From Chloroflexota bacterium (GTDB lineage: Bacteria; Chloroflexota; UBA6077; SHYK01), in contig DASRDP010000006.1 of assembly GCA_035652535.1 (NCBI GenBank), positions 1 through 53,764 of the forward strand: a stretch of DNA of 53,764 nt, given 5' to 3'. This document shows, one piece after another, positions 1-53,764 of the stretch; position 1 is the stretch's first letter; every line of letters begins with the position of its first letter. The translations under genes were made by a program, and so were the position numbers. The notes under the pieces are model-generated. The model did no database searches and was not told the origin of the DNA. It was given only the letters and a program-made list of their open reading frames with translations.

Positions 1-186
1 TCCCTGGGCCGAGGACCGCCTGGGGACACGTGGGAGCCATCGATGCCCCACCGCGCAGAGACAAGCCGACAACCGACGATGCGCTGGCATTCGCCCCACC
101 CCCACTCCGAGATGCGGTTGGGATGATAGGCGGGACCACCATCCGAGCGCCGTAGGAAGAAAGTACGGGTCTCGCGAAGCGAATTG

Positions 187-939
187 CTAAGCGCGACTGC
201 CCGCCGATGTCGCTCGACGCCGAAAGAGGTGGTAGAGCAGGATGGACCCGGCGACCGCCACGTTGAGCGACTCGACGGGCTCTGCCATCGGTAAGCGGAC
301 CACGAAGTCGCATTCCTCGCGAACGAGTCGGCGAAGGCCGCTCCCTTCCGCCCCCACGACGACCGCGACCGGGCCGCTGAGGTCGACCTCATCGTACACG
401 CTGGGCCCATGCGCATCGAGGCCCACAATCCACAGGCCGACTTCCTTGAGCTGGCGCAGGGCGCGCGCGAGATTGGGAGCCTGGCAAACCGCCAGGTGCT
501 CCACTGCCCCCGCCGAGGCGCGGACGACGGCCGGACTGATCCCCGCTGCGCGGTGCGAGGGAATCACGACCGCCGTGACGCCCACCGCGAGGGCGGTTCG
601 GAGCAGCGAGCCAACGTTTTGTGGATCTTGGACCTGGTCGAGCGCCAGGACGAGCGCATTGGAGCCTGCCGCCTTCGCGCGCTGCAAAACGTCGGCCACC
701 TCTGCGTATGCGAACTCGTCCAGCTCGGCCGCGATTCCTTGATGGCGCGGATGAATCGAGTCCAAGCGGGTTCGCGGCACACGGACGATGGGGATGCCGA
801 CGGTCTCGGCGGCGCGCAGGGCTTCTCGGATCGCGGGTTCGGAATCCCTGACGCCCGCCTCGACGAAAATCCGCTGGACGCGCCGGTGCGCCCGAAGAGC
901 TTCCGCGACCGCGTTCCGTCCAGCGAGAAGCTCAGCCAT
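187..939 (-). CDS. rlmB: 23S rRNA (guanosine-2'-O)-methyltransferase RlmB, SpoU/TrmH family
   Basis: A SPOUT-fold enzyme that methylates a ribose (G2251 in E. coli) in the 23S rRNA P-loop using SAM. The 250-residue protein has an N-terminal substrate-binding domain (about 1-80) starting MAELLAGRNAV. The three SpoU motifs follow: DPQNVGSLLRTA (105-116), VGAEGSGL (195-202) and ESLNVAVAGSILLYH (223-237). The reading frame continues upstream into cysS, but the family N-terminus begins at the ATG at 939, so that start is used. It lies 11 nt after the cysS stop and is probably the last gene of the cysE-cysS-rlmB group. Members of this family also modify tRNA, but length and motifs favour RlmB. Confidence 0.93.
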   Translation of the reverse strand: MAELLAGRNAVAEALRAHRRVQRIFVEAGVRDSEPAIREALRAAETVGIPIVRVPRTRLDSIHPRHQGIAAELDEFAYAEVADVLQRAKAAGSNALVLALDQVQDPQNVGSLLRTALAVGVTAVVIPSHRAAGISPAVVRASAGAVEHLAVCQAPNLARALRQLKEVGLWIVGLDAHGPSVYDEVDLSGPVAVVVGAEGSGLRRLVREECDFVVRLPMAEPVESLNVAVAGSILLYHLFRRRATSAGSRA

Positions 940-950
940 GCCGCAATGCC

Positions 951-2348
951 CTATCGATCGCCGGGCGGTGACTCGAAGCGCCACTCCGTTCCGTCCGGCG
1001 TGTCCTCGAGCGCGACACCCAGCTCTTTCAGCCGATTGCGAATGCGATCGGCCATCCCCCACTGACGGTCGGCGCGAAGCTGCCCGCGGATCTCGACGAG
1101 GAGGTCGATAAAAGGATCGACATTCGACGGCGCAAGCGCCTCGTCCCGCGTCAATGGGATCCCCAGCACGTCCACCATCGTGCGGAACGCGGCCCGGAGC
1201 GCCGCCGCCTCGCTTCCCTTTCCGCCGAGTCGGTTGATCTCGTGGGCTGTGTCAAACAACACGCCAAGCGCGCCGGGCGTATTGAAGTCGTCGTCCATGT
1301 AGGCGCCGAATCGCGTCAGCATCTCATGCGATGCCGACGTCGGTGGGACCGGAGGCTCCGGCTGCGCGCCGTACGCCGCGCGCAGCGTCCGAAGGCTTCG
1401 GGATGCGCCCGCGATGCCCTCCTCGGAAAAGACCATGGGAGCACGGTAGTGCACTTGGAGGAGAGCCAGCCGAAGCGCCGCGGGCTCGTATTGCTGGAGC
1501 ACATCCGCGACCGTGGTGAAATTCATGAGGGAGTGTGACATCTTCTCGCTACCCGTCATGACGAGGCCCACGTGGGGCCAGTAGCGGGCGAAGGGCACGC
1601 ATCCGGTGTAGGACTCGCTCTGGGCTATCTCGTTCTCGTGATGCGGAAAGATGAGGTCCTGGCCTCCGCAGTGGATATCGATCTGATCGCCCAGCGTCTC
1701 GCGCACCATCGTCGAGCACTCGATGTGCCACCCCGGTCGACCCTCTCCCCAGGGACTTGGCCACGACGGCTCCCCCGGTTTCGCACGCTTCCAGAGAGCG
1801 AAGTCCCGCGGATCGCGCTTTCCGGGCTCCAGCTCCTTCCGCACGCCGACCATGCCGCTTTCTTCGGTCCGTCCGGACAGCTTGCCGTAGTCCCGGAAGC
1901 GGTCCACTTCGAAGTACACGTCGCCATCTACCTCGTAGGCGAAACCCCGGTCGATGAGGCCCTCCACGTACTCGATGATCTGAGGCATGAAACCAGTCAC
2001 CGACGGGTATACATCGGCAGGCTTCACGTGTAGCCGAGCCATGACGTCGAAGTAGGCGTCGGTATAGTTCCGCGCCACCTGTGACGCCGTGAGTCCCTCT
2101 GACTGGGCGCGCGCGATGATCTTGTCGTCGATGTCCGTGAAATTCTGGACGTGGCGCACGCGATATCCGCGCCATTCCAGCGTGCGGCGGATGATGTCCG
2201 CGGAGACGAAGAGGCGAGCGTGTCCGACGTGCGGGTGAAACTTGGGAGTCATGCCGCACACGTACATTCGAACCGGATCGCCGATGGGCTCGAAGACGTC
2301 CTTCGCGCCGGTGAGCGTATTCGATATCCGGAGGGCCAAATCCCCCAC
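951..2348 (-). CDS. cysS: Cysteinyl-tRNA synthetase, divergent signature motifs
   Basis: Class I synthetase that charges tRNA-Cys. The 465-residue protein has the HIGH-type motif HVGH at 40-43, in a segment CGMTPKFHPHVGHAR that differs from the common CGPTVYDYIHIGHAR. Zinc ligands are visible as C31, C211, H236 and E240. The KMSKS loop reads K269-M-S-H-S, so the second lysine is histidine. A C-terminal helical and anticodon-binding part is present (about 315-460), which argues against the related ligase MshC. The start is GTG. It sits about 40 nt after cysE, so cysteine synthesis and charging are neighbours, as in Bacillus. Identity is firm; the effect of the KMSHS change is unknown. Confidence 0.93.
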   Translation of the reverse strand: MGDLALRISNTLTGAKDVFEPIGDPVRMYVCGMTPKFHPHVGHARLFVSADIIRRTLEWRGYRVRHVQNFTDIDDKIIARAQSEGLTASQVARNYTDAYFDVMARLHVKPADVYPSVTGFMPQIIEYVEGLIDRGFAYEVDGDVYFEVDRFRDYGKLSGRTEESGMVGVRKELEPGKRDPRDFALWKRAKPGEPSWPSPWGEGRPGWHIECSTMVRETLGDQIDIHCGGQDLIFPHHENEIAQSESYTGCVPFARYWPHVGLVMTGSEKMSHSLMNFTTVADVLQQYEPAALRLALLQVHYRAPMVFSEEGIAGASRSLRTLRAAYGAQPEPPVPPTSASHEMLTRFGAYMDDDFNTPGALGVLFDTAHEINRLGGKGSEAAALRAAFRTMVDVLGIPLTRDEALAPSNVDPFIDLLVEIRGQLRADRQWGMADRIRNRLKELGVALEDTPDGTEWRFESPPGDR

Positions 2349-2389
2349 TCCTGTGCGACTACGGCGACGGACTCAGGGACGGGACGGCG

Positions 2390-3082
2390 CTAAGCGCCGA
2401 CGGGGCGAGCCACCCCGGGCGGCTCCTCCACCGAATCGTCGGCGAGCTGGGCACTGAGGGCCGAAAGGCGGGCTTCCAGCAACACGACCCGCTCCTGGAG
2501 AGCGTGGATCGTTTCGCCTTCGGGGTCTGGCAGCACTTCCACGCGCTCGTGGATGTCCGTATCCGGTGGGTGGGTAGCGACGACCCACCCGGGAACCCCA
2601 ACGACGGTCGAATTAGGCGGGACCGATCGAAGCACGACCGACCCGGCGCCAATCTTCACGTTGTCGCCGACCTCGATGGCGCCGAGGACCTTGGCGCCCA
2701 CGCTGATGAGGACGTTGTTTCCGATCGTCGGGTGCCGCTTGCCACGCTCCTTCCCCGTACCGCCGAGTGTGACCCCTTGATACAGCGTCACACCGTCGCC
2801 AATCTGGGTCGTCTCGCCGATGACGACTCCCATGCCGTGGTCGATAAAGAATCCCTTGCCGATCGTGGCGCCGGGGTGGATCTCGATGCCCGTGAAGAAG
2901 CGGGCGACGTGGGAGAGGACGCGAGGCGCAACCGGAACCCGCAGATTCCAGAGCCAGTGCGCAATGCGATGGCTGATGATGGCGTGAAATCCGGGATACG
3001 CGAGCACGACCTCCATGGCGCTTCGCGCCGCTGGGTCCCGCTCGAACACGGCCTGGAAGTCTGCTCGCAGGGTGTCGAACAT
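2390..3082 (-). CDS. cysE: Serine O-acetyltransferase CysE
   Basis: Transfers acetyl from acetyl-CoA to L-serine, the first step of cysteine synthesis. The 230-residue protein has a helical N-terminal domain (1-65). A left-handed beta-helix of hexapeptide repeats follows (about 65-165), with the catalytic DH pair at 81-82, the second histidine at 117 and the [15 protein letters not shown] acetyl-CoA loop. The short N-terminal domain resembles the EpsC/Bacillus type. The C-terminal tail (about 180-225) is a probable coiled helix and longer than needed for activity. It starts 2 nt after ispF and is followed by cysS. Confidence 0.94.
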
Positions 3083-3084
3083 GG

Positions 3085-3606
3085 CTACCTGCCGCGCTCG
3101 ATCAGGGCGGTCGCGAAGGCGGCGATGGCATCCTCGCGCCCGAGCGAACCAACGTACTCGGGAGACGTGGCCTTTACATTCACGGATTCGGGCTCAACGG
3201 AGAGCGCCCGTGCCAGGTTCTCGCGCATCTGATGGAGGTGAGGCCCGAGGCGTGGACGCTGTGCCACGATGGACGCGTCGACGTTCCCGACTCGCCAGCC
3301 GTCGTCCGCGAGCGCCGAGGCGACCTGCGCTAGGAGCAGCAGGCTATCGGCTCCGCGAAACCGCTCGTCGGTGTCCGGAAACCAGGTCCCGATATCCCCA
3401 CGTCCCGCAGCGCCGATGAGGGCATCCGCCACGGCATGGGCGAGCACGTCACCGTCGGAGTGACCGTCGAGGCCGCGAGGATAGGGTATCGTCACCCCGC
3501 CCAATACGAGCGGGCGACCTGAGGCGAGCGGGTGGAGGTCGTGGCCCACACCGACGCGGAACCCGGGCTTCGTGGGCGAGCTTGTCGAGGAGTTTGCCAC
3601 CGTCAT
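3085..3606 (-). CDS. ispF: 2-C-methyl-D-erythritol 2,4-cyclodiphosphate synthase IspF
   Basis: Converts CDP-ME 2-phosphate to ME-2,4-cyclodiphosphate with release of CMP in the non-mevalonate isoprenoid pathway. The 173-residue protein carries the metal-binding D23-x-H25 pair in VGHDLHPL, the [11 protein letters not shown] segment with the third metal ligand, and the C-terminal [14 protein letters not shown] nucleotide-binding part. Its ATG overlaps the ispD stop in an ATGA tetranucleotide, a sign of translational coupling. About 15 extra residues precede the family core. Confidence 0.96.
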
Positions 3607-4316
3607 CTTTTGGCTTCATCTCCCGGCGTCGGACGGCCTGACGAGGACGCCGCCAGGAGCGACTCCGCAATGCGCAGGTCGACGGGGGTCGTGATCTTGA
3701 TATTACCATAGGCCCCCGGGAAGACTCGCACCGCCACGCCGAGCGCCTCGACCAGGGCAGCGTCATCGCTGACGACTCCCGTGGCCCGATCGTGCGCCTC
3801 CAAAAGCAGGAGCCGACGAAAGACTTGCGGTGTCTGGGCCGCCCACAGCGCCTCCCTCGGCGGTGTCCCCCTGATCACATCGCCTTCGACCAGCTTGATC
3901 GTGTCGACGACGGGCACCGCGGCGATAGCAGCGCCGGTCGGCACGGCAGCCGCCAGACCGCGTTCGATCATCTCACACGTGACGAGCGGCCGCGCGCCAT
4001 CGTGGACCACGACCCACGTCGCCTCGGGGCAGGCGTCAAGGCCCGCGCGCACCGAGTCCTGCCGCTCGGCGCCCCCTTTCACAACGCGGGCGCCGGGCGC
4101 CGCGACGGCTACCAGGTCGTTCATTCGTCGCTCGGACCCGCTCGCGGAAACAACGACGATCACATCCACGGACGAGCAGCCGGCGAAAGCCCTGATCGAC
4201 CATTCAATGACCGGTCGATCTCCGAGCGCTTCCCACAGCTTGTCCGCGCCCATTCGCACGGACGAGCCACCAGCCAGCACGATTCCGGCGACCGGGCCTT
4301 CGCGATTGGCAGCCAC
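3603..4316 (-). CDS. ispD: 2-C-methyl-D-erythritol 4-phosphate cytidylyltransferase IspD
   Basis: Couples MEP with CTP to give CDP-ME in the non-mevalonate isoprenoid pathway. The 237-residue Rossmann-like protein has the nucleotide-binding loop LAGGSSVRMGADK (14-26), the VVHDGARPLV motif near the middle and the C-terminal GNIKITTPVDL segment that binds MEP. It uses a GTG start two bases after the stop of the PIN/TRAM gene and overlaps ispF by 4 nt. The yacL-ispD-ispF order is the same as in Bacillus. Confidence 0.96.
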   Translation of the reverse strand: MAANREGPVAGIVLAGGSSVRMGADKLWEALGDRPVIEWSIRAFAGCSSVDVIVVVSASGSERRMNDLVAVAAPGARVVKGGAERQDSVRAGLDACPEATWVVVHDGARPLVTCEMIERGLAAAVPTGAAIAAVPVVDTIKLVEGDVIRGTPPREALWAAQTPQVFRRLLLLEAHDRATGVVSDDAALVEALGVAVRVFPGAYGNIKITTPVDLRIAESLLAASSSGRPTPGDEAKR

Positions 4317-4318
4317 GC

Positions 4319-5386
4319 TTAGGCCCTGGCGACGTCCGATGGAGGTTTCACTCGGGCGAAGACCATCCGCCCGGCCGCGGTTTGCAGCACTTTGGTCGCA
4401 ACGACGTCGACGGTCTGGCCCATGAACTGGCGGCCGTTCTCGACGACGACCATCGTGCCGTCTTCGAGATAGCCGACGCCCTGGCTCGGTTCTTTGCCCT
4501 CCTGGATCAAGCGGATGGAAATCTCCTCGCCCTGGAGGATCACCGAGCGTACCGCGTTGGCCAGGACGTTGACGTTCAGGACCTCGATGCCCTGGAGCTG
4601 AGCAACGTGGTTCAAATTGTAATCGTTGGTGATGATGGAGTAGCCATGCTCTTGCGCGAGGCGCACGAGCTTCGCATCCACCCCGATGGCATTCTCGACG
4701 TCTTCATCAGTGATCTCGACCGGCGTTGTCGCCTCCTTCTGCAGCGTCCCGAGGACGTCGAGCCCCCGGCGTCCGCGATTCCGCCGCATCGCGTCGGGGG
4801 AATCCGCGATGTGTTGGATCTCCTCGAGCACGAAGCGCGGGACGATCAGCGTTCCACCCAGGAAGCCGGTTCGCGCAATATCGGCAATACGCCCGTCGAT
4901 GATGGCCGACGTATCGAGCAACAGGCACCTGCCCTCCATCCGCGCCGCGCCGCGTCCCGCGCGCGCGCCGATCCCAAGCGTTGCGAGGATTCCCTGCTCG
5001 TGGGCGAGCATGGCCATGACCCCAAAGTACGCCAGCACGGCGGTGGCAATGACGGGGAGCACACGCCCGTACAGGCCCGGCAGAAACGAGAGGGGGAACG
5101 ACATGAGCGCGCCGCTCAACAGGCCGAACGTTAGCCCCACACCGCCCAGCAGGACGTCGCCCGCCGACGCGTGGTAAATGCGGTAGCGCAGCCAAAAGAA
5201 GGGTCGAGTCGTCACGTATGGCGTGAGGAGATAGCCCACGCTGAAGCTCAGGTAACACCCGCCGAAGACCAGCCAGACGCCGATGGTCGTCCACCGGGAG
5301 AGATCGACGAGGTTCGCGAGTAGCTGAAAAGCGGCGATGCCGGCCAGAATGCCGCCAATGATCCTCAGGACGATCTCGACGTTCAT
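4319..5386 (-). CDS. YacL-type membrane-anchored PIN/TRAM domain protein
   Basis: Predicted membrane-bound RNase-like protein. With the start at 5386 (MNVEIVLRII) it has 355 residues. About four transmembrane segments (roughly 1-130) come first, then a PIN domain (about 150-285) with the acidic residues of LLLDTSAIIDGR, VLEEIQ, VDAKLV and TNDYN, and a C-terminal TRAM RNA-binding domain (about 290-350). An upstream ATG at 5464 is open, but the family begins at the membrane segment and a GAGGAG lies upstream of 5386. It stands between radA and ispD, the position yacL holds in Bacillus, although disA is absent. The substrate is not established. Confidence 0.88.
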   Translation of the reverse strand: MNVEIVLRIIGGILAGIAAFQLLANLVDLSRWTTIGVWLVFGGCYLSFSVGYLLTPYVTTRPFFWLRYRIYHASAGDVLLGGVGLTFGLLSGALMSFPLSFLPGLYGRVLPVIATAVLAYFGVMAMLAHEQGILATLGIGARAGRGAARMEGRCLLLDTSAIIDGRIADIARTGFLGGTLIVPRFVLEEIQHIADSPDAMRRNRGRRGLDVLGTLQKEATTPVEITDEDVENAIGVDAKLVRLAQEHGYSIITNDYNLNHVAQLQGIEVLNVNVLANAVRSVILQGEEISIRLIQEGKEPSQGVGYLEDGTMVVVENGRQFMGQTVDVVATKVLQTAAGRMVFARVKPPSDVARA

Positions 5387-5534
5387 CCTGCGCTCGATCT
5401 CCTCACCATACCGAATTGGTGACGGCTGCGTCGTAGAGGCCAACCTGACTGAACGAAATGGCACGTGGGGTTACGGAAATCACCACCGCGTGGGGGCCAA
5501 TCATGACCATTGGTAACGGAGCTCCGGCCTGGGG

Positions 5535-6893
5535 CTATTGTACGCCTATGAGGGCCGATGCCTCCCGCAGCGTCGACGCCTCGATCGTTCGCATCCCAGC
5601 GGGCGTTTCGCGCGCGCCTTCCTTTCGCTTGGGTACGATGGCCGACCGGAATCCGAGCTTCGCTGCCTCGCGCAGTCGAAGCCCGAGCTGCGAGACCGTT
5701 CGGAGCTCGCCGGCGAGGCCGACTTCGCCGATGGCAACGGTCTCCGGATCGATGGGCACGTCCCGCAAGGATGACAGGATCGCAAGCGCCGTTCCTAGAT
5801 CGGCGGCGGTCTCTTCGATGCGCAGGCCCCCGACGACGTTCACGTGAACATCGCACTCGTGGACGGCCACGCCGCCCCGCTTCGCGAGCACAGCGCACAA
5901 CAGGATGACCCGATTGAAATCGATCCCGTTGGCCATCCGCCGAGGCACCGCGAGCGCCGACCGATGGACGAGTGCCTGGACCTCAGCCAGCATGGGTCTG
6001 GTCCCCTCGAGCACGACGACGATGGCGGAGCCGCTCCCGCCCCGCACGCGGTCGGTGAGGAACGCGGCGGATGGGTTGCGCACCTCCGCGAGCCCGGCGT
6101 CGCGCATCTCGAACACGCCAACCTCGTTGGTCGCTCCAAAGCGGTTCTTCACGCCACGGAGGAGCCGATACGCCTGGAGCCGCTCGCCCTCGAGATAGAG
6201 CACCACGTCGACCATGTGCTCCAGCAGTTTCGGGCCAGCCAGGGTCCCTTCCTTGGTCACGTGGCCGATCAACAGGATCGCCGTGTCGGTGGCTTTGGCC
6301 ACTTCGTGCAACCGGAGGGTGCACTCGCGCAGCTGTGTAACGCTGCCGGGCGGGGACTCGCCCGCCGGATCGTACACGCTTTGGATGGAATCCACGACGA
6401 CGAGTCTGGGAGCCTCTGCGCGAACGTGGTCCACAATGCTCGTCACATCGTTTTCGGCGGCAAGCCGAAATTCGGTGTTGCTCAGGCCAAGCCTGCGCGC
6501 ACGGATCGCGATCTGCGGGAGCGACTCTTCACCGGAGACGTACAGGACTGGCGCCCGGGCCGCGACGGCATCAGCGATCTGCATGAGCAGGGTCGATTTG
6601 CCGACCCCAGGGTCTCCTCCGACGAGCACGACCGAACCGGGAACGATGCCGCCGCCGAGGACCCGATCCCACTCCGATATCGGAGTTTGTAGCCGAGCGA
6701 CCTGCTCGGCCCGAACGTCGTCGAGTCGCGAAACGCGCAGCGCCGACGGACGGGCGCTCCCGCGCGAAGCATTCGGCCGCTCAAGGGCCTCTTCGAGGGA
6801 ATTCCAGGTTCCGCAGCTCGGGCACTGTCCGAGCCAGCGCGGCTGGCGTGCCCCGCAGGCGGAGCACAGGTATGTGGTTCTCGATTTCGTCAT
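5535..6893 (-). CDS. radA: DNA repair protein RadA (Sms)
   Basis: RecA-like ATPase that drives branch migration of recombination intermediates. The 452-residue protein has the N-terminal zinc finger (C10, C13, C24, C27). The ATPase core has its Walker A at GDPGVGKS (93-100), and the RadA-specific KNRFGATNEVG motif follows. The C-terminal Lon-protease-like domain lacks a catalytic serine, as expected. It follows clpC as in Bacillus, but a perfect 17-bp hairpin ends only 12 nt before its ATG and no clear Shine-Dalgarno is visible, so its expression may be set separately from clpC. Confidence 0.95.
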   Translation of the reverse strand: MTKSRTTYLCSACGARQPRWLGQCPSCGTWNSLEEALERPNASRGSARPSALRVSRLDDVRAEQVARLQTPISEWDRVLGGGIVPGSVVLVGGDPGVGKSTLLMQIADAVAARAPVLYVSGEESLPQIAIRARRLGLSNTEFRLAAENDVTSIVDHVRAEAPRLVVVDSIQSVYDPAGESPPGSVTQLRECTLRLHEVAKATDTAILLIGHVTKEGTLAGPKLLEHMVDVVLYLEGERLQAYRLLRGVKNRFGATNEVGVFEMRDAGLAEVRNPSAAFLTDRVRGGSGSAIVVVLEGTRPMLAEVQALVHRSALAVPRRMANGIDFNRVILLCAVLAKRGGVAVHECDVHVNVVGGLRIEETAADLGTALAILSSLRDVPIDPETVAIGEVGLAGELRTVSQLGLRLREAAKLGFRSAIVPKRKEGARETPAGMRTIEASTLREASALIGVQ

Positions 6894-6905
6894 GGCGTCC
6901 GCAAA

Positions 6906-6945
6906 GGGACAGCGGGCCGACTGGAATCAGTCGGCCCGCTGTCCC
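6906..6945 (-). terminator. Perfect 17-bp inverted repeat between clpC and radA
   Basis: Two perfectly complementary 17-nt arms (6906-6922 and 6929-6945) flank a 6-nt loop. In the transcribed direction the hairpin begins 15 nt after the clpC TAA and is followed by only three T residues. It ends 12 nt before the radA ATG. It may be a partial intrinsic terminator, a 3'-end stabiliser of clpC mRNA, or a structure that limits radA translation. Confidence 0.6.
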
Positions 6946-6960
6946 CGCTGTTTCGCGCCC

Positions 6961-9429
6961 TTATGCGGTCTCGACGAGCGCCTCGGCCGGGCTGGTGGTC
7001 ATCACCAGCTCGCCATTCTGAACGTCGACGTGGATGGTCTCTCCGCGTCGGAACCGTCCCTCGAGCACCCCCTCCGCGATGGGGTCCTCGATGTGATTTT
7101 GGATCGCCCGCCGCAGCGGACGTGCGCCAAACGTCGTGTCGAACCCCTTCTCGACCAGGAAGTCCTTCGCCTCCAGGCTCACCTCGAGGCTGATCTCCTG
7201 CTCGACCAGCTCCATGCGAACTCGCTTCAGCATGAGGTCGACGATTGCCCGAATCTGCTCTTTGTCCAGCGAGTGGAAGGCGATCGTCGCGTCGATCCGG
7301 TTCAGGAACTCGGGGCGGAAGATGTTCTTCAGCTCGCCGAGCACCCGGTCCTTCATGCGATCGTACTCGCGCGCTTTGGCCTCTTCCTCATCGGCCGTCG
7401 TTGCAAAGCCGAGACGCGAGTCCTTGCGGATCGCCTCGGTCCCGACGTTGGAGGTCATGATGATGATCGTGTTGCGGAAGTCGACCTTTCGCCCCTTGGC
7501 GTCCGTCAGACGTCCGTCGTCGAGGATCTGCAGGAGGATGTTGAAGACTTCGGGGTGCGCCTTCTCGATCTCGTCGAGCAGGATGACCGAGTAGCTCTTC
7601 CGTCGCACTGCCTCGGTGAGCTGCCCACCCTCTTCGTAGCCGACGTAGCCCGGGGGCGCACCGACGAGCCGCGCTACGGAGTGGCGCTCCATAAACTCCG
7701 ACATGTCGATGCGAATGAGCGACTCCTCGCTCCCGAACATAAACTCCGCGAGCGCCCTGGCCAGCTCCGTCTTGCCAACGCCGGTGGGCCCGAGGAAGAT
7801 GAAGGAGCCGATGGGCCGACGCGGATCCTTGAGGCCTGCTCGGGCGCGGCGCACAGCCCGCGACACGACCGTGATCGCCTCGTCCTGCCCAATGACGCGC
7901 TCGCGAAGCGCCTCTTCCATTTTCAGCAGTCGCGCGGACTCCTCCTCGGCGATGCGCATCACCGGGATGCCCGTCCACATGGAGACGACCTGCGCGATGT
8001 CTTCGGGGCCGACCACCGGGCGGTCCACGCCCTGCTGGGTTTGCCAGCCAGCCTCGAGCTTCTCGATCTTGTCGCGAAGCTTCGACTCGCGATCGCGCAG
8101 CTCAGCGGCCAGCTCATACTGCTGAGCCCCAATCGCCGCGTCTTTCTCGCTCTGGACGGACTCCAGCCCGCGAAGGGCGTCTTTCAGGGATGGTGGCGTC
8201 GTGGCGCGTTGCATTCGCACGCGCGACGCCGCCTCATCGACCAGGTCGATCGCCTTGTCCGGCAGGAATCGATCGGGCACATATCGCGCCGCGAGATCGG
8301 CGGCCGCCTTGATCGACTCGTCGCTGATCTCCAGCTTGTGGTGCGCTTCGTAGCGATCCTTGATCCCCTGGAGGATCTGGATCGTCTCTTCGATCGTGGG
8401 CTCCTCCACGAGCACGGGCTGGAACCGGCGCTCGAGCGCGGCGTCTTTTTCGATGTACTTGCGATATTCGTCGAGGGTCGTCGCGCCGATGCACTGCAGC
8501 TCGCCGCGTGCCAGCGAGGGCTTCAGAATGTTCGCCGCGTCAACGGCGCCCTCTGCGGCGCCCGCGCCGACCAGCGTGTGCAGCTCGTCGATGAAGAGCA
8601 CGCAGTTGCCAGAGCTGCGCACCTCTTCGATGATCTTCTTCAACCGCTCCTCGAACTCGCCGCGGTATTTCGTGCCAGCGACCAACGAGCCGATGTCGAG
8701 GGTCAGCAACCGCTTCCCCATGAGCGTCTCGGGGGCGTCGCCCGAGGCGATTCGCTGCGCGAGGCCCTCGACGATCGCGGTCTTGCCGACGCCTGGTTCA
8801 CCCACGAGCGCCGGATTGTTTTTGGTTCTCCGAGAGAGGATCTGGATCACCCGCTCCAGCTCTTTTTCACGGCCGATGCAGGGGTCCAGCTTGTTGGCGC
8901 GGGCGGCCGCGGTCAGGTCCATGCCAAGCTGGTCGATCACCGGCGTCTTGGACGAGTGCCGCGATTCCTGCTGCGAGTATGTGCTGGACTGGTTGAGGAC
9001 GTAGTTGACTTGCTGGCGGACCTTGTCAAGGCTGACACCCAGGCTCTCCAGCACGCCCGCGGCGATGCCCTCGCCTTCGCGGACGAGGCCAAGAAGCAGG
9101 TGCTCGGTGCCGATGTAATTGTGGTTGAGCCGGCGCGCTTCCTCGACGGATAGCTCGATCACCTTCTTGGCCCTGGGTGTGAGGCCGATGTCGCCCGTGA
9201 CGGTCCGCTCGCCGCGGCCGATGATGAACTCAACCGCGCTGCGCACCTTGTTGAGGTCAACCCCAAGGTTCGCAAGCACCTTGGCGGCGACTCCCTCACC
9301 CTCGCGGACGAGACCGAGAAGCAGATGCTCAGTTCCAATGTAATTGTGGTTGAATCGCTGCGCCTCTTCTTGGGCTAACTGAAGAACCTTGCGCGCGCGT
9401 TCAGTGAATTTGTCAAATCGTTCTGCCAT
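6961..9429 (-). CDS. clpC: ClpC-type AAA+ chaperone, Clp protease ATP-binding subunit
   Basis: Unfolds proteins and feeds them to ClpP. The 822-residue protein has two N-terminal Clp repeats (about 1-145) and AAA+ module 1 with Walker A GEPGVGKT (210-217). A UVR/middle domain follows (about 390-440), then AAA+ module 2 with a second Walker A, GPTGVGKT (about 545). This layout is diagnostic for ClpC rather than ClpA or ClpB. The start at 9429 ([15 protein letters not shown]) has a GGAG eight bases upstream; the longer reading is rejected. The regulators ctsR and mcsA/mcsB, usual upstream partners in Firmicutes, are absent, and rpsA lies upstream instead. A TATAAT hexamer (minus strand, 9488-9493) could be its -10 element. 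Confidence 0.96.
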
Positions 9430-9541
9430 TCGTTCGTCTCCGATGCGCGAGGTGCAGCGAACGAGGATGTCTGCCCAGCGCTTCAAGATTATACGGCCCC
9501 ACACCGCGTGGCCGGCGCCGGGCTGTTGTCAGAAAGTTCGC

Positions 9542-10855
9542 CTACCCTTCACCCTTCCCCTGGCGATGCTCATTGCCACCAGCGTCATCCGAGGCGCCGT
9601 TGTGGTCGCTTCGAATCACTCTGGCGCCGCCCATCCATCCACCTGCCTCGCGCGCTTCCTCGGTCTCAGAAGCACCATACACCATCGGCAGCCCGGCCAC
9701 CTCAGCCTCTTCCGCCTCCGCCCGAGCCTGTCGTAGGCTGAGACCCAGGCGGCGCCGGTCGGGCTCAATGCGGATAATCTTGACCGGAACGATCTCTCCC
9801 TCGTGTACGACATCCTTCGGGTGCTGGATCCGTTCGTTGGACAACTCTGAGATGTGGATGAGACCCTCGAGCCCGGGCTCGATCTCGGCGAAAGCTCCGA
9901 ACGTTGCCAGCTTCGTGACGCGCGCTGTGACCGTCTGGCCGACGTGGTACTTCTCGGCGATGTCCTGCCATGGCTCACTGCGCAGCCGTTTCAGGCTCAA
10001 GGCAATCTTCTTGTTCTCGCGGTCGACACCCAGGACCAGCACGTCGACGGTGTCTCCTGTTTGCACCACCTGGCTCGGATGGCTCACCGGCGTCCACGAC
10101 AGCTCGGTGAGGTGCACCAGCCCGTCCGCGCCGCCCAGGTCGACGAACGCCCCGAAGTCGCAGATGCTGCTCACCCGCCCTGTCCGCACCTGCCCCTCGT
10201 GCAGCTCTTCGATAAGGTGGTCCCGCTGCCTCGACCGCCGTTCCTGCTCGGCCGCGCGCTCGGACAGGATGAGTCGATTCCGTCGGCGGTTAATCTCGAT
10301 GACCTTCAGGGCCAGCACGCGGTTCTTCATTCGCTCAAGCCGCGCCTCCACGGCTTCGTCAGGCGCTGCCTGGCGGAGGTCCACGACTTGCGAGAGCGGA
10401 ACGAATCCACGGAGTCCATCGACCCGGACGATCAAACCGCCGCGGTTGTAGTCCACGACTTCGCCCTCGACCGTCTCCCCCTGTTCGGAGGCGTGCTGGA
10501 GGTTGCGCCAGCCCCGCTCCGACTGGGCGCGCGCGAGGGAGAGGAGCGCGTGGCCTTCGCGGTCCTCCGGCTCGACGACCATGGCCACGATGGGTTCGCC
10601 GACCGTCGCGGCGCTTTCGAGCTCTCCGGGGGGGACACCGGCTTCTGACGCGGGAATGACCGCTTCAGCTTTCGTGCCGATGTCGACGAGAATCTCGTCG
10701 CGGGTGATCTGGACGACGACCCCCTCCACAACCTCGCCGCGCCGCAACGTGCGAAACCGTGGTGGGGTAGACGCCAGAAGGTCCATGAGCTCCTGGTCGG
10801 CTTCTGGTTCGGCAGACGGTGGCCCTGGTCGTTGGGACGAATCAAGCTCGTCCAT
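9542..10855 (-). CDS. rpsA: Ribosomal protein S1 homologue, four S1 domains
   Basis: RNA-binding protein expected to help load mRNA on the 30S subunit. The 437-residue protein has four OB-fold S1 repeats (about 38-112, 122-195, 212-282 and 297-368). Repeats 3 and 4 are the best conserved (CDFGAFVDLGGADGLVHLTELS and TFGAFAEIEPGLEGLIHISELS types). E. coli S1 has six repeats; four-repeat forms are common in Gram-positive and related phyla, where the ribosomal role is less certain. A low-complexity acidic tail follows the last repeat. It is separated from recR by about 100 nt and from clpC by 112 nt, so it is probably its own unit. Confidence 0.9.
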   Translation of the reverse strand: MDELDSSQRPGPPSAEPEADQELMDLLASTPPRFRTLRRGEVVEGVVVQITRDEILVDIGTKAEAVIPASEAGVPPGELESAATVGEPIVAMVVEPEDREGHALLSLARAQSERGWRNLQHASEQGETVEGEVVDYNRGGLIVRVDGLRGFVPLSQVVDLRQAAPDEAVEARLERMKNRVLALKVIEINRRRNRLILSERAAEQERRSRQRDHLIEELHEGQVRTGRVSSICDFGAFVDLGGADGLVHLTELSWTPVSHPSQVVQTGDTVDVLVLGVDRENKKIALSLKRLRSEPWQDIAEKYHVGQTVTARVTKLATFGAFAEIEPGLEGLIHISELSNERIQHPKDVVHEGEIVPVKIIRIEPDRRRLGLSLRQARAEAEEAEVAGLPMVYGASETEEAREAGGWMGGARVIRSDHNGASDDAGGNEHRQGKGEG

Positions 10856-10953
10856 GGGGACCCCCTACCTGTTCAGCCGCGACGGCTACGCCGAGAGTAT
10901 ACTCCACGATTTTGAGCGAAGGGCCCCGCAGCAGCGGTCTTTAGCGACCGCTC

Positions 10954-11559
10954 TTATGGCACTGGCCGGCGGTTTTCGAGCGCCTGCGCCAGCGTTACCT
11001 CGTCGGCATACTCGAGATCACCGCCAATCGGCAGGCCGCGCGCAATCCGGCTCACGCGCACGCCGAACGGACGAATCAGATGCGTCAGATATTGGGCAGT
11101 CGTGTCTCCCTCCACGTTCGGATTCGTCGCGAGAATCACCTCGGCTACTGTTTCCTCGCGGATTCGGCTCATGAGCTGCGCGACTTTCAGGTCTTCCGGG
11201 CCGATGCCTTCCATTGGCGACAGGGCCCCGTGGAGGACGTGGTAGACGCCGCGAAAGCCGCGGGTCCGTTCCAGAGCCAGCACGTCGAGCGGCTCCTCCA
11301 CGACGCAGACAGTCGACCGGTCTCGTGCAGGGTCGGAACAGATGGCGCACGGGTCGGCATCCGCGATGTTGAAACAGACGGAGCAGAACGTGACGGAGCT
11401 CCGAAGCTCCGCCAGCGCTTCCGCGAGCTCAACGGACACGTCGGAGGGCGCCCGCAGCAGGAAGTACGTCAATCGCTGGGCAGATTTCGGCCCGATTCCT
11501 GGAAGGCGGGCGAAGGCATCGATGAGGCGCGCGACCGGTCGGACTGGACCGTGCATCAA
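10954..11559 (-). CDS. recR: Recombination protein RecR
   Basis: Acts with RecO (and RecF) to load RecA at gaps. The 201-residue protein has an N-terminal helix-hairpin-helix (LPGIGPKSAQR), a four-cysteine zinc finger (CSVCFNIADADPCAIC), a Toprim domain (VCVVEEPLDVLALE) and the C-terminal segment GLPIGGDLEYADEVTL that is strongly conserved in the family. Its ATG overlaps the ybaB stop by 4 nt. Together with dnaX and ybaB it makes the widespread dnaX-ybaB-recR group. Confidence 0.97.
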   Translation of the reverse strand: MMHGPVRPVARLIDAFARLPGIGPKSAQRLTYFLLRAPSDVSVELAEALAELRSSVTFCSVCFNIADADPCAICSDPARDRSTVCVVEEPLDVLALERTRGFRGVYHVLHGALSPMEGIGPEDLKVAQLMSRIREETVAEVILATNPNVEGDTTAQYLTHLIRPFGVRVSRIARGLPIGGDLEYADEVTLAQALENRRPVP

Positions 11560-11855
11560 AAGAGCCCGGGTATTTTCATTCCCCCGGTCAAACCCGACAA
11601 ACGCTTGGCGGCCAACTCCTGGGCCTTTCCCAGCGCGTCGTTGACCGCGACCACGACCAGATCCTGGAGCATTTCAACGTCGTCCGCGTCGATAACGGAC
11701 GGATCGATCTCGACAGAAATGAGCTTTTGTTGGCCCGAGGCAGTCGCTTTCACAACCCCGCCGCCAGCGCTTGCCTCCACCGTCTCCGCGGCGAGCTCCT
11801 CCTGCAGCTTAACCAGTCGGCTCTGCATCTGCCGCATGAGATTCTGGTTGAACAT
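11556..11855 (-). CDS. YbaB/EbfC family nucleoid-associated protein
   Basis: Small dimeric DNA-binding protein. The 99-residue protein shows the family pattern: a leading helix (MFNQNLMRQMQSRLVKLQEE), a strand with GGGVVKATASGQQKLISVEIDP, and a closing helix with LVVAVNDALGKAQELAAK. The ATG is preceded by AGGAGATAAGGA, a good ribosome-binding site. It lies between dnaX and recR and overlaps recR by 4 nt. Confidence 0.95.
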   Translation of the reverse strand: MFNQNLMRQMQSRLVKLQEELAAETVEASAGGGVVKATASGQQKLISVEIDPSVIDADDVEMLQDLVVVAVNDALGKAQELAAKRLSGLTGGMKIPGLF

Positions 11856-11908
11856 TCCTTATCTCCTCTGGTCTAGCCGTTCCCCACCATCATACTGCCC
11901 GCGAGCGC

Positions 11909-13651
11909 CTATTCCTGAAGCGCGCCCATTGACTGAGGGTCGGGTGAAATCTCGAGCAAGCGGCCCCCGAACAACTTTGAGGCGTACTCCGCGATCGAAT
12001 CATTGTCCGTCTCAGCCCCCTCGCGGGGATTCGGCGCGGATTCAGCAATGCGCACCGATAGGGGTGTCTTGAACTCCTCGAGCAGCATCTCCTCGACGTG
12101 CTTTCGTGCGCTCGCTTCCAGCCGTTGCCGATCGATCGCGGTGAGTTTTCCTTCCAGCACCACGACGCCGTTGTCGAGCTGACTTGGCGTGAGGCGCGCC
12201 ACGAGCGTCTTGGCGAACAGGTTCCCCTGAAAGCGATCGAGGAGGCTGGACCACCGAGCCTGGACCGCCGCCAGGGACGGCGCGGGTGGCGATGCTGGCT
12301 CCGCCACCGCTCCGGAATGGTTCTGATGCGGCAAGGGGTCCGCATAGTCGGCGCCGCCTTCGTGCACATGGTGGGGCTCACCGGCCGTGGCCCGCTCCGG
12401 CTTGGCGGCCAACGGCGCCGGCCCCACCTCGGCGGCGATGGGGGTCGCCGGTGGGGTCTCCATCGACGTCTTGGTCGCGAGGCTGGGTGCGGCCAGGCTC
12501 GGCGATCCACCCCCAGCGGGCGCGACCGTCGGTTCCTTTTGAATGGCAAGGGCCGCCGCCGCCAGCTCCAACCGGACAAGGAGCTGGCGCTCGTTCGCGC
12601 CGGCGGTCTCGGCGTCGGCGAAGCGCGTCAGGATCTCCGCGATGTGACCGGGGGCCCATCGGCCGGTGATCTCGCGGAGCCAATCCCGCTCCTCCGAACC
12701 GAGGTCCATCAGGAGCGCCGATTCCGCGCCCGCGCGCATAAGCAGGGCGCAGCGTAGCTCAAAAAGGACCTCGTTGAGGAACTGGTGGAGATCGGCCCCC
12801 TCCTCGGCAATCCCCTCGAGGACCTCCAGCGCCCTGCGCGTGTCGCCATACGCGAGCCCGTCGAGGAACGAGCGAATTGCGTCGCCGCGCACGAGGCCGA
12901 GCACGCGGCGCGCCGCCTCGAGGGTCACCGGGCTTCCCCCAAACACCGCGACCTGTTCGAGCATGCCCAGCGCGTCGCGCAGGCCGCCGTCCGCCAGCCG
13001 AGCCACGCGCTCCGCCACCCCACGCTCGAGCGCGATCCCCTCCATCACCGCGACCCGCGCCAGCTGGTCGGCGATGATGGGCTGCGGGATCCTCCCGAGG
13101 TCAAACCGCTGACAGCGCGAGACGATCGTGGCGGGGACCTTGTGGGCGGCAGTCGTCGCCAGCACGAATACGGTGTGCGGTGGCGGCTCCTCGAGTGTCT
13201 TGAGAAACGCATCCCACGCGGGCGCCGTGAGCTGGTGCGCCTCATCGACGATGTAGACCTTCCAGCTCGCCTCCGCCGGCGCGAATCGCACCCGCTCGCG
13301 CAAGGCGCGAATGTCGTCGATCCCGCGGTTGGACGCCGCGTCGATCTCGGTCAGATCGATCGCGCGCCCCGCGTCGCACGTGACACACGAGTGGCATTCA
13401 CCACATGGCTCCCCGTCGAGCGGCTGTGCGCAATTGAGCGCTTTGAACAAGATGCGCGCGAGCGTGGTCTTTCCCGTTCCCCGCGGTCCACAGAGCAGGT
13501 ATCCGTGCGCAACGGCCGACCGGGCCACGGCGTTCCTGAGCGTCCGAACCACGGCCTCCTGCCCAACGACCTCTCGGAAGAATTTTGGTCGCCATCGGAG
13601 GTACATAGCCCGCACAGGCTCCGGGCGCGTCAGCTCCGTAAGATCTGTCAT
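11909..13651 (-). CDS. dnaX: DNA polymerase III subunit gamma/tau
   Basis: Clamp-loader ATPase. The 580-residue protein has Walker A GPRGTGKT (55-62), a four-cysteine zinc module (C74, C83, C86, C89), VYIVDEAHQLT as Walker B and the clamp-loader SRC motif (SRCQRF). A variable proline/alanine-rich segment follows (about 390-450) and then a C-terminal tau-like domain. The start at 13651 gives the expected N-terminus (MTDL...YLRWRPKFF) and overlaps the recO stop as ATGA. The reading frame is open for 80 more codons inside recO, but that part is unlike the family. No A-rich slippery site for a short gamma form is seen. Confidence 0.95.
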   Translation of the reverse strand: MTDLTELTRPEPVRAMYLRWRPKFFREVVGQEAVVRTLRNAVARSAVAHGYLLCGPRGTGKTTLARILFKALNCAQPLDGEPCGECHSCVTCDAGRAIDLTEIDAASNRGIDDIRALRERVRFAPAEASWKVYIVDEAHQLTAPAWDAFLKTLEEPPPHTVFVLATTAAHKVPATIVSRCQRFDLGRIPQPIIADQLARVAVMEGIALERGVAERVARLADGGLRDALGMLEQVAVFGGSPVTLEAARRVLGLVRGDAIRSFLDGLAYGDTRRALEVLEGIAEEGADLHQFLNEVLFELRCALLMRAGAESALLMDLGSEERDWLREITGRWAPGHIAEILTRFADAETAGANERQLLVRLELAAAALAIQKEPTVAPAGGGSPSLAAPSLATKTSMETPPATPIAAEVGPAPLAAKPERATAGEPHHVHEGGADYADPLPHQNHSGAVAEPASPPAPSLAAVQARWSSLLDRFQGNLFAKTLVARLTPSQLDNGVVVLEGKLTAIDRQRLEASARKHVEEMLLEEFKTPLSVRIAESAPNPREGAETDNDSIAEYASKLFGGRLLEISPDPQSMGALQE

Positions 13652-14424
13652 GCTCGGTACCCCGCGGCCGTTTCGGCCACCACCCGCACGAACTCGGCCG
13701 CGCGGAGTCTCCGCTCCGAGACGTGCTCGATGTGCGCGCGGAGGAGGCGTTCTGCGGGGCTTCCGGCCTCGCCCACGGATTGCAGTGCGATCTGGTCGGC
13801 GCGCGGCGTCCGCTGGAGATACCGCAGCAGCTTCAGCGCGTCGACAGATATGGGGATCGTGGACACTTCGCTCCCGGCGCAGCTCGGGCAAAAGACGCCG
13901 CCCCGAACCGCTGAGTACCCGTTCTGGACTGGCTGAATCGAATCATTGCACCCCAGGCAGATCGAGAGCTCCGGGCGAAACCCCACCGCGTCGAGCAAGT
14001 GCAGCTCGAAGTGGCGAGCCACGAGTTGCGGGGCGATAGCGCCATCGTCGAGGGCCTGCAGCGCGCCCAGAAGCAGCGTAAACACCTCCGGATGCGCGTC
14101 GTGGTCCTCGAGAAACGCGTCGATCAGCTCGACCAGGTGGTATGCATGCGACGTAGCGATGACGTCGCTTCGCAACCGCCAGAACGGATCGGTCATCGAC
14201 GCCTGCGTGACCACCGCGAGGTCTCGCCCCCGCGCCAGCAGCACATGGGTATGCACAAATGGCTCGAGGTGCCCGGACATTCGGCTGGTGGTGCGCCGGA
14301 CGCCCTTCGCCAGCACCCGAAGCTTTCCCATTCCCGGAGTCAACATGGTGATGATGCGGTCAGCTTCGCCGAAGTCCATGCGCTTCAGAGGCACCGCGTC
14401 GGTCGACGTGAGTCGGGTGCGCAC
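13648..14424 (-). CDS. recO: DNA repair protein RecO
   Basis: Binds single-stranded DNA and works with RecR. The N-terminal OB fold begins RTRLTSTDAVPLKRMDFGEADRII and has the KGVRRTTSRM loop. A helical domain follows, and a C-terminal zinc site has CLGC and CPSC pairs. A GTG at 14448 is also open, but the GTG at 14424 has GAGGAG eight to nine bases upstream and gives the family N-terminus (258 aa). recO directly upstream of dnaX, with an ATGA overlap, puts recO, dnaX and recR in one unit. Confidence 0.92.
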   Translation of the reverse strand: MRTRLTSTDAVPLKRMDFGEADRIITMLTPGMGKLRVLAKGVRRTTSRMSGHLEPFVHTHVLLARGRDLAVVTQASMTDPFWRLRSDVIATSHAYHLVELIDAFLEDHDAHPEVFTLLLGALQALDDGAIAPQLVARHFELHLLDAVGFRPELSICLGCNDSIQPVQNGYSAVRGGVFCPSCAGSEVSTIPISVDALKLLRYLQRTPRADQIALQSVGEAGSPAERLLRAHIEHVSERRLRAAEFVRVVAETAAGYRA

Positions 14425-14472
14425 CAAGCACGCTCCTCTACAGCTCACACGCGAGCTGACGGATTGAAGATC

Positions 14473-15042
14473 TCACCGCAACCCATCGAGGAGCCGCACC
14501 GTCATCACTCCGGCGTCCACGTCGATGGACCGAACGACTTCATGGATCGCTGGAATCAGCACCTGCCCATCGGCGGAGCGAACCACGTAGACGTCGTTGC
14601 TGCCGGTCTCGAGGATGTCCACAACCTTGCCGAGGGCCTCACCGTCGACCGTGCGGACGTCGAGGCCGATGATCTGATACCAGAAGTAGGAGTCGGCGTC
14701 GAGCCGAACGGCGTCGTCGAGCGGTACGAACAGGTGCGACCCCTGAAGACGTTCCGCGTCCGCACGCGTCTCGACATCCGAGAGCTTCAGGATTACCGCC
14801 CCCCGTACGAGTCGCCAGCGCTCGACCGATCGCGGGGTCTTCCGGTCTCCGAGAAACACCTGCCGCGTCGTTCGAAAACGATCGGGGAAGTCGGTGAGAA
14901 TCGCGCAACGCACTTCACCGTGGATACCGTGCGGTCCGGTGACGCGTGCAATGGTGAGGTACCCGGTGTCTTCGTCGGGACCGGAATCCCCGTTTGGGAC
15001 CGCGCTGCGCGCGGCCCTTCCTGAAACCAGGCTGCGCGTCAC
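14473..15042 (-). CDS. rimM: 16S rRNA processing protein RimM
   Basis: Assists maturation of the 30S head and binds S19. The 189-residue protein has the N-terminal barrel (YLTIARVTGPHGIHGEVRC, about 28-46) and the C-terminal PRC barrel, with YFWYQIIGLDV, GKVVDILETGSNDVYVV and LIPAIHEVVRSID. The start is GTG with a weak ribosome-binding site, and about 27 residues precede the core. The order rpsP-khpA-rimM is the standard one; trmD and rplS, the usual next genes, are replaced by recO. Confidence 0.95.
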   Translation of the reverse strand: MTRSLVSGRAARSAVPNGDSGPDEDTGYLTIARVTGPHGIHGEVRCAILTDFPDRFRTTRQVFLGDRKTPRSVERWRLVRGAVILKLSDVETRADAERLQGSHLFVPLDDAVRLDADSYFWYQIIGLDVRTVDGEALGKVVDILETGSNDVYVVRSADGQVLIPAIHEVVRSIDVDAGVMTVRLLDGLR

Positions 15043-15071
15043 AGCACCGCGGGGAATCGCAGCCTCACGTC

Positions 15072-15329
15072 TCAGCCCACTTCGAGGGATACGCGAACGC
15101 CCTGGCGCACAGCCGCTGAACGGAGGAGAGAACGGATCGCTCGGACGATTCGTCCCTCGCGGCCAATCACCCGTCCAACGTCCTCTGGCGCAAGGCTCAG
15201 ATGGTAGGCGACAACGTTGTCTTCCACGGTCTCGGTGACCTGCACGTCGTCGGGATTGCGCGCGAGGAGACGGGCCACGAATTCGATGAACTCTCGGTTC
15301 GAGTTACTCGGCTGCGGGCTCGGCTGCAT
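15072..15329 (-). CDS. khpA: KH-domain RNA-binding protein KhpA (YlqC)
   Basis: Small single-KH protein; family members bind RNA with KhpB and affect cell division and small-RNA function. The 85-residue protein shows the GxxG loop as IGREGRIVRAIRSLLR and the usual FIEFVARLLARNPDDVQV start. The ATG at 15329 lies inside rpsP (26-nt overlap) and has GGAG eight bases upstream; no other usable start exists in the frame before the fold begins. It is followed by rimM. Confidence 0.93.
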   Translation of the reverse strand: MQPSPQPSNSNREFIEFVARLLARNPDDVQVTETVEDNVVAYHLSLAPEDVGRVIGREGRIVRAIRSLLRSAAVRQGVRVSLEVG

Positions 15330-15600
15330 CCGCGTGCTCCGGCGTTGGCTCGGTCGAGATTTCGACGATGCCCTCTCGGCGGAAGAGGCGCTCGACGCGC
15401 TCCGACGGCCTCGCTCCCTTGGCGAGCCAGTCGAGCGCGCTCTCGCGATCGATGTGCACGGTACTCGGTTCCGTCAGAGGATCGTAGTACCCAATATTTT
15501 CGATAAATGCGCCGTCACGTGGCGCCCGCGAATCCGCGACGACGACGCGATACCGCGGCTGTTTCTTTGCGCCCGTCCGACGCAGCCGTATTCGCAGCAT
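15304..15600 (-). CDS. rpsP: 30S ribosomal protein S16
   Basis: Assembly protein of the 30S body. With the ATG at 15600 it has 98 residues and the exact family opening MLRIRLRRTGAKKQPRYRVV, then DSRAPRDGAFIENIGYYDP and LDWLAKGARPSERV. The C-terminal tail after about residue 78 is acidic and alanine-rich. The open frame continues upstream to 15735 but is unlike S16. It leads the rpsP-khpA-rimM group and overlaps khpA by 26 nt. Confidence 0.97.
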   Translation of the reverse strand: MLRIRLRRTGAKKQPRYRVVVADSRAPRDGAFIENIGYYDPLTEPSTVHIDRESALDWLAKGARPSERVERLFRREGIVEISTEPTPEHADAAEPAAE

Positions 15601-15673
15601 CAACACCACCGGACCCGTCGCGCGGCGACGCGTCCCCTTTCCTCGCATCGGGAAATTGGCCGAATGTGCCCGG

Positions 15674-15679
15674 ATTATA
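15674..15679 (-). promoter_or_regulatory. Candidate -10 element for rpsP
   Basis: A perfect TATAAT on the minus strand lies 73 nt upstream of the rpsP ATG, in the 193-nt gap between rpsP and the divergent site-2 protease gene. No good -35 is visible at 16-18 nt, so this is a weak call. Confidence 0.35.
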
Positions 15680-15793
15680 GCCGAATCGGCCGTGCGTTCC
15701 CGTTCTATCCTCACAATGGCGCGATGCGAGTACAATGCCAGTTGACCTTCCGCTCCGACGCCCGGTCACCCACCATCCCGAGCGAGGCCCTGC

Positions 15794-16954
15794 GTGGCGA
15801 GGACCTACGATATAGCCAGCGTCCGCGGGATCTCCATTCGCATCCACGTGTCGGCAGCAATCGCCTTCGCGCTCCTCGTGCTCGTCCTGGCGGCCGTCTA
15901 CTTTCCGGCGATGCTGCCCCGCGAGCGCGTGCCGACGTATTGGTCCGTTGGGTTCATCTCAACGCTTTTTCTGTTCCTTTCGACGCTGGCCCATGAGCTG
16001 GGGCACTCGCTCGTGGCGCGATTGCGCGGCGTGCCCGTCGAGTCCATCACCTTCGTAATGTTCGGCGGCTCGTCGGACATTCGATCGGAGCGCGAACGCC
16101 CCCTCGATGAGCTGCTGATCGCGCTCTCGGGTCCGATCGTCAGCCTCGTCCTCGCGGGACTCGCCGCCGGCGCCCGCACGACGATACCGAACCCAAGCCA
16201 GCCCTTGCTGCTGTTTCTGGAGTCCGTGCTGCTTCTCAACATCTGGCTCGGCGTGTTCAACCTCGTGCCCACCCTTCCGCTGGATGGCGGGCGCGCGTTG
16301 CGCGGCTTCCTCTGGCAGCAACTGGGGGACTACCGGCGAGCGACACGCGGCGCGGGGATGGTGGGACAGATCATCGCGGGGGGCCTGCTCGCGACCGGCA
16401 TCATCCTTTTCATCCTTTCGTTGGACACCGCGCGCAATCCGGTTCCCGCCATCCTCGGCTATGACACTCGCGGGGTAGCGTTCCTCGCCATCGTGGTGGC
16501 CTGGTTCCTGAACAGCAGTGCGCGCTCGGCCTATCGCCAGCTCGTGCTTCAGGGACGCTTCGCGGGCGTAAAGGTGTCCGACCTGATGTTGAGCCAGCCA
16601 CCCACCGTGGCGCCGTGGACCCGACTGGACGAGATCATGTCCACCCACTTCGTCCCAAACGGCGAGCGCGCCGTCGCCGTCGTGCGCGATGGCGACGTAC
16701 TGGCAGGGCTCGTCGCCTATTCGGACATCGCCCGCGTCTCCCGGACCGACTGGCCGACGCGGGCTGCCGGCGAGGTGATGACGCCGCTCTCACAGCTCGT
16801 CACGGTAGCGCCGAACGACAGCGTCGAGACCGCGATTCGGCACATGGCGGAGAAGCACCTGAACCAATTGCCCGTGGTGGTGGACGGGAAGCTGGTGGGG
16901 ATCATCGCCCGAGTCCACGTCCTGCAATTCCTGGACCTGAAGGAGCGCCGCTGA
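15794..16954 (+). CDS. Site-2 protease (M50 family) with two C-terminal CBS domains
   Basis: Intramembrane zinc metalloprotease. The 386-residue protein has several transmembrane segments (about 18-240), the zinc motif H67-E-L-G-H71 and the third ligand in LPLDGGRAL (D about 169). Two CBS domains follow (about 255-380), suggesting control by a nucleotide or other small ligand. The organisation matches SpoIVFB-like/archaeal CBS-type S2P. The start is GTG. It is divergent from rpsP and convergent with the sigma-factor gene, 2 nt apart. The substrate is unknown; the neighbouring sigma factor is primary-type, so an anti-sigma target cannot be read from context. Confidence 0.92.
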   Translation: MARTYDIASVRGISIRIHVSAAIAFALLVLVLAAVYFPAMLPRERVPTYWSVGFISTLFLFLSTLAHELGHSLVARLRGVPVESITFVMFGGSSDIRSERERPLDELLIALSGPIVSLVLAGLAAGARTTIPNPSQPLLLFLESVLLLNIWLGVFNLVPTLPLDGGRALRGFLWQQLGDYRRATRGAGMVGQIIAGGLLATGIILFILSLDTARNPVPAILGYDTRGVAFLAIVVAWFLNSSARSAYRQLVLQGRFAGVKVSDLMLSQPPTVAPWTRLDEIMSTHFVPNGERAVAVVRDGDVLAGLVAYSDIARVSRTDWPTRAAGEVMTPLSQLVTVAPNDSVETAIRHMAEKHLNQLPVVVDGKLVGIIARVHVLQFLDLKERR

Positions 16955-16956
16955 CG

Positions 16957-18006
16957 CTACTCCAGGTACTCTTTCAGCTGCATTCGCAGCTCCGGCTGAC
17001 GGAGCTTTTGCAGCGCCTCCGCTTCGATCTGGCGGACCCGCTCTCGGCTCACGCCGAGCTCTTCCCCGATCTCTCCCAGGGTGCGGTCTCGACCGTCGAT
17101 CAGGCCGAATCGCATCTTGAGCACGATGCGCTCGCGGTCCGTGAGCTGCTGGAACACACACTCGACGTGGTACCGCAGCATCTCTTGCGCCGCGACTTCG
17201 GACGGTGGCGACGCGCCGCGATCCGCGATGAAGTCCGAGAGGGTGCTCTCGTCCTCTTCGCCCACGGGCGTTTCGAGAGAGATCGGCTGGCGCGCCGCGC
17301 GAATGATCTGGCGCACGCGTTCCGGCGTGGTATCCATCGCCTTCGCGATCTCGTCGGGCGTCGGCTCTCGCCCGATCTCCTGCTGCAGCTCGCGTGACTG
17401 GCGGTAGACGTCACCGATCAGCTCAATCATGTGGACCGGAACGCGAATCGTCCGCGCCTGATCGGCGATTGCGCGGGTGACGGCCTGGCGAATCCACCAG
17501 TAGGCGTACGTGCTGAACCGATAGCCTTTCGTGTAGTCGAACTTTTCGACCGCCCGTGAAAGCCCGATGTTCCCCTCCTGAATCAAGTCCTGGAGGGGCA
17601 GGCCGCGGCCCATGTACTTGCGAGCGACGCTGACCACGAGCCGAAGGTTCGCTTCCGTCAGCTTTCTGCGGGCGCTGTCCCCGGCGTGAATCTGCTCGAC
17701 CAGCGCGAGAGTCGCGTCGGAGTCGAGCGCGCGGCCGGGATTCTGGAGTGCCGCTTGCGCCAGCCTCCCCTGTTCAATCGCCTTCGCGTACTCAACCTCC
17801 TGGTCGGCCGTCAGCAGCTTGACGCGACTGATATCCCGCAGGTAGATCGCGGCCGGCGCCTCGCCGGCGACGAAGTCACCTTCGGCCGCTGTCTCACTGG
17901 CGACCGCTCGCGCGGGGCCGTCGTGGAGGGAATCATCGGATTCGTCGAGGAGCGCGCGGTCGTGGAGCGCGCCGATGTCGTCCCAGTGAAGACCGGACTC
18001 ATCCAT
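16957..18006 (-). CDS. RNA polymerase sigma-70 factor, primary/RpoD type, short N-terminus
   Basis: Directs RNA polymerase to promoters. From the ATG at 18006 ([12 protein letters not shown], preceded by GAGGACTCA) it has 349 residues. Region 1.2 ([24 protein letters not shown]) comes first, then region 2 with [15 protein letters not shown] and [14 protein letters not shown], region 3, and region 4 with the [33 protein letters not shown] helix-turn-helix. Region 1.1 is missing, which fits a SigA-like or group 2 factor in phyla that carry several. The longer frame to 18180 is rejected. It sits between ffh and the S2P gene. Confidence 0.9.
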
Positions 18007-18258
18007 TGAGTCCTCGCGATGCACCAACACCATATTTCCCGTCCAGCGCCTCGTGGGACCTCGGGATTCGGCCACCCTGCCGAACCACGACCCAGGAGGC
18101 GACTCCATTCCGCGCAGGCCGCGGCATGGGCATACGCAATCAGGGAGCGCGTCAGTCAGATCGCTGCACAGGGCGCGCACCGCCAGGGTAAGAGGGACAA
18201 ACCCGGCGACGTGAAGCGGACTGTGTGGAGACCGGTGAACTATATCAGAATTCGTTCG

Positions 18259-19584
18259 CTATCGAAAGAGTCCGGCGATGTTCTTCGGGAGCTTCCCCCC
18301 GGCCATCGCCTTCATCATCTGCTGCGCCTGGCGGAACTGTCCAAGGAGCTGGTTCACGTCCGCGGGCGTCATTCCGCTCCCGCGAGCGATGCGGCGGCGC
18401 CGGCTGCCGCCGATGATCTCTGGATGATGCCGTTCGTCCGGCGTCATCGAGAGGATGATCGCCTCGATCTGCTTCAAGTCGGACTCGTTCAACGAGGCGT
18501 CCCCGGCCTGCTTCATGAGGCGAGACATGCCGGGAATCATCTCCATGATTTGGCTGAGCGGTCCCATTCGCTTCAGCTGGCGCATTTGCTCCAGGAAATC
18601 TTCGAGGTCGAAGGTGGCCGCCCGCATCTTCTTTTGCAGCTCTTGGACGCGTTGCTGGTCGAATGTTTCCTGCGCCCGCTCGATGAGGGAAAGCACGTCG
18701 CCCATGCCGAGAATCCGCGACGCCATGCGGTCCGGGTGGAATTGCTCGAGCGCATCCGTCCGCTCGCCGACGCCCACGAACTTGATCGGCACGCCCGTTA
18801 CCTGGCGGACCGAGAGCGCGGCACCGCCGCGCGTGTCCCCGTCGAGCTTCGTGAGGATCAGGCCGGTAAGTCCGACCCGTTGCTGAAACTCCTCCGCAAC
18901 CTTGACCGCGTCCTGGCCGGTCATCGCGTCGGCGACGAGGAGTACCTCGGTGGGCGGAGTGCGCCGCTTGATCTCCGCCAGCTCGTCCATCAGCTCGTCG
19001 TCCACGTGCAGCCGCCCTGCCGTATCGAGGATGACCGGGTTCTGGCCGAGACTCCGCGCCTCGCGGAGCGCGGCCGTGCAGACGTCGGGCGGGGACGCGC
19101 CAGCCTGTGTGAAGACGGGAATTTCGGTCTGCTTGCCGAGAATCTGAAGCTGGCTGATGGCGGCGGGACGATAGGGATCCGCTGCGACGAGCAGCGGCTG
19201 GTTCCCCTGTTTGCGGAGCAGGACCGCGAGCTTCGCAGCGGTCGTGGTCTTTCCCGATCCCTGCAGGCCAACGAGCATGATGACGGTCGGAGGCGCCGAA
19301 GCGTGAGAGAGGCGCGCGGGCTCACCCAGCAGCTCGATCAGCTGCTCGTGCACGATCTTGACGACCTGCTGAGCCGGGGACAGGCTCTGGAGCACCTCGG
19401 CGCCGATGGCGCGCTCCTTCACGCGGGCCACGAAGTCCCGCACGACCCGAAAGTTCACGTCGGCTTCGAGGAGCGCCAGTCGGACCTGCCTCAGCGCCTC
19501 GTCGACGTCTTTCTCGCCGAGCTTGCCCTTCCGTCCGAGCTGATCGAATACGGCCTGGAGCTTCTCAGACAGGCTGTCAAACAT
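18259..19584 (-). CDS. ffh: Signal recognition particle GTPase Ffh
   Basis: Binds signal sequences and 4.5S RNA to target proteins to the membrane. The 441-residue protein has the N domain, a G domain with GLQGSGKTTTAAKLA, DTAGRLHVD and TKLDGDTRGGAA, and the methionine-rich M domain (about 300-441) with the RNA-binding SGMTPADVNQLLGQF segment. It follows ftsY by 36 nt. No SRP RNA gene was recognised in the 250-nt gap downstream. Confidence 0.96.
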   Translation of the reverse strand: MFDSLSEKLQAVFDQLGRKGKLGEKDVDEALRQVRLALLEADVNFRVVRDFVARVKERAIGAEVLQSLSPAQQVVKIVHEQLIELLGEPARLSHASAPPTVIMLVGLQGSGKTTTAAKLAVLLRKQGNQPLLVAADPYRPAAISQLQILGKQTEIPVFTQAGASPPDVCTAALREARSLGQNPVILDTAGRLHVDDELMDELAEIKRRTPPTEVLLVADAMTGQDAVKVAEEFQQRVGLTGLILTKLDGDTRGGAALSVRQVTGVPIKFVGVGERTDALEQFHPDRMASRILGMGDVLSLIERAQETFDQQRVQELQKKMRAATFDLEDFLEQMRQLKRMGPLSQIMEMIPGMSRLMKQAGDASLNESDLKQIEAIILSMTPDERHHPEIIGGSRRRRIARGSGMTPADVNQLLGQFRQAQQMMKAMAGGKLPKNIAGLFR

Positions 19585-19620
19585 TGTGTGCCTCCCACGC
19601 GGGTCCGAGGCGACGCGGCG

Positions 19621-20589
19621 TCACTGGTCCACATCCACCGCGTCGACCGCGAAGAGCGATGCGACGAACGCCTCTGGGTCAAAGGGGCTCAGATCGTCGA
19701 CGCGCTCGCCCGTTCCGATGAAGCGAACGGGCGCGCCCAGCTCGCGAACGATTGAGAACAACACGCCCCCTTTGGCGGTCCCGTCCAGCTTCGTGACCAC
19801 GATTCCGTCCAGCCCGGCCGCCTGGGCGAATGCTCGCGCCTGCAATACGGCATTCTGGCCTGTGGTCGCGTCGAGGACCAGGAGCGAGCGCGCAGGCACG
19901 TTGTGACGATCCACCACGCGACGCACCTTCTTCAGCTCCTCCATGAGATTCGTCTTCGTATGGAGTCGACCCGCCGTATCCACAATCAAGGTGTCGAAAC
20001 CCCGGGCCGTGGCCGCGGCGATGCCGTCGTACACCACGGCGGCCGGGTCAGCGCCGGGCTGCGCCCCGACACATGGAATCTGAATCCGGTCGGCCCACAC
20101 CTCGAGCTGCTCGATCCCGGCAGCGCGAAAGGTGTCGCCTGCCGCGAGCATGACGCGGCGACCCTCGCCGCGCCAGTAGTGCCCGAGCTTCGCGATCGTC
20201 GTCGTCTTGCCGACGCCATTCACACCGATCATCAGGACGACGGTGAGCCCCTCGCTCAGGAGGGGCAGGCTGGCGGTGTCCGTTCGGAGCAGCTCGACGA
20301 GCCGCTCCTGGAGCGCTTCGTTGAGCTGGTCCCCCGTGCGGAACTCGCCCCGTCGGAATCGGCCCCGCATCTCCTGGAGGAGAACGTCGGTCGTGGCCGC
20401 ACCGACATCAGCTCCGATGAGCAGCTCCTCCAGCTCATCCCAAACGTCCTCCGTGACCTCGGTGCGCCGAAGGAGGACGGCGATGCGCCCGAAAAAGCTG
20501 GACCGCGTCTTTCGGACGCCCGCCTCGAGCTTCGGATCCTTCTCTTCCCTGCGAAAAATTCTGCGAAACACGGTCTCCTCGCGCGCCAC
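19621..20589 (-). CDS. ftsY: SRP receptor FtsY
   Basis: GTPase that docks Ffh-ribosome complexes at the membrane. The 322-residue protein lacks the long acidic A domain of E. coli FtsY and has only a short basic lead before the NG domain. The G motifs are GVNGVGKTTTIAKL, DTAGRLHTKTNLMEEL and TKLDGTAKGG, and it closes with FIGTGERVDDLSPFDPEAFV. The start is GTG. It lies 54 nt after smc and before ffh. Confidence 0.96.
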   Translation of the reverse strand: MAREETVFRRIFRREEKDPKLEAGVRKTRSSFFGRIAVLLRRTEVTEDVWDELEELLIGADVGAATTDVLLQEMRGRFRRGEFRTGDQLNEALQERLVELLRTDTASLPLLSEGLTVVLMIGVNGVGKTTTIAKLGHYWRGEGRRVMLAAGDTFRAAGIEQLEVWADRIQIPCVGAQPGADPAAVVYDGIAAATARGFDTLIVDTAGRLHTKTNLMEELKKVRRVVDRHNVPARSLLVLDATTGQNAVLQARAFAQAAGLDGIVVTKLDGTAKGGVLFSIVRELGAPVRFIGTGERVDDLSPFDPEAFVASLFAVDAVDVDQ

Positions 20590-20643
20590 TGCCGGTCGCC
20601 CCGCCGGAGAGCCGACCCGCGGCCGCCATTGTGCATGCGCGCC

Positions 20644-23600
20644 CTATGGGATCGCGGCTTCGAGCCGAATCGAAACCACTTGCGAGATCGCGCCCGGGGT
20701 CATCGTAACCCCGTAGAGGGCGTCCGCCATCTCCATCGTCGCGCGGTTGTGTGTGACGAGGATGAATTGCGTGGACTGTGACATGTCGCGGATCGACGAG
20801 ACGAACCGCTGCACATTGGTCTCATCCAGCGCGGCATCGACTTCATCAAGCATACAGAATGGGCTCGGGTTGACGCTGATAAGGGCCAGGAGGAGCGCGG
20901 CCCCAACGAGGGAGCGCTCGCCCCCGGACAGCGTGGCCATTCGGTGCTGGCGCTTTCCCGGCGGCTGCGCGGCGATGTCGATGCCGCACTGCGTGCTCTC
21001 CGGGTCGCCAATCAAGAGCAGCTCGGCGTCGCCACCGCGGAACAGCTCACGAAACATCTCTTTGAACCGCAGGTTCGTCTCGTCGAACGCGCGCGCGAAG
21101 CGGTCCCGCATCTGCTGGCGGGCTTCCGCCATCCCCTCACGAATAGCCGCTTCCGCCCGATTGAGATCCTCGAGCTGCTCGGTCAGGAACTGATAGCGAT
21201 CCCGCACGACGGCATACTCGGCCAGCACGCCGTAGTCCACCGACCCGATGCTGCGGAGCTCGCGTTGCGCGCGCAGCAGGCGCCGTTCGAGCGTGTCCGA
21301 GTCGAGCGCGCCGAGGTCAGGCCGCCGTGACGTCCCCTGCAGGACGGCGACCGCGTCGACTCCGAGCGCCTCCGCGACGCCGCTCGCCTCTGCCTCGAGC
21401 CGAGCAACGATTCCCCGCGCGTGCTCCGCATCTGCGCCAGCGCTGGCCTGCTCGGCGCGGGCATCTGCAAGCTCTGTCTGCACCGATTCGAATTCGCGGG
21501 CGGTTGCTTCGGCAGCCTCCACGTTCGCGGCTGCGGCCTGGGACTCCGCCGCCAGGTTGGCTTCCTCCGCGGCCACCTTCGCATCCCACGCGGCAATGGA
21601 ATCGTTGAGGCCGTCAAGGCGCAGGCGGAGCACTTCGCCCTCGCGATCAAGTCGGGTCAATTCCGACTGCAGCGTCTGGATGCGCGCTGCCAGTCGATCG
21701 ACCTCGCGCGAATCCCGCTGCACGGCGTCGACCATGCGGGCCAGGCGTTCCTCCGCGAGGGCTCGCTCCACGGACGCGGTCGCGTGGCGATCCATCGCCG
21801 CGCGAAGTCCTTCTTCAGCGCGACCCACCGCCGCCTCGCGATCCCGAAGATCGGCGAGGATCCCTTCCAGCTCGGCCCGAGTGGCCGCCGCCCGCTTCGC
21901 GTTCGCCGCGATGCGCCCCTCGATCTCCGCAGATGCGCCCGACGGATCGAGGCGGGCCAGCCGTTTGCTCTCGGCGTCCAGCTGCCCACGCAGGCTCGTC
22001 AACCCTCCTTCGATCTCCTTCACCCGGGCCACTATCCGAACGCGCTCCGCTTCCTCCGTGCCCATCGCCTCTCGGGTGGCGGCGCCGGCCTCCGAGGTCG
22101 CGCGAAACTCCTCCTCCAGAGCAGCCACCTGTCGGCGGGCATCCGCGATCCGGATGGCCAGCGCGGACTTGCGCTCCTCCAGCTCTACGGCGCGATCGTC
22201 GGCGGCGCGCAGGCCGACGCGGTGCTCGCCGTCCGCGCCGAGACAGTGCCCGTCCGCACTCGCGACGTGGAACGGCACGCGAGGCGCTCCCGCTGAGACC
22301 GCCTCGCGCAGGCGCTGGGCCACAGACCGAGCTTCCGCAAGGGAAGCAACGACGATCGTCGTGCCCAGATACCGCCGGACGAACGCATTCGCGCCGCGCG
22401 CCGTGACGAGGTCAATCGCGAGCTCGTACGGCTGCGCGTCGCCAATGATGCGCGCCACCCAGGCTCGGAAGTCATCCCCATCGGCTGGCTCGTTCGTCGC
22501 AGAATCCGGCACCAGGACCGGTTCGACGTCGGGTCCGCGCTGCCCGTCATCGACGAACCAGGCCGTGTCCTTCGCAGCGACCACCTGGTACTGAGCAGCG
22601 GTCCCGAGGGCCGCCGCGATGGCGCGGCGATACCGGAGCGGCACGTCGACGACGGCAGAGAGCAGACGGGCGCTGGATCCGCGCGGCGCCGTGTTGAGGC
22701 CTGCAATGGCCCGCTCTTCCCCCAACAGGCCGTCGAGCGCCCGCCGCGCCTCTCGGAGGGCCGCGCCGGCGCTCTCGCGCTTCGCGGCATCGCGCGCAGC
22801 GTCGATCCGAGCGCGGGCGATCCTCTCTTCGACGGCCGCCAGGTCAAGCTCCAACGCCTGCCTGCGCGCGTCCGCCTCGCCGATGGCCGCGATGAGCGCA
22901 GCCTGTCGCTCCTCCGCTTCGGCGCGCTGTCCCGCCGATGCCGCCAGGCCTTCGAGTCGCGCACGAAGCTGGAAGTCTTCCCGTTCGATCGCCACCAGCG
23001 CAGCTTGGCTGCGCTGCGCGGCCGCCTGCACCCTGGATGCAAGGGAGCGAGCCTCATCGAGGTAGGCGCGGGCCTCGCGCACATCGTGGTCGTCGGCCGC
23101 CACTGGCGTCGCCGTCTGCGAGTCTTTCAGCGAGGCGCTGCTGCGCTCCAAGGCAGCCTTCGCGGCGGCGTGCTCCGCTTCCGCGTCGGCCAGCTCGAGG
23201 CGGAGCGCACTGGACCGAGTCTCCACGCTCTGGAGCCGCTCGGCCACGGCCGCCCGCTCCAGGCGCTCCTTCTCTCGTCGGGCGCGATGGTCCTGAAGCG
23301 CGACGCTGGCCGCTGCCATGCGTTGACGAGCGGCCGCCGCCTCGCCGTGAAGGGCCGCGCGTCGTCGATCGATCTCGCCCAGGGTCGCACGCAGCTCCTC
23401 GGCCCGCGCGCTGAGCGCGCGACCGCGGCGCTCTGCCTCCGCCAGCCGCTCTCTGCCCTCGGGCAGCGCGCGCCCGTACCATGCGACGGCGAGCTGCTCC
23501 ACCTCGTCCCGAACGTCGCGATGCCGCTGGGCCCGGTCCGCTTGCACCCGCAAACGGTCGAGCTGCGGCCGAACTTCGGCCGTGACGGCGGAGATGCGAA

Positions 23601-24165
23601 GCGCGTTCTGCTGCGTTTGGAGGAGATCGCTCTCGATCTCCGCTAGCCGCGCTTCAAAGCGCCGGATGTCCGCGGCGTCGGCGATGAGGGCCCGGCGCTC
23701 CTGCGGCCGCTGAAGCGCGAGCTGGTCGATGGCGCCCTGGCCCACCACGCAATAGGAGTCCGGTCCTAGTCCGGCCTGACCCGCGACGTCCAGCACGTCG
23801 CGAAGCCGCGTCCGCCGGCGGTTCAACAGGTACTCGGTTTCGCCGGAGCGATAAAGCCGTCGAGCAGCCGAGATCTCGGCGAGGTCGATCGCCACGCGGC
23901 GGTCGGTATTGTCGAGGACCAGGGTAACCTCGGCCATCCCAAGCGGGCGGCGCATCGCGCTGCCGGCAAAGATGACGTCCTCGCTCTTGGTTCCCCTGAT
24001 GGCTCGCGCGCTCTGCTCGCCAAGAACCCAGCGGACTGCGTCTACGATGTTGCTCTTCCCGCTTCCGTTCGGCCCGACGATCGCGGTCAGACCGGGGCCC
24101 AGCTCGATGCGCACGGTCTGCGCGAAGCTCTTGAAGCCGGTCATCTCCAGCTGCTTCAGGAACAC
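20644..24165 (-). CDS. smc: Chromosome segregation protein SMC
   Basis: Condensin ATPase. With the GTG at 24165 (reads VFLKQLEMTGFKSF, with CGGAAG upstream) it has 1173 residues, the normal length. The N-terminal head has Walker A GPNGSGKS (31-38). A long coiled coil (about 165-500) leads to the hinge (about 510-660, with NTAPRGSSARLLSAVVDVPLRY), and a second coil (about 670-1010) follows. The C-terminal head has the signature LSGGERSLVGAALL and Walker B FCMLDEVDAALDETN. The frame is open into rnc, but that extension is unlike SMC. It is flanked by rnc and ftsY, the classical order. Confidence 0.97.
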   Translation of the reverse strand: MFLKQLEMTGFKSFAQTVRIELGPGLTAIVGPNGSGKSNIVDAVRWVLGEQSARAIRGTKSEDVIFAGSAMRRPLGMAEVTLVLDNTDRRVAIDLAEISAARRLYRSGETEYLLNRRRTRLRDVLDVAGQAGLGPDSYCVVGQGAIDQLALQRPQERRALIADAADIRRFEARLAEIESDLLQTQQNALRISAVTAEVRPQLDRLRVQADRAQRHRDVRDEVEQLAVAWYGRALPEGRERLAEAERRGRALSARAEELRATLGEIDRRRAALHGEAAAARQRMAAASVALQDHRARREKERLERAAVAERLQSVETRSSALRLELADAEAEHAAAKAALERSSASLKDSQTATPVAADDHDVREARAYLDEARSLASRVQAAAQRSQAALVAIEREDFQLRARLEGLAASAGQRAEAEERQAALIAAIGEADARRQALELDLAAVEERIARARIDAARDAAKRESAGAALREARRALDGLLGEERAIAGLNTAPRGSSARLLSAVVDVPLRYRRAIAAALGTAAQYQVVAAKDTAWFVDDGQRGPDVEPVLVPDSATNEPADGDDFRAWVARIIGDAQPYELAIDLVTARGANAFVRRYLGTTIVVASLAEARSVAQRLREAVSAGAPRVPFHVASADGHCLGADGEHRVGLRAADDRAVELEERKSALAIRIADARRQVAALEEEFRATSEAGAATREAMGTEEAERVRIVARVKEIEGGLTSLRGQLDAESKRLARLDPSGASAEIEGRIAANAKRAAATRAELEGILADLRDREAAVGRAEEGLRAAMDRHATASVERALAEERLARMVDAVQRDSREVDRLAARIQTLQSELTRLDREGEVLRLRLDGLNDSIAAWDAKVAAEEANLAAESQAAAANVEAAEATAREFESVQTELADARAEQASAGADAEHARGIVARLEAEASGVAEALGVDAVAVLQGTSRRPDLGALDSDTLERRLLRAQRELRSIGSVDYGVLAEYAVVRDRYQFLTEQLEDLNRAEAAIREGMAEARQQMRDRFARAFDETNLRFKEMFRELFRGGDAELLLIGDPESTQCGIDIAAQPPGKRQHRMATLSGGERSLVGAALLLALISVNPSPFCMLDEVDAALDETNVQRFVSSIRDMSQSTQFILVTHNRATMEMADALYGVTMTPGAISQVVSIRLEAAIP

Positions 24166-24211
24166 GAACGACTTCCGAGCACGGACCTGGAACCCGCAAA
24201 GGAGAGGGAGG

Positions 24212-24901
24212 TCACGACGCGGATTCTTCCAGCATCTCGAGCGCTCGCGCGGCGGCCTGCTGCTCGGCCGCTTGCTTGGACGAGCCCGAGCCAATAGCGG
24301 AAATTCCATCGTCGGTGGAGACCTGGACGGTGAACCGCGGTCGGTGCTCCGGCCCTTCCACCTGCAAAACGACGTAGGCGGGGAGGGCGCCCCGGCGCGC
24401 TTGAATCCGAAATTGCAGCTCGGACTTGGGATCGAGAGCGCGCCGAGACGGTGAGAGTCCCGGAATCGCCCGTTCCACGAACGGACGGATCACCGCCACG
24501 GCAGCCGCGTAGCCCAGATCGACGTAGACGGCGCCGATCACCGCCTCCAGCACGCTGGCGAGCAGGGCGTCGCGCTCCCGCCCCCCTCGCTCCTCCTCAC
24601 CACGTCCCATCCTGATGTGGGCCGCCAGGCCCAGGCTCCGCCCCCAGGCCGCGAGACTGGACTGCCGGACCAGCGTGGCGCGCATGTTGGTCAGCGAGCC
24701 TTCCGGCTCCTCCGGGAACGAACGGTAGAGGAGATCAGCCACGGCCGCGCCAAGCACGGCGTCGCCCAGGAACTCGAGGCGCTCGTTGTCGGCGGCGCTC
24801 AGCCCCTCGTTTACAGCGGACTTGTGGGTCAGTGCCAGATCGAGGAGCGAGCCGTCCCGAAACCGAACGCCGAGTCGCTCTTCCAGGGCAGAGCGATCCA
24901 T
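24212..24901 (-). CDS. rnc: Ribonuclease III
   Basis: Cuts double-stranded RNA in rRNA and mRNA processing. The protein has the catalytic signature NERLEFLGDAVLG, the second acidic site in LLASVLEAVIGAVYVDLG, and a C-terminal double-stranded RNA-binding domain (DPKSELQFRIQARRG to SSKQAAEQQAAARALEML). Two starts are possible: ATG at 24901 (229 aa, MDRSALEERLG) and TTG at 24949 (245 aa), which overlaps the tldE stop in a TTGA. ATG is chosen; neither has a strong ribosome-binding site. Confidence 0.95.
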   Translation of the reverse strand: MDRSALEERLGVRFRDGSLLDLALTHKSAVNEGLSAADNERLEFLGDAVLGAAVADLLYRSFPEEPEGSLTNMRATLVRQSSLAAWGRSLGLAAHIRMGRGEEERGGRERDALLASVLEAVIGAVYVDLGYAAAVAVIRPFVERAIPGLSPSRRALDPKSELQFRIQARRGALPAYVVLQVEGPEHRPRFTVQVSTDDGISAIGSGSSKQAAEQQAAARALEMLEESAS

Positions 24902-24945
24902 GGCGTCAAGCGTACCTTGCGCGGCGAGACGTTGGCGCGCCGTCG

Positions 24946-26283
24946 TCAAAACTGTGTCGCACTTGAGAAGTGGAACTCCGCGATCCGAAGCGCGGGCACC
25001 CGCGTGCCGCCCGCCTCATCCTGCAGCATCACCGCTTCGCGGCCGATCGTCTCCACGCATGACAAGGCCGCGAGGACGCTCTGCGTGAAGCGAAGATTGC
25101 GGATGGGTTGCGAGATCTCCCCATTCTCGATGAGGAAGGTGCCGTCGCGCGTCATCCCCGTCAGGATGGTCCGAGTCGGGTGCACGACATTGACGTAGTG
25201 GAATCGCGTGACCCAGATGCCCCGGTCGATCCCTCGGAGCAGCGACGCCTGGTCCGCGTCCCCTGTCGCGAGGAACATATTGAGCGGGACAGGTCCGTAC
25301 GTGTTGGGCGCAGGGAGGGCGTGCCCCGTGGACTCTTTGCCCTCCTTGCCCGCGGTGTACGTGTCGTATACGACACCCCGCGCGATCCCCCGCTCGAAAA
25401 AGTCCACGCGCCTCTTGGGGACGCCCTCGAAATCGAAGGGGATCGGGACGCCCGTCGGGTCGATGCCGTCATCCCACAGGCTAATGTTCTCGCCCACGAT
25501 CCGCTCGCCGAAGTGGCCGTTCATGAAGCTGCGGCCCTCCTGGACCGCCAGGGCGCCCAGGCCCATGTACGCGAGGTAATCGATCATTGTGCCGACCGCG
25601 TAAGGCTCCAGCACGACGCGGTACGCGCCCGGATCGAGCGGGACTGGGGCGCGGCTCTGAAGCGCCTTCGCAACAGCCTCCTGCGCGACAGCATCGACGT
25701 CGATGGCGCTCGCATCGACCCCCGTTCGCTCCGCGTATCCCGAGCTGTCCTCTCCCATGATCACCGATTTCAGGGACGCGTGGGTGCGTGGCGCATAGGC
25801 CCACACGCCGTGGGAATTCGCCACCGCGATCTCCATCGTCTCAGTGCTCCACGCGCCGGACGCGTTCAGCCCGTGTGCCAGGGCGCAATCGCAGATCGCC
25901 TTCACATCACGGGCGCGGCGCTCGGGCGAGTAGTCCGCGGTCGCCGACGAAAAGGCAAGAGCGGGAGGGATCGGCCGCGGTTTGGGGAGTCCGCGGAACT
26001 CCGGATCCTCCGGGGCAAAGCGCGCCGCGTCCACCGCGCGAGCCACCGTCGCGACGATCGCGCGATCGTCGAGCTGGTTTGTGGATGCGACGCCGGTTCG
26101 CAAGCCGACGATGGCGCGCACCCGAATCTCCACCGTTGAGTCCCAAACGTTCTGGTGAACGGTCGAATTGGCGAAGCGGGTGAGGGCGCTCTCCTGGGAA
26201 GTGATGACGACTTCGGTCTCATTCGCCGCCGACGAATCGATGGCCGAGGCTGCTATCCGTTGGAGGCGGTCCTCACCAAGCAT
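24946..26283 (-). CDS. tldE: TldE/PmbA-type subunit of the TldD/TldE protease
   Basis: Partner of TldD in a heterodimeric metalloprotease that degrades or trims unfolded peptides and some ribosomally made peptide products. The 445-residue protein has the PmbA/TldE fold and lacks the HExxxH zinc motif, as expected for the non-catalytic subunit. Recognisable parts are the GVWAYAPRTHASLKSVIMGED strand region and the C-terminal VRNL-like segment IRNLRFTQSVLAALSCVE. It lies 18 nt after tldD and reaches the upstream edge of rnc. Confidence 0.88.
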   Translation of the reverse strand: MLGEDRLQRIAASAIDSSAANETEVVITSQESALTRFANSTVHQNVWDSTVEIRVRAIVGLRTGVASTNQLDDRAIVATVARAVDAARFAPEDPEFRGLPKPRPIPPALAFSSATADYSPERRARDVKAICDCALAHGLNASGAWSTETMEIAVANSHGVWAYAPRTHASLKSVIMGEDSSGYAERTGVDASAIDVDAVAQEAVAKALQSRAPVPLDPGAYRVVLEPYAVGTMIDYLAYMGLGALAVQEGRSFMNGHFGERIVGENISLWDDGIDPTGVPIPFDFEGVPKRRVDFFERGIARGVVYDTYTAGKEGKESTGHALPAPNTYGPVPLNMFLATGDADQASLLRGIDRGIWVTRFHYVNVVHPTRTILTGMTRDGTFLIENGEISQPIRNLRFTQSVLAALSCVETIGREAVMLQDEAGGTRVPALRIAEFHFSSATQF

Positions 26284-26301
26284 TCCAGTCCATCCGTGTG
26301 C

Positions 26302-27732
26302 TCACGCGATTCCCACCCGAACGCCCCGGAATCGCGAGGCGGCGGCCCCGTGCCCGACGTGCATGGCCTGGGAGGGCTGACCCTTGCCGCAGTTCGTCAC
26401 GCCCCACATCTGCCATTCGCGGCACACCGCGTCGCACGAGCGCCAGAACTCTGGGGTGATACCGCCGTAGGTGGCGTTTCGGTACAGTCGTCCCAGCTTT
26501 CCCCCCACGATCTCCCACGCGGCTTCGGTGCCGAATTGGAAGTTCAGCCGCTTGTCGTCGATGCTCCAGCTCCGATTCGTCGACAGGTAGAGGCCGCGGT
26601 CGGTGTCCGCGATCAAATCGTCGAGCGCCCATGGGCCGGGAAGGAGATTGATGTTCGTCATGCGAATGATGGGCAAACGGCTCCAGTCCTGCGCACGGAC
26701 CGTGCCGTTGCTCGGCTTCCCGAAGCGCGCCGCCGTTTCGCGCGACGTGAGGTAATCGACGAAACGGCCGTGGTCGACGATTGGGGTGACCGTGGCCGGG
26801 ACACCCTCGTCGTCCCAGCCGAACGTACCCATTCCACCGGGGACCGTCGCATCCGCGACGATGGTCACGTGCTCGGAGCCATACTGGAAGCCAATTCGAT
26901 CGGGAGTGAGGAAGCTGGTGCCGGCGTAGGCCGCTTCCATCCCGAGCACGCGGTCCAGCTCCACCGCGTGTCCGCACGATTCGTGGACTTGGAGCGCCAT
27001 CTGGGTCGGATCGATGATCACCGTGGTCACGTCGGAGGGACACTGGGGGGCTGAAAGGAGCGCTACCGCCTCCTCGGCGATGCGAGGGGCGTTCTCCACG
27101 AGCCGCATGCGCTGCACCAGCTCCCAACCGCCGCACCCCTGGTGCCGTCCGAAGCTATTGGGAAACGAGCGAGTCTGCACCTCGCCATCACCGACCGCCA
27201 TCGCAACGATGCCGGCGCCCGTCTCCACCAGCTCCTGCTCCACGTCGCTGCCCTCGGTGCTCGCGAAGATCTTGCGCACGCGCTGGCATTCGAGCGACCC
27301 CTCCGCGACCGACACGCCCGCGACCCGGCGCATCTCGGCATCCGCCTGAAGGAGAAGCGCAACCTTGGCGTCGACGGGGATGGAGAAGGGGTCTTGCTCC
27401 ACAGGAGTTCGATAGGAGCCGCGGGAGACGACCGGCGGGCCGAGATCCACGTCGCTTCGCTTGGCGAGCGCGCTGGCCCGGGCGATCTCCACGGCCAGCG
27501 CGGCGATGCGATCCACCTCTGTCGCGCTCAATACGGCGCTGGCGGCGAAGCCCCACGCGCCATCGGCGAGGACGCGCACACCGAAACCCTGGCCTTCCTC
27601 GGACAGGAGCGCTTCGACGACGCCGTTCTTGACGCCGATGGACTCGACGCGCCGCTCATCGATGCGCACGTCGGCGTACGTCGCGCCTCGCAAGGTCGCG
27701 ACGTCGAGGGCGCGCCGCGCGAAATCACGCAC
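26302..27732 (-). CDS. tldD: TldD-type catalytic metalloprotease subunit
   Basis: Catalytic half of the TldD/TldE complex. The zinc motif H250-E-S-C-G-H255 is present, as is the C-terminal cysteine in TNCGKGQPSQAMHVGHG that helps bind metal in E. coli TldD. The GTG at 27732 is preceded by a strong GGGAGG five to six bases away and gives 476 residues, the usual length; an ATT/ATG-type extension to 27771 is less likely. A TATGAT hexamer (27767-27772, minus) may be its -10. It heads the tldD-tldE-rnc-smc-ftsY-ffh series. Confidence 0.92.
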   Translation of the reverse strand: MRDFARRALDVATLRGATYADVRIDERRVESIGVKNGVVEALLSEEGQGFGVRVLADGAWGFAASAVLSATEVDRIAALAVEIARASALAKRSDVDLGPPVVSRGSYRTPVEQDPFSIPVDAKVALLLQADAEMRRVAGVSVAEGSLECQRVRKIFASTEGSDVEQELVETGAGIVAMAVGDGEVQTRSFPNSFGRHQGCGGWELVQRMRLVENAPRIAEEAVALLSAPQCPSDVTTVIIDPTQMALQVHESCGHAVELDRVLGMEAAYAGTSFLTPDRIGFQYGSEHVTIVADATVPGGMGTFGWDDEGVPATVTPIVDHGRFVDYLTSRETAARFGKPSNGTVRAQDWSRLPIIRMTNINLLPGPWALDDLIADTDRGLYLSTNRSWSIDDKRLNFQFGTEAAWEIVGGKLGRLYRNATYGGITPEFWRSCDAVCREWQMWGVTNCGKGQPSQAMHVGHGAAASRFRGVRVGIA

Positions 27733-27788
27733 GAATGCCTCCCGAGAACGTCTGGTGAATGCCACTATCATAGCTGGAGTGAGCTACC

Positions 27789-28352
27789 GTGACCCACACC
27801 GCGACGGGAGCGGCGATGACCGACGCGAGCGATCGCGCGCCACGTTCTCGCAACGCCGGCGAAAGCCGCATGAGCGCGCGATCTAGCGCTCGCGAAGAGG
27901 AAGGTTCGATCCTCGACGGCATCCCGGCGGCGATGCCGGCCCTCGAGCGCGCCGATGCGATTCAGCAGCGCGTCGCGGAGGTCGGCTTCGATTGGCCGGA
28001 CATCAGCGGCGTGACGGCCAAAGCGCACGAGGAGATCGACGAGCTCGCGGCCGCCGCGACGCTCGACCACCAGCGGGAGGAGCTGGGCGACGTGCTCTTT
28101 GCGCTGGTGAACCTCGGCCGGCGGCTCGGCTTTTCGGCAGAGCTTGCCTTGCAGGAAGCCAACGAGAAGTTCATCCGTCGATTCGCTTGGATCGAGGCCC
28201 AGTGCCGGCAGGCGGGAGTGCGCCCGGAAGAGCTGGGCCTCGAGAAGCTGGACCGGCTCTGGAACGCGGCGAAGATGAACGAGCGACCAGAGGTGGATGA
28301 AGGTGCGCCGGATGCGAAAGGCGGCCGCGGCAAGCAAACCGGCGCGGTCTAG
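27789..28352 (+). CDS. Single-domain MazG-family nucleotide pyrophosphohydrolase
   Basis: Predicted all-alpha NTP pyrophosphatase. The 187-residue protein holds one MazG domain, matching the C-terminal domain of two-domain MazG ([28 protein letters not shown]). It carries the metal-binding EExxE (EEIDE) and ExxD (EELGD) motifs and the [12 protein letters not shown] ending. About 40 N-terminal residues are low-complexity. The start is GTG. It is divergent from tldD and convergent with the tRNA genes. House-cleaning of the dNTP/NTP pool is the family role; the substrate is not predictable. Confidence 0.85.
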
Positions 28353-28368
28353 CGACTCGGTTTGTCTG

Positions 28369-28445
<77 letters not shown>

Positions 28446-28477
28446 ATGTGCGGCTCATCTGGCCCGAGCCGCGCCGG

Positions 28478-28564
28478 CGGAGGGGGAGGGATTTGAACCC
28501 CCGGAGCCTTGCGGCTCAGCCGATTTCGAGTCGGCCGCACTAGACCAGACTATGCGACCCCTCC
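28478..28564 (-). tRNA. tRNA-Ser(CGA)
   Basis: An 87-nt class II cloverleaf on the minus strand. The acceptor is GGAGGGG/CCCCTCC with discriminator G. The anticodon stem is GCCGA/TCGGC around CTCGAAA (anticodon CGA, codon UCG). It has a long variable arm with GAGCC-GCAA-GGCTC and T-arm GGGGG-TTCAAAT-CCCTC. CCA is not encoded (CCG follows), unlike the neighbouring tRNA-Pro. It starts 21 nt after argS. Confidence 0.97.
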
Positions 28565-28571
28565 GGGCGCA

Positions 28572-28577
28572 ATTGTA
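28572..28577 (-). promoter_or_regulatory. Candidate -10 element for the tRNA-Ser/tRNA-Pro pair
   Basis: TACAAT on the minus strand sits 7 nt before the tRNA-Ser 5' end, the spacing at which transcription would start at or next to the mature end. No matching -35 is evident; it lies in the short gap after argS. Confidence 0.35.
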
Positions 28578-28585
28578 CACGACGC

Positions 28586-30238
28586 CTACATCTCGTCGGG
28601 CGCGCTGACGCCAATGAGATCCAACGTCGTGGCCAACATCACCTTACAGGCGCCGACCAGCTTCAGGCGCGCCTTCATCAGCGCCTCGTCCTCCCCGATC
28701 ACTCGGCATTCGTCGTAAAAGGCGTGGAAGCTGGTCGCCAGCTCCTGCGCGTAATGGGGCAAGGAGTGCGGTGCCATGGAGCTGGCTGCGTCCGCCACGA
28801 TCTCCGGGAAGGCGAGCATCTTGCGGATCAGCGCCAGCTCCGCCGGGTGCTCGAGGCGGCGCACGTCGCCATCGACGAAATCGACATCCGCGGCCCGACG
28901 CATGATGCTCGCGATGCGCGCGTGCGCGTACTGCACATAGTAGACGGGGTTGACGTCGGACTGGGCCTTGGCAAGATCGAGGTCGAAATCCATCATCGCG
29001 TCCGCCGAGCGGCCCACGAGAAAGAAGCGCACGGCGTCCGGCCCGACCTCGTCGAGCACTTCCCGCAGCGTGACGAACGTCCCCGTGCGCTTCCCCATGG
29101 CGACCGGCCGACCCTGCCGAACGAGGTTCACGAGCTGGTAGATGAGCACGACGAGACGCGAGGGATCGTCGCCAATCGCCGATACCACGGCCTTCATCCG
29201 CGGAACGTGCCCCTGATGGTCGGCGCCCCAAATATCGATGGCCAGATCGAACTTGCGGCCCAAGAGCTTGTCGTAGTGATAGGCGACGTCGGAGGCGAAG
29301 TAGGTCGGCAGCCCATTGCTGCGGACCAGCACGTTGTCCTTGTCGTCGCCCAGCGCCGACGAGGTGAACCAGATGGCTCCCTCGCGCTCGGTGACGTACC
29401 CGCGCTCGCGTAGCGCCTCGATCGCCCGGTCGACCGCGCCGTCGTCGTACAGCGACTGCTCGGAAAACCACCGATCGAACCGAACGTTGAGCCGCTCCAG
29501 GTCTTCGCGGATCTGGCCCAGGATGAGGTCCATTCCCTTCCGCCCGATCTCCGCCTCGGCCTGCTGGCGCTCCATCTCCAGAAACCGTCGCCCGTCTGTG
29601 CTGGCGATGGCCGCGGCCAGATCCCGCACGTAATCGCCAGGGTACCCATCTTCTGGAATGGGAACGTTCAAGCCAAAGTGTTGCGCGTACCGGGCGAAGA
29701 CGCTGCCGTTGAACGCCTCCATGCGCGATCCGGCGTCGTTCACGTAGTACTCGCGGCTCACGTCGTAGCCGGCCCATGTGAGGACACGCGCGAGGCTGTC
29801 CCCCAACGCGGCGCCGCGTCCGGTCCCCACGTGCAACGGCCCCGTCGGGTTGGCGCTCACGTACTCGACGAGCACCCGCTGCTTCCTGCCCAGATCAATG
29901 GCCCCGTACCGCGGGCCCTCGGCCAGAATCGCATCGACCTGGGAGGTGAGCCAGTCGGACGAGAGGAAGAAGTTCATGAAGCCCGGTGGCTCGACCCGCA
30001 CCGAGGCGACCGATGGCGGCAGCGTGACGTGGGTGGCAACCGTGCTCGCGATCGTCATGGGCGGAAGCCGCGCGGCGCGCGCCATGCGCAGCGCCAGGGA
30101 CGACGCATAGTCGCCGTGGCCAGGGTTGGCCGGCCGCTCGATGGCGATCTCGGGAACCCCGACGGCGGGAAGCTGCTCGTCCGCCTGAGCGCGCCGCACG
30201 GCCTCGGCGACGATGGTCCGGATTTCGTCACGCATCAT
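28586..30238 (-). CDS. argS: Arginyl-tRNA synthetase
   Basis: Class I synthetase. From the ATG at 30238 ([14 protein letters not shown]) it has 550 residues. The Add1 domain comes first (about 1-100), then the catalytic domain with [15 protein letters not shown], where the HIGH-type motif reads H136-V-G-T139. The KMSKS position reads [11 protein letters not shown], as in many ArgRS that lack the canonical loop. A DALR anticodon-binding domain closes the protein (about 430-550). The open frame upstream to 30364 has no similarity to the family and no ribosome-binding site. Ser and Pro tRNA genes follow on the same strand. Confidence 0.95.
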
Positions 30239-30450
30239 GGTGGTGGTCACTATTATGCACGGTCCGGCTCCTGTTAACCCGGAGTTCACCCAAGGCAACC
30301 ACGTTATCTCCGCCCACGCCGCATAAAGACACCCGTTCCGAGTGGCGATGGGTCGCCGCGGCATGCACCCGCAGCGGCTGGAACATCCGCCATCCCGTTC
30401 CTCCAGCGCCCATCACGGCGCTGAATCCCCCAATCCATGGAGAGGTTCCC

Positions 30451-31287
30451 ATGCATCGTTTTGCGTCGCGCGTTCCCTGGCTCGTTGGCGTCGTGGCCCT
30501 GGGGTCAGCGGCGGCCATCCTTCTCGGCGCCAGCACGCAGCCGCCAGCGCAGAATGGCGCAGCGTCCACGCCGACCCTCATCGGCGCTTCGAACCAGCGG
30601 AGCAGCTCCCAGCCGACGATCCCCGCCGGCGCGCTATCAACGATGACGGGCCTGAGCAACTTCAACCAGCTGCTCACATCTCTGCCAACCGCGATGACGA
30701 TCCCGGGCGGCGTCCCTGCGCTCCCGACGTCCCTCGCCACGACCCCGCTTCCGACCGGAAGCGGGGCGGCGATAACGCCAACGACGGGCGGCCTGGCGCC
30801 GTCGTTGCAGCTCACAACCCCGACCGCGCCTATTCCCATCACCCCTACCCCGGCCGTCGGCTCCGTGACGACGGCGACCGCCGAGCCCGTCCATTACGCG
30901 ACCATGACCCCTCCAACCGATCCCGTTGTGTCGATCGACACCGTGAATGACGGAGAAACGATCTCCAACGGCGAGCCGATGACCATCGGCGGTTGGGCGG
31001 TCGATCCGCGCGGTGTCGGAACGTCGATCACCGCCGTAGACGTCTTCCTGGACGGTGGGCCGGGCAGCGGGCGGTATCTGGGCGCGGCGGACTACGGCAC
31101 GACGCGGCCGGACGTGGCGGGCATCTTCCAGCACCCCGACTGGACGGCCAGCGGCTTTGCCTTCGAATGGACGCCGCGGGGAATTCGCGCCGGCGACCAC
31201 ACGCTGGTCATCGTCGCGCAGTCCGCGTTCGGCGCGCCCGTCACCACGGAGGTGTCCGTGAAAGTCGCCGGGAGCGGCGGGTCATGA
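30451..31287 (+). CDS. Exported protein with C-terminal Ig-like domain
   Basis: Function not recognised. The 278-residue protein has an N-terminal signal sequence or anchor (basic lead, hydrophobic 9-27) and a long Thr/Pro/Ala/Ser-rich linker (about 30-160). A beta-sandwich-type module follows (about 165-278), with GGWAVDPRGVGTSITAVDVFLDGG, GAADYGTTRPDVA and the closing AGDHTLVIVAQSAFG. This module recurs in exported actinobacterial and Chloroflexota proteins as a surface Ig-like unit. The ATG is preceded by GGAGAGG. It is convergent with, and overlaps by 6 nt, the first glycosidase gene. An accessory surface or carbohydrate-binding role is inference. Confidence 0.7.
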   Translation: MHRFASRVPWLVGVVALGSAAAILLGASTQPPAQNGAASTPTLIGASNQRSSSQPTIPAGALSTMTGLSNFNQLLTSLPTAMTIPGGVPALPTSLATTPLPTGSGAAITPTTGGLAPSLQLTTPTAPIPITPTPAVGSVTTATAEPVHYATMTPPTDPVVSIDTVNDGETISNGEPMTIGGWAVDPRGVGTSITAVDVFLDGGPGSGRYLGAADYGTTRPDVAGIFQHPDWTASGFAFEWTPRGIRAGDHTLVIVAQSAFGAPVTTEVSVKVAGSGGS

Positions 31288-32424
31288 CGCCGTCAGATAC
31301 GACTTCAGCTCGCGGTACGCGTCGCGCGGCGTTCCGTCCTGGTTCGAGATGCTCCAGAAAAGCTGCTCCTGATCTCCCTTCCACGTCGGGTCGGGCATGT
31401 AGATCACGGTCATGAAGGCCATCCAGGGCCAGTTGGCGCGCGCGTATTTGAAGGCGCGGACGAGGTAGTCGGCCTTCTGCTGCTCGGTGACGCTGTGCCA
31501 CGCGTACGGGGATCCCGGGCGCGGATCGCTGTCCCATCCCATCTCCAGCACGGCCATGCGGCGGTCGCCGTCGCCCTGCTGGACCATGATCTGGCGCATG
31601 TCCTCGACGTGCCGGAATACATATGAGCGCCGAAGCTCAGGGCTGCTCGGATCGTGATTGGTCAGGGCGGGATCGTTCGCCGCAACGCCCGGATCCGTCT
31701 CGGGCGGGGCTTTGAAGCCGGCCGCGTGAACGCCCAGAATATCGAACGATCCCTTGGCCCCAGCGGCGTACATGTCGCGGAGATAGATGGCGTCGGGGTG
31801 CGCGGCCGGGCTGTTGTCCGTTGTCGGTGATAGGCCGGCCGTCACCACCAGCGCGTCGGGGTCCGCGCGCTTGATGGTCGCGTAGCTCGCCTTCAGCAGC
31901 GCCACGTATTCGTCGGCGCTGGGCTCGCGGTCGCCCCATTCGCGGGAGAGGTTCGGCTCGTTCCAGATCTCATACGCCTGAATCCGGCCCTTGTACCGCG
32001 AAGCGAGCGCGGAGAGATAGTCAGTCCAGTCGGAAAGTCGGTCGGGCGGGCCGTCATCGGGGTAAAGGCCGTCGGCTCGGGACCAGCCAGGGTGTCCGTC
32101 GACCCGAGCGACCAGCTTCAAGCCCTGGGCTCGGACGGCGTTGACGATCCGGTCGGGCTCGTTCCACTCGAACCGACCCTTCGCGTCCCGTTCGATGTTG
32201 CGCCACTCGAAGCGCTGCTTCACCCAGGTGAATCCGGCGTCCCTGGCCAGCTTCAGATCTCGATCGGTCGTCTGCGGGTTGCCCCACAGAAACACGTGGA
32301 TCGCGGCCTCCGGTGCCCCGGTGGGCCGCGGCGAGGGCAGCCGGAGGGGGCCACAGCCGTATGGGATGAGGAAAACGGCAGCGATGAGGACCAGGCGGGG
32401 AACCGACGCCAGGGCTCGATTCAC
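31282..32424 (-). CDS. Exported clan GH-A glycoside hydrolase, paralogue 1
   Basis: Predicted retaining glycosidase with a TIM barrel. From the GTG at 32424 it has 380 residues: a signal sequence (hydrophobic 9-22) with a cysteine at 24 (non-canonical lipobox PYGC), then the barrel. The acid/base is seen as E156 in EIWNEPNL on strand 4 and the nucleophile as E294 in LEMGWDSD on strand 7, the GH-A pattern closest in feel to GH39/GH5 families. The substrate is unknown. It follows its paralogue by 7 nt, so the two are probably co-transcribed. The longer frame to 32676 lies inside the paralogue and is rejected. Confidence 0.78.
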   Translation of the reverse strand: MNRALASVPRLVLIAAVFLIPYGCGPLRLPSPRPTGAPEAAIHVFLWGNPQTTDRDLKLARDAGFTWVKQRFEWRNIERDAKGRFEWNEPDRIVNAVRAQGLKLVARVDGHPGWSRADGLYPDDGPPDRLSDWTDYLSALASRYKGRIQAYEIWNEPNLSREWGDREPSADEYVALLKASYATIKRADPDALVVTAGLSPTTDNSPAAHPDAIYLRDMYAAGAKGSFDILGVHAAGFKAPPETDPGVAANDPALTNHDPSSPELRRSYVFRHVEDMRQIMVQQGDGDRRMAVLEMGWDSDPRPGSPYAWHSVTEQQKADYLVRAFKYARANWPWMAFMTVIYMPDPTWKGDQEQLFWSISNQDGTPRDAYRELKSYLTAS

Positions 32425-32431
32425 GCGGCGA

Positions 32432-33766
32432 TCAGTTGATGTCCGGGAGATAGCCGCTCTTTCGGGCGGCGACGAGGGCGTCGTAGGCCGGCCGCGTCGA
32501 CCCGTCCGGATCGGTGACGCTCCACCAGTACTCTTCGCGACTCTCGTTCCAATCCGGCGACGCGATGTTCCAGAGCACCATAACCCCGATCCAGGGCTGC
32601 CAGTGGAGGTAGGCCCATCGATAGGCCTCGACGACGTAGTCCGCCTTGTCCTGTTCGGAGACTCGGTGCCACGCATAGCTCGGATGGATTGGATCGCTCG
32701 ACCATCCGAACTCGGTCAGCCAGATCTGCTTGCCGGCATCGCCATTTCGCACCATCACGTCGCGGAGCTGCTCGACGCGGCGAAATCCGAACGACTGATC
32801 CCCGCCCCAGAGCGGATTGGCCGCCAGCTCGGCGGTCCCAACCCACGGCGGCGCTTTGTAGCCCGCTCCATGGGCCCCCAGCACGTCGAAGCAGGGCTTC
32901 GCGCCCGCGTCGTACATCCACTGCGTGAAGACGACGTCATTAGCAGCCTCGGAATTCAAGGTACCCGTGGGCGTCAGCGCCGCGCTGATCACCACGATGT
33001 CGGCGGACGTCTGCTTCGCCGCCCGATACGCGGTGCAGAGGAGCCGCACGTAATTGGCGGCGCTGCCCGGCCCGATCGAGGCGCCGCCCCAATCGCGCCA
33101 GAGATTCGGCTCGTTCCACACCTCGATCGCATCGATGGTGCCGTACGGGGAGCCGCTCTGGTAGCGATCGACCAGCGCCTGAACGAAGTCGCCGAAGTCG
33201 TCGTAGTTGTCCGGCGGTCCATTGTGCGCGCCATCGGCTCGCGCCCAATCGGGCTGGAAATCCAGCCGCGCGATCACCCTCACGCCGGCATCGTTCGACG
33301 CGCGCACGACGGCATCGGCAGCGGACCAGTCGAAGACGCCGCGCTCCGGCTCGATGAGTCGCCATTGAAAGAGCGTCTTCTGCCAGCCAAACTGCGCGCT
33401 GGTGACCTTGCGCAGGTCTCGGTCGATGGTGAGCGGCTTGTCCCACACGAAGATGTTCATGCCGTATTGGGGCCCGCTCACGTGGGGAATGACGCGCTGG
33501 GCTGTCACGTCCGCCCCTCCAGCCAGGGTGCCGCTATCGTCCGCGGTCGACGCGCCCGACGAATCGGACGCCGCTGTCTGGTCTCCCGTCGGCAGTGGAG
33601 TGGACGTGCCAGCGCCGGTGGTGGCGCCGGCAGCCGCGGTAGGCGACGATTGCGATGGTGGGGCCGCGGCGTCCTTCCTGGTCTCGGACGGGGTGACGTA
33701 GCCGTGAAGCTGCTGGGCTTGGCTCAGCTCCACGGGCCCGGCCGTGACCGAAACGAGAAAACACAA
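32432..33766 (-). CDS. Exported clan GH-A glycoside hydrolase, paralogue 2
   Basis: Paralogue of the next gene. With the TTG at 33766 it has 444 residues: a Ser/Thr/Pro/Ala-rich linker (about 25-90), then a TIM barrel with E219 in EVWNEPNL and E352 in LTEFGWSSD as the putative acid/base and nucleophile. TTG leaves only a clipped signal peptide and has no ribosome-binding site. An in-frame CTG at 33800-33802, preceded by GGAGG, would add 12 residues including an arginine and most of a hydrophobic segment, so the true start may be there. The pair, the Ig-like protein and the nearby GT-C enzyme suggest a surface-glycan module; this is inference. Confidence 0.75.
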   Translation of the reverse strand: MCFLVSVTAGPVELSQAQQLHGYVTPSETRKDAAAPPSQSSPTAAAGATTGAGTSTPLPTGDQTAASDSSGASTADDSGTLAGGADVTAQRVIPHVSGPQYGMNIFVWDKPLTIDRDLRKVTSAQFGWQKTLFQWRLIEPERGVFDWSAADAVVRASNDAGVRVIARLDFQPDWARADGAHNGPPDNYDDFGDFVQALVDRYQSGSPYGTIDAIEVWNEPNLWRDWGGASIGPGSAANYVRLLCTAYRAAKQTSADIVVISAALTPTGTLNSEAANDVVFTQWMYDAGAKPCFDVLGAHGAGYKAPPWVGTAELAANPLWGGDQSFGFRRVEQLRDVMVRNGDAGKQIWLTEFGWSSDPIHPSYAWHRVSEQDKADYVVEAYRWAYLHWQPWIGVMVLWNIASPDWNESREEYWWSVTDPDGSTRPAYDALVAARKSGYLPDIN

Positions 33767-33835
33767 CGTGAGGAGGACGCGCGCACAGGTCGAGGCGAGC
33801 AGGTTGCCTCCGAGCGGTTGCGGCGTTCAGAGCCG

Positions 33836-33920
33836 CTGTTACGATCTGTTACGAATCGCGTTGCGCTCCGAGCATGCCATTATAGGAGCCGTTGCGCCCA
33901 ACGAACAAGATTACGAATCG
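33836..33920. repeat. Short direct repeats in the glycosidase/thyX intergenic region
   Basis: CTGTTACGA occurs twice in direct succession (33836-33844 and 33846-33854), and TTACGAATCG occurs at 33849-33858 and again at 33911-33920. They lie in the 238-nt region between the divergent glycosidase pair and the ThyX-like gene, so they could be operator half-sites. No clear promoter was recognised around them. Confidence 0.35.
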
Positions 33921-34040
33921 ATCACATTGCGATCGGGGTCGCCAAAAGACCAGCCGGTAGCCGCTGTGGACACCGCGGTCAAGCCGGTGGGCCAGCCAGG
34001 TGCCTTATCATCGACTCATTCGAGCGCATGAGGACGTGGG

Positions 34041-35576
34041 ATGTCCGACGAACGGCGAATCTTCTCGGTCATCGGCACGCTGCCCGAGCCCGGCGGTTAC
34101 GCCATCGCCAAGTTCAGCAGATCGGCGCGGCCGTATCAGGAGTGGGTGAGCGAGCTTTCGCAGGAGGGCGCGAGCCGATTCTACGAGCAGTTCTACTTTG
34201 CCTATGGGCACTCGTCCATCGCAGACCTCGCGCACGTCACGATGATCACCGAAAACGTGTCCATCGTCGCGGCAATCGAGATCCTCGACGAACAGCTGGT
34301 CGACGCGCAGGAAAGCTCCACGCGGTACCAGGACTTCACCCGCCGTCGCTATTACACGCCGCCCGAGCTCCGTGGCTCGCCGCTCGAGGGCGCATTCGCG
34401 CAAACGTGTGATCGGCTCTTTTCCGCGTACCGGACGGTTCATCGCACCGTCCTCGAGCATTTCGAGCGCCGATACGCCGACCAGCGGCCGAAGGAGATGG
34501 GCGACGATGAGTATCGGCGCACCGTTCGCGCGCGGGCGTTCGACGTAGCCCGGTACCTATTGCCATCGAGCACGTACACCGGACTCGGCTACATCTGTAG
34601 CGCGCGGACCCTCGAGCGCCAGATCCGGCGGCTCGCGTCGCTGCCCCTTGGTGAGCTAAAAGAGATCGCTGCCGAGCTGCGTGCGGCCGCAAGCGAGCCA
34701 GCGTACAACCCGCCAGCGATCCGTTTGGACGCGGAGATCGCGGCCTTTCTCCAGCGTACGCCCGATCCCAACGCGGCAGACTTCGTCGATCGCGCGCGGG
34801 AGATCGTGGCGACCGGCGCGGCCGCGGCCCCCACCCTCGTGCGCTACACGGAAGCGAGCCCTTACGTCACCGCGACCTATGGCGAGCTCCGGCGGCAAGC
34901 CGCTCTCCTCCCGCGCGATGAAGCTCCCGACGGCACCCGCGGAGTCACCCTCGTACAGCCGTCCGATCTGCGCACCGAGCTTGCGGCGACCCTCCTCTAC
35001 CGCGCCTCGAACCTGGCATACGAGCAGATCCTCAACGCGATCCGCTCCTGGCCCGTCGAGCGCCTCGATGGGCTCGCGGCGACGGCCTTCGCGTCACGCG
35101 GACCGCACGACGAACCGATCCGCGAGACTCGGGTCGGTCATCAGCTCATCTTCGACCTCTGCATCGACAACGGCGCCTTTCGCGATCTGCACCGGCATCG
35201 CAATTGCATCCAGATCGTCAAGGATTTCACGCCAGCGTACGGGTACGATGTGCCGGCGGCCGTGGTGGATGCGGACGTGGCGGACGACTATTGCGCCGCC
35301 ATGGAGGAGGCGGGCGACGTAGCCGCGCGAATCGAGGATGCCGCGCCGGGAATCGGTCAGTATGCGCTGCCGCTCGGCTACCGGCGCCGCGCGCTGTTCA
35401 AGATGGATCTCGCCGAGCTGATCTATATCGTCGAAACGCGATCGAAGCCGGCGGGCCATTTCTCCTACCGAGAGATCGCCCACCAGATGCTCGACGAGGT
35501 GCGAAAGCGCTACCCGTCCCTCGCCCGATTCGTTCGCTCTACCGATCCAGACGTGGATGGGTTCTTTGAACGTTGA
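34041..35576 (+). CDS. Tandem ThyX-like flavin-dependent thymidylate synthase homologue
   Basis: Double-length relative of ThyX, which makes dTMP from dUMP with FAD and methylene-tetrahydrofolate. The 511-residue protein contains two ThyX-like halves (about 1-220 and 270-500); ThyX is usually 210-270 residues. The ThyX motif RHRxxSxNExSxRY is divided. Half 1 keeps the end (QESSTRYQDF, about 90-100) but reads DEQLVD where RHRxxS is expected. Half 2 keeps the RHR in LHRHRNCIQIVKDF but has lost the serine and the SxRY end. Whether it makes dTMP is open; no thyA or canonical thyX is in the window. Its end overlaps the next gene by 20 nt. Confidence 0.8.
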   Translation: MSDERRIFSVIGTLPEPGGYAIAKFSRSARPYQEWVSELSQEGASRFYEQFYFAYGHSSIADLAHVTMITENVSIVAAIEILDEQLVDAQESSTRYQDFTRRRYYTPPELRGSPLEGAFAQTCDRLFSAYRTVHRTVLEHFERRYADQRPKEMGDDEYRRTVRARAFDVARYLLPSSTYTGLGYICSARTLERQIRRLASLPLGELKEIAAELRAAASEPAYNPPAIRLDAEIAAFLQRTPDPNAADFVDRAREIVATGAAAAPTLVRYTEASPYVTATYGELRRQAALLPRDEAPDGTRGVTLVQPSDLRTELAATLLYRASNLAYEQILNAIRSWPVERLDGLAATAFASRGPHDEPIRETRVGHQLIFDLCIDNGAFRDLHRHRNCIQIVKDFTPAYGYDVPAAVVDADVADDYCAAMEEAGDVAARIEDAAPGIGQYALPLGYRRRALFKMDLAELIYIVETRSKPAGHFSYREIAHQMLDEVRKRYPSLARFVRSTDPDVDGFFER

Positions 35577-37116
35577 CCGCGTTCTGCGACCGTGGGTGGC
35601 CCTGCCGCCCGCCGTCCGTCTGGCGCTCCTCGGCGCAGCCACCGCCGCCACGTACACGCTCGGGTTCGCCCTCCCCTATCCCATCTCCGTTGGCTTGGCC
35701 CGACCGCTGCAGCAGTTTGCCCGCATTACTGGTCCGTCACTCGGGCCAACGCTCGGACTCGTCGTCACCTTGCTCGTGCTTTTCGCCCTGTACCTCGCGG
35801 CCATCGCGACCGCACGCCAGTGCGCGGACCGACGCGGCATGGCGATCGTGCTGGGCGCCGGCGCGCTCTCCACGTTGGCGCTGCTCGTCACCTACCCATT
35901 GTTCTCGCTCGACATCTTCTACTACATGTCAGCCGACCGGATCTGGAGCGTGTACCACGAGAATCCCTTCGTCGTACCTCCGCTGCAAGCGGCCCACGAC
36001 CCTTTTTTCCCCTACACGGCCTGGGGACACTACCCGCTGCCGTACGGCCCGCTCTGGCCATGGTTGACGCGTTTCACCGGCTCGGCGGGCGGCGGCGATA
36101 TCGGCCGAACCCTTCTCGCGTTCAAGGCGCTGAGCAGCGCCGCGTATCTCCTCGCGATTCCAGCCGTGGCCTGGGCCGCAGCGCCTCTCGGACCGGGTCG
36201 GCGAGTCGTGGCGAGCTGCGCATTTGCCTGGAATCCCCTGGTGCTCATCGAGCTCGTCGGCAATGGGCACAACGACGCGGTTGCGCTCCTTCCGACGGTC
36301 CTGGCCGTCGGATTCTGGCTGCGGGGGCCGAGCGCTCCGACGGTCTGGGCGCTCTGCGTATCGTTCCTCGTCAAGGCGACGGTGGCGGTGGCGGTGCCCG
36401 CGTTTCTCGTCGCGGGTATACGTGATGCGCTCACGAGGGGGCGGTTCCGGCGCTGGATGCTGACCAGCGCGGCCCCAGTCCTCGGACTGACGGTCCTCGC
36501 CTGGCTCCCGTTTCGCAATGGACCGACGACCGGGTTCCTCCGGGAGACGCAGCAATACTTCCACAGTCCCACAGCCGTCGTCGCTGCGCTTCTTACGGCG
36601 CGGGCGCCGGAATGGCGCGCCAGCGCTGTCGAGCTGACCCAGATCCTCCTCCTCGTCTGCTTTGCCGGCTACTATTTCAGCCAGCTCCGCACTCTCTCGC
36701 AGGAGGGACCCAGAGCGCTGGGCGCTGTCTGGCGAATCTTCGTTCTCTATTTCGTCGTCGTCTCGCCCTTCTTCTCCCCCTGGTACGTGGTGTGGCCCGT
36801 CGCGACCGCTGCCATCCTGGGGAATGCGCGCACACGAGCCTTCTCGACGGCGCTATCGTTTGGAGCCATGTGCACGTACCTGGTCCAATTTGTGCTGAGG
36901 CCGGTAAGTGGTGGTCTCCCGGGTACGGCCGCGCTGGGCGCAATGTCCATAGCCGTCGCGACGGCCCCGATGCTGGCCTACTGGGCTGCGACGACGCAGA
37001 CAGCGCGACGCGTTACCGGCGCGGCGTCCTGGCCAGCGAAGCGAGTCGCGGTCGCCCAGATGGAGCGCCGTCCGCGATCCGAAGGGGGCTCGGTCGTGCG
37101 AAGCCGCGCGCAATAA
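35557..37116 (+). CDS. Polytopic GT-C glycosyltransferase, mannosyltransferase-like
   Basis: Predicted membrane glycosyltransferase using a polyprenyl-phosphate sugar. The 519-residue protein has about 11-13 transmembrane segments. The first extracytoplasmic loop has the acidic GT-C-type site in LFSLDIFYYMSADRIW, then NPF and YPLPYGPLWPW motifs like those of alpha-1,6-mannosyltransferases of the MptA/MptB type and DUF2029 proteins. The tail is basic and soluble. The ATG lies inside the end of the ThyX-like gene (20-nt overlap), suggesting coupling. Donor and acceptor cannot be read from the sequence. Confidence 0.75.
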   Translation: MGSLNVDRVLRPWVALPPAVRLALLGAATAATYTLGFALPYPISVGLARPLQQFARITGPSLGPTLGLVVTLLVLFALYLAAIATARQCADRRGMAIVLGAGALSTLALLVTYPLFSLDIFYYMSADRIWSVYHENPFVVPPLQAAHDPFFPYTAWGHYPLPYGPLWPWLTRFTGSAGGGDIGRTLLAFKALSSAAYLLAIPAVAWAAAPLGPGRRVVASCAFAWNPLVLIELVGNGHNDAVALLPTVLAVGFWLRGPSAPTVWALCVSFLVKATVAVAVPAFLVAGIRDALTRGRFRRWMLTSAAPVLGLTVLAWLPFRNGPTTGFLRETQQYFHSPTAVVAALLTARAPEWRASAVELTQILLLVCFAGYYFSQLRTLSQEGPRALGAVWRIFVLYFVVVSPFFSPWYVVWPVATAAILGNARTRAFSTALSFGAMCTYLVQFVLRPVSGGLPGTAALGAMSIAVATAPMLAYWAATTQTARRVTGAASWPAKRVAVAQMERRPRSEGGSVVRSRAQ

Positions 37117-37133
37117 CGCGCGCGCTGGCCAGC

Positions 37134-40100
37134 TCAGGCCGTTGTGGGGACGGGGGGCGCGGAGTTCGGGGCTTCGGTGCCGGTGTCCGCCCCGACCATG
37201 GCAGGCGTGTGGGTCTGGACCGTTGGCGGATCAGGCACGACCTTCCAAAATCGGGGGAGATACTCGTCCCAGTGGTCCAGGACCCGTCGCCCCTGGACGC
37301 TGCCCGTGAGCGCCACGTGTTCCTCGATGAGGGCGCGCAAGGCGTCGGCGTCGTCCGGCCGCTCGATTCGGTCGTGCTCGCACAGGCGCTCCAGCTCGAC
37401 CAGCTCCGGATTCACCTTACCGGGGAAGTCTCCCGCTTCGTCCAGCACGTACGCCGTGCCGGCGGACATGCCGGCTGCGAAGTTCCTCCCGACCGGACCG
37501 AGGACGACAACGATTCCGCCTGTCATGTACTCGCAGCAGTGGTCGCCCGCGCCCTCGATCACCGTCGTGGCCCCGCTATTGCGCACGGCGAACCGTTCGC
37601 CGGCGCGGCCGGCCGCGAAGAGGTTGCCACCGGTTGCGCCGTACAGGACGGTGTTGCCCATGATGATGTTCTCGTGCGCGAGGAACTTGGCCTCTGGCGG
37701 CGGGAAAAGGATGATTTCGCCACCACCCATGCCCTTCCCGACGTAGTCGTTCGCCTCGCCCTCGAGTATGAGGCGCACGCCTTTCGTCAAAAAGGCGCCG
37801 AAGCTCTGCCCCGCGCTGCCCTTGAGGCGCACCTCCAGGGTACCGTCGGGGAGGCCATCCGCGCCGTGCCGACGCGAGATCTCGTGGGAGAGGCGTGCGC
37901 CCACGGCCCGGTTCGCGTTGGTGATGGGATAACAGAGGGCGAGGCGTGAACCCGATTCCCAGGATGTGGCGGCATCGCTCACGATCCGATCGTGGAATGG
38001 GTCCTTCGCCGGTGGGTCGTTGCGGTCCTGCATCTGCTTGATCGGTCGCGATCCCGTCGGATCCGGTGCCGCGATGATGGCGCTCAAGTCCAGCTCACCG
38101 GCACGGACGTTCGGCACCTCGTGAACTTGCTCGAGGAGATCGACCCGGCCGATGACCTCGTCGAGGCTCCGAGCGCCCAGGCTGGCGAGAATTTCTCGGA
38201 CTTCCATTGCGAGGAAGGAGAAGTAGTTGATGACCATCTCAGGTGTGCCGGTGAATTTGGCGCGAAGATCCTCGCGCTGCGTCGCGATACCGGTCGGGCA
38301 GGTGTTCAGATGGCACTGGCGGGCCATGTCGCACCCCATCGCAACGACCGCGGAAGTGCCGAACCCGTATTCCTCGGCGCCCAGCATCGCAGCGATGACC
38401 ACGTCACGCCCGGTCTTCAAGCCGCCGTCGGTCCGAAGACGGACGCGCCCGCGCAGGTCGTTGAGCACCAGGACCTGTTGCGTCTCCGCCAGGCCCAACT
38501 CCCAAGGGCAGCCAGCGTTCTTGATTGACGAGAGCGGCGATGCGCCGGTGCCTCCCGAGTCACCCGAGATCAGCACGTAGTCCGCGTAGGCCTTCGTGAC
38601 GCCGGCTGCGATCGTTCCAACGCCCGCCTCCGAGACGAGCTTGACACCCACGTACGCGCTTGGATTGGCCTGCTTCAAGTCGTAGATGAGCTGGGCCAGA
38701 TCCTCGATGCTGTAGATGTCGTGGTGAGGCGGCGGCGAGATGAGCGGGATGCCCGGGATCGCGTGCCGCAGTCGCGCGATGAAGCCATTCACCTTGTGCT
38801 TGGGTAGCTGGCCGCCCTCGCCTGGCTTCGATCCTTGAGCGATCTTGATCTCGATCTCCTGGGCTTGAGACAGGTACCACGAGGTCACCCCGAAGCGCGC
38901 AGACGCCACCTGCTTGATGCGATTGTGCGTCTGGACCCCGTTGTACGGGTGGAGATACCAGTCCGGGTCCTCCCCTCCCTCGCCGCTGTTGCTCTTGGCC
39001 CCCAGGGTATTCATGGCGATGGCGAGTGTTCGGATCGCCTCCACCGAGAGGGCGCCCAAGGACATAGCGGTCGAATAGAAGCGCCGGTAAATCTGTTCAA
39101 TTGGCTCGACTTCATCCAACGGGATGGGCTTCGCGGGACGGAAGCGGATCAGGTCCCGCAGCGTGGCCGGATCGTGCTTCTGGGTGAGCGCGACGAATTC
39201 CTGATACGCCCCGTAATCGCCCTCGTGGGTTGCCTTGTGCATCGCCCGCACGACGAAGGGGTTGTATCCGTGGTATTCGCCGCTTCCACGGAACCGAACG
39301 AACCCCAGGTCCGGCAGGCCGCGCTTGCCCGTTGGGGCGCTCTGCTCGCCGAAGGCCATGGCATGCCGGCGCAGGACGTCGTCGGCGATCTCTTCCATTC
39401 CCACACCGGCCAGTCGGCTCGGGGTGCCAAAGAAGCGCGAGTCCACGAGATCGTGATTCAGGCCAATCGCCTCAAAAATCTGAGCGCCGCGATAACCGGA
39501 GAGGGCGGAGATCCCCATCTTGGACATGATCTTCAAGAGCCCGGCCTCTACGGCGGCGCGAAAGTTATCGACGGCCTGTTGTGGATCCAGCGACTCCATG
39601 CCTCGCTGGCCCGCGAACGTCCGGACGGTCTCGAATGCGAGGTAGGGATCGACGGCGCTGGCGCCGTATCCCGTCAGACAGGCGAAGTGGTGGATGTCCC
39701 AGGCGTCGCCCGTCTCGACGACGATGTCCGCCCGCATGCGCAGCCCTACGCGAATCAGGTGCTGATGGACGGCGCTGGTGGCCAGAAGCATGGGGATCGG
39801 GGCGTGCTGGGCATCGACGCCGCGGTCTGAAAGAATGATGAGGGCCTTCCCCGCGCGGATCGCGTCCTCCGCCTCTGTGCAGACCCGTTCCACGGCTTGC
39901 CCGAGACCGCCTCTGCCATCGGCCACCGGGAACAGGCACGACAGAACCTGCGACTGCAACCGCGCCTCCGGCAAGTGCTTGACGCGCTCGAGCTCGCCCT
40001 CCATCAGTACCGGGCTCGGAAACTCCACCAGGGCCGCGTGCTCCTCGGTCTCCTCCAATATGCTGAGACGCGGCCCTGCATACGTGTTGAGGCTCATCAC

Positions 40101-41720
40101 CAGCTCTTCGCGCAGCGAGTCGATGGGCGGGTTCGTCACCTGGGCGAACCGCTGCTTGAAGTACGCATAGAACGGGCGCGTGTGGTGCGAGAGGACCGTG
40201 AGCGGCGTATCGTCCCCCATCGACCAAACGGCATCGTGCCCCTCGGCAGCCATGGGCTGGAGGACGTGCGTCAGATCCTCGTTGGTGTAGCCGAACGAGC
40301 GCTGCATCTGGATGAGATCGTGGCGAGCCTCGGCGGACCCGTTCGCGGATATGGTGAACCCGGAGCTGGGGAGCCGGAGCAGCTTTCGGCGTAGCCAGTA
40401 CCCGTACGGGTTCTGCGATGCAACGCGGTGCTTGACGTCGCGATTGCGGTAGAGACGCTGGTGCTCGGTATCGACGAGGAGCATCTCGCCGGGCGCCAGC
40501 CGCCCCTTTTCCACGACGTGCGCGTCATCGATCTCGAACACGCCCACCTCGGAGGCGCTCACGACGAGGCCCGAGTCCGTCACCTTGTACCGAGACGGGC
40601 GCAGGCCGTTGCGGTCAAGACACGCGCCAGCAACGATGCCGTCGGTGAAGGCGACCGCGGCGGGTCCATCCCACGGCTCCATGAGGAGCGCATGGTACTC
40701 GTAAAAGGCCCGGAGGTCCGGATCCATGTCCGGCATCTTCTCCCAGGCCTCTGGCACCAGCATCATCATCCCGTGAGCGGGGCTTCGACCGGACTGCACG
40801 AGCAGCTCGAGCGCGTTGTCGAGGGAGGCGGAATCGCTCGCCGTCTCATCGATGACGGGCTTGAGGACCTCGACGTGCTCGCCCCAGACCTCCGAGCTCA
40901 GCTCCGCCTCTCGGGCCCGCATCCAGTTGCGGTTGCCCCAGAGGGTATTGATCTCGCCGTTGTGGGCCAGCATCCGGAAGGGCTGGGCCAGATACCAGTT
41001 CGGGAACGTGTTGGTGCTGTACCGCTGGTGGAAGACCACGATGGCGGACTCGAAGTCGGGATCGTGCAGGTCGGGGTAGAACTCACCCATCTGCGGCGCG
41101 ACGAACAGCCCCTTGTAGACAACGGTGCGGGAAGAGAACGAGGCGATGTACAGATCATCGATCTCCTCCGCGTTCGCCGCCTTCTCGACGCTCTTGCGGA
41201 TCAGGTAGAGGCGGCGCTCGGTCTCGTCGTCCTCGAGGGTCGAAGGCAATCCAACCAGGATTTGCTGGATGTTGGGCATCGTGGTCCGCGCCTGCTCGCC
41301 CAGCGCGTCCGGATTGACGGGAACCGGCCGCCAACCGAGCACCCGCGCCCCGAACTGCTCCACAGCCTGCTCGATGAGGGCGACCGAGCGGTCGAGGCTT
41401 CGGCTCGACTGGGGGAGGAAGATCATGCCGACGCCGAGGCGCCAGCCGTGCGGCAGCCGCATCCGGAGGCTGTGAAGCTCCCGGTCGAAGAGCCGCTGGG
41501 GAATTTGCAGAAGGAGGCCGGCGCCGTCGCCCGACTTCCCATCGGCCGAGACCGCGCCGCGATGCGTCACGTTGACGACCGACTGGATGGCGGTCTCGAC
41601 GAGATCGTGCGTCCGCTCCCCGCTGATGTTCGCGACGAAGCCCACGCCACAGGCGTCGTGCTCCATGCGCGGGTCATACAGGGGTGGCGAGAACGGACGA
41701 TGCATGACGCGCTTGGCCAC
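37134..41720 (-). CDS. gltB: Glutamate synthase large subunit
   Basis: Makes two glutamates from glutamine and 2-oxoglutarate. The 1528-residue protein has the N-terminal glutaminase domain with its nucleophile Cys24 (EHDACGVGF, exposed after removal of a propeptide) and a central domain. The FMN domain has the 3Fe-4S cluster cysteines in GCDMARQCHLNTCPTG, and the C-terminal GXGXG beta-helix has GDHCCEYMTGGIVVVLG. The GTG start has AAGGAG upstream. No gltD (NADPH-oxidising small subunit) lies next to it within the window, so the electron partner is elsewhere or different (for example ferredoxin). Confidence 0.96.
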   Translation of the reverse strand: MAKRVMHRPFSPPLYDPRMEHDACGVGFVANISGERTHDLVETAIQSVVNVTHRGAVSADGKSGDGAGLLLQIPQRLFDRELHSLRMRLPHGWRLGVGMIFLPQSSRSLDRSVALIEQAVEQFGARVLGWRPVPVNPDALGEQARTTMPNIQQILVGLPSTLEDDETERRLYLIRKSVEKAANAEEIDDLYIASFSSRTVVYKGLFVAPQMGEFYPDLHDPDFESAIVVFHQRYSTNTFPNWYLAQPFRMLAHNGEINTLWGNRNWMRAREAELSSEVWGEHVEVLKPVIDETASDSASLDNALELLVQSGRSPAHGMMMLVPEAWEKMPDMDPDLRAFYEYHALLMEPWDGPAAVAFTDGIVAGACLDRNGLRPSRYKVTDSGLVVSASEVGVFEIDDAHVVEKGRLAPGEMLLVDTEHQRLYRNRDVKHRVASQNPYGYWLRRKLLRLPSSGFTISANGSAEARHDLIQMQRSFGYTNEDLTHVLQPMAAEGHDAVWSMGDDTPLTVLSHHTRPFYAYFKQRFAQVTNPPIDSLREELVMSLNTYAGPRLSILEETEEHAALVEFPSPVLMEGELERVKHLPEARLQSQVLSCLFPVADGRGGLGQAVERVCTEAEDAIRAGKALIILSDRGVDAQHAPIPMLLATSAVHQHLIRVGLRMRADIVVETGDAWDIHHFACLTGYGASAVDPYLAFETVRTFAGQRGMESLDPQQAVDNFRAAVEAGLLKIMSKMGISALSGYRGAQIFEAIGLNHDLVDSRFFGTPSRLAGVGMEEIADDVLRRHAMAFGEQSAPTGKRGLPDLGFVRFRGSGEYHGYNPFVVRAMHKATHEGDYGAYQEFVALTQKHDPATLRDLIRFRPAKPIPLDEVEPIEQIYRRFYSTAMSLGALSVEAIRTLAIAMNTLGAKSNSGEGGEDPDWYLHPYNGVQTHNRIKQVASARFGVTSWYLSQAQEIEIKIAQGSKPGEGGQLPKHKVNGFIARLRHAIPGIPLISPPPHHDIYSIEDLAQLIYDLKQANPSAYVGVKLVSEAGVGTIAAGVTKAYADYVLISGDSGGTGASPLSSIKNAGCPWELGLAETQQVLVLNDLRGRVRLRTDGGLKTGRDVVIAAMLGAEEYGFGTSAVVAMGCDMARQCHLNTCPTGIATQREDLRAKFTGTPEMVINYFSFLAMEVREILASLGARSLDEVIGRVDLLEQVHEVPNVRAGELDLSAIIAAPDPTGSRPIKQMQDRNDPPAKDPFHDRIVSDAATSWESGSRLALCYPITNANRAVGARLSHEISRRHGADGLPDGTLEVRLKGSAGQSFGAFLTKGVRLILEGEANDYVGKGMGGGEIILFPPPEAKFLAHENIIMGNTVLYGATGGNLFAAGRAGERFAVRNSGATTVIEGAGDHCCEYMTGGIVVVLGPVGRNFAAGMSAGTAYVLDEAGDFPGKVNPELVELERLCEHDRIERPDDADALRALIEEHVALTGSVQGRRVLDHWDEYLPRFWKVVPDPPTVQTHTPAMVGADTGTEAPNSAPPVPTTA

Positions 41721-41899
41721 GACTACGCTCCTTCGGCCCTGGCGCCCCGATGGGGCCGGTCGACCATGTTCATATGCCTTCGGCTAGGTCCTTGGCTCGC
41801 TTCCTCGCGACGGCCACGAAAGCTGCGCTGCGAACGGGGAACTCTGGGCCAGCGAGCCTGTCGATCTCCAGCGAGATCTCGCGGACGGGCCCGTATGAT
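41721..41899. other. Leader region of gltB, no gene seen
   Basis: This stretch between the gltB start and the tRNA-Sec terminator holds no convincing coding frame. It should carry the gltB promoter and leader. A small GCCCC/GGGGC hairpin lies near 41745-41757, close to the gltB start; no known riboswitch was recognised. Confidence 0.4.
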
Positions 41900-41925
41900 A
41901 AAAATGCTGCACTCCACTGTGCAGC
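41900..41925 (-). terminator. Intrinsic terminator of the tRNA-Sec gene
   Basis: On the minus strand a perfect 7-bp stem GCTGCAC/GTGCAGC (41906-41912 with 41919-41925, loop 6 nt) is followed by A and then five T residues (41900-41904). It begins 19 nt after the tRNA-Sec 3' end, so the tRNA gene is a self-contained unit and is cut off from gltB. Confidence 0.75.
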
Positions 41926-41944
41926 CAACAACCCGCGTCAACGG

Positions 41945-42039
41945 CGGAGGCGTATGGGAGTCGAACCCACCCGCGACACCCTACAGTGCCGCGCAACGGT
42001 TTTGAAGACCGCGAGACCCACCGGGACCCGTCCGCCCCC
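41945..42039 (-). tRNA. selC: Selenocysteine tRNA, tRNA-Sec(TCA)
   Basis: A 95-nt tRNA on the minus strand, the length of E. coli tRNA-Sec. The anticodon stem GCGGT/ACCGT encloses CTTCAAA, giving anticodon UCA that reads UGA. The variable arm is an 8-bp stem CGCGGCAC/GTGTCGCG with a 6-nt loop. The D-arm is long (6 bp, several G-U pairs) with loop CGGT, and the T-arm is GTGGG-TTCGACT-CCCAT. The acceptor pairs 7 bp (GGGGGCG with CGCCTCC, one G-U); the eighth position would be a G-A mismatch. The discriminator is G and CCA is not encoded. The genome therefore probably decodes UGA as Sec, but selA, selB and selD are not here. Confidence 0.93.
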
Positions 42040-42062
42040 AAAAACACGCCCAGATGTGCGCG

Positions 42063-42068
42063 ATTATA
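42063..42068 (-). promoter_or_regulatory. Candidate -10 element for tRNA-Sec
   Basis: A perfect TATAAT on the minus strand lies 24 nt upstream of the mature tRNA-Sec 5' end, predicting a leader of about 17 nt. No good -35 was found. It overlaps the leader of the divergent ylxP gene. Confidence 0.45.
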
Positions 42069-42094
42069 CATCATGGTCGCCCGCGGAGGTCGAA

Positions 42095-42388
42095 GTGTTC
42101 GTCGGTGTTTCTCGCCTAGAGCTGCACATTCCGGCGGCCCGCTCCTTAAAAGACAAGCGCGGCATCGTTCAGTCCCTGACCACCCGAATTCGCAATCAGT
42201 TCCCCGTATCGGTCGCCGAGATCGAGGCGTTGGACGACTGGAATCTGGCCGTGCTCGGCATGGCGGTCGTATCCAACAACGGAGGGCACGCGCGGGACGT
42301 CATCGACCGCGTCGTGGCGTATCTCGACCGCGCGCGCATGGACGCCGATCCCGGTGAAGTCGCCGTCGAAGTCCTGTCTGCCCTGTGA
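42095..42388 (+). CDS. YlxP/DUF503 family small protein
   Basis: The 97-residue protein matches the DUF503 pattern: VGVSRLELHIPAARSLKDKRGIVQSL, then FPVSVAEIEALDDWNLAVLGMAVVSNNGGHARDVIDRVVAYL. In many bacteria it lies near nusA-infB-rbfA and is suspected to act with ribosome maturation, but a biochemical role is not established. The GTG at 42095 is chosen because GGAGGT stands five bases upstream and the family begins there; the frame is open much further upstream through the tRNA-Sec complement, which cannot be coding. It is divergent from tRNA-Sec. Confidence 0.88.
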   Translation: MFVGVSRLELHIPAARSLKDKRGIVQSLTTRIRNQFPVSVAEIEALDDWNLAVLGMAVVSNNGGHARDVIDRVVAYLDRARMDADPGEVAVEVLSAL

Positions 42389-42481
42389 CCGGCGGAAATC
42401 GCTGGCGGCGATCTCCACGCGCCCGTGGCTCACCCGTTCTGGACTCAGTACAATCTTGATACGCCAGGCTGAGGACTCACG

Positions 42482-43297
42482 TTGACCGGTTTCGTTCTTC
42501 CCATCGACCCCATCATCGCCCAGATTGGGCCGCTCGTTCTTCGCTGGTACGGGCTGATGATCGGGCTCGGAATCGTCGCGGGCTGCTACGTCGGAGCCAA
42601 GGAAGCGGCGCGGCGCGGGGTCCCCATGGACGACGCGGTCAACATGGCGACGTGGGCGGTACCGGTCGCGTTCGTCTTTGCGCGGCTTTTCCACGTGGTA
42701 GACATGCTTCCGTACTACGTGGCGAATCCGACGAAGATCATCGCCATCAACGAGGGCGGGATGGCAATTTATGGCGGGCTCCTCGGCGGCATCGTCGCCG
42801 GGCTCGTCTACGCCAAAGTCCATCGCCTCCCGATCGGGAAGCTGGCCGACGCGTCAGCGCCGGGCATGATCGCCGGCCAGGCGATCGGGCGCATCGGATG
42901 CTTCTTCAACGGCGACCACCAGGGGGTGCCGACATCCCTGCCCTGGGGAACGCAGTACACCAACTCGAATACCGTCGTGCCGGACTTCGGGGTACCACGC
43001 CACCCGACGCAGATCTACGAAATGCTCTACGACTTCGCGGTGTTCGGTCTGATCTGGTGGCTCCGCCGCCGTGTCTCGACCGACGGGGTGCTGTTCTGGA
43101 CCTACGCGAGCCTCTATTCGTTCGGCCGCTTCTGGATCTCCTTCCTGCGACTGGACGCCAACTTCCTGTTTGGCTTGAAGGAGGCGCAGGTCGTGAGCCT
43201 CATCACCTTCATGGTGGGCGTGCCTGTCATCTTCTTCCTGCTCGGGCGCGCCCAGCGCGCGACGACCCTTCCCCGCCCGGAGGCCGCCGCTTCGTGA
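42482..43297 (+). CDS. lgt: Prolipoprotein diacylglyceryl transferase Lgt
   Basis: Transfers diacylglycerol from phosphatidylglycerol to the lipobox cysteine of prolipoproteins. The 271-residue protein has about seven transmembrane helices, an early LRWYGLMIGLG segment, the signature GQAIGRIGCFFNGDHQG with the essential arginine at 137, and HPTQIYE near 180. The signature differs slightly from GRIGNFINGE. The TTG start follows ylxP by 93 nt. It would process exported lipoproteins such as the SNase-like protein encoded further on. Confidence 0.93.
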   Translation: MTGFVLPIDPIIAQIGPLVLRWYGLMIGLGIVAGCYVGAKEAARRGVPMDDAVNMATWAVPVAFVFARLFHVVDMLPYYVANPTKIIAINEGGMAIYGGLLGGIVAGLVYAKVHRLPIGKLADASAPGMIAGQAIGRIGCFFNGDHQGVPTSLPWGTQYTNSNTVVPDFGVPRHPTQIYEMLYDFAVFGLIWWLRRRVSTDGVLFWTYASLYSFGRFWISFLRLDANFLFGLKEAQVVSLITFMVGVPVIFFLLGRAQRATTLPRPEAAAS

Positions 43298-43310
43298 CGC
43301 GCCGCTGACG

Positions 43311-44027
43311 GTGGAGACCACAGCGCCCGCCCTGCCGCTCGTCGCGGTCGTTCGGGTCGTCGCAACCATCTGCATCGCCCTCGCCATCCCGGTGTTCCTG
43401 GTCACGAACGGCGTGCGAGCAGTAGCCCTGGACGAAGGTCTGTACATGTCTCAGTTCGGCCGGTACGGCGTGGCCCGGGTGACCGGTCTGTCGCAGAGCG
43501 AGCTGCGCAAGGTCGCGTCAGCGTTCGTGAGCTATTTTCAGGGCCCACCGGGTCCGATGCGCGTGACGGTGGAGACTGCGCGTGGTCCCGAGCCGCTCTT
43601 CGGCGAGCGCGAGATCCAGCACATGGAGGACGTCCAGCGGCTCATCCAGCGCATGTTTCTCGCCTGGGGCGTCTCGCTCGTCGCGCTCGCCCTGGGCGCG
43701 ATCGCGATCATCGTCGCCGAGCCACGCACCGGTGCCGCGGCGCTTTTCCGGGCTCTGGCCATCGGCGGCGGAACGTCGGTCGTGCTGGTCGGCTTGCTCT
43801 TCGCGGCGGCGGTGGTGGACTTTGACCGACTGTTCCTTCAGTTCCACTTCATGAGCTTCGCGAACGACCTCTGGATCCTCGACCCGTCGCGAGACCGGTT
43901 GATCCAGCTCTTCCCCGAGGGCTACTTCTTCGACGCGGCGATCCGTATCGGCGTCCAAACGGTGGGCTTTGGCGCGGCGATCCTCATCGCAGCCCTCGGG
44001 CTCCTGCTTTCCCTCAAGCCGCGCTAA
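43311..44027 (+). CDS. DUF1461 (TIGR01906-type) integral membrane protein
   Basis: Function unknown. The 238-residue protein has four predicted transmembrane segments (about 10-30, 115-136, 148-170 and 212-234). The family hallmark lies before the last helix: FLQFHFMSFANDLWILDPSRDRLIQLFPEGYFFDA. The start is GTG, 13 nt after lgt, so the two are likely co-transcribed. It converges with the next gene and overlaps it by 4 nt. Confidence 0.82.
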   Translation: METTAPALPLVAVVRVVATICIALAIPVFLVTNGVRAVALDEGLYMSQFGRYGVARVTGLSQSELRKVASAFVSYFQGPPGPMRVTVETARGPEPLFGEREIQHMEDVQRLIQRMFLAWGVSLVALALGAIAIIVAEPRTGAAALFRALAIGGGTSVVLVGLLFAAAVVDFDRLFLQFHFMSFANDLWILDPSRDRLIQLFPEGYFFDAAIRIGVQTVGFGAAILIAALGLLLSLKPR

Positions 44028-44839
44028 GCGACCCAGGTGACGTGCAACGCCGCCTCCATCCAGTCGCGGAGCGCTGAGAGCGCGACGAGCTCCACCGCGG
44101 CCAGGACGAATCCCATCGCGCCATATCCGGCCAGGTCCCGCCAGCCCTCCGCGTCGGCCGTCCCCGCCCACGCGAGGACGCACACATGCGCGTTCGCGAT
44201 CCAGAACGCGAACAGGACGCTGAGCACCGCGACCGCCGACAGCACCGTGATGGGGACCGCCACCGTGAGGGTCGCGAATCCGAGCGCCCCGACGACGACG
44301 CCGACCATCGCGACGTCCCGCCACGAGGTGAAGAACGGCGCCGGCTCGCGCTCCCGCCACAGCATATGGCTGATCGAGGGGGCGATAAACGCCGCGACGC
44401 TGACGCCGCACAGCAGGCCGGTTGCCAGGCGCAAATCGATCCGCGGCGCGTACAGCCACGGCCCCCCCGTGTCGAACATCAGTGCGTTCGCGCCGTCGAC
44501 GCCCATAGCGCCGATGCCGGCCAGCAGCACGGCAAGCGCCCAGCCCGACGGAAGCGCCGTGCGCCGCGCGCCCCCGGCGAGCCATACGACCACGACGGCA
44601 GCCACGAATCCGACGAAGATCCCGTCCATCCGTGCCTCGAGGGCCATCGGCTGTCCACCCGCGACGATGGAATGGGACGCGCGTTGGGCACAGATGCCGT
44701 GCAGAATCGCGGCAAAGCGCGCATCCGCGCTCCCCGGAGCGAGGAGCAACCCGCCCAGGGCGAGCGCCGGCAGCGCGACCAACGAGAGCAGGCTGAACGG
44801 GCTCACCGATGGATGGACAGCCGGACGAGCCACGCTCAA
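44024..44839 (-). CDS. DUF2085-containing membrane protein
   Basis: Function unknown. The 271-residue protein has about seven transmembrane segments. The segment AILHGICAQRASHSIVAGGQPMALEARMDGIFVGF (about 44-79) matches the DUF2085 pattern with its conserved Cys, His and Arg residues, although a second cysteine pair typical of some members (CxRCxG) is replaced by EARMDG. The start is TTG at 44839, with GTG at 44833 as the alternative. It is convergent with the DUF1461 gene and divergent from the HAD gene. Confidence 0.72.
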   Translation of the reverse strand: MSVARPAVHPSVSPFSLLSLVALPALALGGLLLAPGSADARFAAILHGICAQRASHSIVAGGQPMALEARMDGIFVGFVAAVVVVWLAGGARRTALPSGWALAVLLAGIGAMGVDGANALMFDTGGPWLYAPRIDLRLATGLLCGVSVAAFIAPSISHMLWREREPAPFFTSWRDVAMVGVVVGALGFATLTVAVPITVLSAVAVLSVLFAFWIANAHVCVLAWAGTADAEGWRDLAGYGAMGFVLAAVELVALSALRDWMEAALHVTWVA

Positions 44840-44866
44840 TAATCCCTGCGCTGGAGTGGAACCGGG

Positions 44867-45670
44867 ATGCTACCAAATATCTCCGCGCTCCTGATCGACC
44901 TCGACGGAGTCGTCTATCGTGGCGAGATGGCGCTCCCGGGGGCGGCGGACGCGCTGGCCACCATCGACGCGCTCGGCATCGCGCGCGTGTTCGTGACAAA
45001 CAACGCCACGCTGACCACCGATGAGTTCTCCGCCAAGCTCACGAGGATGGGGATCGCGGCCAAGCCCAACGACATCGTGACCAGCTCCGAGGCGACAGCG
45101 GCCCACCTGCGCGAGATCGCGCCGTCCGATTCGACGGTCCTGGTCATCGGCGAGGAGGGACTGCGGCAGGCGCTGGCGAGCCGGGGGTTTCCCATCGTGG
45201 ACGCTCAGCCCACGTACGTGGTCGTCGGCCTGGACCGAAATCTGACGTATGCCGATCTCGCCCGAGCGGCGATCGCGCTCCAGCGCGGCGCCCAGTTCAT
45301 CGCGACGAATGCCGACCGCGCGCTCCCCGTCGAAGCGGGATTCTGGCCGGGCGCAGGAGCAATCGTGTCCGCTCTGGTGACGACGACGGGCGTGCAGCCG
45401 ACGATCGTCGGCAAGCCCCAGCCCACCCTGCTCCGCGTCGCCCTGAATCGGATCGGTGCGAGCCCCGAGCGCGCGGCGATGGTGGGTGACCAGATCGAGT
45501 CGGACATTCGCGCCGGCCGCGCAGCGGGCATTCACACCATCTGGGTCGACCCGGGCACGGCCCCGCCGCCCGACGACGTCACCCCCGACCTTCGCGTCGC
45601 CGATCTCTCCGAGCTGGCGGCGCTGCTCCGAGCGCGCACGAATCATCGGGACGCCCCCGACGCGCCATGA
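44867..45670 (+). CDS. HAD-IIA family phosphatase (NagD/4-nitrophenylphosphatase-like)
   Basis: Predicted cytoplasmic phosphatase for a sugar phosphate, nucleotide or similar small molecule. The 267-residue protein has motif I DLDGVVYRG with the nucleophile D11 and acid/base D13, motif II FVTNNAT, a class IIA cap (about 85-180), the lysine in VGKPQP and motif III MVGDQIESDIRAGRAAG. The substrate cannot be fixed. Its TGA overlaps the ATG of the cyclase gene as ATGA, so the two are translationally coupled. Confidence 0.88.
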   Translation: MLPNISALLIDLDGVVYRGEMALPGAADALATIDALGIARVFVTNNATLTTDEFSAKLTRMGIAAKPNDIVTSSEATAAHLREIAPSDSTVLVIGEEGLRQALASRGFPIVDAQPTYVVVGLDRNLTYADLARAAIALQRGAQFIATNADRALPVEAGFWPGAGAIVSALVTTTGVQPTIVGKPQPTLLRVALNRIGASPERAAMVGDQIESDIRAGRAAGIHTIWVDPGTAPPPDDVTPDLRVADLSELAALLRARTNHRDAPDAP

Positions 45671-47826
45671 CCCGACGCGATCGACGGCGCCTCGTCATCA
45701 GCACGTCGGTCTCCGTCGTCGTCGCCGTCGCGCTCACCATCGCCCTCTGGAACGGCGCGTTTGCGACCCTCCAGGCCGCGACGTCCGACGTCTTTTTCCA
45801 GACGTGGCTGCCCACTGGCGTGAAAGACACGTCCCAGCGCGTCGTCGTCGTCGCCATCGACGACCCCACGATCCACGAGCTGGGCCGGCTGGGGGAGTGG
45901 CCCCGTCGGTACTATGCCGACGTCGTCGATCGGCTGCGCGAGGGATTTGCGCGCGAGATCGCCTTCGACATCGGGTTTGTCGAACCTAACGAGGACGATC
46001 AGCTCGTCGCGGACGCGTTGAAGCGTTTCCTGGAGACACCGCCCGAGGATCTCCAGCGCGCCGGCGTGCCGCTCGGCGTACGCAGCGTCATCTCTCCGAT
46101 CGTCGGCATCCCCAACACGGCGCGCACCGTGCACGCGGGCTCGCCCACGACGTTCCCCGACAGCCTGCGGCCGCGCCCCGTTTTCGTCGACGTCAGCACC
46201 GCGCTCGGGCACAGCAACGTCATCCCGGATGGGGACGGCGTCGTACGCAAGACGCCAGCCCTCATCCAGGTCAGCGGCGAGCTTTTTCCGTCGCTGGGGA
46301 TCGCGGCCGCGGCGGCCTACACCAATACGCTGGGACGGGGATATCGAATTGCCACGGACGCTCAGGGCATCTACGCGCTCAATCGCTTCATCCCCACGGA
46401 CCCATTTCTCGACATGGTCGTGAGCTACGCGGGCCCTCCCTCCCACGTGGACGACCCTGCGCATCAGACCTTCAAGGTTGTCTCGTTCGTCGACGTGATG
46501 AATGGGCGCGTTGATCCGGCCGTATTTCGCGACAAGATGGTCTTCATCGGCGTGCTTGACGCCACCGGTCTCGCGGATGACTATCAGGTCCCCACTTCGT
46601 CGCATTTCGGGAAGATGGCCGGGGTCGAGATCCACGCAAATGCGTTCGCGACCGCCACCGCCGCCCGGTTCTTCACGGAACAACAGATCGGTGTCACCAC
46701 GGCCATCGTGTGGGCGATGTGCTTGATGACCGGGCTCGTCGTCTTCCGCTTAAGCATCGTTCTGAGCGCGATCGGAACGCTCGTGTTGGGCCTGGGCTAT
46801 TTCTTCGGCTCGCTCGTCTACGCGGGCATCAGCTATGACCCGCTCGGCGTCGCCATGCCGAACCTCGTCTACCCGCCGGCCGCGCTTCTCCTGACATTCC
46901 TGTCCGTGGCGGTCTATCGCGTGGTCTTCGAGCAGGCGGAGGCGCGCGCCACGCGGGGAGCGATGGGCAAGTATCTTTCTCCGTCGGTCCTGGCCGAGGT
47001 TCTCAGGGACCCGGACCGTCTCCACCTCGGCGGGGAAAAGCGGGTGATGACCGTCCTCTTCACCGACATTCGGGGATTCACGTCGATCTCCGAGCGGCTC
47101 GAACCAGAAGTCCTCGTCCACATTCTGAACGAATACCTGACCGTTATGACGGACGTCGTCCATCGGTGGGAGGGCGTGCTCGACAAGTACATGGGCGACG
47201 CGATTATGGCGTGGTGGGGAGCGCCCACGGAGCAGCCGGACCATGCATACCGCGCGTGCATGACGGCGCTCGAAATGCGGCGGGCGCTCCGCACCCTCCA
47301 TGAGGAATGGGCCGCCCGTGGCGTGCCAAAGATGGAGATGGGCGTTGGGATCAACACCGGTCCGATGGTCTACGGCAACACGGGATCGCTGGAGCGGTTC
47401 GACTTCACTGTGCTCGGCGACGCGGTGAACCTGGCGTCTCGGCTCGAGGGCGCGAACAAAGAGTACGGCTCCAACGTCATCGTGAGCGGATCGACTCGCG
47501 ACCAGGTCGCGGACCGGGGCTTCGTCATGCGTTTCCTGGACCTGATCGAGGTGAAGGGCAAGATGGAGCCGGTCGAGATCTTCGAATTGCTCGGGATTGC
47601 GGACCAGTTGGATGCAAGCGTCCATCTGGTCCTCGGCGCGTGGGACCGTGCCATGGCCCTCTATCGGACGCGGGAGTTTTCCCTGGCCGAGGGCGCGTTT
47701 CGAGACATCCTCGCGCAGCACCCGGACGACGGGCCAGCACAAGTCTACGTGGACCGGTGCGTCCAGCTCCGCGAGAACCCGCCCCACGCTGACTGGGACG
47801 GCGTGTTCGTGATGACGCACAAGTAA
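45667..47826 (+). CDS. CHASE2-domain class III adenylate cyclase
   Basis: Membrane sensor that probably makes cAMP. The 719-residue protein has a first transmembrane helix (about 10-28), an extracytoplasmic CHASE2 domain (about 35-335), three transmembrane helices (about 342-420) and a class III cyclase domain (about 455-620). Metal-binding D467 (LFTDIRGFT) and D511 (MGDAIMAWWG), base-recognising K458 and T591 (FTVLGDAVN), and N598 and R602 are all present, so it should be active, and K/T favours ATP. The last 65 residues resemble a short TPR-like tail. The ligand of CHASE2 is unknown. It is coupled to the upstream HAD gene. Confidence 0.93.
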   Translation: MTRRDRRRLVISTSVSVVVAVALTIALWNGAFATLQAATSDVFFQTWLPTGVKDTSQRVVVVAIDDPTIHELGRLGEWPRRYYADVVDRLREGFAREIAFDIGFVEPNEDDQLVADALKRFLETPPEDLQRAGVPLGVRSVISPIVGIPNTARTVHAGSPTTFPDSLRPRPVFVDVSTALGHSNVIPDGDGVVRKTPALIQVSGELFPSLGIAAAAAYTNTLGRGYRIATDAQGIYALNRFIPTDPFLDMVVSYAGPPSHVDDPAHQTFKVVSFVDVMNGRVDPAVFRDKMVFIGVLDATGLADDYQVPTSSHFGKMAGVEIHANAFATATAARFFTEQQIGVTTAIVWAMCLMTGLVVFRLSIVLSAIGTLVLGLGYFFGSLVYAGISYDPLGVAMPNLVYPPAALLLTFLSVAVYRVVFEQAEARATRGAMGKYLSPSVLAEVLRDPDRLHLGGEKRVMTVLFTDIRGFTSISERLEPEVLVHILNEYLTVMTDVVHRWEGVLDKYMGDAIMAWWGAPTEQPDHAYRACMTALEMRRALRTLHEEWAARGVPKMEMGVGINTGPMVYGNTGSLERFDFTVLGDAVNLASRLEGANKEYGSNVIVSGSTRDQVADRGFVMRFLDLIEVKGKMEPVEIFELLGIADQLDASVHLVLGAWDRAMALYRTREFSLAEGAFRDILAQHPDDGPAQVYVDRCVQLRENPPHADWDGVFVMTHK

Positions 47827-47840
47827 GCCGCGGTGGGCCG

Positions 47841-48731
47841 CTACCGCGGCGGCGGTCGCTGCGGCGGGGGAGGCTGCCCCGGGACCGGCGTGAAGACGCG
47901 AAAGATGGGCGGGTTGGCGGGCAGGTTCCCCGGCCTGGCCGGCGTCGGCAACAAGAAGAACGTCGGCGTCGGCGCCGGGGTGTTGGTGATGGTCGGGGTC
48001 AACGTAATGGTGGGTGTCAGCGTGATGGTCGGCGTTTCGGTGATGGTCGGCGTTGGAGTAATGGTCGGCGTATAGGTCACGAGCGTCCACACGTTCAGCG
48101 GGGCCTTGCGCGCCTCTGCCTCCGCCGCCTGGAGCTGGCGAGCATACCGAACGTTGCGGCCCAGGGGCGCCAGATGTGCGAGACCCTCCTCGAGCAGCAG
48201 CTCGTTGACCATCACGCCGTCGACGTAGACGTAGCGCAGCATCATCCCGCCGGGATTCAGGTCCGTTTCATCGGCCTCCAGCTCCACGGTCTTCCCCTCG
48301 ACGAGCTCCACGTTGCGCTCCGCCGCGTCGCGTCCAAAGGGCTCGACCGGCCGATTGAACATACCGGCGCCCGGCGTGTTCACGCCGATGTACCGCACTG
48401 AGTAGCCGCCCTCGATCAGGATCGTGTTCCCATCCCACACGCGGCGCACCACCGCGTACGTCCGCCCGGGGTGTGGAGTGGGCGTGGGCGAGCTGGTCGG
48501 CGACGCAGGAATGACCGATGGCGTGGGTGTTTGCGTCGGCGGTCGCGCCTGGGCCCGGCGCCGCTCGGCATCTTCCAGGATCTGCGCCGTGATGGGCGGC
48601 CCGTCCAGAAAACACCCGGTCATCCCAACGACGATCGCGACGACAGCGAATATGGCGAGGGTCACCCGAGCGCACCGCAGTCCGCCAGATAACCCGCCGC
48701 GCGGCGATGTGCCTCGGGGCACCGATCGCAT
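47841..48731 (-). CDS. SNase-fold lipoprotein with altered catalytic site
   Basis: Relative of staphylococcal (thermo)nuclease, exported as a lipoprotein. The 296-residue protein has a signal segment ending MTGC (cysteine about 40), a Thr/Pro linker (about 60-88), an SNase fold (about 90-215) and a Thr/Pro repeat tail. The fold is clear (VRRVWDGNTI, VRYIGVNTPG, YVYVDGVMVNELLLEEGLAHL). By alignment to the staphylococcal enzyme Arg35 is kept, but Asp40 is Asn, Glu43 is Gly and Arg87 is Met, so nuclease activity is doubtful. The ATG directly follows the stop of the CPBP gene. A GTG at 48665 is an alternative start. Confidence 0.82.
   Translation of the reverse strand: MRSVPRGTSPRGGLSGGLRCARVTLAIFAVVAIVVGMTGCFLDGPPITAQILEDAERRRAQARPPTQTPTPSVIPASPTSSPTPTPHPGRTYAVVRRVWDGNTILIEGGYSVRYIGVNTPGAGMFNRPVEPFGRDAAERNVELVEGKTVELEADETDLNPGGMMLRYVYVDGVMVNELLLEEGLAHLAPLGRNVRYARQLQAAEAEARKAPLNVWTLVTYTPTITPTPTITETPTITLTPTITLTPTITNTPAPTPTFFLLPTPARPGNLPANPPIFRVFTPVPGQPPPPQRPPPR
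47985..48078 (-). repeat. Tandem repeat encoding a TPTIT-type tail
   Basis: About four imperfect units of roughly 18-24 nt, encoding repeats of the type TPTITxT, lie in the 3' part of the SNase-like gene. They form an extended, probably unstructured Thr/Pro tail of the exported protein. The units are coding and in frame, not a CRISPR array. Confidence 0.7.
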
Positions 48732-49700
48732 CTACTGCTGGGAACCCGCGACGAGCGTCACGAACGCGACGGCATTGTTCAGAATGTGCGCCAGGATCGG
48801 CGCGACGATCGTGCCGCTGCGACGGTAGATGTAGGAGAGAACGAGGGCCGTTCCAAAGATCGCGATAAAGAGGGACGGCAGAGCATGAACCAGCGAAAAG
48901 ATGACGGACGTCGTCAGGTACGCCGTCATGGGCCCCTTGTGAGAAAGATACGCGTTGAAGACGTACCCGCGGAAGAAGAGCTCTTCGACGGTTGGCGCCA
49001 GAATGACGACCGCGAAGACCGCCATGACGTACTGATCGGGCGGCCGCCCCTGCAGCCACCGAAAGCTCTCCTCCTGCGGCTGCGACACGCCGAGGCTCTG
49101 AAGGACCAGCCCGTTGGCCGCGGCCAGCACGAGAATGATCGCCGCGCCGGCCGATCCCACGGCGAGGCCGTTTAGGACCTGCGACCTCGTCAGCCCCAGC
49201 GTCTCCCTCGTCACAAGGCCCGTGCGCACGCCTTGGAGATACACCATGGCGAGGAGCGTCCCGTAAAAGCTCACCGCGGCCACGCCGAAGACGTTCGCCA
49301 TGCTGCTGGAGCCGGCCGGCAGCATGACGAGGTAGCCGACCGCGATGAGGGAGGCGACAACCATAGCGAGCACCGTCGTCGCGATGACAGACTGATGCGA
49401 GCCAATCGGGAGGAGCGGTGCGCCTCCACCCCATCCGAACAAGAAGCCGCCGATGCCCACGCACACGCCTCCCGCCCCAATGATCACGGCGGGAATGGAG
49501 AGCACTGCAAGGTGCGCCTGCAAGCCGAGCGCGGAGGGAATGGCCAGCCGCACCACGGCGAGGGCGACGCCGAGAATGATCAGGGCGCACCCGATCGCCA
49601 ATGCCCCCCGAAGGAACCACACGCCCCGTCGAGATGGCTTCGCGGGGTCGACAGGTGCCAACTCCGGAGCCACCGGGATCTCCTCGGCTGGCAGGCTCAT
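48732..49700 (-). CDS. CPBP family intramembrane metalloprotease
   Basis: Predicted CAAX-protease/bacteriocin-processing family (Abi) glutamate-type intramembrane protease. The 322-residue protein has a soluble lead (1-27) and about eight transmembrane segments. Motif 1 is E239-E240-LFFR244, motif 2 is FSLVHALP with H272 and motif 3 is HILNN (305-309), so all the conserved residues are present. Substrates in bacteria are mostly unknown. Its ATG overlaps the stop of the editing-domain gene (ATGA) and its stop abuts the next start, so it is the centre of a coupled set. Confidence 0.88.
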   Translation of the reverse strand: MSLPAEEIPVAPELAPVDPAKPSRRGVWFLRGALAIGCALIILGVALAVVRLAIPSALGLQAHLAVLSIPAVIIGAGGVCVGIGGFLFGWGGGAPLLPIGSHQSVIATTVLAMVVASLIAVGYLVMLPAGSSSMANVFGVAAVSFYGTLLAMVYLQGVRTGLVTRETLGLTRSQVLNGLAVGSAGAAIILVLAAANGLVLQSLGVSQPQEESFRWLQGRPPDQYVMAVFAVVILAPTVEELFFRGYVFNAYLSHKGPMTAYLTTSVIFSLVHALPSLFIAIFGTALVLSYIYRRSGTIVAPILAHILNNAVAFVTLVAGSQQ

Positions 49701-50200
49701 GGCAGACGCCCCGGCGACGGCGCCGAGGCCGCGTCGTTCCGCTCGGCCGCGGGATCGGGCGGTGAGCCGCCTGGCTCATGGGCGCGAACCGAGCGCGCCA
49801 CGCGGGAGAGCGGGTGGCCCTTGGCGCGGAGGTCCCAGGAGTGAAACCACCCAAACGGCGGACGCTCCACATGGAGCCCGCGGCGCCGCAGTTCCCGGGC
49901 CACGGAATCGATCATCGCCAGCGCGGCGTCGGGAGCGCATGGCTCGGCAAAGAGATGCGCAAAGGGGAGCAGCAGGACCTCGGTGGCCTTGAGCTGGCTG
50001 GCCAGTCGGTGGACCTCATTCGCGGTTTGTCGTGCCACCGCCTCGGGGTCCGCTTCATCGGCCGATTCGGCGCTTGCCAGGACGAGCAGCCCTTCGTCGA
50101 TGTGACAGCTCGGGGAGGTCGGCGTCTCCGCTACCGGCGACCTGCCGCGCTCGGTGACCGTACAGGTAAACGAATCCACGTGGAACATGAGCAGGCGCAC
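49697..50200 (-). CDS. Free-standing archaeal-type threonyl-tRNA synthetase editing domain
   Basis: Resembles the N-terminal editing domain of archaeal ThrRS (DTD-like fold), which removes serine from Ser-tRNA-Thr. The 167-residue protein lacks any synthetase core. Conserved parts are the opening MRLLMFHVDSF, SAESADEADPEAV, LLLPFAHLF with H82, and PPFGWFHSWDLRAKGHPLSRVAR with K127; H82 and K127 match His83 and Lys121 of the Pyrococcus domain. The last 30 residues are low-complexity. The start is GTG. It follows nrdR by 15 nt and overlaps the CPBP gene. Function as a trans-editing factor is inferred by homology only. Confidence 0.82.
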   Translation of the reverse strand: MRLLMFHVDSFTCTVTERGRSPVAETPTSPSCHIDEGLLVLASAESADEADPEAVARQTANEVHRLASQLKATEVLLLPFAHLFAEPCAPDAALAMIDSVARELRRRGLHVERPPFGWFHSWDLRAKGHPLSRVARSVRAHEPGGSPPDPAAERNDAASAPSPGRLP

Positions 50201-50215
50201 GAATCGCGTCCCAGG

Positions 50216-50752
50216 TCAGCCGACGGGTTCGCGTCGTCGGCCGTTTCGCCCGTCCCGACGAGTCGGGGTGCCCCGATCCATCGGGACGGGGTCCGATCCC
50301 GACGTGCTCTTGGCGCGCTGGATCTCCTCTTCGAAAGACGAGAGATCGGCGAACGCTCGGTAGACCGATGCGAACCGAATATAGGCAACATTGTCCAGCT
50401 CGCGAAGCTTGTTCATCACCAGCTCGCCCACGACGGCATGGCTGACTTCGTGGCCCTCACGCTGGCGCAACGCCGCCTCGATATCGTTCACGAGCTGCTC
50501 GATCGCGTCGGCGCTGACCGGCCGCTTGGCGCAGGCCTTGGTGATTCCGGCCCGAAGCTTCGCGCGGCTGAACTCCTCCCGCCGCCCGTCCTTCTTCACG
50601 AGAATCAGGCCCGCGACCTCCGCGCGCTCGTAGGTCGTGAAGCGCGCGCCGCAGGTAGCGCAGCGACGGCGCCTTCGGGTAACCGTGAGGTCTTCGGAGT
50701 CGCGCTTATCGAGCACTTTCGTCGTCGGCGCGGAACAATACGGACACTTCAT
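50216..50752 (-). CDS. nrdR: Transcriptional repressor NrdR
   Basis: ATP/dATP-sensing repressor of ribonucleotide reductase genes. The 178-residue protein has the zinc ribbon (C3, C6, C31, C34) with the basic RRRRRC segment and an ATP-cone domain (about 48-138, VKKDGRREEFSRAKLRAGITKAC). The tail after 150 is basic and longer than usual. A GGAG stands seven bases before the ATG and a sigma-70-like promoter just upstream. No nrd genes lie in the window, so its targets are elsewhere. Confidence 0.96.
   Translation of the reverse strand: MKCPYCSAPTTKVLDKRDSEDLTVTRRRRRCATCGARFTTYERAEVAGLILVKKDGRREEFSRAKLRAGITKACAKRPVSADAIEQLVNDIEAALRQREGHEVSHAVVGELVMNKLRELDNVAYIRFASVYRAFADLSSFEEEIQRAKSTSGSDPVPMDRGTPTRRDGRNGRRREPVG
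50249..50290. repeat. Nested inverted repeat in the 3' end of nrdR
   Basis: Outer arms CCCGTCCCGA (50249-50258) and TCGGGACGGG (50281-50290) are perfect complements, and an inner hairpin TCGGGG/CCCCGA (50263-50268 with 50271-50276) lies between them. The element is inside the coding region for the poorly conserved nrdR tail and might be a REP-like or mRNA-stabilising structure. Confidence 0.5.
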
Positions 50753-50769
50753 CGCAAGCTCCTGACCTG

Positions 50770-50799
50770 ATACTAGGCATTTCTCTCACGTTGTGTCAA
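50770..50799 (-). promoter_or_regulatory. Sigma-70-type promoter of nrdR
   Basis: On the minus strand a perfect -35 TTGACA (50794-50799) is separated by 18 nt from TAGTAT (50770-50775). Transcription would start near 50763, giving a leader of about 11 nt that contains the AGGAG ribosome-binding site of nrdR. It would drive the nrdR, editing-domain, CPBP and SNase-like cluster. Confidence 0.6.
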
Positions 50800-50940
50800 G
50801 GAATTGTCACCATAGGATCTCCATCACGTACGAGCGCGGCTGCTAATGCGAAGGGAGGCCGATGCATTGCGCGAGCATGTGGCACAATGATGAAAATCGC
50901 GACCCGGTTACCGGCGGCGTCGTGCCGACGTGGAGGTGGT

Positions 50941-52620
50941 ATGGCGAAATCTCCCCTGCGTGTGATCCTGCTGGGCGGGGTCGGGGAGATCGGAAAGAAC
51001 GCAACCGTTTACGAGTACGAGGGGAGCCTGCTGCTCGTCGACGCGGGGGTCAAGTTTCCGGACGACGAGATGCTGGGGATCGACCTCGTCATTCCGGACT
51101 TCGAATACGTCGTCGAGCGCGCGGACGCCCTGCGCGCCATCGTGTTGACGCACGCCCACGAGGACCACATCGGGTCGCTGCCCTTCTTGATCCGGCAGCT
51201 CCCCGCCGCCCACCCGGTCGTGCTCGCGGGAGCGCCACTGACCCTCGGGCTCGTCGACGTGAAGCTCGCGGAATACGGCGTCCGCGACCGCGTGATCTAC
51301 CACCAGATCGAGCCAACCGAGCGCCATCAGTTCGGCCCCTTCGCCGTCGAGTTCATCCACGTGAACCATAGCGTCCCGGACGCGGTGGCGCTGGCAGTTC
51401 GATGTGGAGCCGGTGTCGTCGTGCACACGGGCGACTTCAAATTCGACCCCACCCCCCTCGACGAGAACCCCTCCGACACCCAGCGCCTGGCGGAGCTGGG
51501 ACGCGAGGGCGTTCTGGCCCTACTGTGCGACACCACGCGGGTGGAGGAGCCGGGCCGGACTGGCTCGGAGCGGGTCGTGGGCGAGTCCCTCACCCGCATC
51601 ATCGAGCGCGCCCCGGGCCGCGTCATTCTCGCCACCTTCGCCTCCAACATCACCCGCCTGCGCCAGGTCATGGGCGCCGCGCACGTCCTCGGCCGGCGCG
51701 TTGCTGTAACGGGACGAAGCATGATCCGCAACATCGAGGTCGCCCACGAGATGGGCTACATGCCCGAGATGCACGACGTGATGGTGGACCTGAAAGACGT
51801 GCGCCACCTACCGCCGACGGAGACGGTGCTCCTCACCACGGGAAGTCAGGGAGAGCCGGCGTCGGCGCTCGCCCGAATGGCCGTGGACGACCATCGCGAC
51901 ATCAAGATCGCGGCGGGCGATACGGTGATCCTCTCCGCCACGCCGATCCCGGGCAACGAGGCGACGGTGGCGCGGACGATCAACAATCTCTACCGCCGGG
52001 GCGCGGAGGTCGTGACCCGCCGGAGAGGCACGGACACCGAGAATATTCACGTCTCGGGCCACGCGAGCCGCGACGAGATCCGCGACATGATTCACCTCGT
52101 GCAGCCGCGGTATTGCGTTCCGCTGCACGGCGAATATCGCAACCTTATGCAGTTTCGAACCCTTGCCGGCGAGCTGGGGATCCCTCAGGACCACGTCATC
52201 ATCACTGACATCGGCGACGTCGTCGAGTTCCGGGAGACAGGCGCGTCCAAAGTCGAGAGCGTGTCCGCCGGCGCGGTGCTCGTCGACGGGCTTACGCTCG
52301 GCGTTACCCACGCGGTCCTGCGCGATCGCCACAAGCTCGCTGCGGAGGGCGTCCTGGTCGTAACCATCGCCATCGACTCCGAGACAGGCCGGGTCGTGGC
52401 TGGGCCGAGCTTCATCACCCGGGGCGTGTTCGGCGAGGAGGGACTCGAGGACGCGCTGCTTGACGAAGCGCGCCAGCGAGTGCTTCGGGCGCTTGCTCGG
52501 CTGCACGGCGAGCCGGAGCACAGCGTGCTGGTCGCGAAGATTCGCGAAGTGATCGACGGCTTCCTCTACCACCACACGCGGCGACGACCGATGATCCTCC
52601 CCGTCGTCACGGAGATTTGA
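50941..52620 (+). CDS. rnj: Ribonuclease J
   Basis: Metallo-beta-lactamase-fold RNase with 5' exonuclease and endonuclease activity, central to RNA turnover in bacteria without RNase E. The 559-residue protein (start ATG 50941 with GGAGGTGGT upstream) has the zinc motif HAHEDHIGS (71-79), the HVNHSVPD and HTGDFKFD motifs and the beta-CASP domain (about 215-355). CVPLHGEYRN closes the catalytic part and a C-terminal dimerisation domain ends the protein. The longer frame from 50791 is rejected. It is divergent from nrdR and convergent with the next gene, 7 nt apart. Confidence 0.95.
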   Translation: MAKSPLRVILLGGVGEIGKNATVYEYEGSLLLVDAGVKFPDDEMLGIDLVIPDFEYVVERADALRAIVLTHAHEDHIGSLPFLIRQLPAAHPVVLAGAPLTLGLVDVKLAEYGVRDRVIYHQIEPTERHQFGPFAVEFIHVNHSVPDAVALAVRCGAGVVVHTGDFKFDPTPLDENPSDTQRLAELGREGVLALLCDTTRVEEPGRTGSERVVGESLTRIIERAPGRVILATFASNITRLRQVMGAAHVLGRRVAVTGRSMIRNIEVAHEMGYMPEMHDVMVDLKDVRHLPPTETVLLTTGSQGEPASALARMAVDDHRDIKIAAGDTVILSATPIPGNEATVARTINNLYRRGAEVVTRRRGTDTENIHVSGHASRDEIRDMIHLVQPRYCVPLHGEYRNLMQFRTLAGELGIPQDHVIITDIGDVVEFRETGASKVESVSAGAVLVDGLTLGVTHAVLRDRHKLAAEGVLVVTIAIDSETGRVVAGPSFITRGVFGEEGLEDALLDEARQRVLRALARLHGEPEHSVLVAKIREVIDGFLYHHTRRRPMILPVVTEI

Positions 52621-52627
52621 GCACGGG

Positions 52628-53764
52628 CTATCGGCGAACGTCGATGGTCGTCAGCGCGACGCTGTCCCCGATTCGCACGACCTGGCCGCTCCTGCCCTGC
52701 TGGTAGGCAACCGCGCTCAGCGTGTAGGCGCCGGTCGCCGCCCCCTCCGGCACGACGATGGCCGCGCGATACTCCGTCTCCCCGGCGCGCGCTTCGAGCG
52801 GTCCATCCCAATGCCAGACGTCCGTTCCATCCGGCCCATCCAGCTCGACGAATAGCCGGTCGCCCCCGCCGGTATCGGACGCACCCTGAAGCGCATCGCC
52901 GTCCCCAGCAACCACCGTAGTCCCCCGAATTCGGAGACGCGCCCAGTCCCCGGGGCGCGCGGCCCACCTGTCGCTCGCCACGGAGCGGATTCGCAGATCG
53001 AGGGTCGACGCATCGACGACGCGTTCGCGAAGCGGGTCCGTTTCGCTCACGAGGTACGGACGAAGGACAGCCTTCTCGAACTGGAACACGGGCGCGGGAT
53101 ATGCATGGGCGTCGAGCCAGCCCGTCACAACGCCGGTGGGGTCTGCCGCGTCCGTCGCCGAATCGACGACCCAGAGGCGAGAATGGCTGCTCGTCAGGCG
53201 CTCGAGCCATCCGATTGATTCAGCAGGGATGAGCGGCACCGTCGACGCGATGATGTATCGATCCGGGAGTCCCCACCCGTAGCGCCGGTACAGCAGGTCT
53301 TGCCACGGGCCGTTCAGCACGATGGCGTCGTCGGGCTGCACGTGGGCCCTCAGCGCCGCCATCGCGGCGCCGTAGTCGCTGCGCATGTATCCGGCGTATG
53401 CGGGGCTCAGAAAGGCGAGGCTGACGCCCGCGATCACGACCCCTGCGGCGACCGCGGCGCGACGCGGCACAGCGGTCGCCGCCACGCCAAGGAGCGCGGC
53501 GAGAAAGGGCGTGGCGAGGGTGACGAATCGTGGGGCGTAGGCGCGCCCGATGATCATGAGCAACGGAACGGCGACCGTCGGAAGGAGGAAGGCGGAGATC
53601 GCGATGAGGCTGACGCGGCGACGCGATGCGAGGTCGGCTGCCAATGCGAGTCCGGGCGATGGTTCGGTGGCGGCGACAGACCTGGGCGCCGCGCCCCTGC
53701 CTGGGCGCGCCACGAGCAGCCCGGTTCCAGCGACCGCGACCATCATCCCAATCCCCGCCAGGAC
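52628..53764 (-). CDS. C-terminal part of a polytopic membrane glycosyltransferase-like protein (cut by window edge)
   Basis: The reading frame stays open to the end of the window, so the N-terminus is missing. The visible 378 or so residues start with several transmembrane segments (within about the first 120 residues), including LLMIIGRAYAPRFVTLATPFLAALLG, a pattern like the C-terminal membrane part of GT-C/ArnT-type enzymes. A soluble segment with DDAIVLNGPWQDLLYRRYG, typical of the extracytoplasmic portion of such proteins, follows. The end is beta-rich (about 245-370). Donor and acceptor are unknown. Confidence 0.65.
   Translation of the reverse strand, partial: VLAGIGMMVAVAGTGLLVARPGRGAAPRSVAATEPSPGLALAADLASRRRVSLIAISAFLLPTVAVPLLMIIGRAYAPRFVTLATPFLAALLGVAATAVPRRAAVAAGVVIAGVSLAFLSPAYAGYMRSDYGAAMAALRAHVQPDDAIVLNGPWQDLLYRRYGWGLPDRYIIASTVPLIPAESIGWLERLTSSHSRLWVVDSATDAADPTGVVTGWLDAHAYPAPVFQFEKAVLRPYLVSETDPLRERVVDASTLDLRIRSVASDRWAARPGDWARLRIRGTTVVAGDGDALQGASDTGGGDRLFVELDGPDGTDVWHWDGPLEARAGETEYRAAIVVPEGAATGAYTLSAVAYQQGRSGQVVRIGDSVALTTIDVRR

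Follow-up and report, generated by a model that had tools for sequence, protein, structure and literature searches.

A stand-alone archaeal-type ThrRS editing domain in a Chloroflexota bacterium: member of a separate clade with altered pocket residues

Introduction

The DTD-like editing domain (ED) of ThrRS has been described as archaeal, and in Pyrococcus its residue Glu134 contacts the amino group of the substrate. To our knowledge, proofreading by bacterial ThrRS is thought to depend on the N2 domain alone. Catalysis in three archaeal EDs depends on the 2′-OH of the tRNA (PMC4491819). The K121M change severely lowers the activity of these EDs on Ser-tRNAThr; two mutant structures were solved, and there the effect is put down to a displaced catalytic water. 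Tyr120Ala and Glu134Ala, in contrast, hardly alter activity and specificity, the latter being set by a main-chain contact at position 121 (PMC4491819). Archaeal EDs are also thought to depend on U73 of the tRNA (review PMC11295145). The fold family and editing in trans are thus already known, as are archaeal stand-alone tRNA-Thr-EDs encoded near SepCysS and sulfur genes and bacterial SepRS-ED fusions (Mukai et al. 2017, 2022; PMC5424206, PMC8762117); the SepRS-fused EDs keep the serine motif (PMC5424206, PMC8762117). In this work we analyzed a free-standing ED gene in a bacterium of the phylum Chloroflexota.

Results

Identity and fold of the editing domain

The window, that is, the whole stretch of DNA analyzed, comprises 53,764 nucleotides (contig DASRDP010000006.1). 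The ED gene and its neighbors are the following:

47841..48731, minus strand: SNase-like protein whose N-terminus looks like that of a lipoprotein; directly adjacent to the protease gene
48732..49700, minus strand: Rce1-like/CPBP (CAAX-type) intramembrane protease; 4-nt overlap with the ED stop (ATGA)
49697..50200, minus strand: stand-alone ThrRS-editing-domain-like protein (PF08915), 167 aa, GTG start (open reading frame, Pfam, PDB and model)
50216..50752, minus strand: nrdR, encoding the repressor that controls transcription of ribonucleotide reductase genes; ends 15 nt upstream of the ED start
Residues 1-141 of the ED protein: ED fold, followed by a low-confidence 25-residue tail (predicted model)

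The only Pfam match of the window protein was PF08915 (tRNA-Thr_ED; E 1.1e-31, 110.2 bits against a cut-off of 30.2), with the profile covered over its full length (1-137/137), and no other PF08915 match was found in the genome (a 4.45 Mb bin, 98% complete). The Pfam search gave no match to PF02580 (DTD), and an anticodon-binding domain was absent from the 167 residues, which hold PF08915 alone. Archaeal ThrRS editing domains were the best sequence matches in the PDB (E 1.5e-22). The NCBIfam models NF003068 (archaeal ThrRS, N-terminal part) and NF011500 (Ser-tRNA(Thr) hydrolase) also matched, with scores far under their cut-offs, since this protein contains no domain but the ED. A tblastn search for carriage of the ED on plasmids or phages gave no match.

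An AlphaFold2 model built from stand-alone relatives (mean pLDDT 91) was compared with known structures. Archaeal EDs gave Z scores of 22.6-25.7 and rmsd values of about 1.0-1.3 for most entries; the Pyrococcus ED was matched with Z 25.7 and rmsd 1.0, as against Z ~16-17 (16.8) for DTD, and Foldseek agreed in placing the model nearer to archaeal ThrRS EDs than to DTD. The sequence-only reading had claimed that a bacterium encodes an archaeal-type (DTD-like) ThrRS editing domain as a stand-alone protein, and this claim survived: the full-length PF08915 match and the Z scores (~25 against ~17 for DTD) agree with it, and neither profile nor structure comparison placed the protein in another DTD-like family.

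Pocket residues of stand-alone and fused domains

Window residues were mapped by alignment onto the Pyrococcus abyssi ED, whose numbering is used here, and compared in 50 ThrRS-fused and 40 stand-alone EDs, two divergent sequences (L014 and L026, see below) being left out of the 40. The codons concerned are the following:

49802..49804, minus strand: Arg133, equivalent to Pyrococcus Glu134 (alignment)
49841..49846, minus strand: Phe119-His120, equivalent to Pyrococcus Tyr120-Lys121; neither Tyr nor Lys kept
49955..49957, minus strand: His82, equivalent to Pyrococcus His83; His in 90/90 sequences compared

The comparison revealed a split between both sets that has no exception at positions 120, 121 and 134. 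Position 120 is Tyr in 50/50 fused and Phe in 40/40 stand-alone EDs, and position 134 is Glu in 50/50 and Arg in 40/40, respectively. Lys121 is present in 50/50 fused and 0/40 stand-alone domains (Asn 30, His 4, Ser 4, Thr 1, Phe 1), so that none of the serine-pocket trio Tyr120/Lys121/Glu134 is retained by any of the 40. In addition, Cys127 and Ser85, each found in 48/50 fused EDs, are replaced in 40/40 stand-alone ones by Ala and Phe, respectively. His83 is present in fused and stand-alone EDs alike. The loss of Lys121 is important, since K121M leaves archaeal EDs severely impaired in Ser-tRNAThr activity, whereas Y120A and E134A are tolerated. Both His83 and Lys121 had earlier been read as kept in the window protein; the histidine is there (His82), while the residue aligned with Lys121 is His120. 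The Lys of the KGHP motif, which corresponds to Pyrococcus Lys128, may have been mistaken for it. Among 38 stand-alone EDs, 22 columns are invariant, including His83 and the KGHP motif, a degree of conservation which indicates that function has been maintained in the stand-alone clade.

Distribution and phylogeny of the stand-alone clade

A profile search detected PF08915 in 22 of 400 Chloroflexota genomes. Every complete match stops at its own stop codon soon after the domain, one other being truncated at the edge of its contig, and the Chloroflexota EDs are therefore single-domain proteins. Scanning contigs of one genome per species yielded 80 loci, a partial census since a single motif was used and bin names may be wrong; stand-alone EDs were found in bins named Nitrospinota, Tectomicrobia, Bacillota and Actinomycetota and, among archaea, Lokiarchaeota, other Asgard groups, Bathyarchaeota and Aenigmatarchaeota. 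A tree built from 92 domains placed the stand-alone and the fused EDs on either side of one branch with support 100/99. On sequence grounds, the window ED is a member of a separate stand-alone clade scattered over bacteria and archaea, and not a loose archaeal ThrRS domain. Nor is it an oddity private to one bacterium, as the clade spans several bacterial phyla and some archaea.

A third type of stand-alone PF08915 protein was found in two other Chloroflexota families (L014:1501-1923 and L026:1501-1911, both on the plus strand); these EDs are without the KGHP motif and Lys121 and sit on a very long branch, yet they match the Pfam profile strongly. The tree does not include yet another kind of archaeal stand-alone ED, few in number and retaining Lys121.

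Gene neighborhood

The identities first proposed for the neighboring genes (nrdR, a membrane protease and an SNase-like lipoprotein) were borne out, the protease being of Rce1-like/CAAX type. A gene for a protein with CHASE2 and adenylate/guanylate cyclase catalytic domains adjoins the cluster (window 45667-47826, plus strand). The order nrdR-ED-CAAX-protease was kept in five genomes/loci from three families of the window's order, and the SNase gene stays in the cluster within the family. No partner genes conserved across phyla were found, the nrdR-CAAX arrangement being limited to the order.

Other members have different neighbors. In three Anaerolineae the ED gene lies near genes for thioredoxins, a CsoR-like repressor, a CoA-binding protein and OsmC, and in a Bacillota bin it stands beside DsrE/DsrH and sulfide-dehydrogenase-like flavoprotein genes. 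In one Aenigmatarchaeota genome (L036), the gene for a window-type ED overlaps cysS by 4 nt and is next to iscS and nifU. In three other genomes of the same phylum (loci L248, L249 and L250), a stand-alone ED is likewise encoded next to related iscS, nifU and HTH genes, the four loci forming a conserved DPANN cluster; the EDs of L248 and L250, the two examined over their full length, keep Lys121, and therefore two ED types share one syntenic slot. No further window-type stand-alone ED was present among the listed matches of Aenigmatarchaeota, and a general link to cysS was rejected, as it was seen in L036 only. Altogether, these neighborhoods are suggestive of a loose tie between stand-alone EDs and thiol/sulfur genes.

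Host ThrRS, DTD, SepCysS and tRNAs

The single ThrRS of the window genome (L004, G000:C97) contains a tRNA_SAD (N2) domain with HSAAH and CRGPH motifs, as expected from the earlier remark that bacterial ThrRS normally edits with this other type of domain. A TGS (N1) domain was not detected in this ThrRS, in which at most ~67 residues precede the N2 histidine motif. The N2 motifs HSxxH and CxGPH were intact in 20/20 ThrRS recovered from the 22 ED-positive Chloroflexota. The suspected loss of N2 was thus found neither here nor in these genomes, which rules out the ED as a make-up for lost ThrRS editing; action in trans stands as the natural reading of a free ED, but not as compensation for a missing N2. 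DTD was found in 20/22 ED-positive Chloroflexota (8/8 among good-quality genomes), and the window genome encodes a full-length DTD at a separate site (C147), so that the ED as a DTD replacement was also ruled out.

Stand-alone EDs and ED-fused ThrRS frames co-occur in four archaeal genomes (an Aenigmatarchaeota bin, a Bathyarchaeota bin and two Asgard bins whose long frames have the size of a ThrRS) and in one bacterial bin, G404; in a second Bathyarchaeota bin (G410), an additional ED frame runs into masked sequence. The G404 bin (L039, bacterium Dive96_bin1.91) holds two PF08915 frames of 638-650 aa, the size of archaeal-type ThrRS, together with a stand-alone ED and SepCysS, and has either unusual gene content or a mixed origin. 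SepCysS scored above the cut-off in 0/20 Chloroflexota genomes searched, the best value in the window genome being 27.9 bits against a cut-off of 365, and a SepCysS link in the Chloroflexota tested was dropped.

Inspection of the tRNA genes of the window genome revealed U73 on tRNA-Thr (three genes), tRNA-Cys and tRNA-Gly (three genes), and A73 on tRNA-Ala, -Pro and -Met. U73 was found on tRNA-Thr(GGU) in 15/15 ED-positive genomes where it was readable, and on all well-formed tRNA-Thr(GGU) among the matches listed across Chloroflexota. Since it is general among these matches, U73 permits the ED gene and does not predict it, and it was ruled out as a marker tracking the gene. ARAGORN also called a tRNA-SeC at window 41943-42039 (minus strand, with anticodon tca and G as the discriminator), a hint that this bacterium uses selenocysteine.

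Discussion

We consider, with a probability of roughly 0.55, that the window ED, from a distinct stand-alone clade, is a homodimeric aminoacyl-tRNA deacylase that acts in trans, with a changed or broadened substrate set. We infer the dimer, the activity and the substrate; that the protein is a deacylase of some kind is the safer statement, and we hold it to be likely. The ED probably removes a mistake left by the ordinary proofreading of the cell. In the proposed mechanism, the terminal A76 of the charged tRNA would occupy the conserved adenosine pocket, and the 2′-OH of the tRNA would activate the attacking water, as in three archaeal relatives (PMC4491819), so that few protein side chains would be needed for the chemistry. 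The side chains of the amino-acid pocket are swapped clade-wide (Tyr120 to Phe, Lys121 to Asn/His, Glu134 to Arg, Ser85 to Phe and Cys127 to Ala), and the substrate set would therefore probably be changed or broadened relative to Ser-tRNAThr; this follows from the residues near the scissile bond whose side chains might take part in the chemistry (His83, Tyr120, Lys121 and Glu134), of which only His83 is unchanged in the whole clade. Candidate tRNAs would be those with U73, namely tRNA-Thr, -Cys and -Gly in the window genome, and the ED would act beside ThrRS N2 editing and DTD, replacing neither.

A possible but clearly less probable explanation is backup editing of Ser-tRNAThr in trans when the N2 site of ThrRS is disabled, for instance by oxidation of its catalytic cysteine. 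H2O2 is known to oxidise Cys182 of N2, giving Ser mistranslation (PMC4041444), the stand-alone site (Ala at position 127 in 40/40) needs no cysteine, and thioredoxin and OsmC genes lie near the ED in Anaerolineae. The shared ED fold, the conserved His83 and the presence on all tRNA-Thr of U73, thought to be required by archaeal EDs (PMC11295145), are also consistent with this function. Furthermore, archaeal ED specificity outlasts the loss of Tyr120 and Glu134, whose Ala mutations are nearly neutral (PMC4491819); side-chain swaps therefore need not change the substrate, and the specificity-setting main-chain contact at 121 could be kept in the window ED. On the other hand, Lys121 is missing in 40/40, and K121M severely cuts Ser-tRNAThr activity in archaeal EDs (PMC4491819); the stand-alone ED is kept also by archaea that lack N2 but encode a complete fused ED; and U73, being general in the phylum, does not track the gene. 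Backup editing stays a serious rival because main-chain contacts set archaeal ED specificity and the N2 cysteine is prone to oxidation, although a changed or broadened substrate is favored over pure backup.

Slightly more tentative is the proposal that the stand-alone clade represents a separate, ancient quality-control enzyme that is scattered over bacteria and archaea and acts on a new substrate. Within this proposal, the replacement of Glu134 by Arg suggests a preference for negatively charged amino acids or amino acids without a free amino group, and not for serine; a U73 tRNA carrying an amino acid that is damaged or related to sulfur, again not serine, is suggested as an alternative target.

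It is rather unlikely that the target is a mischarged tRNA-Cys such as Ser-tRNACys, along the lines proposed by Mukai et al. for archaeal stand-alone and SepRS-fused EDs. The published SepCysS and SepRS links (PMC5424206, PMC8762117), the same-clade ED at cysS, iscS and nifU in L036, the HTH-iscS-nifU cluster with a stand-alone ED in three related genomes, the DsrE/DsrH genes of the Bacillota bin and the U73 on tRNA-Cys of the window genome point in this direction. Against it, SepCysS is below the cut-off in the 20 Chloroflexota searched, cys genes never adjoin the ED in this phylum, and the cysS link was seen once, in a phylum with no other window-type ED among its listed matches.

Chiral or glycine proofreading in the manner of DTD, on D-aa-tRNAs or Gly-tRNA, is very unlikely. 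The fold resembles that of DTD (Z ~17), and archaeal EDs cleave Gly-tRNAGly even faster than Ser-tRNAThr (PMC4491819), but a full-length DTD is present in the window genome and nearly all ED-positive genomes, the window protein lacks a PF02580 match, and hydrolysis of Gly-tRNAGly, which bears U73, would be harmful unless EF-Tu protected it. Least probable of all is a non-editing role, such as regulation or binding in connection with nrdR by a protein that reuses the ED fold: the order nrdR-ED-CAAX-protease in five genomes of three families and the replaced pocket residues would fit, but nrdR is no neighbor outside the order and many positions, including His83 and the KGHP motif, are invariant.

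Where bacteria already possess N2 and DTD, the presence of a free ED in addition implies one of two things: a backup for a site prone to oxidation, or a mischarged tRNA of a new type. The residue split (Tyr/Lys/Glu versus Phe/Asn-His/Arg) offers a natural test of whether substrate choice is made by RNA and main chain rather than by side chains. In the open-licence literature, to which our search extended (subscription journals being outside its scope), we found neither a paper naming PF08915 or describing Chloroflexota stand-alone EDs nor a clade-wide stand-alone type without Lys121, Tyr120 and Glu134 in bacteria bearing N2 and DTD. The stand-alone clade is apparently unstudied, and its amino-acid pocket is rebuilt.

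Comparison with known systems

DTD (PF02580) has in common with the window protein the superfold and a presumed RNA-assisted chemistry; it differs in its lower structural match (Z ~17), in the missing PF02580 match and in being separately encoded. The Mukai-type stand-alone EDs are single-domain proteins like the window protein, and in one Aenigmatarchaeota genome a window-type ED occupies their HTH-iscS-nifU slot; Lys121 is kept in two EDs of this slot (L248 and L250) and lost in the window protein. The crenarchaeal ThrRS-ed (S. solfataricus, A. pernix ThrRS-2) acts in trans with the same ED fold, and its model NF011500 matches the window protein over the ED with 66 bits. Unlike the window protein, it has an anticodon-binding domain and keeps Tyr115/Lys116/Glu129, and it serves a host whose other ThrRS is without editing, whereas the window host ThrRS retains N2. 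Finally, the archaeal ThrRS EDs (P. abyssi 1Y2Q/2HL1, M. jannaschii 4RRF) resemble the window protein in fold (Z ~25, rmsd 1.0) and length, and share with it His83, the FG motif at 117-118, the KGHP motif and ~31% identity. In contrast to them, the window protein is free-standing, has Tyr120, Lys121, Glu134, Ser85 and Cys127 replaced, and falls in a different clade, in a host whose ThrRS is bacterial and bears N2.
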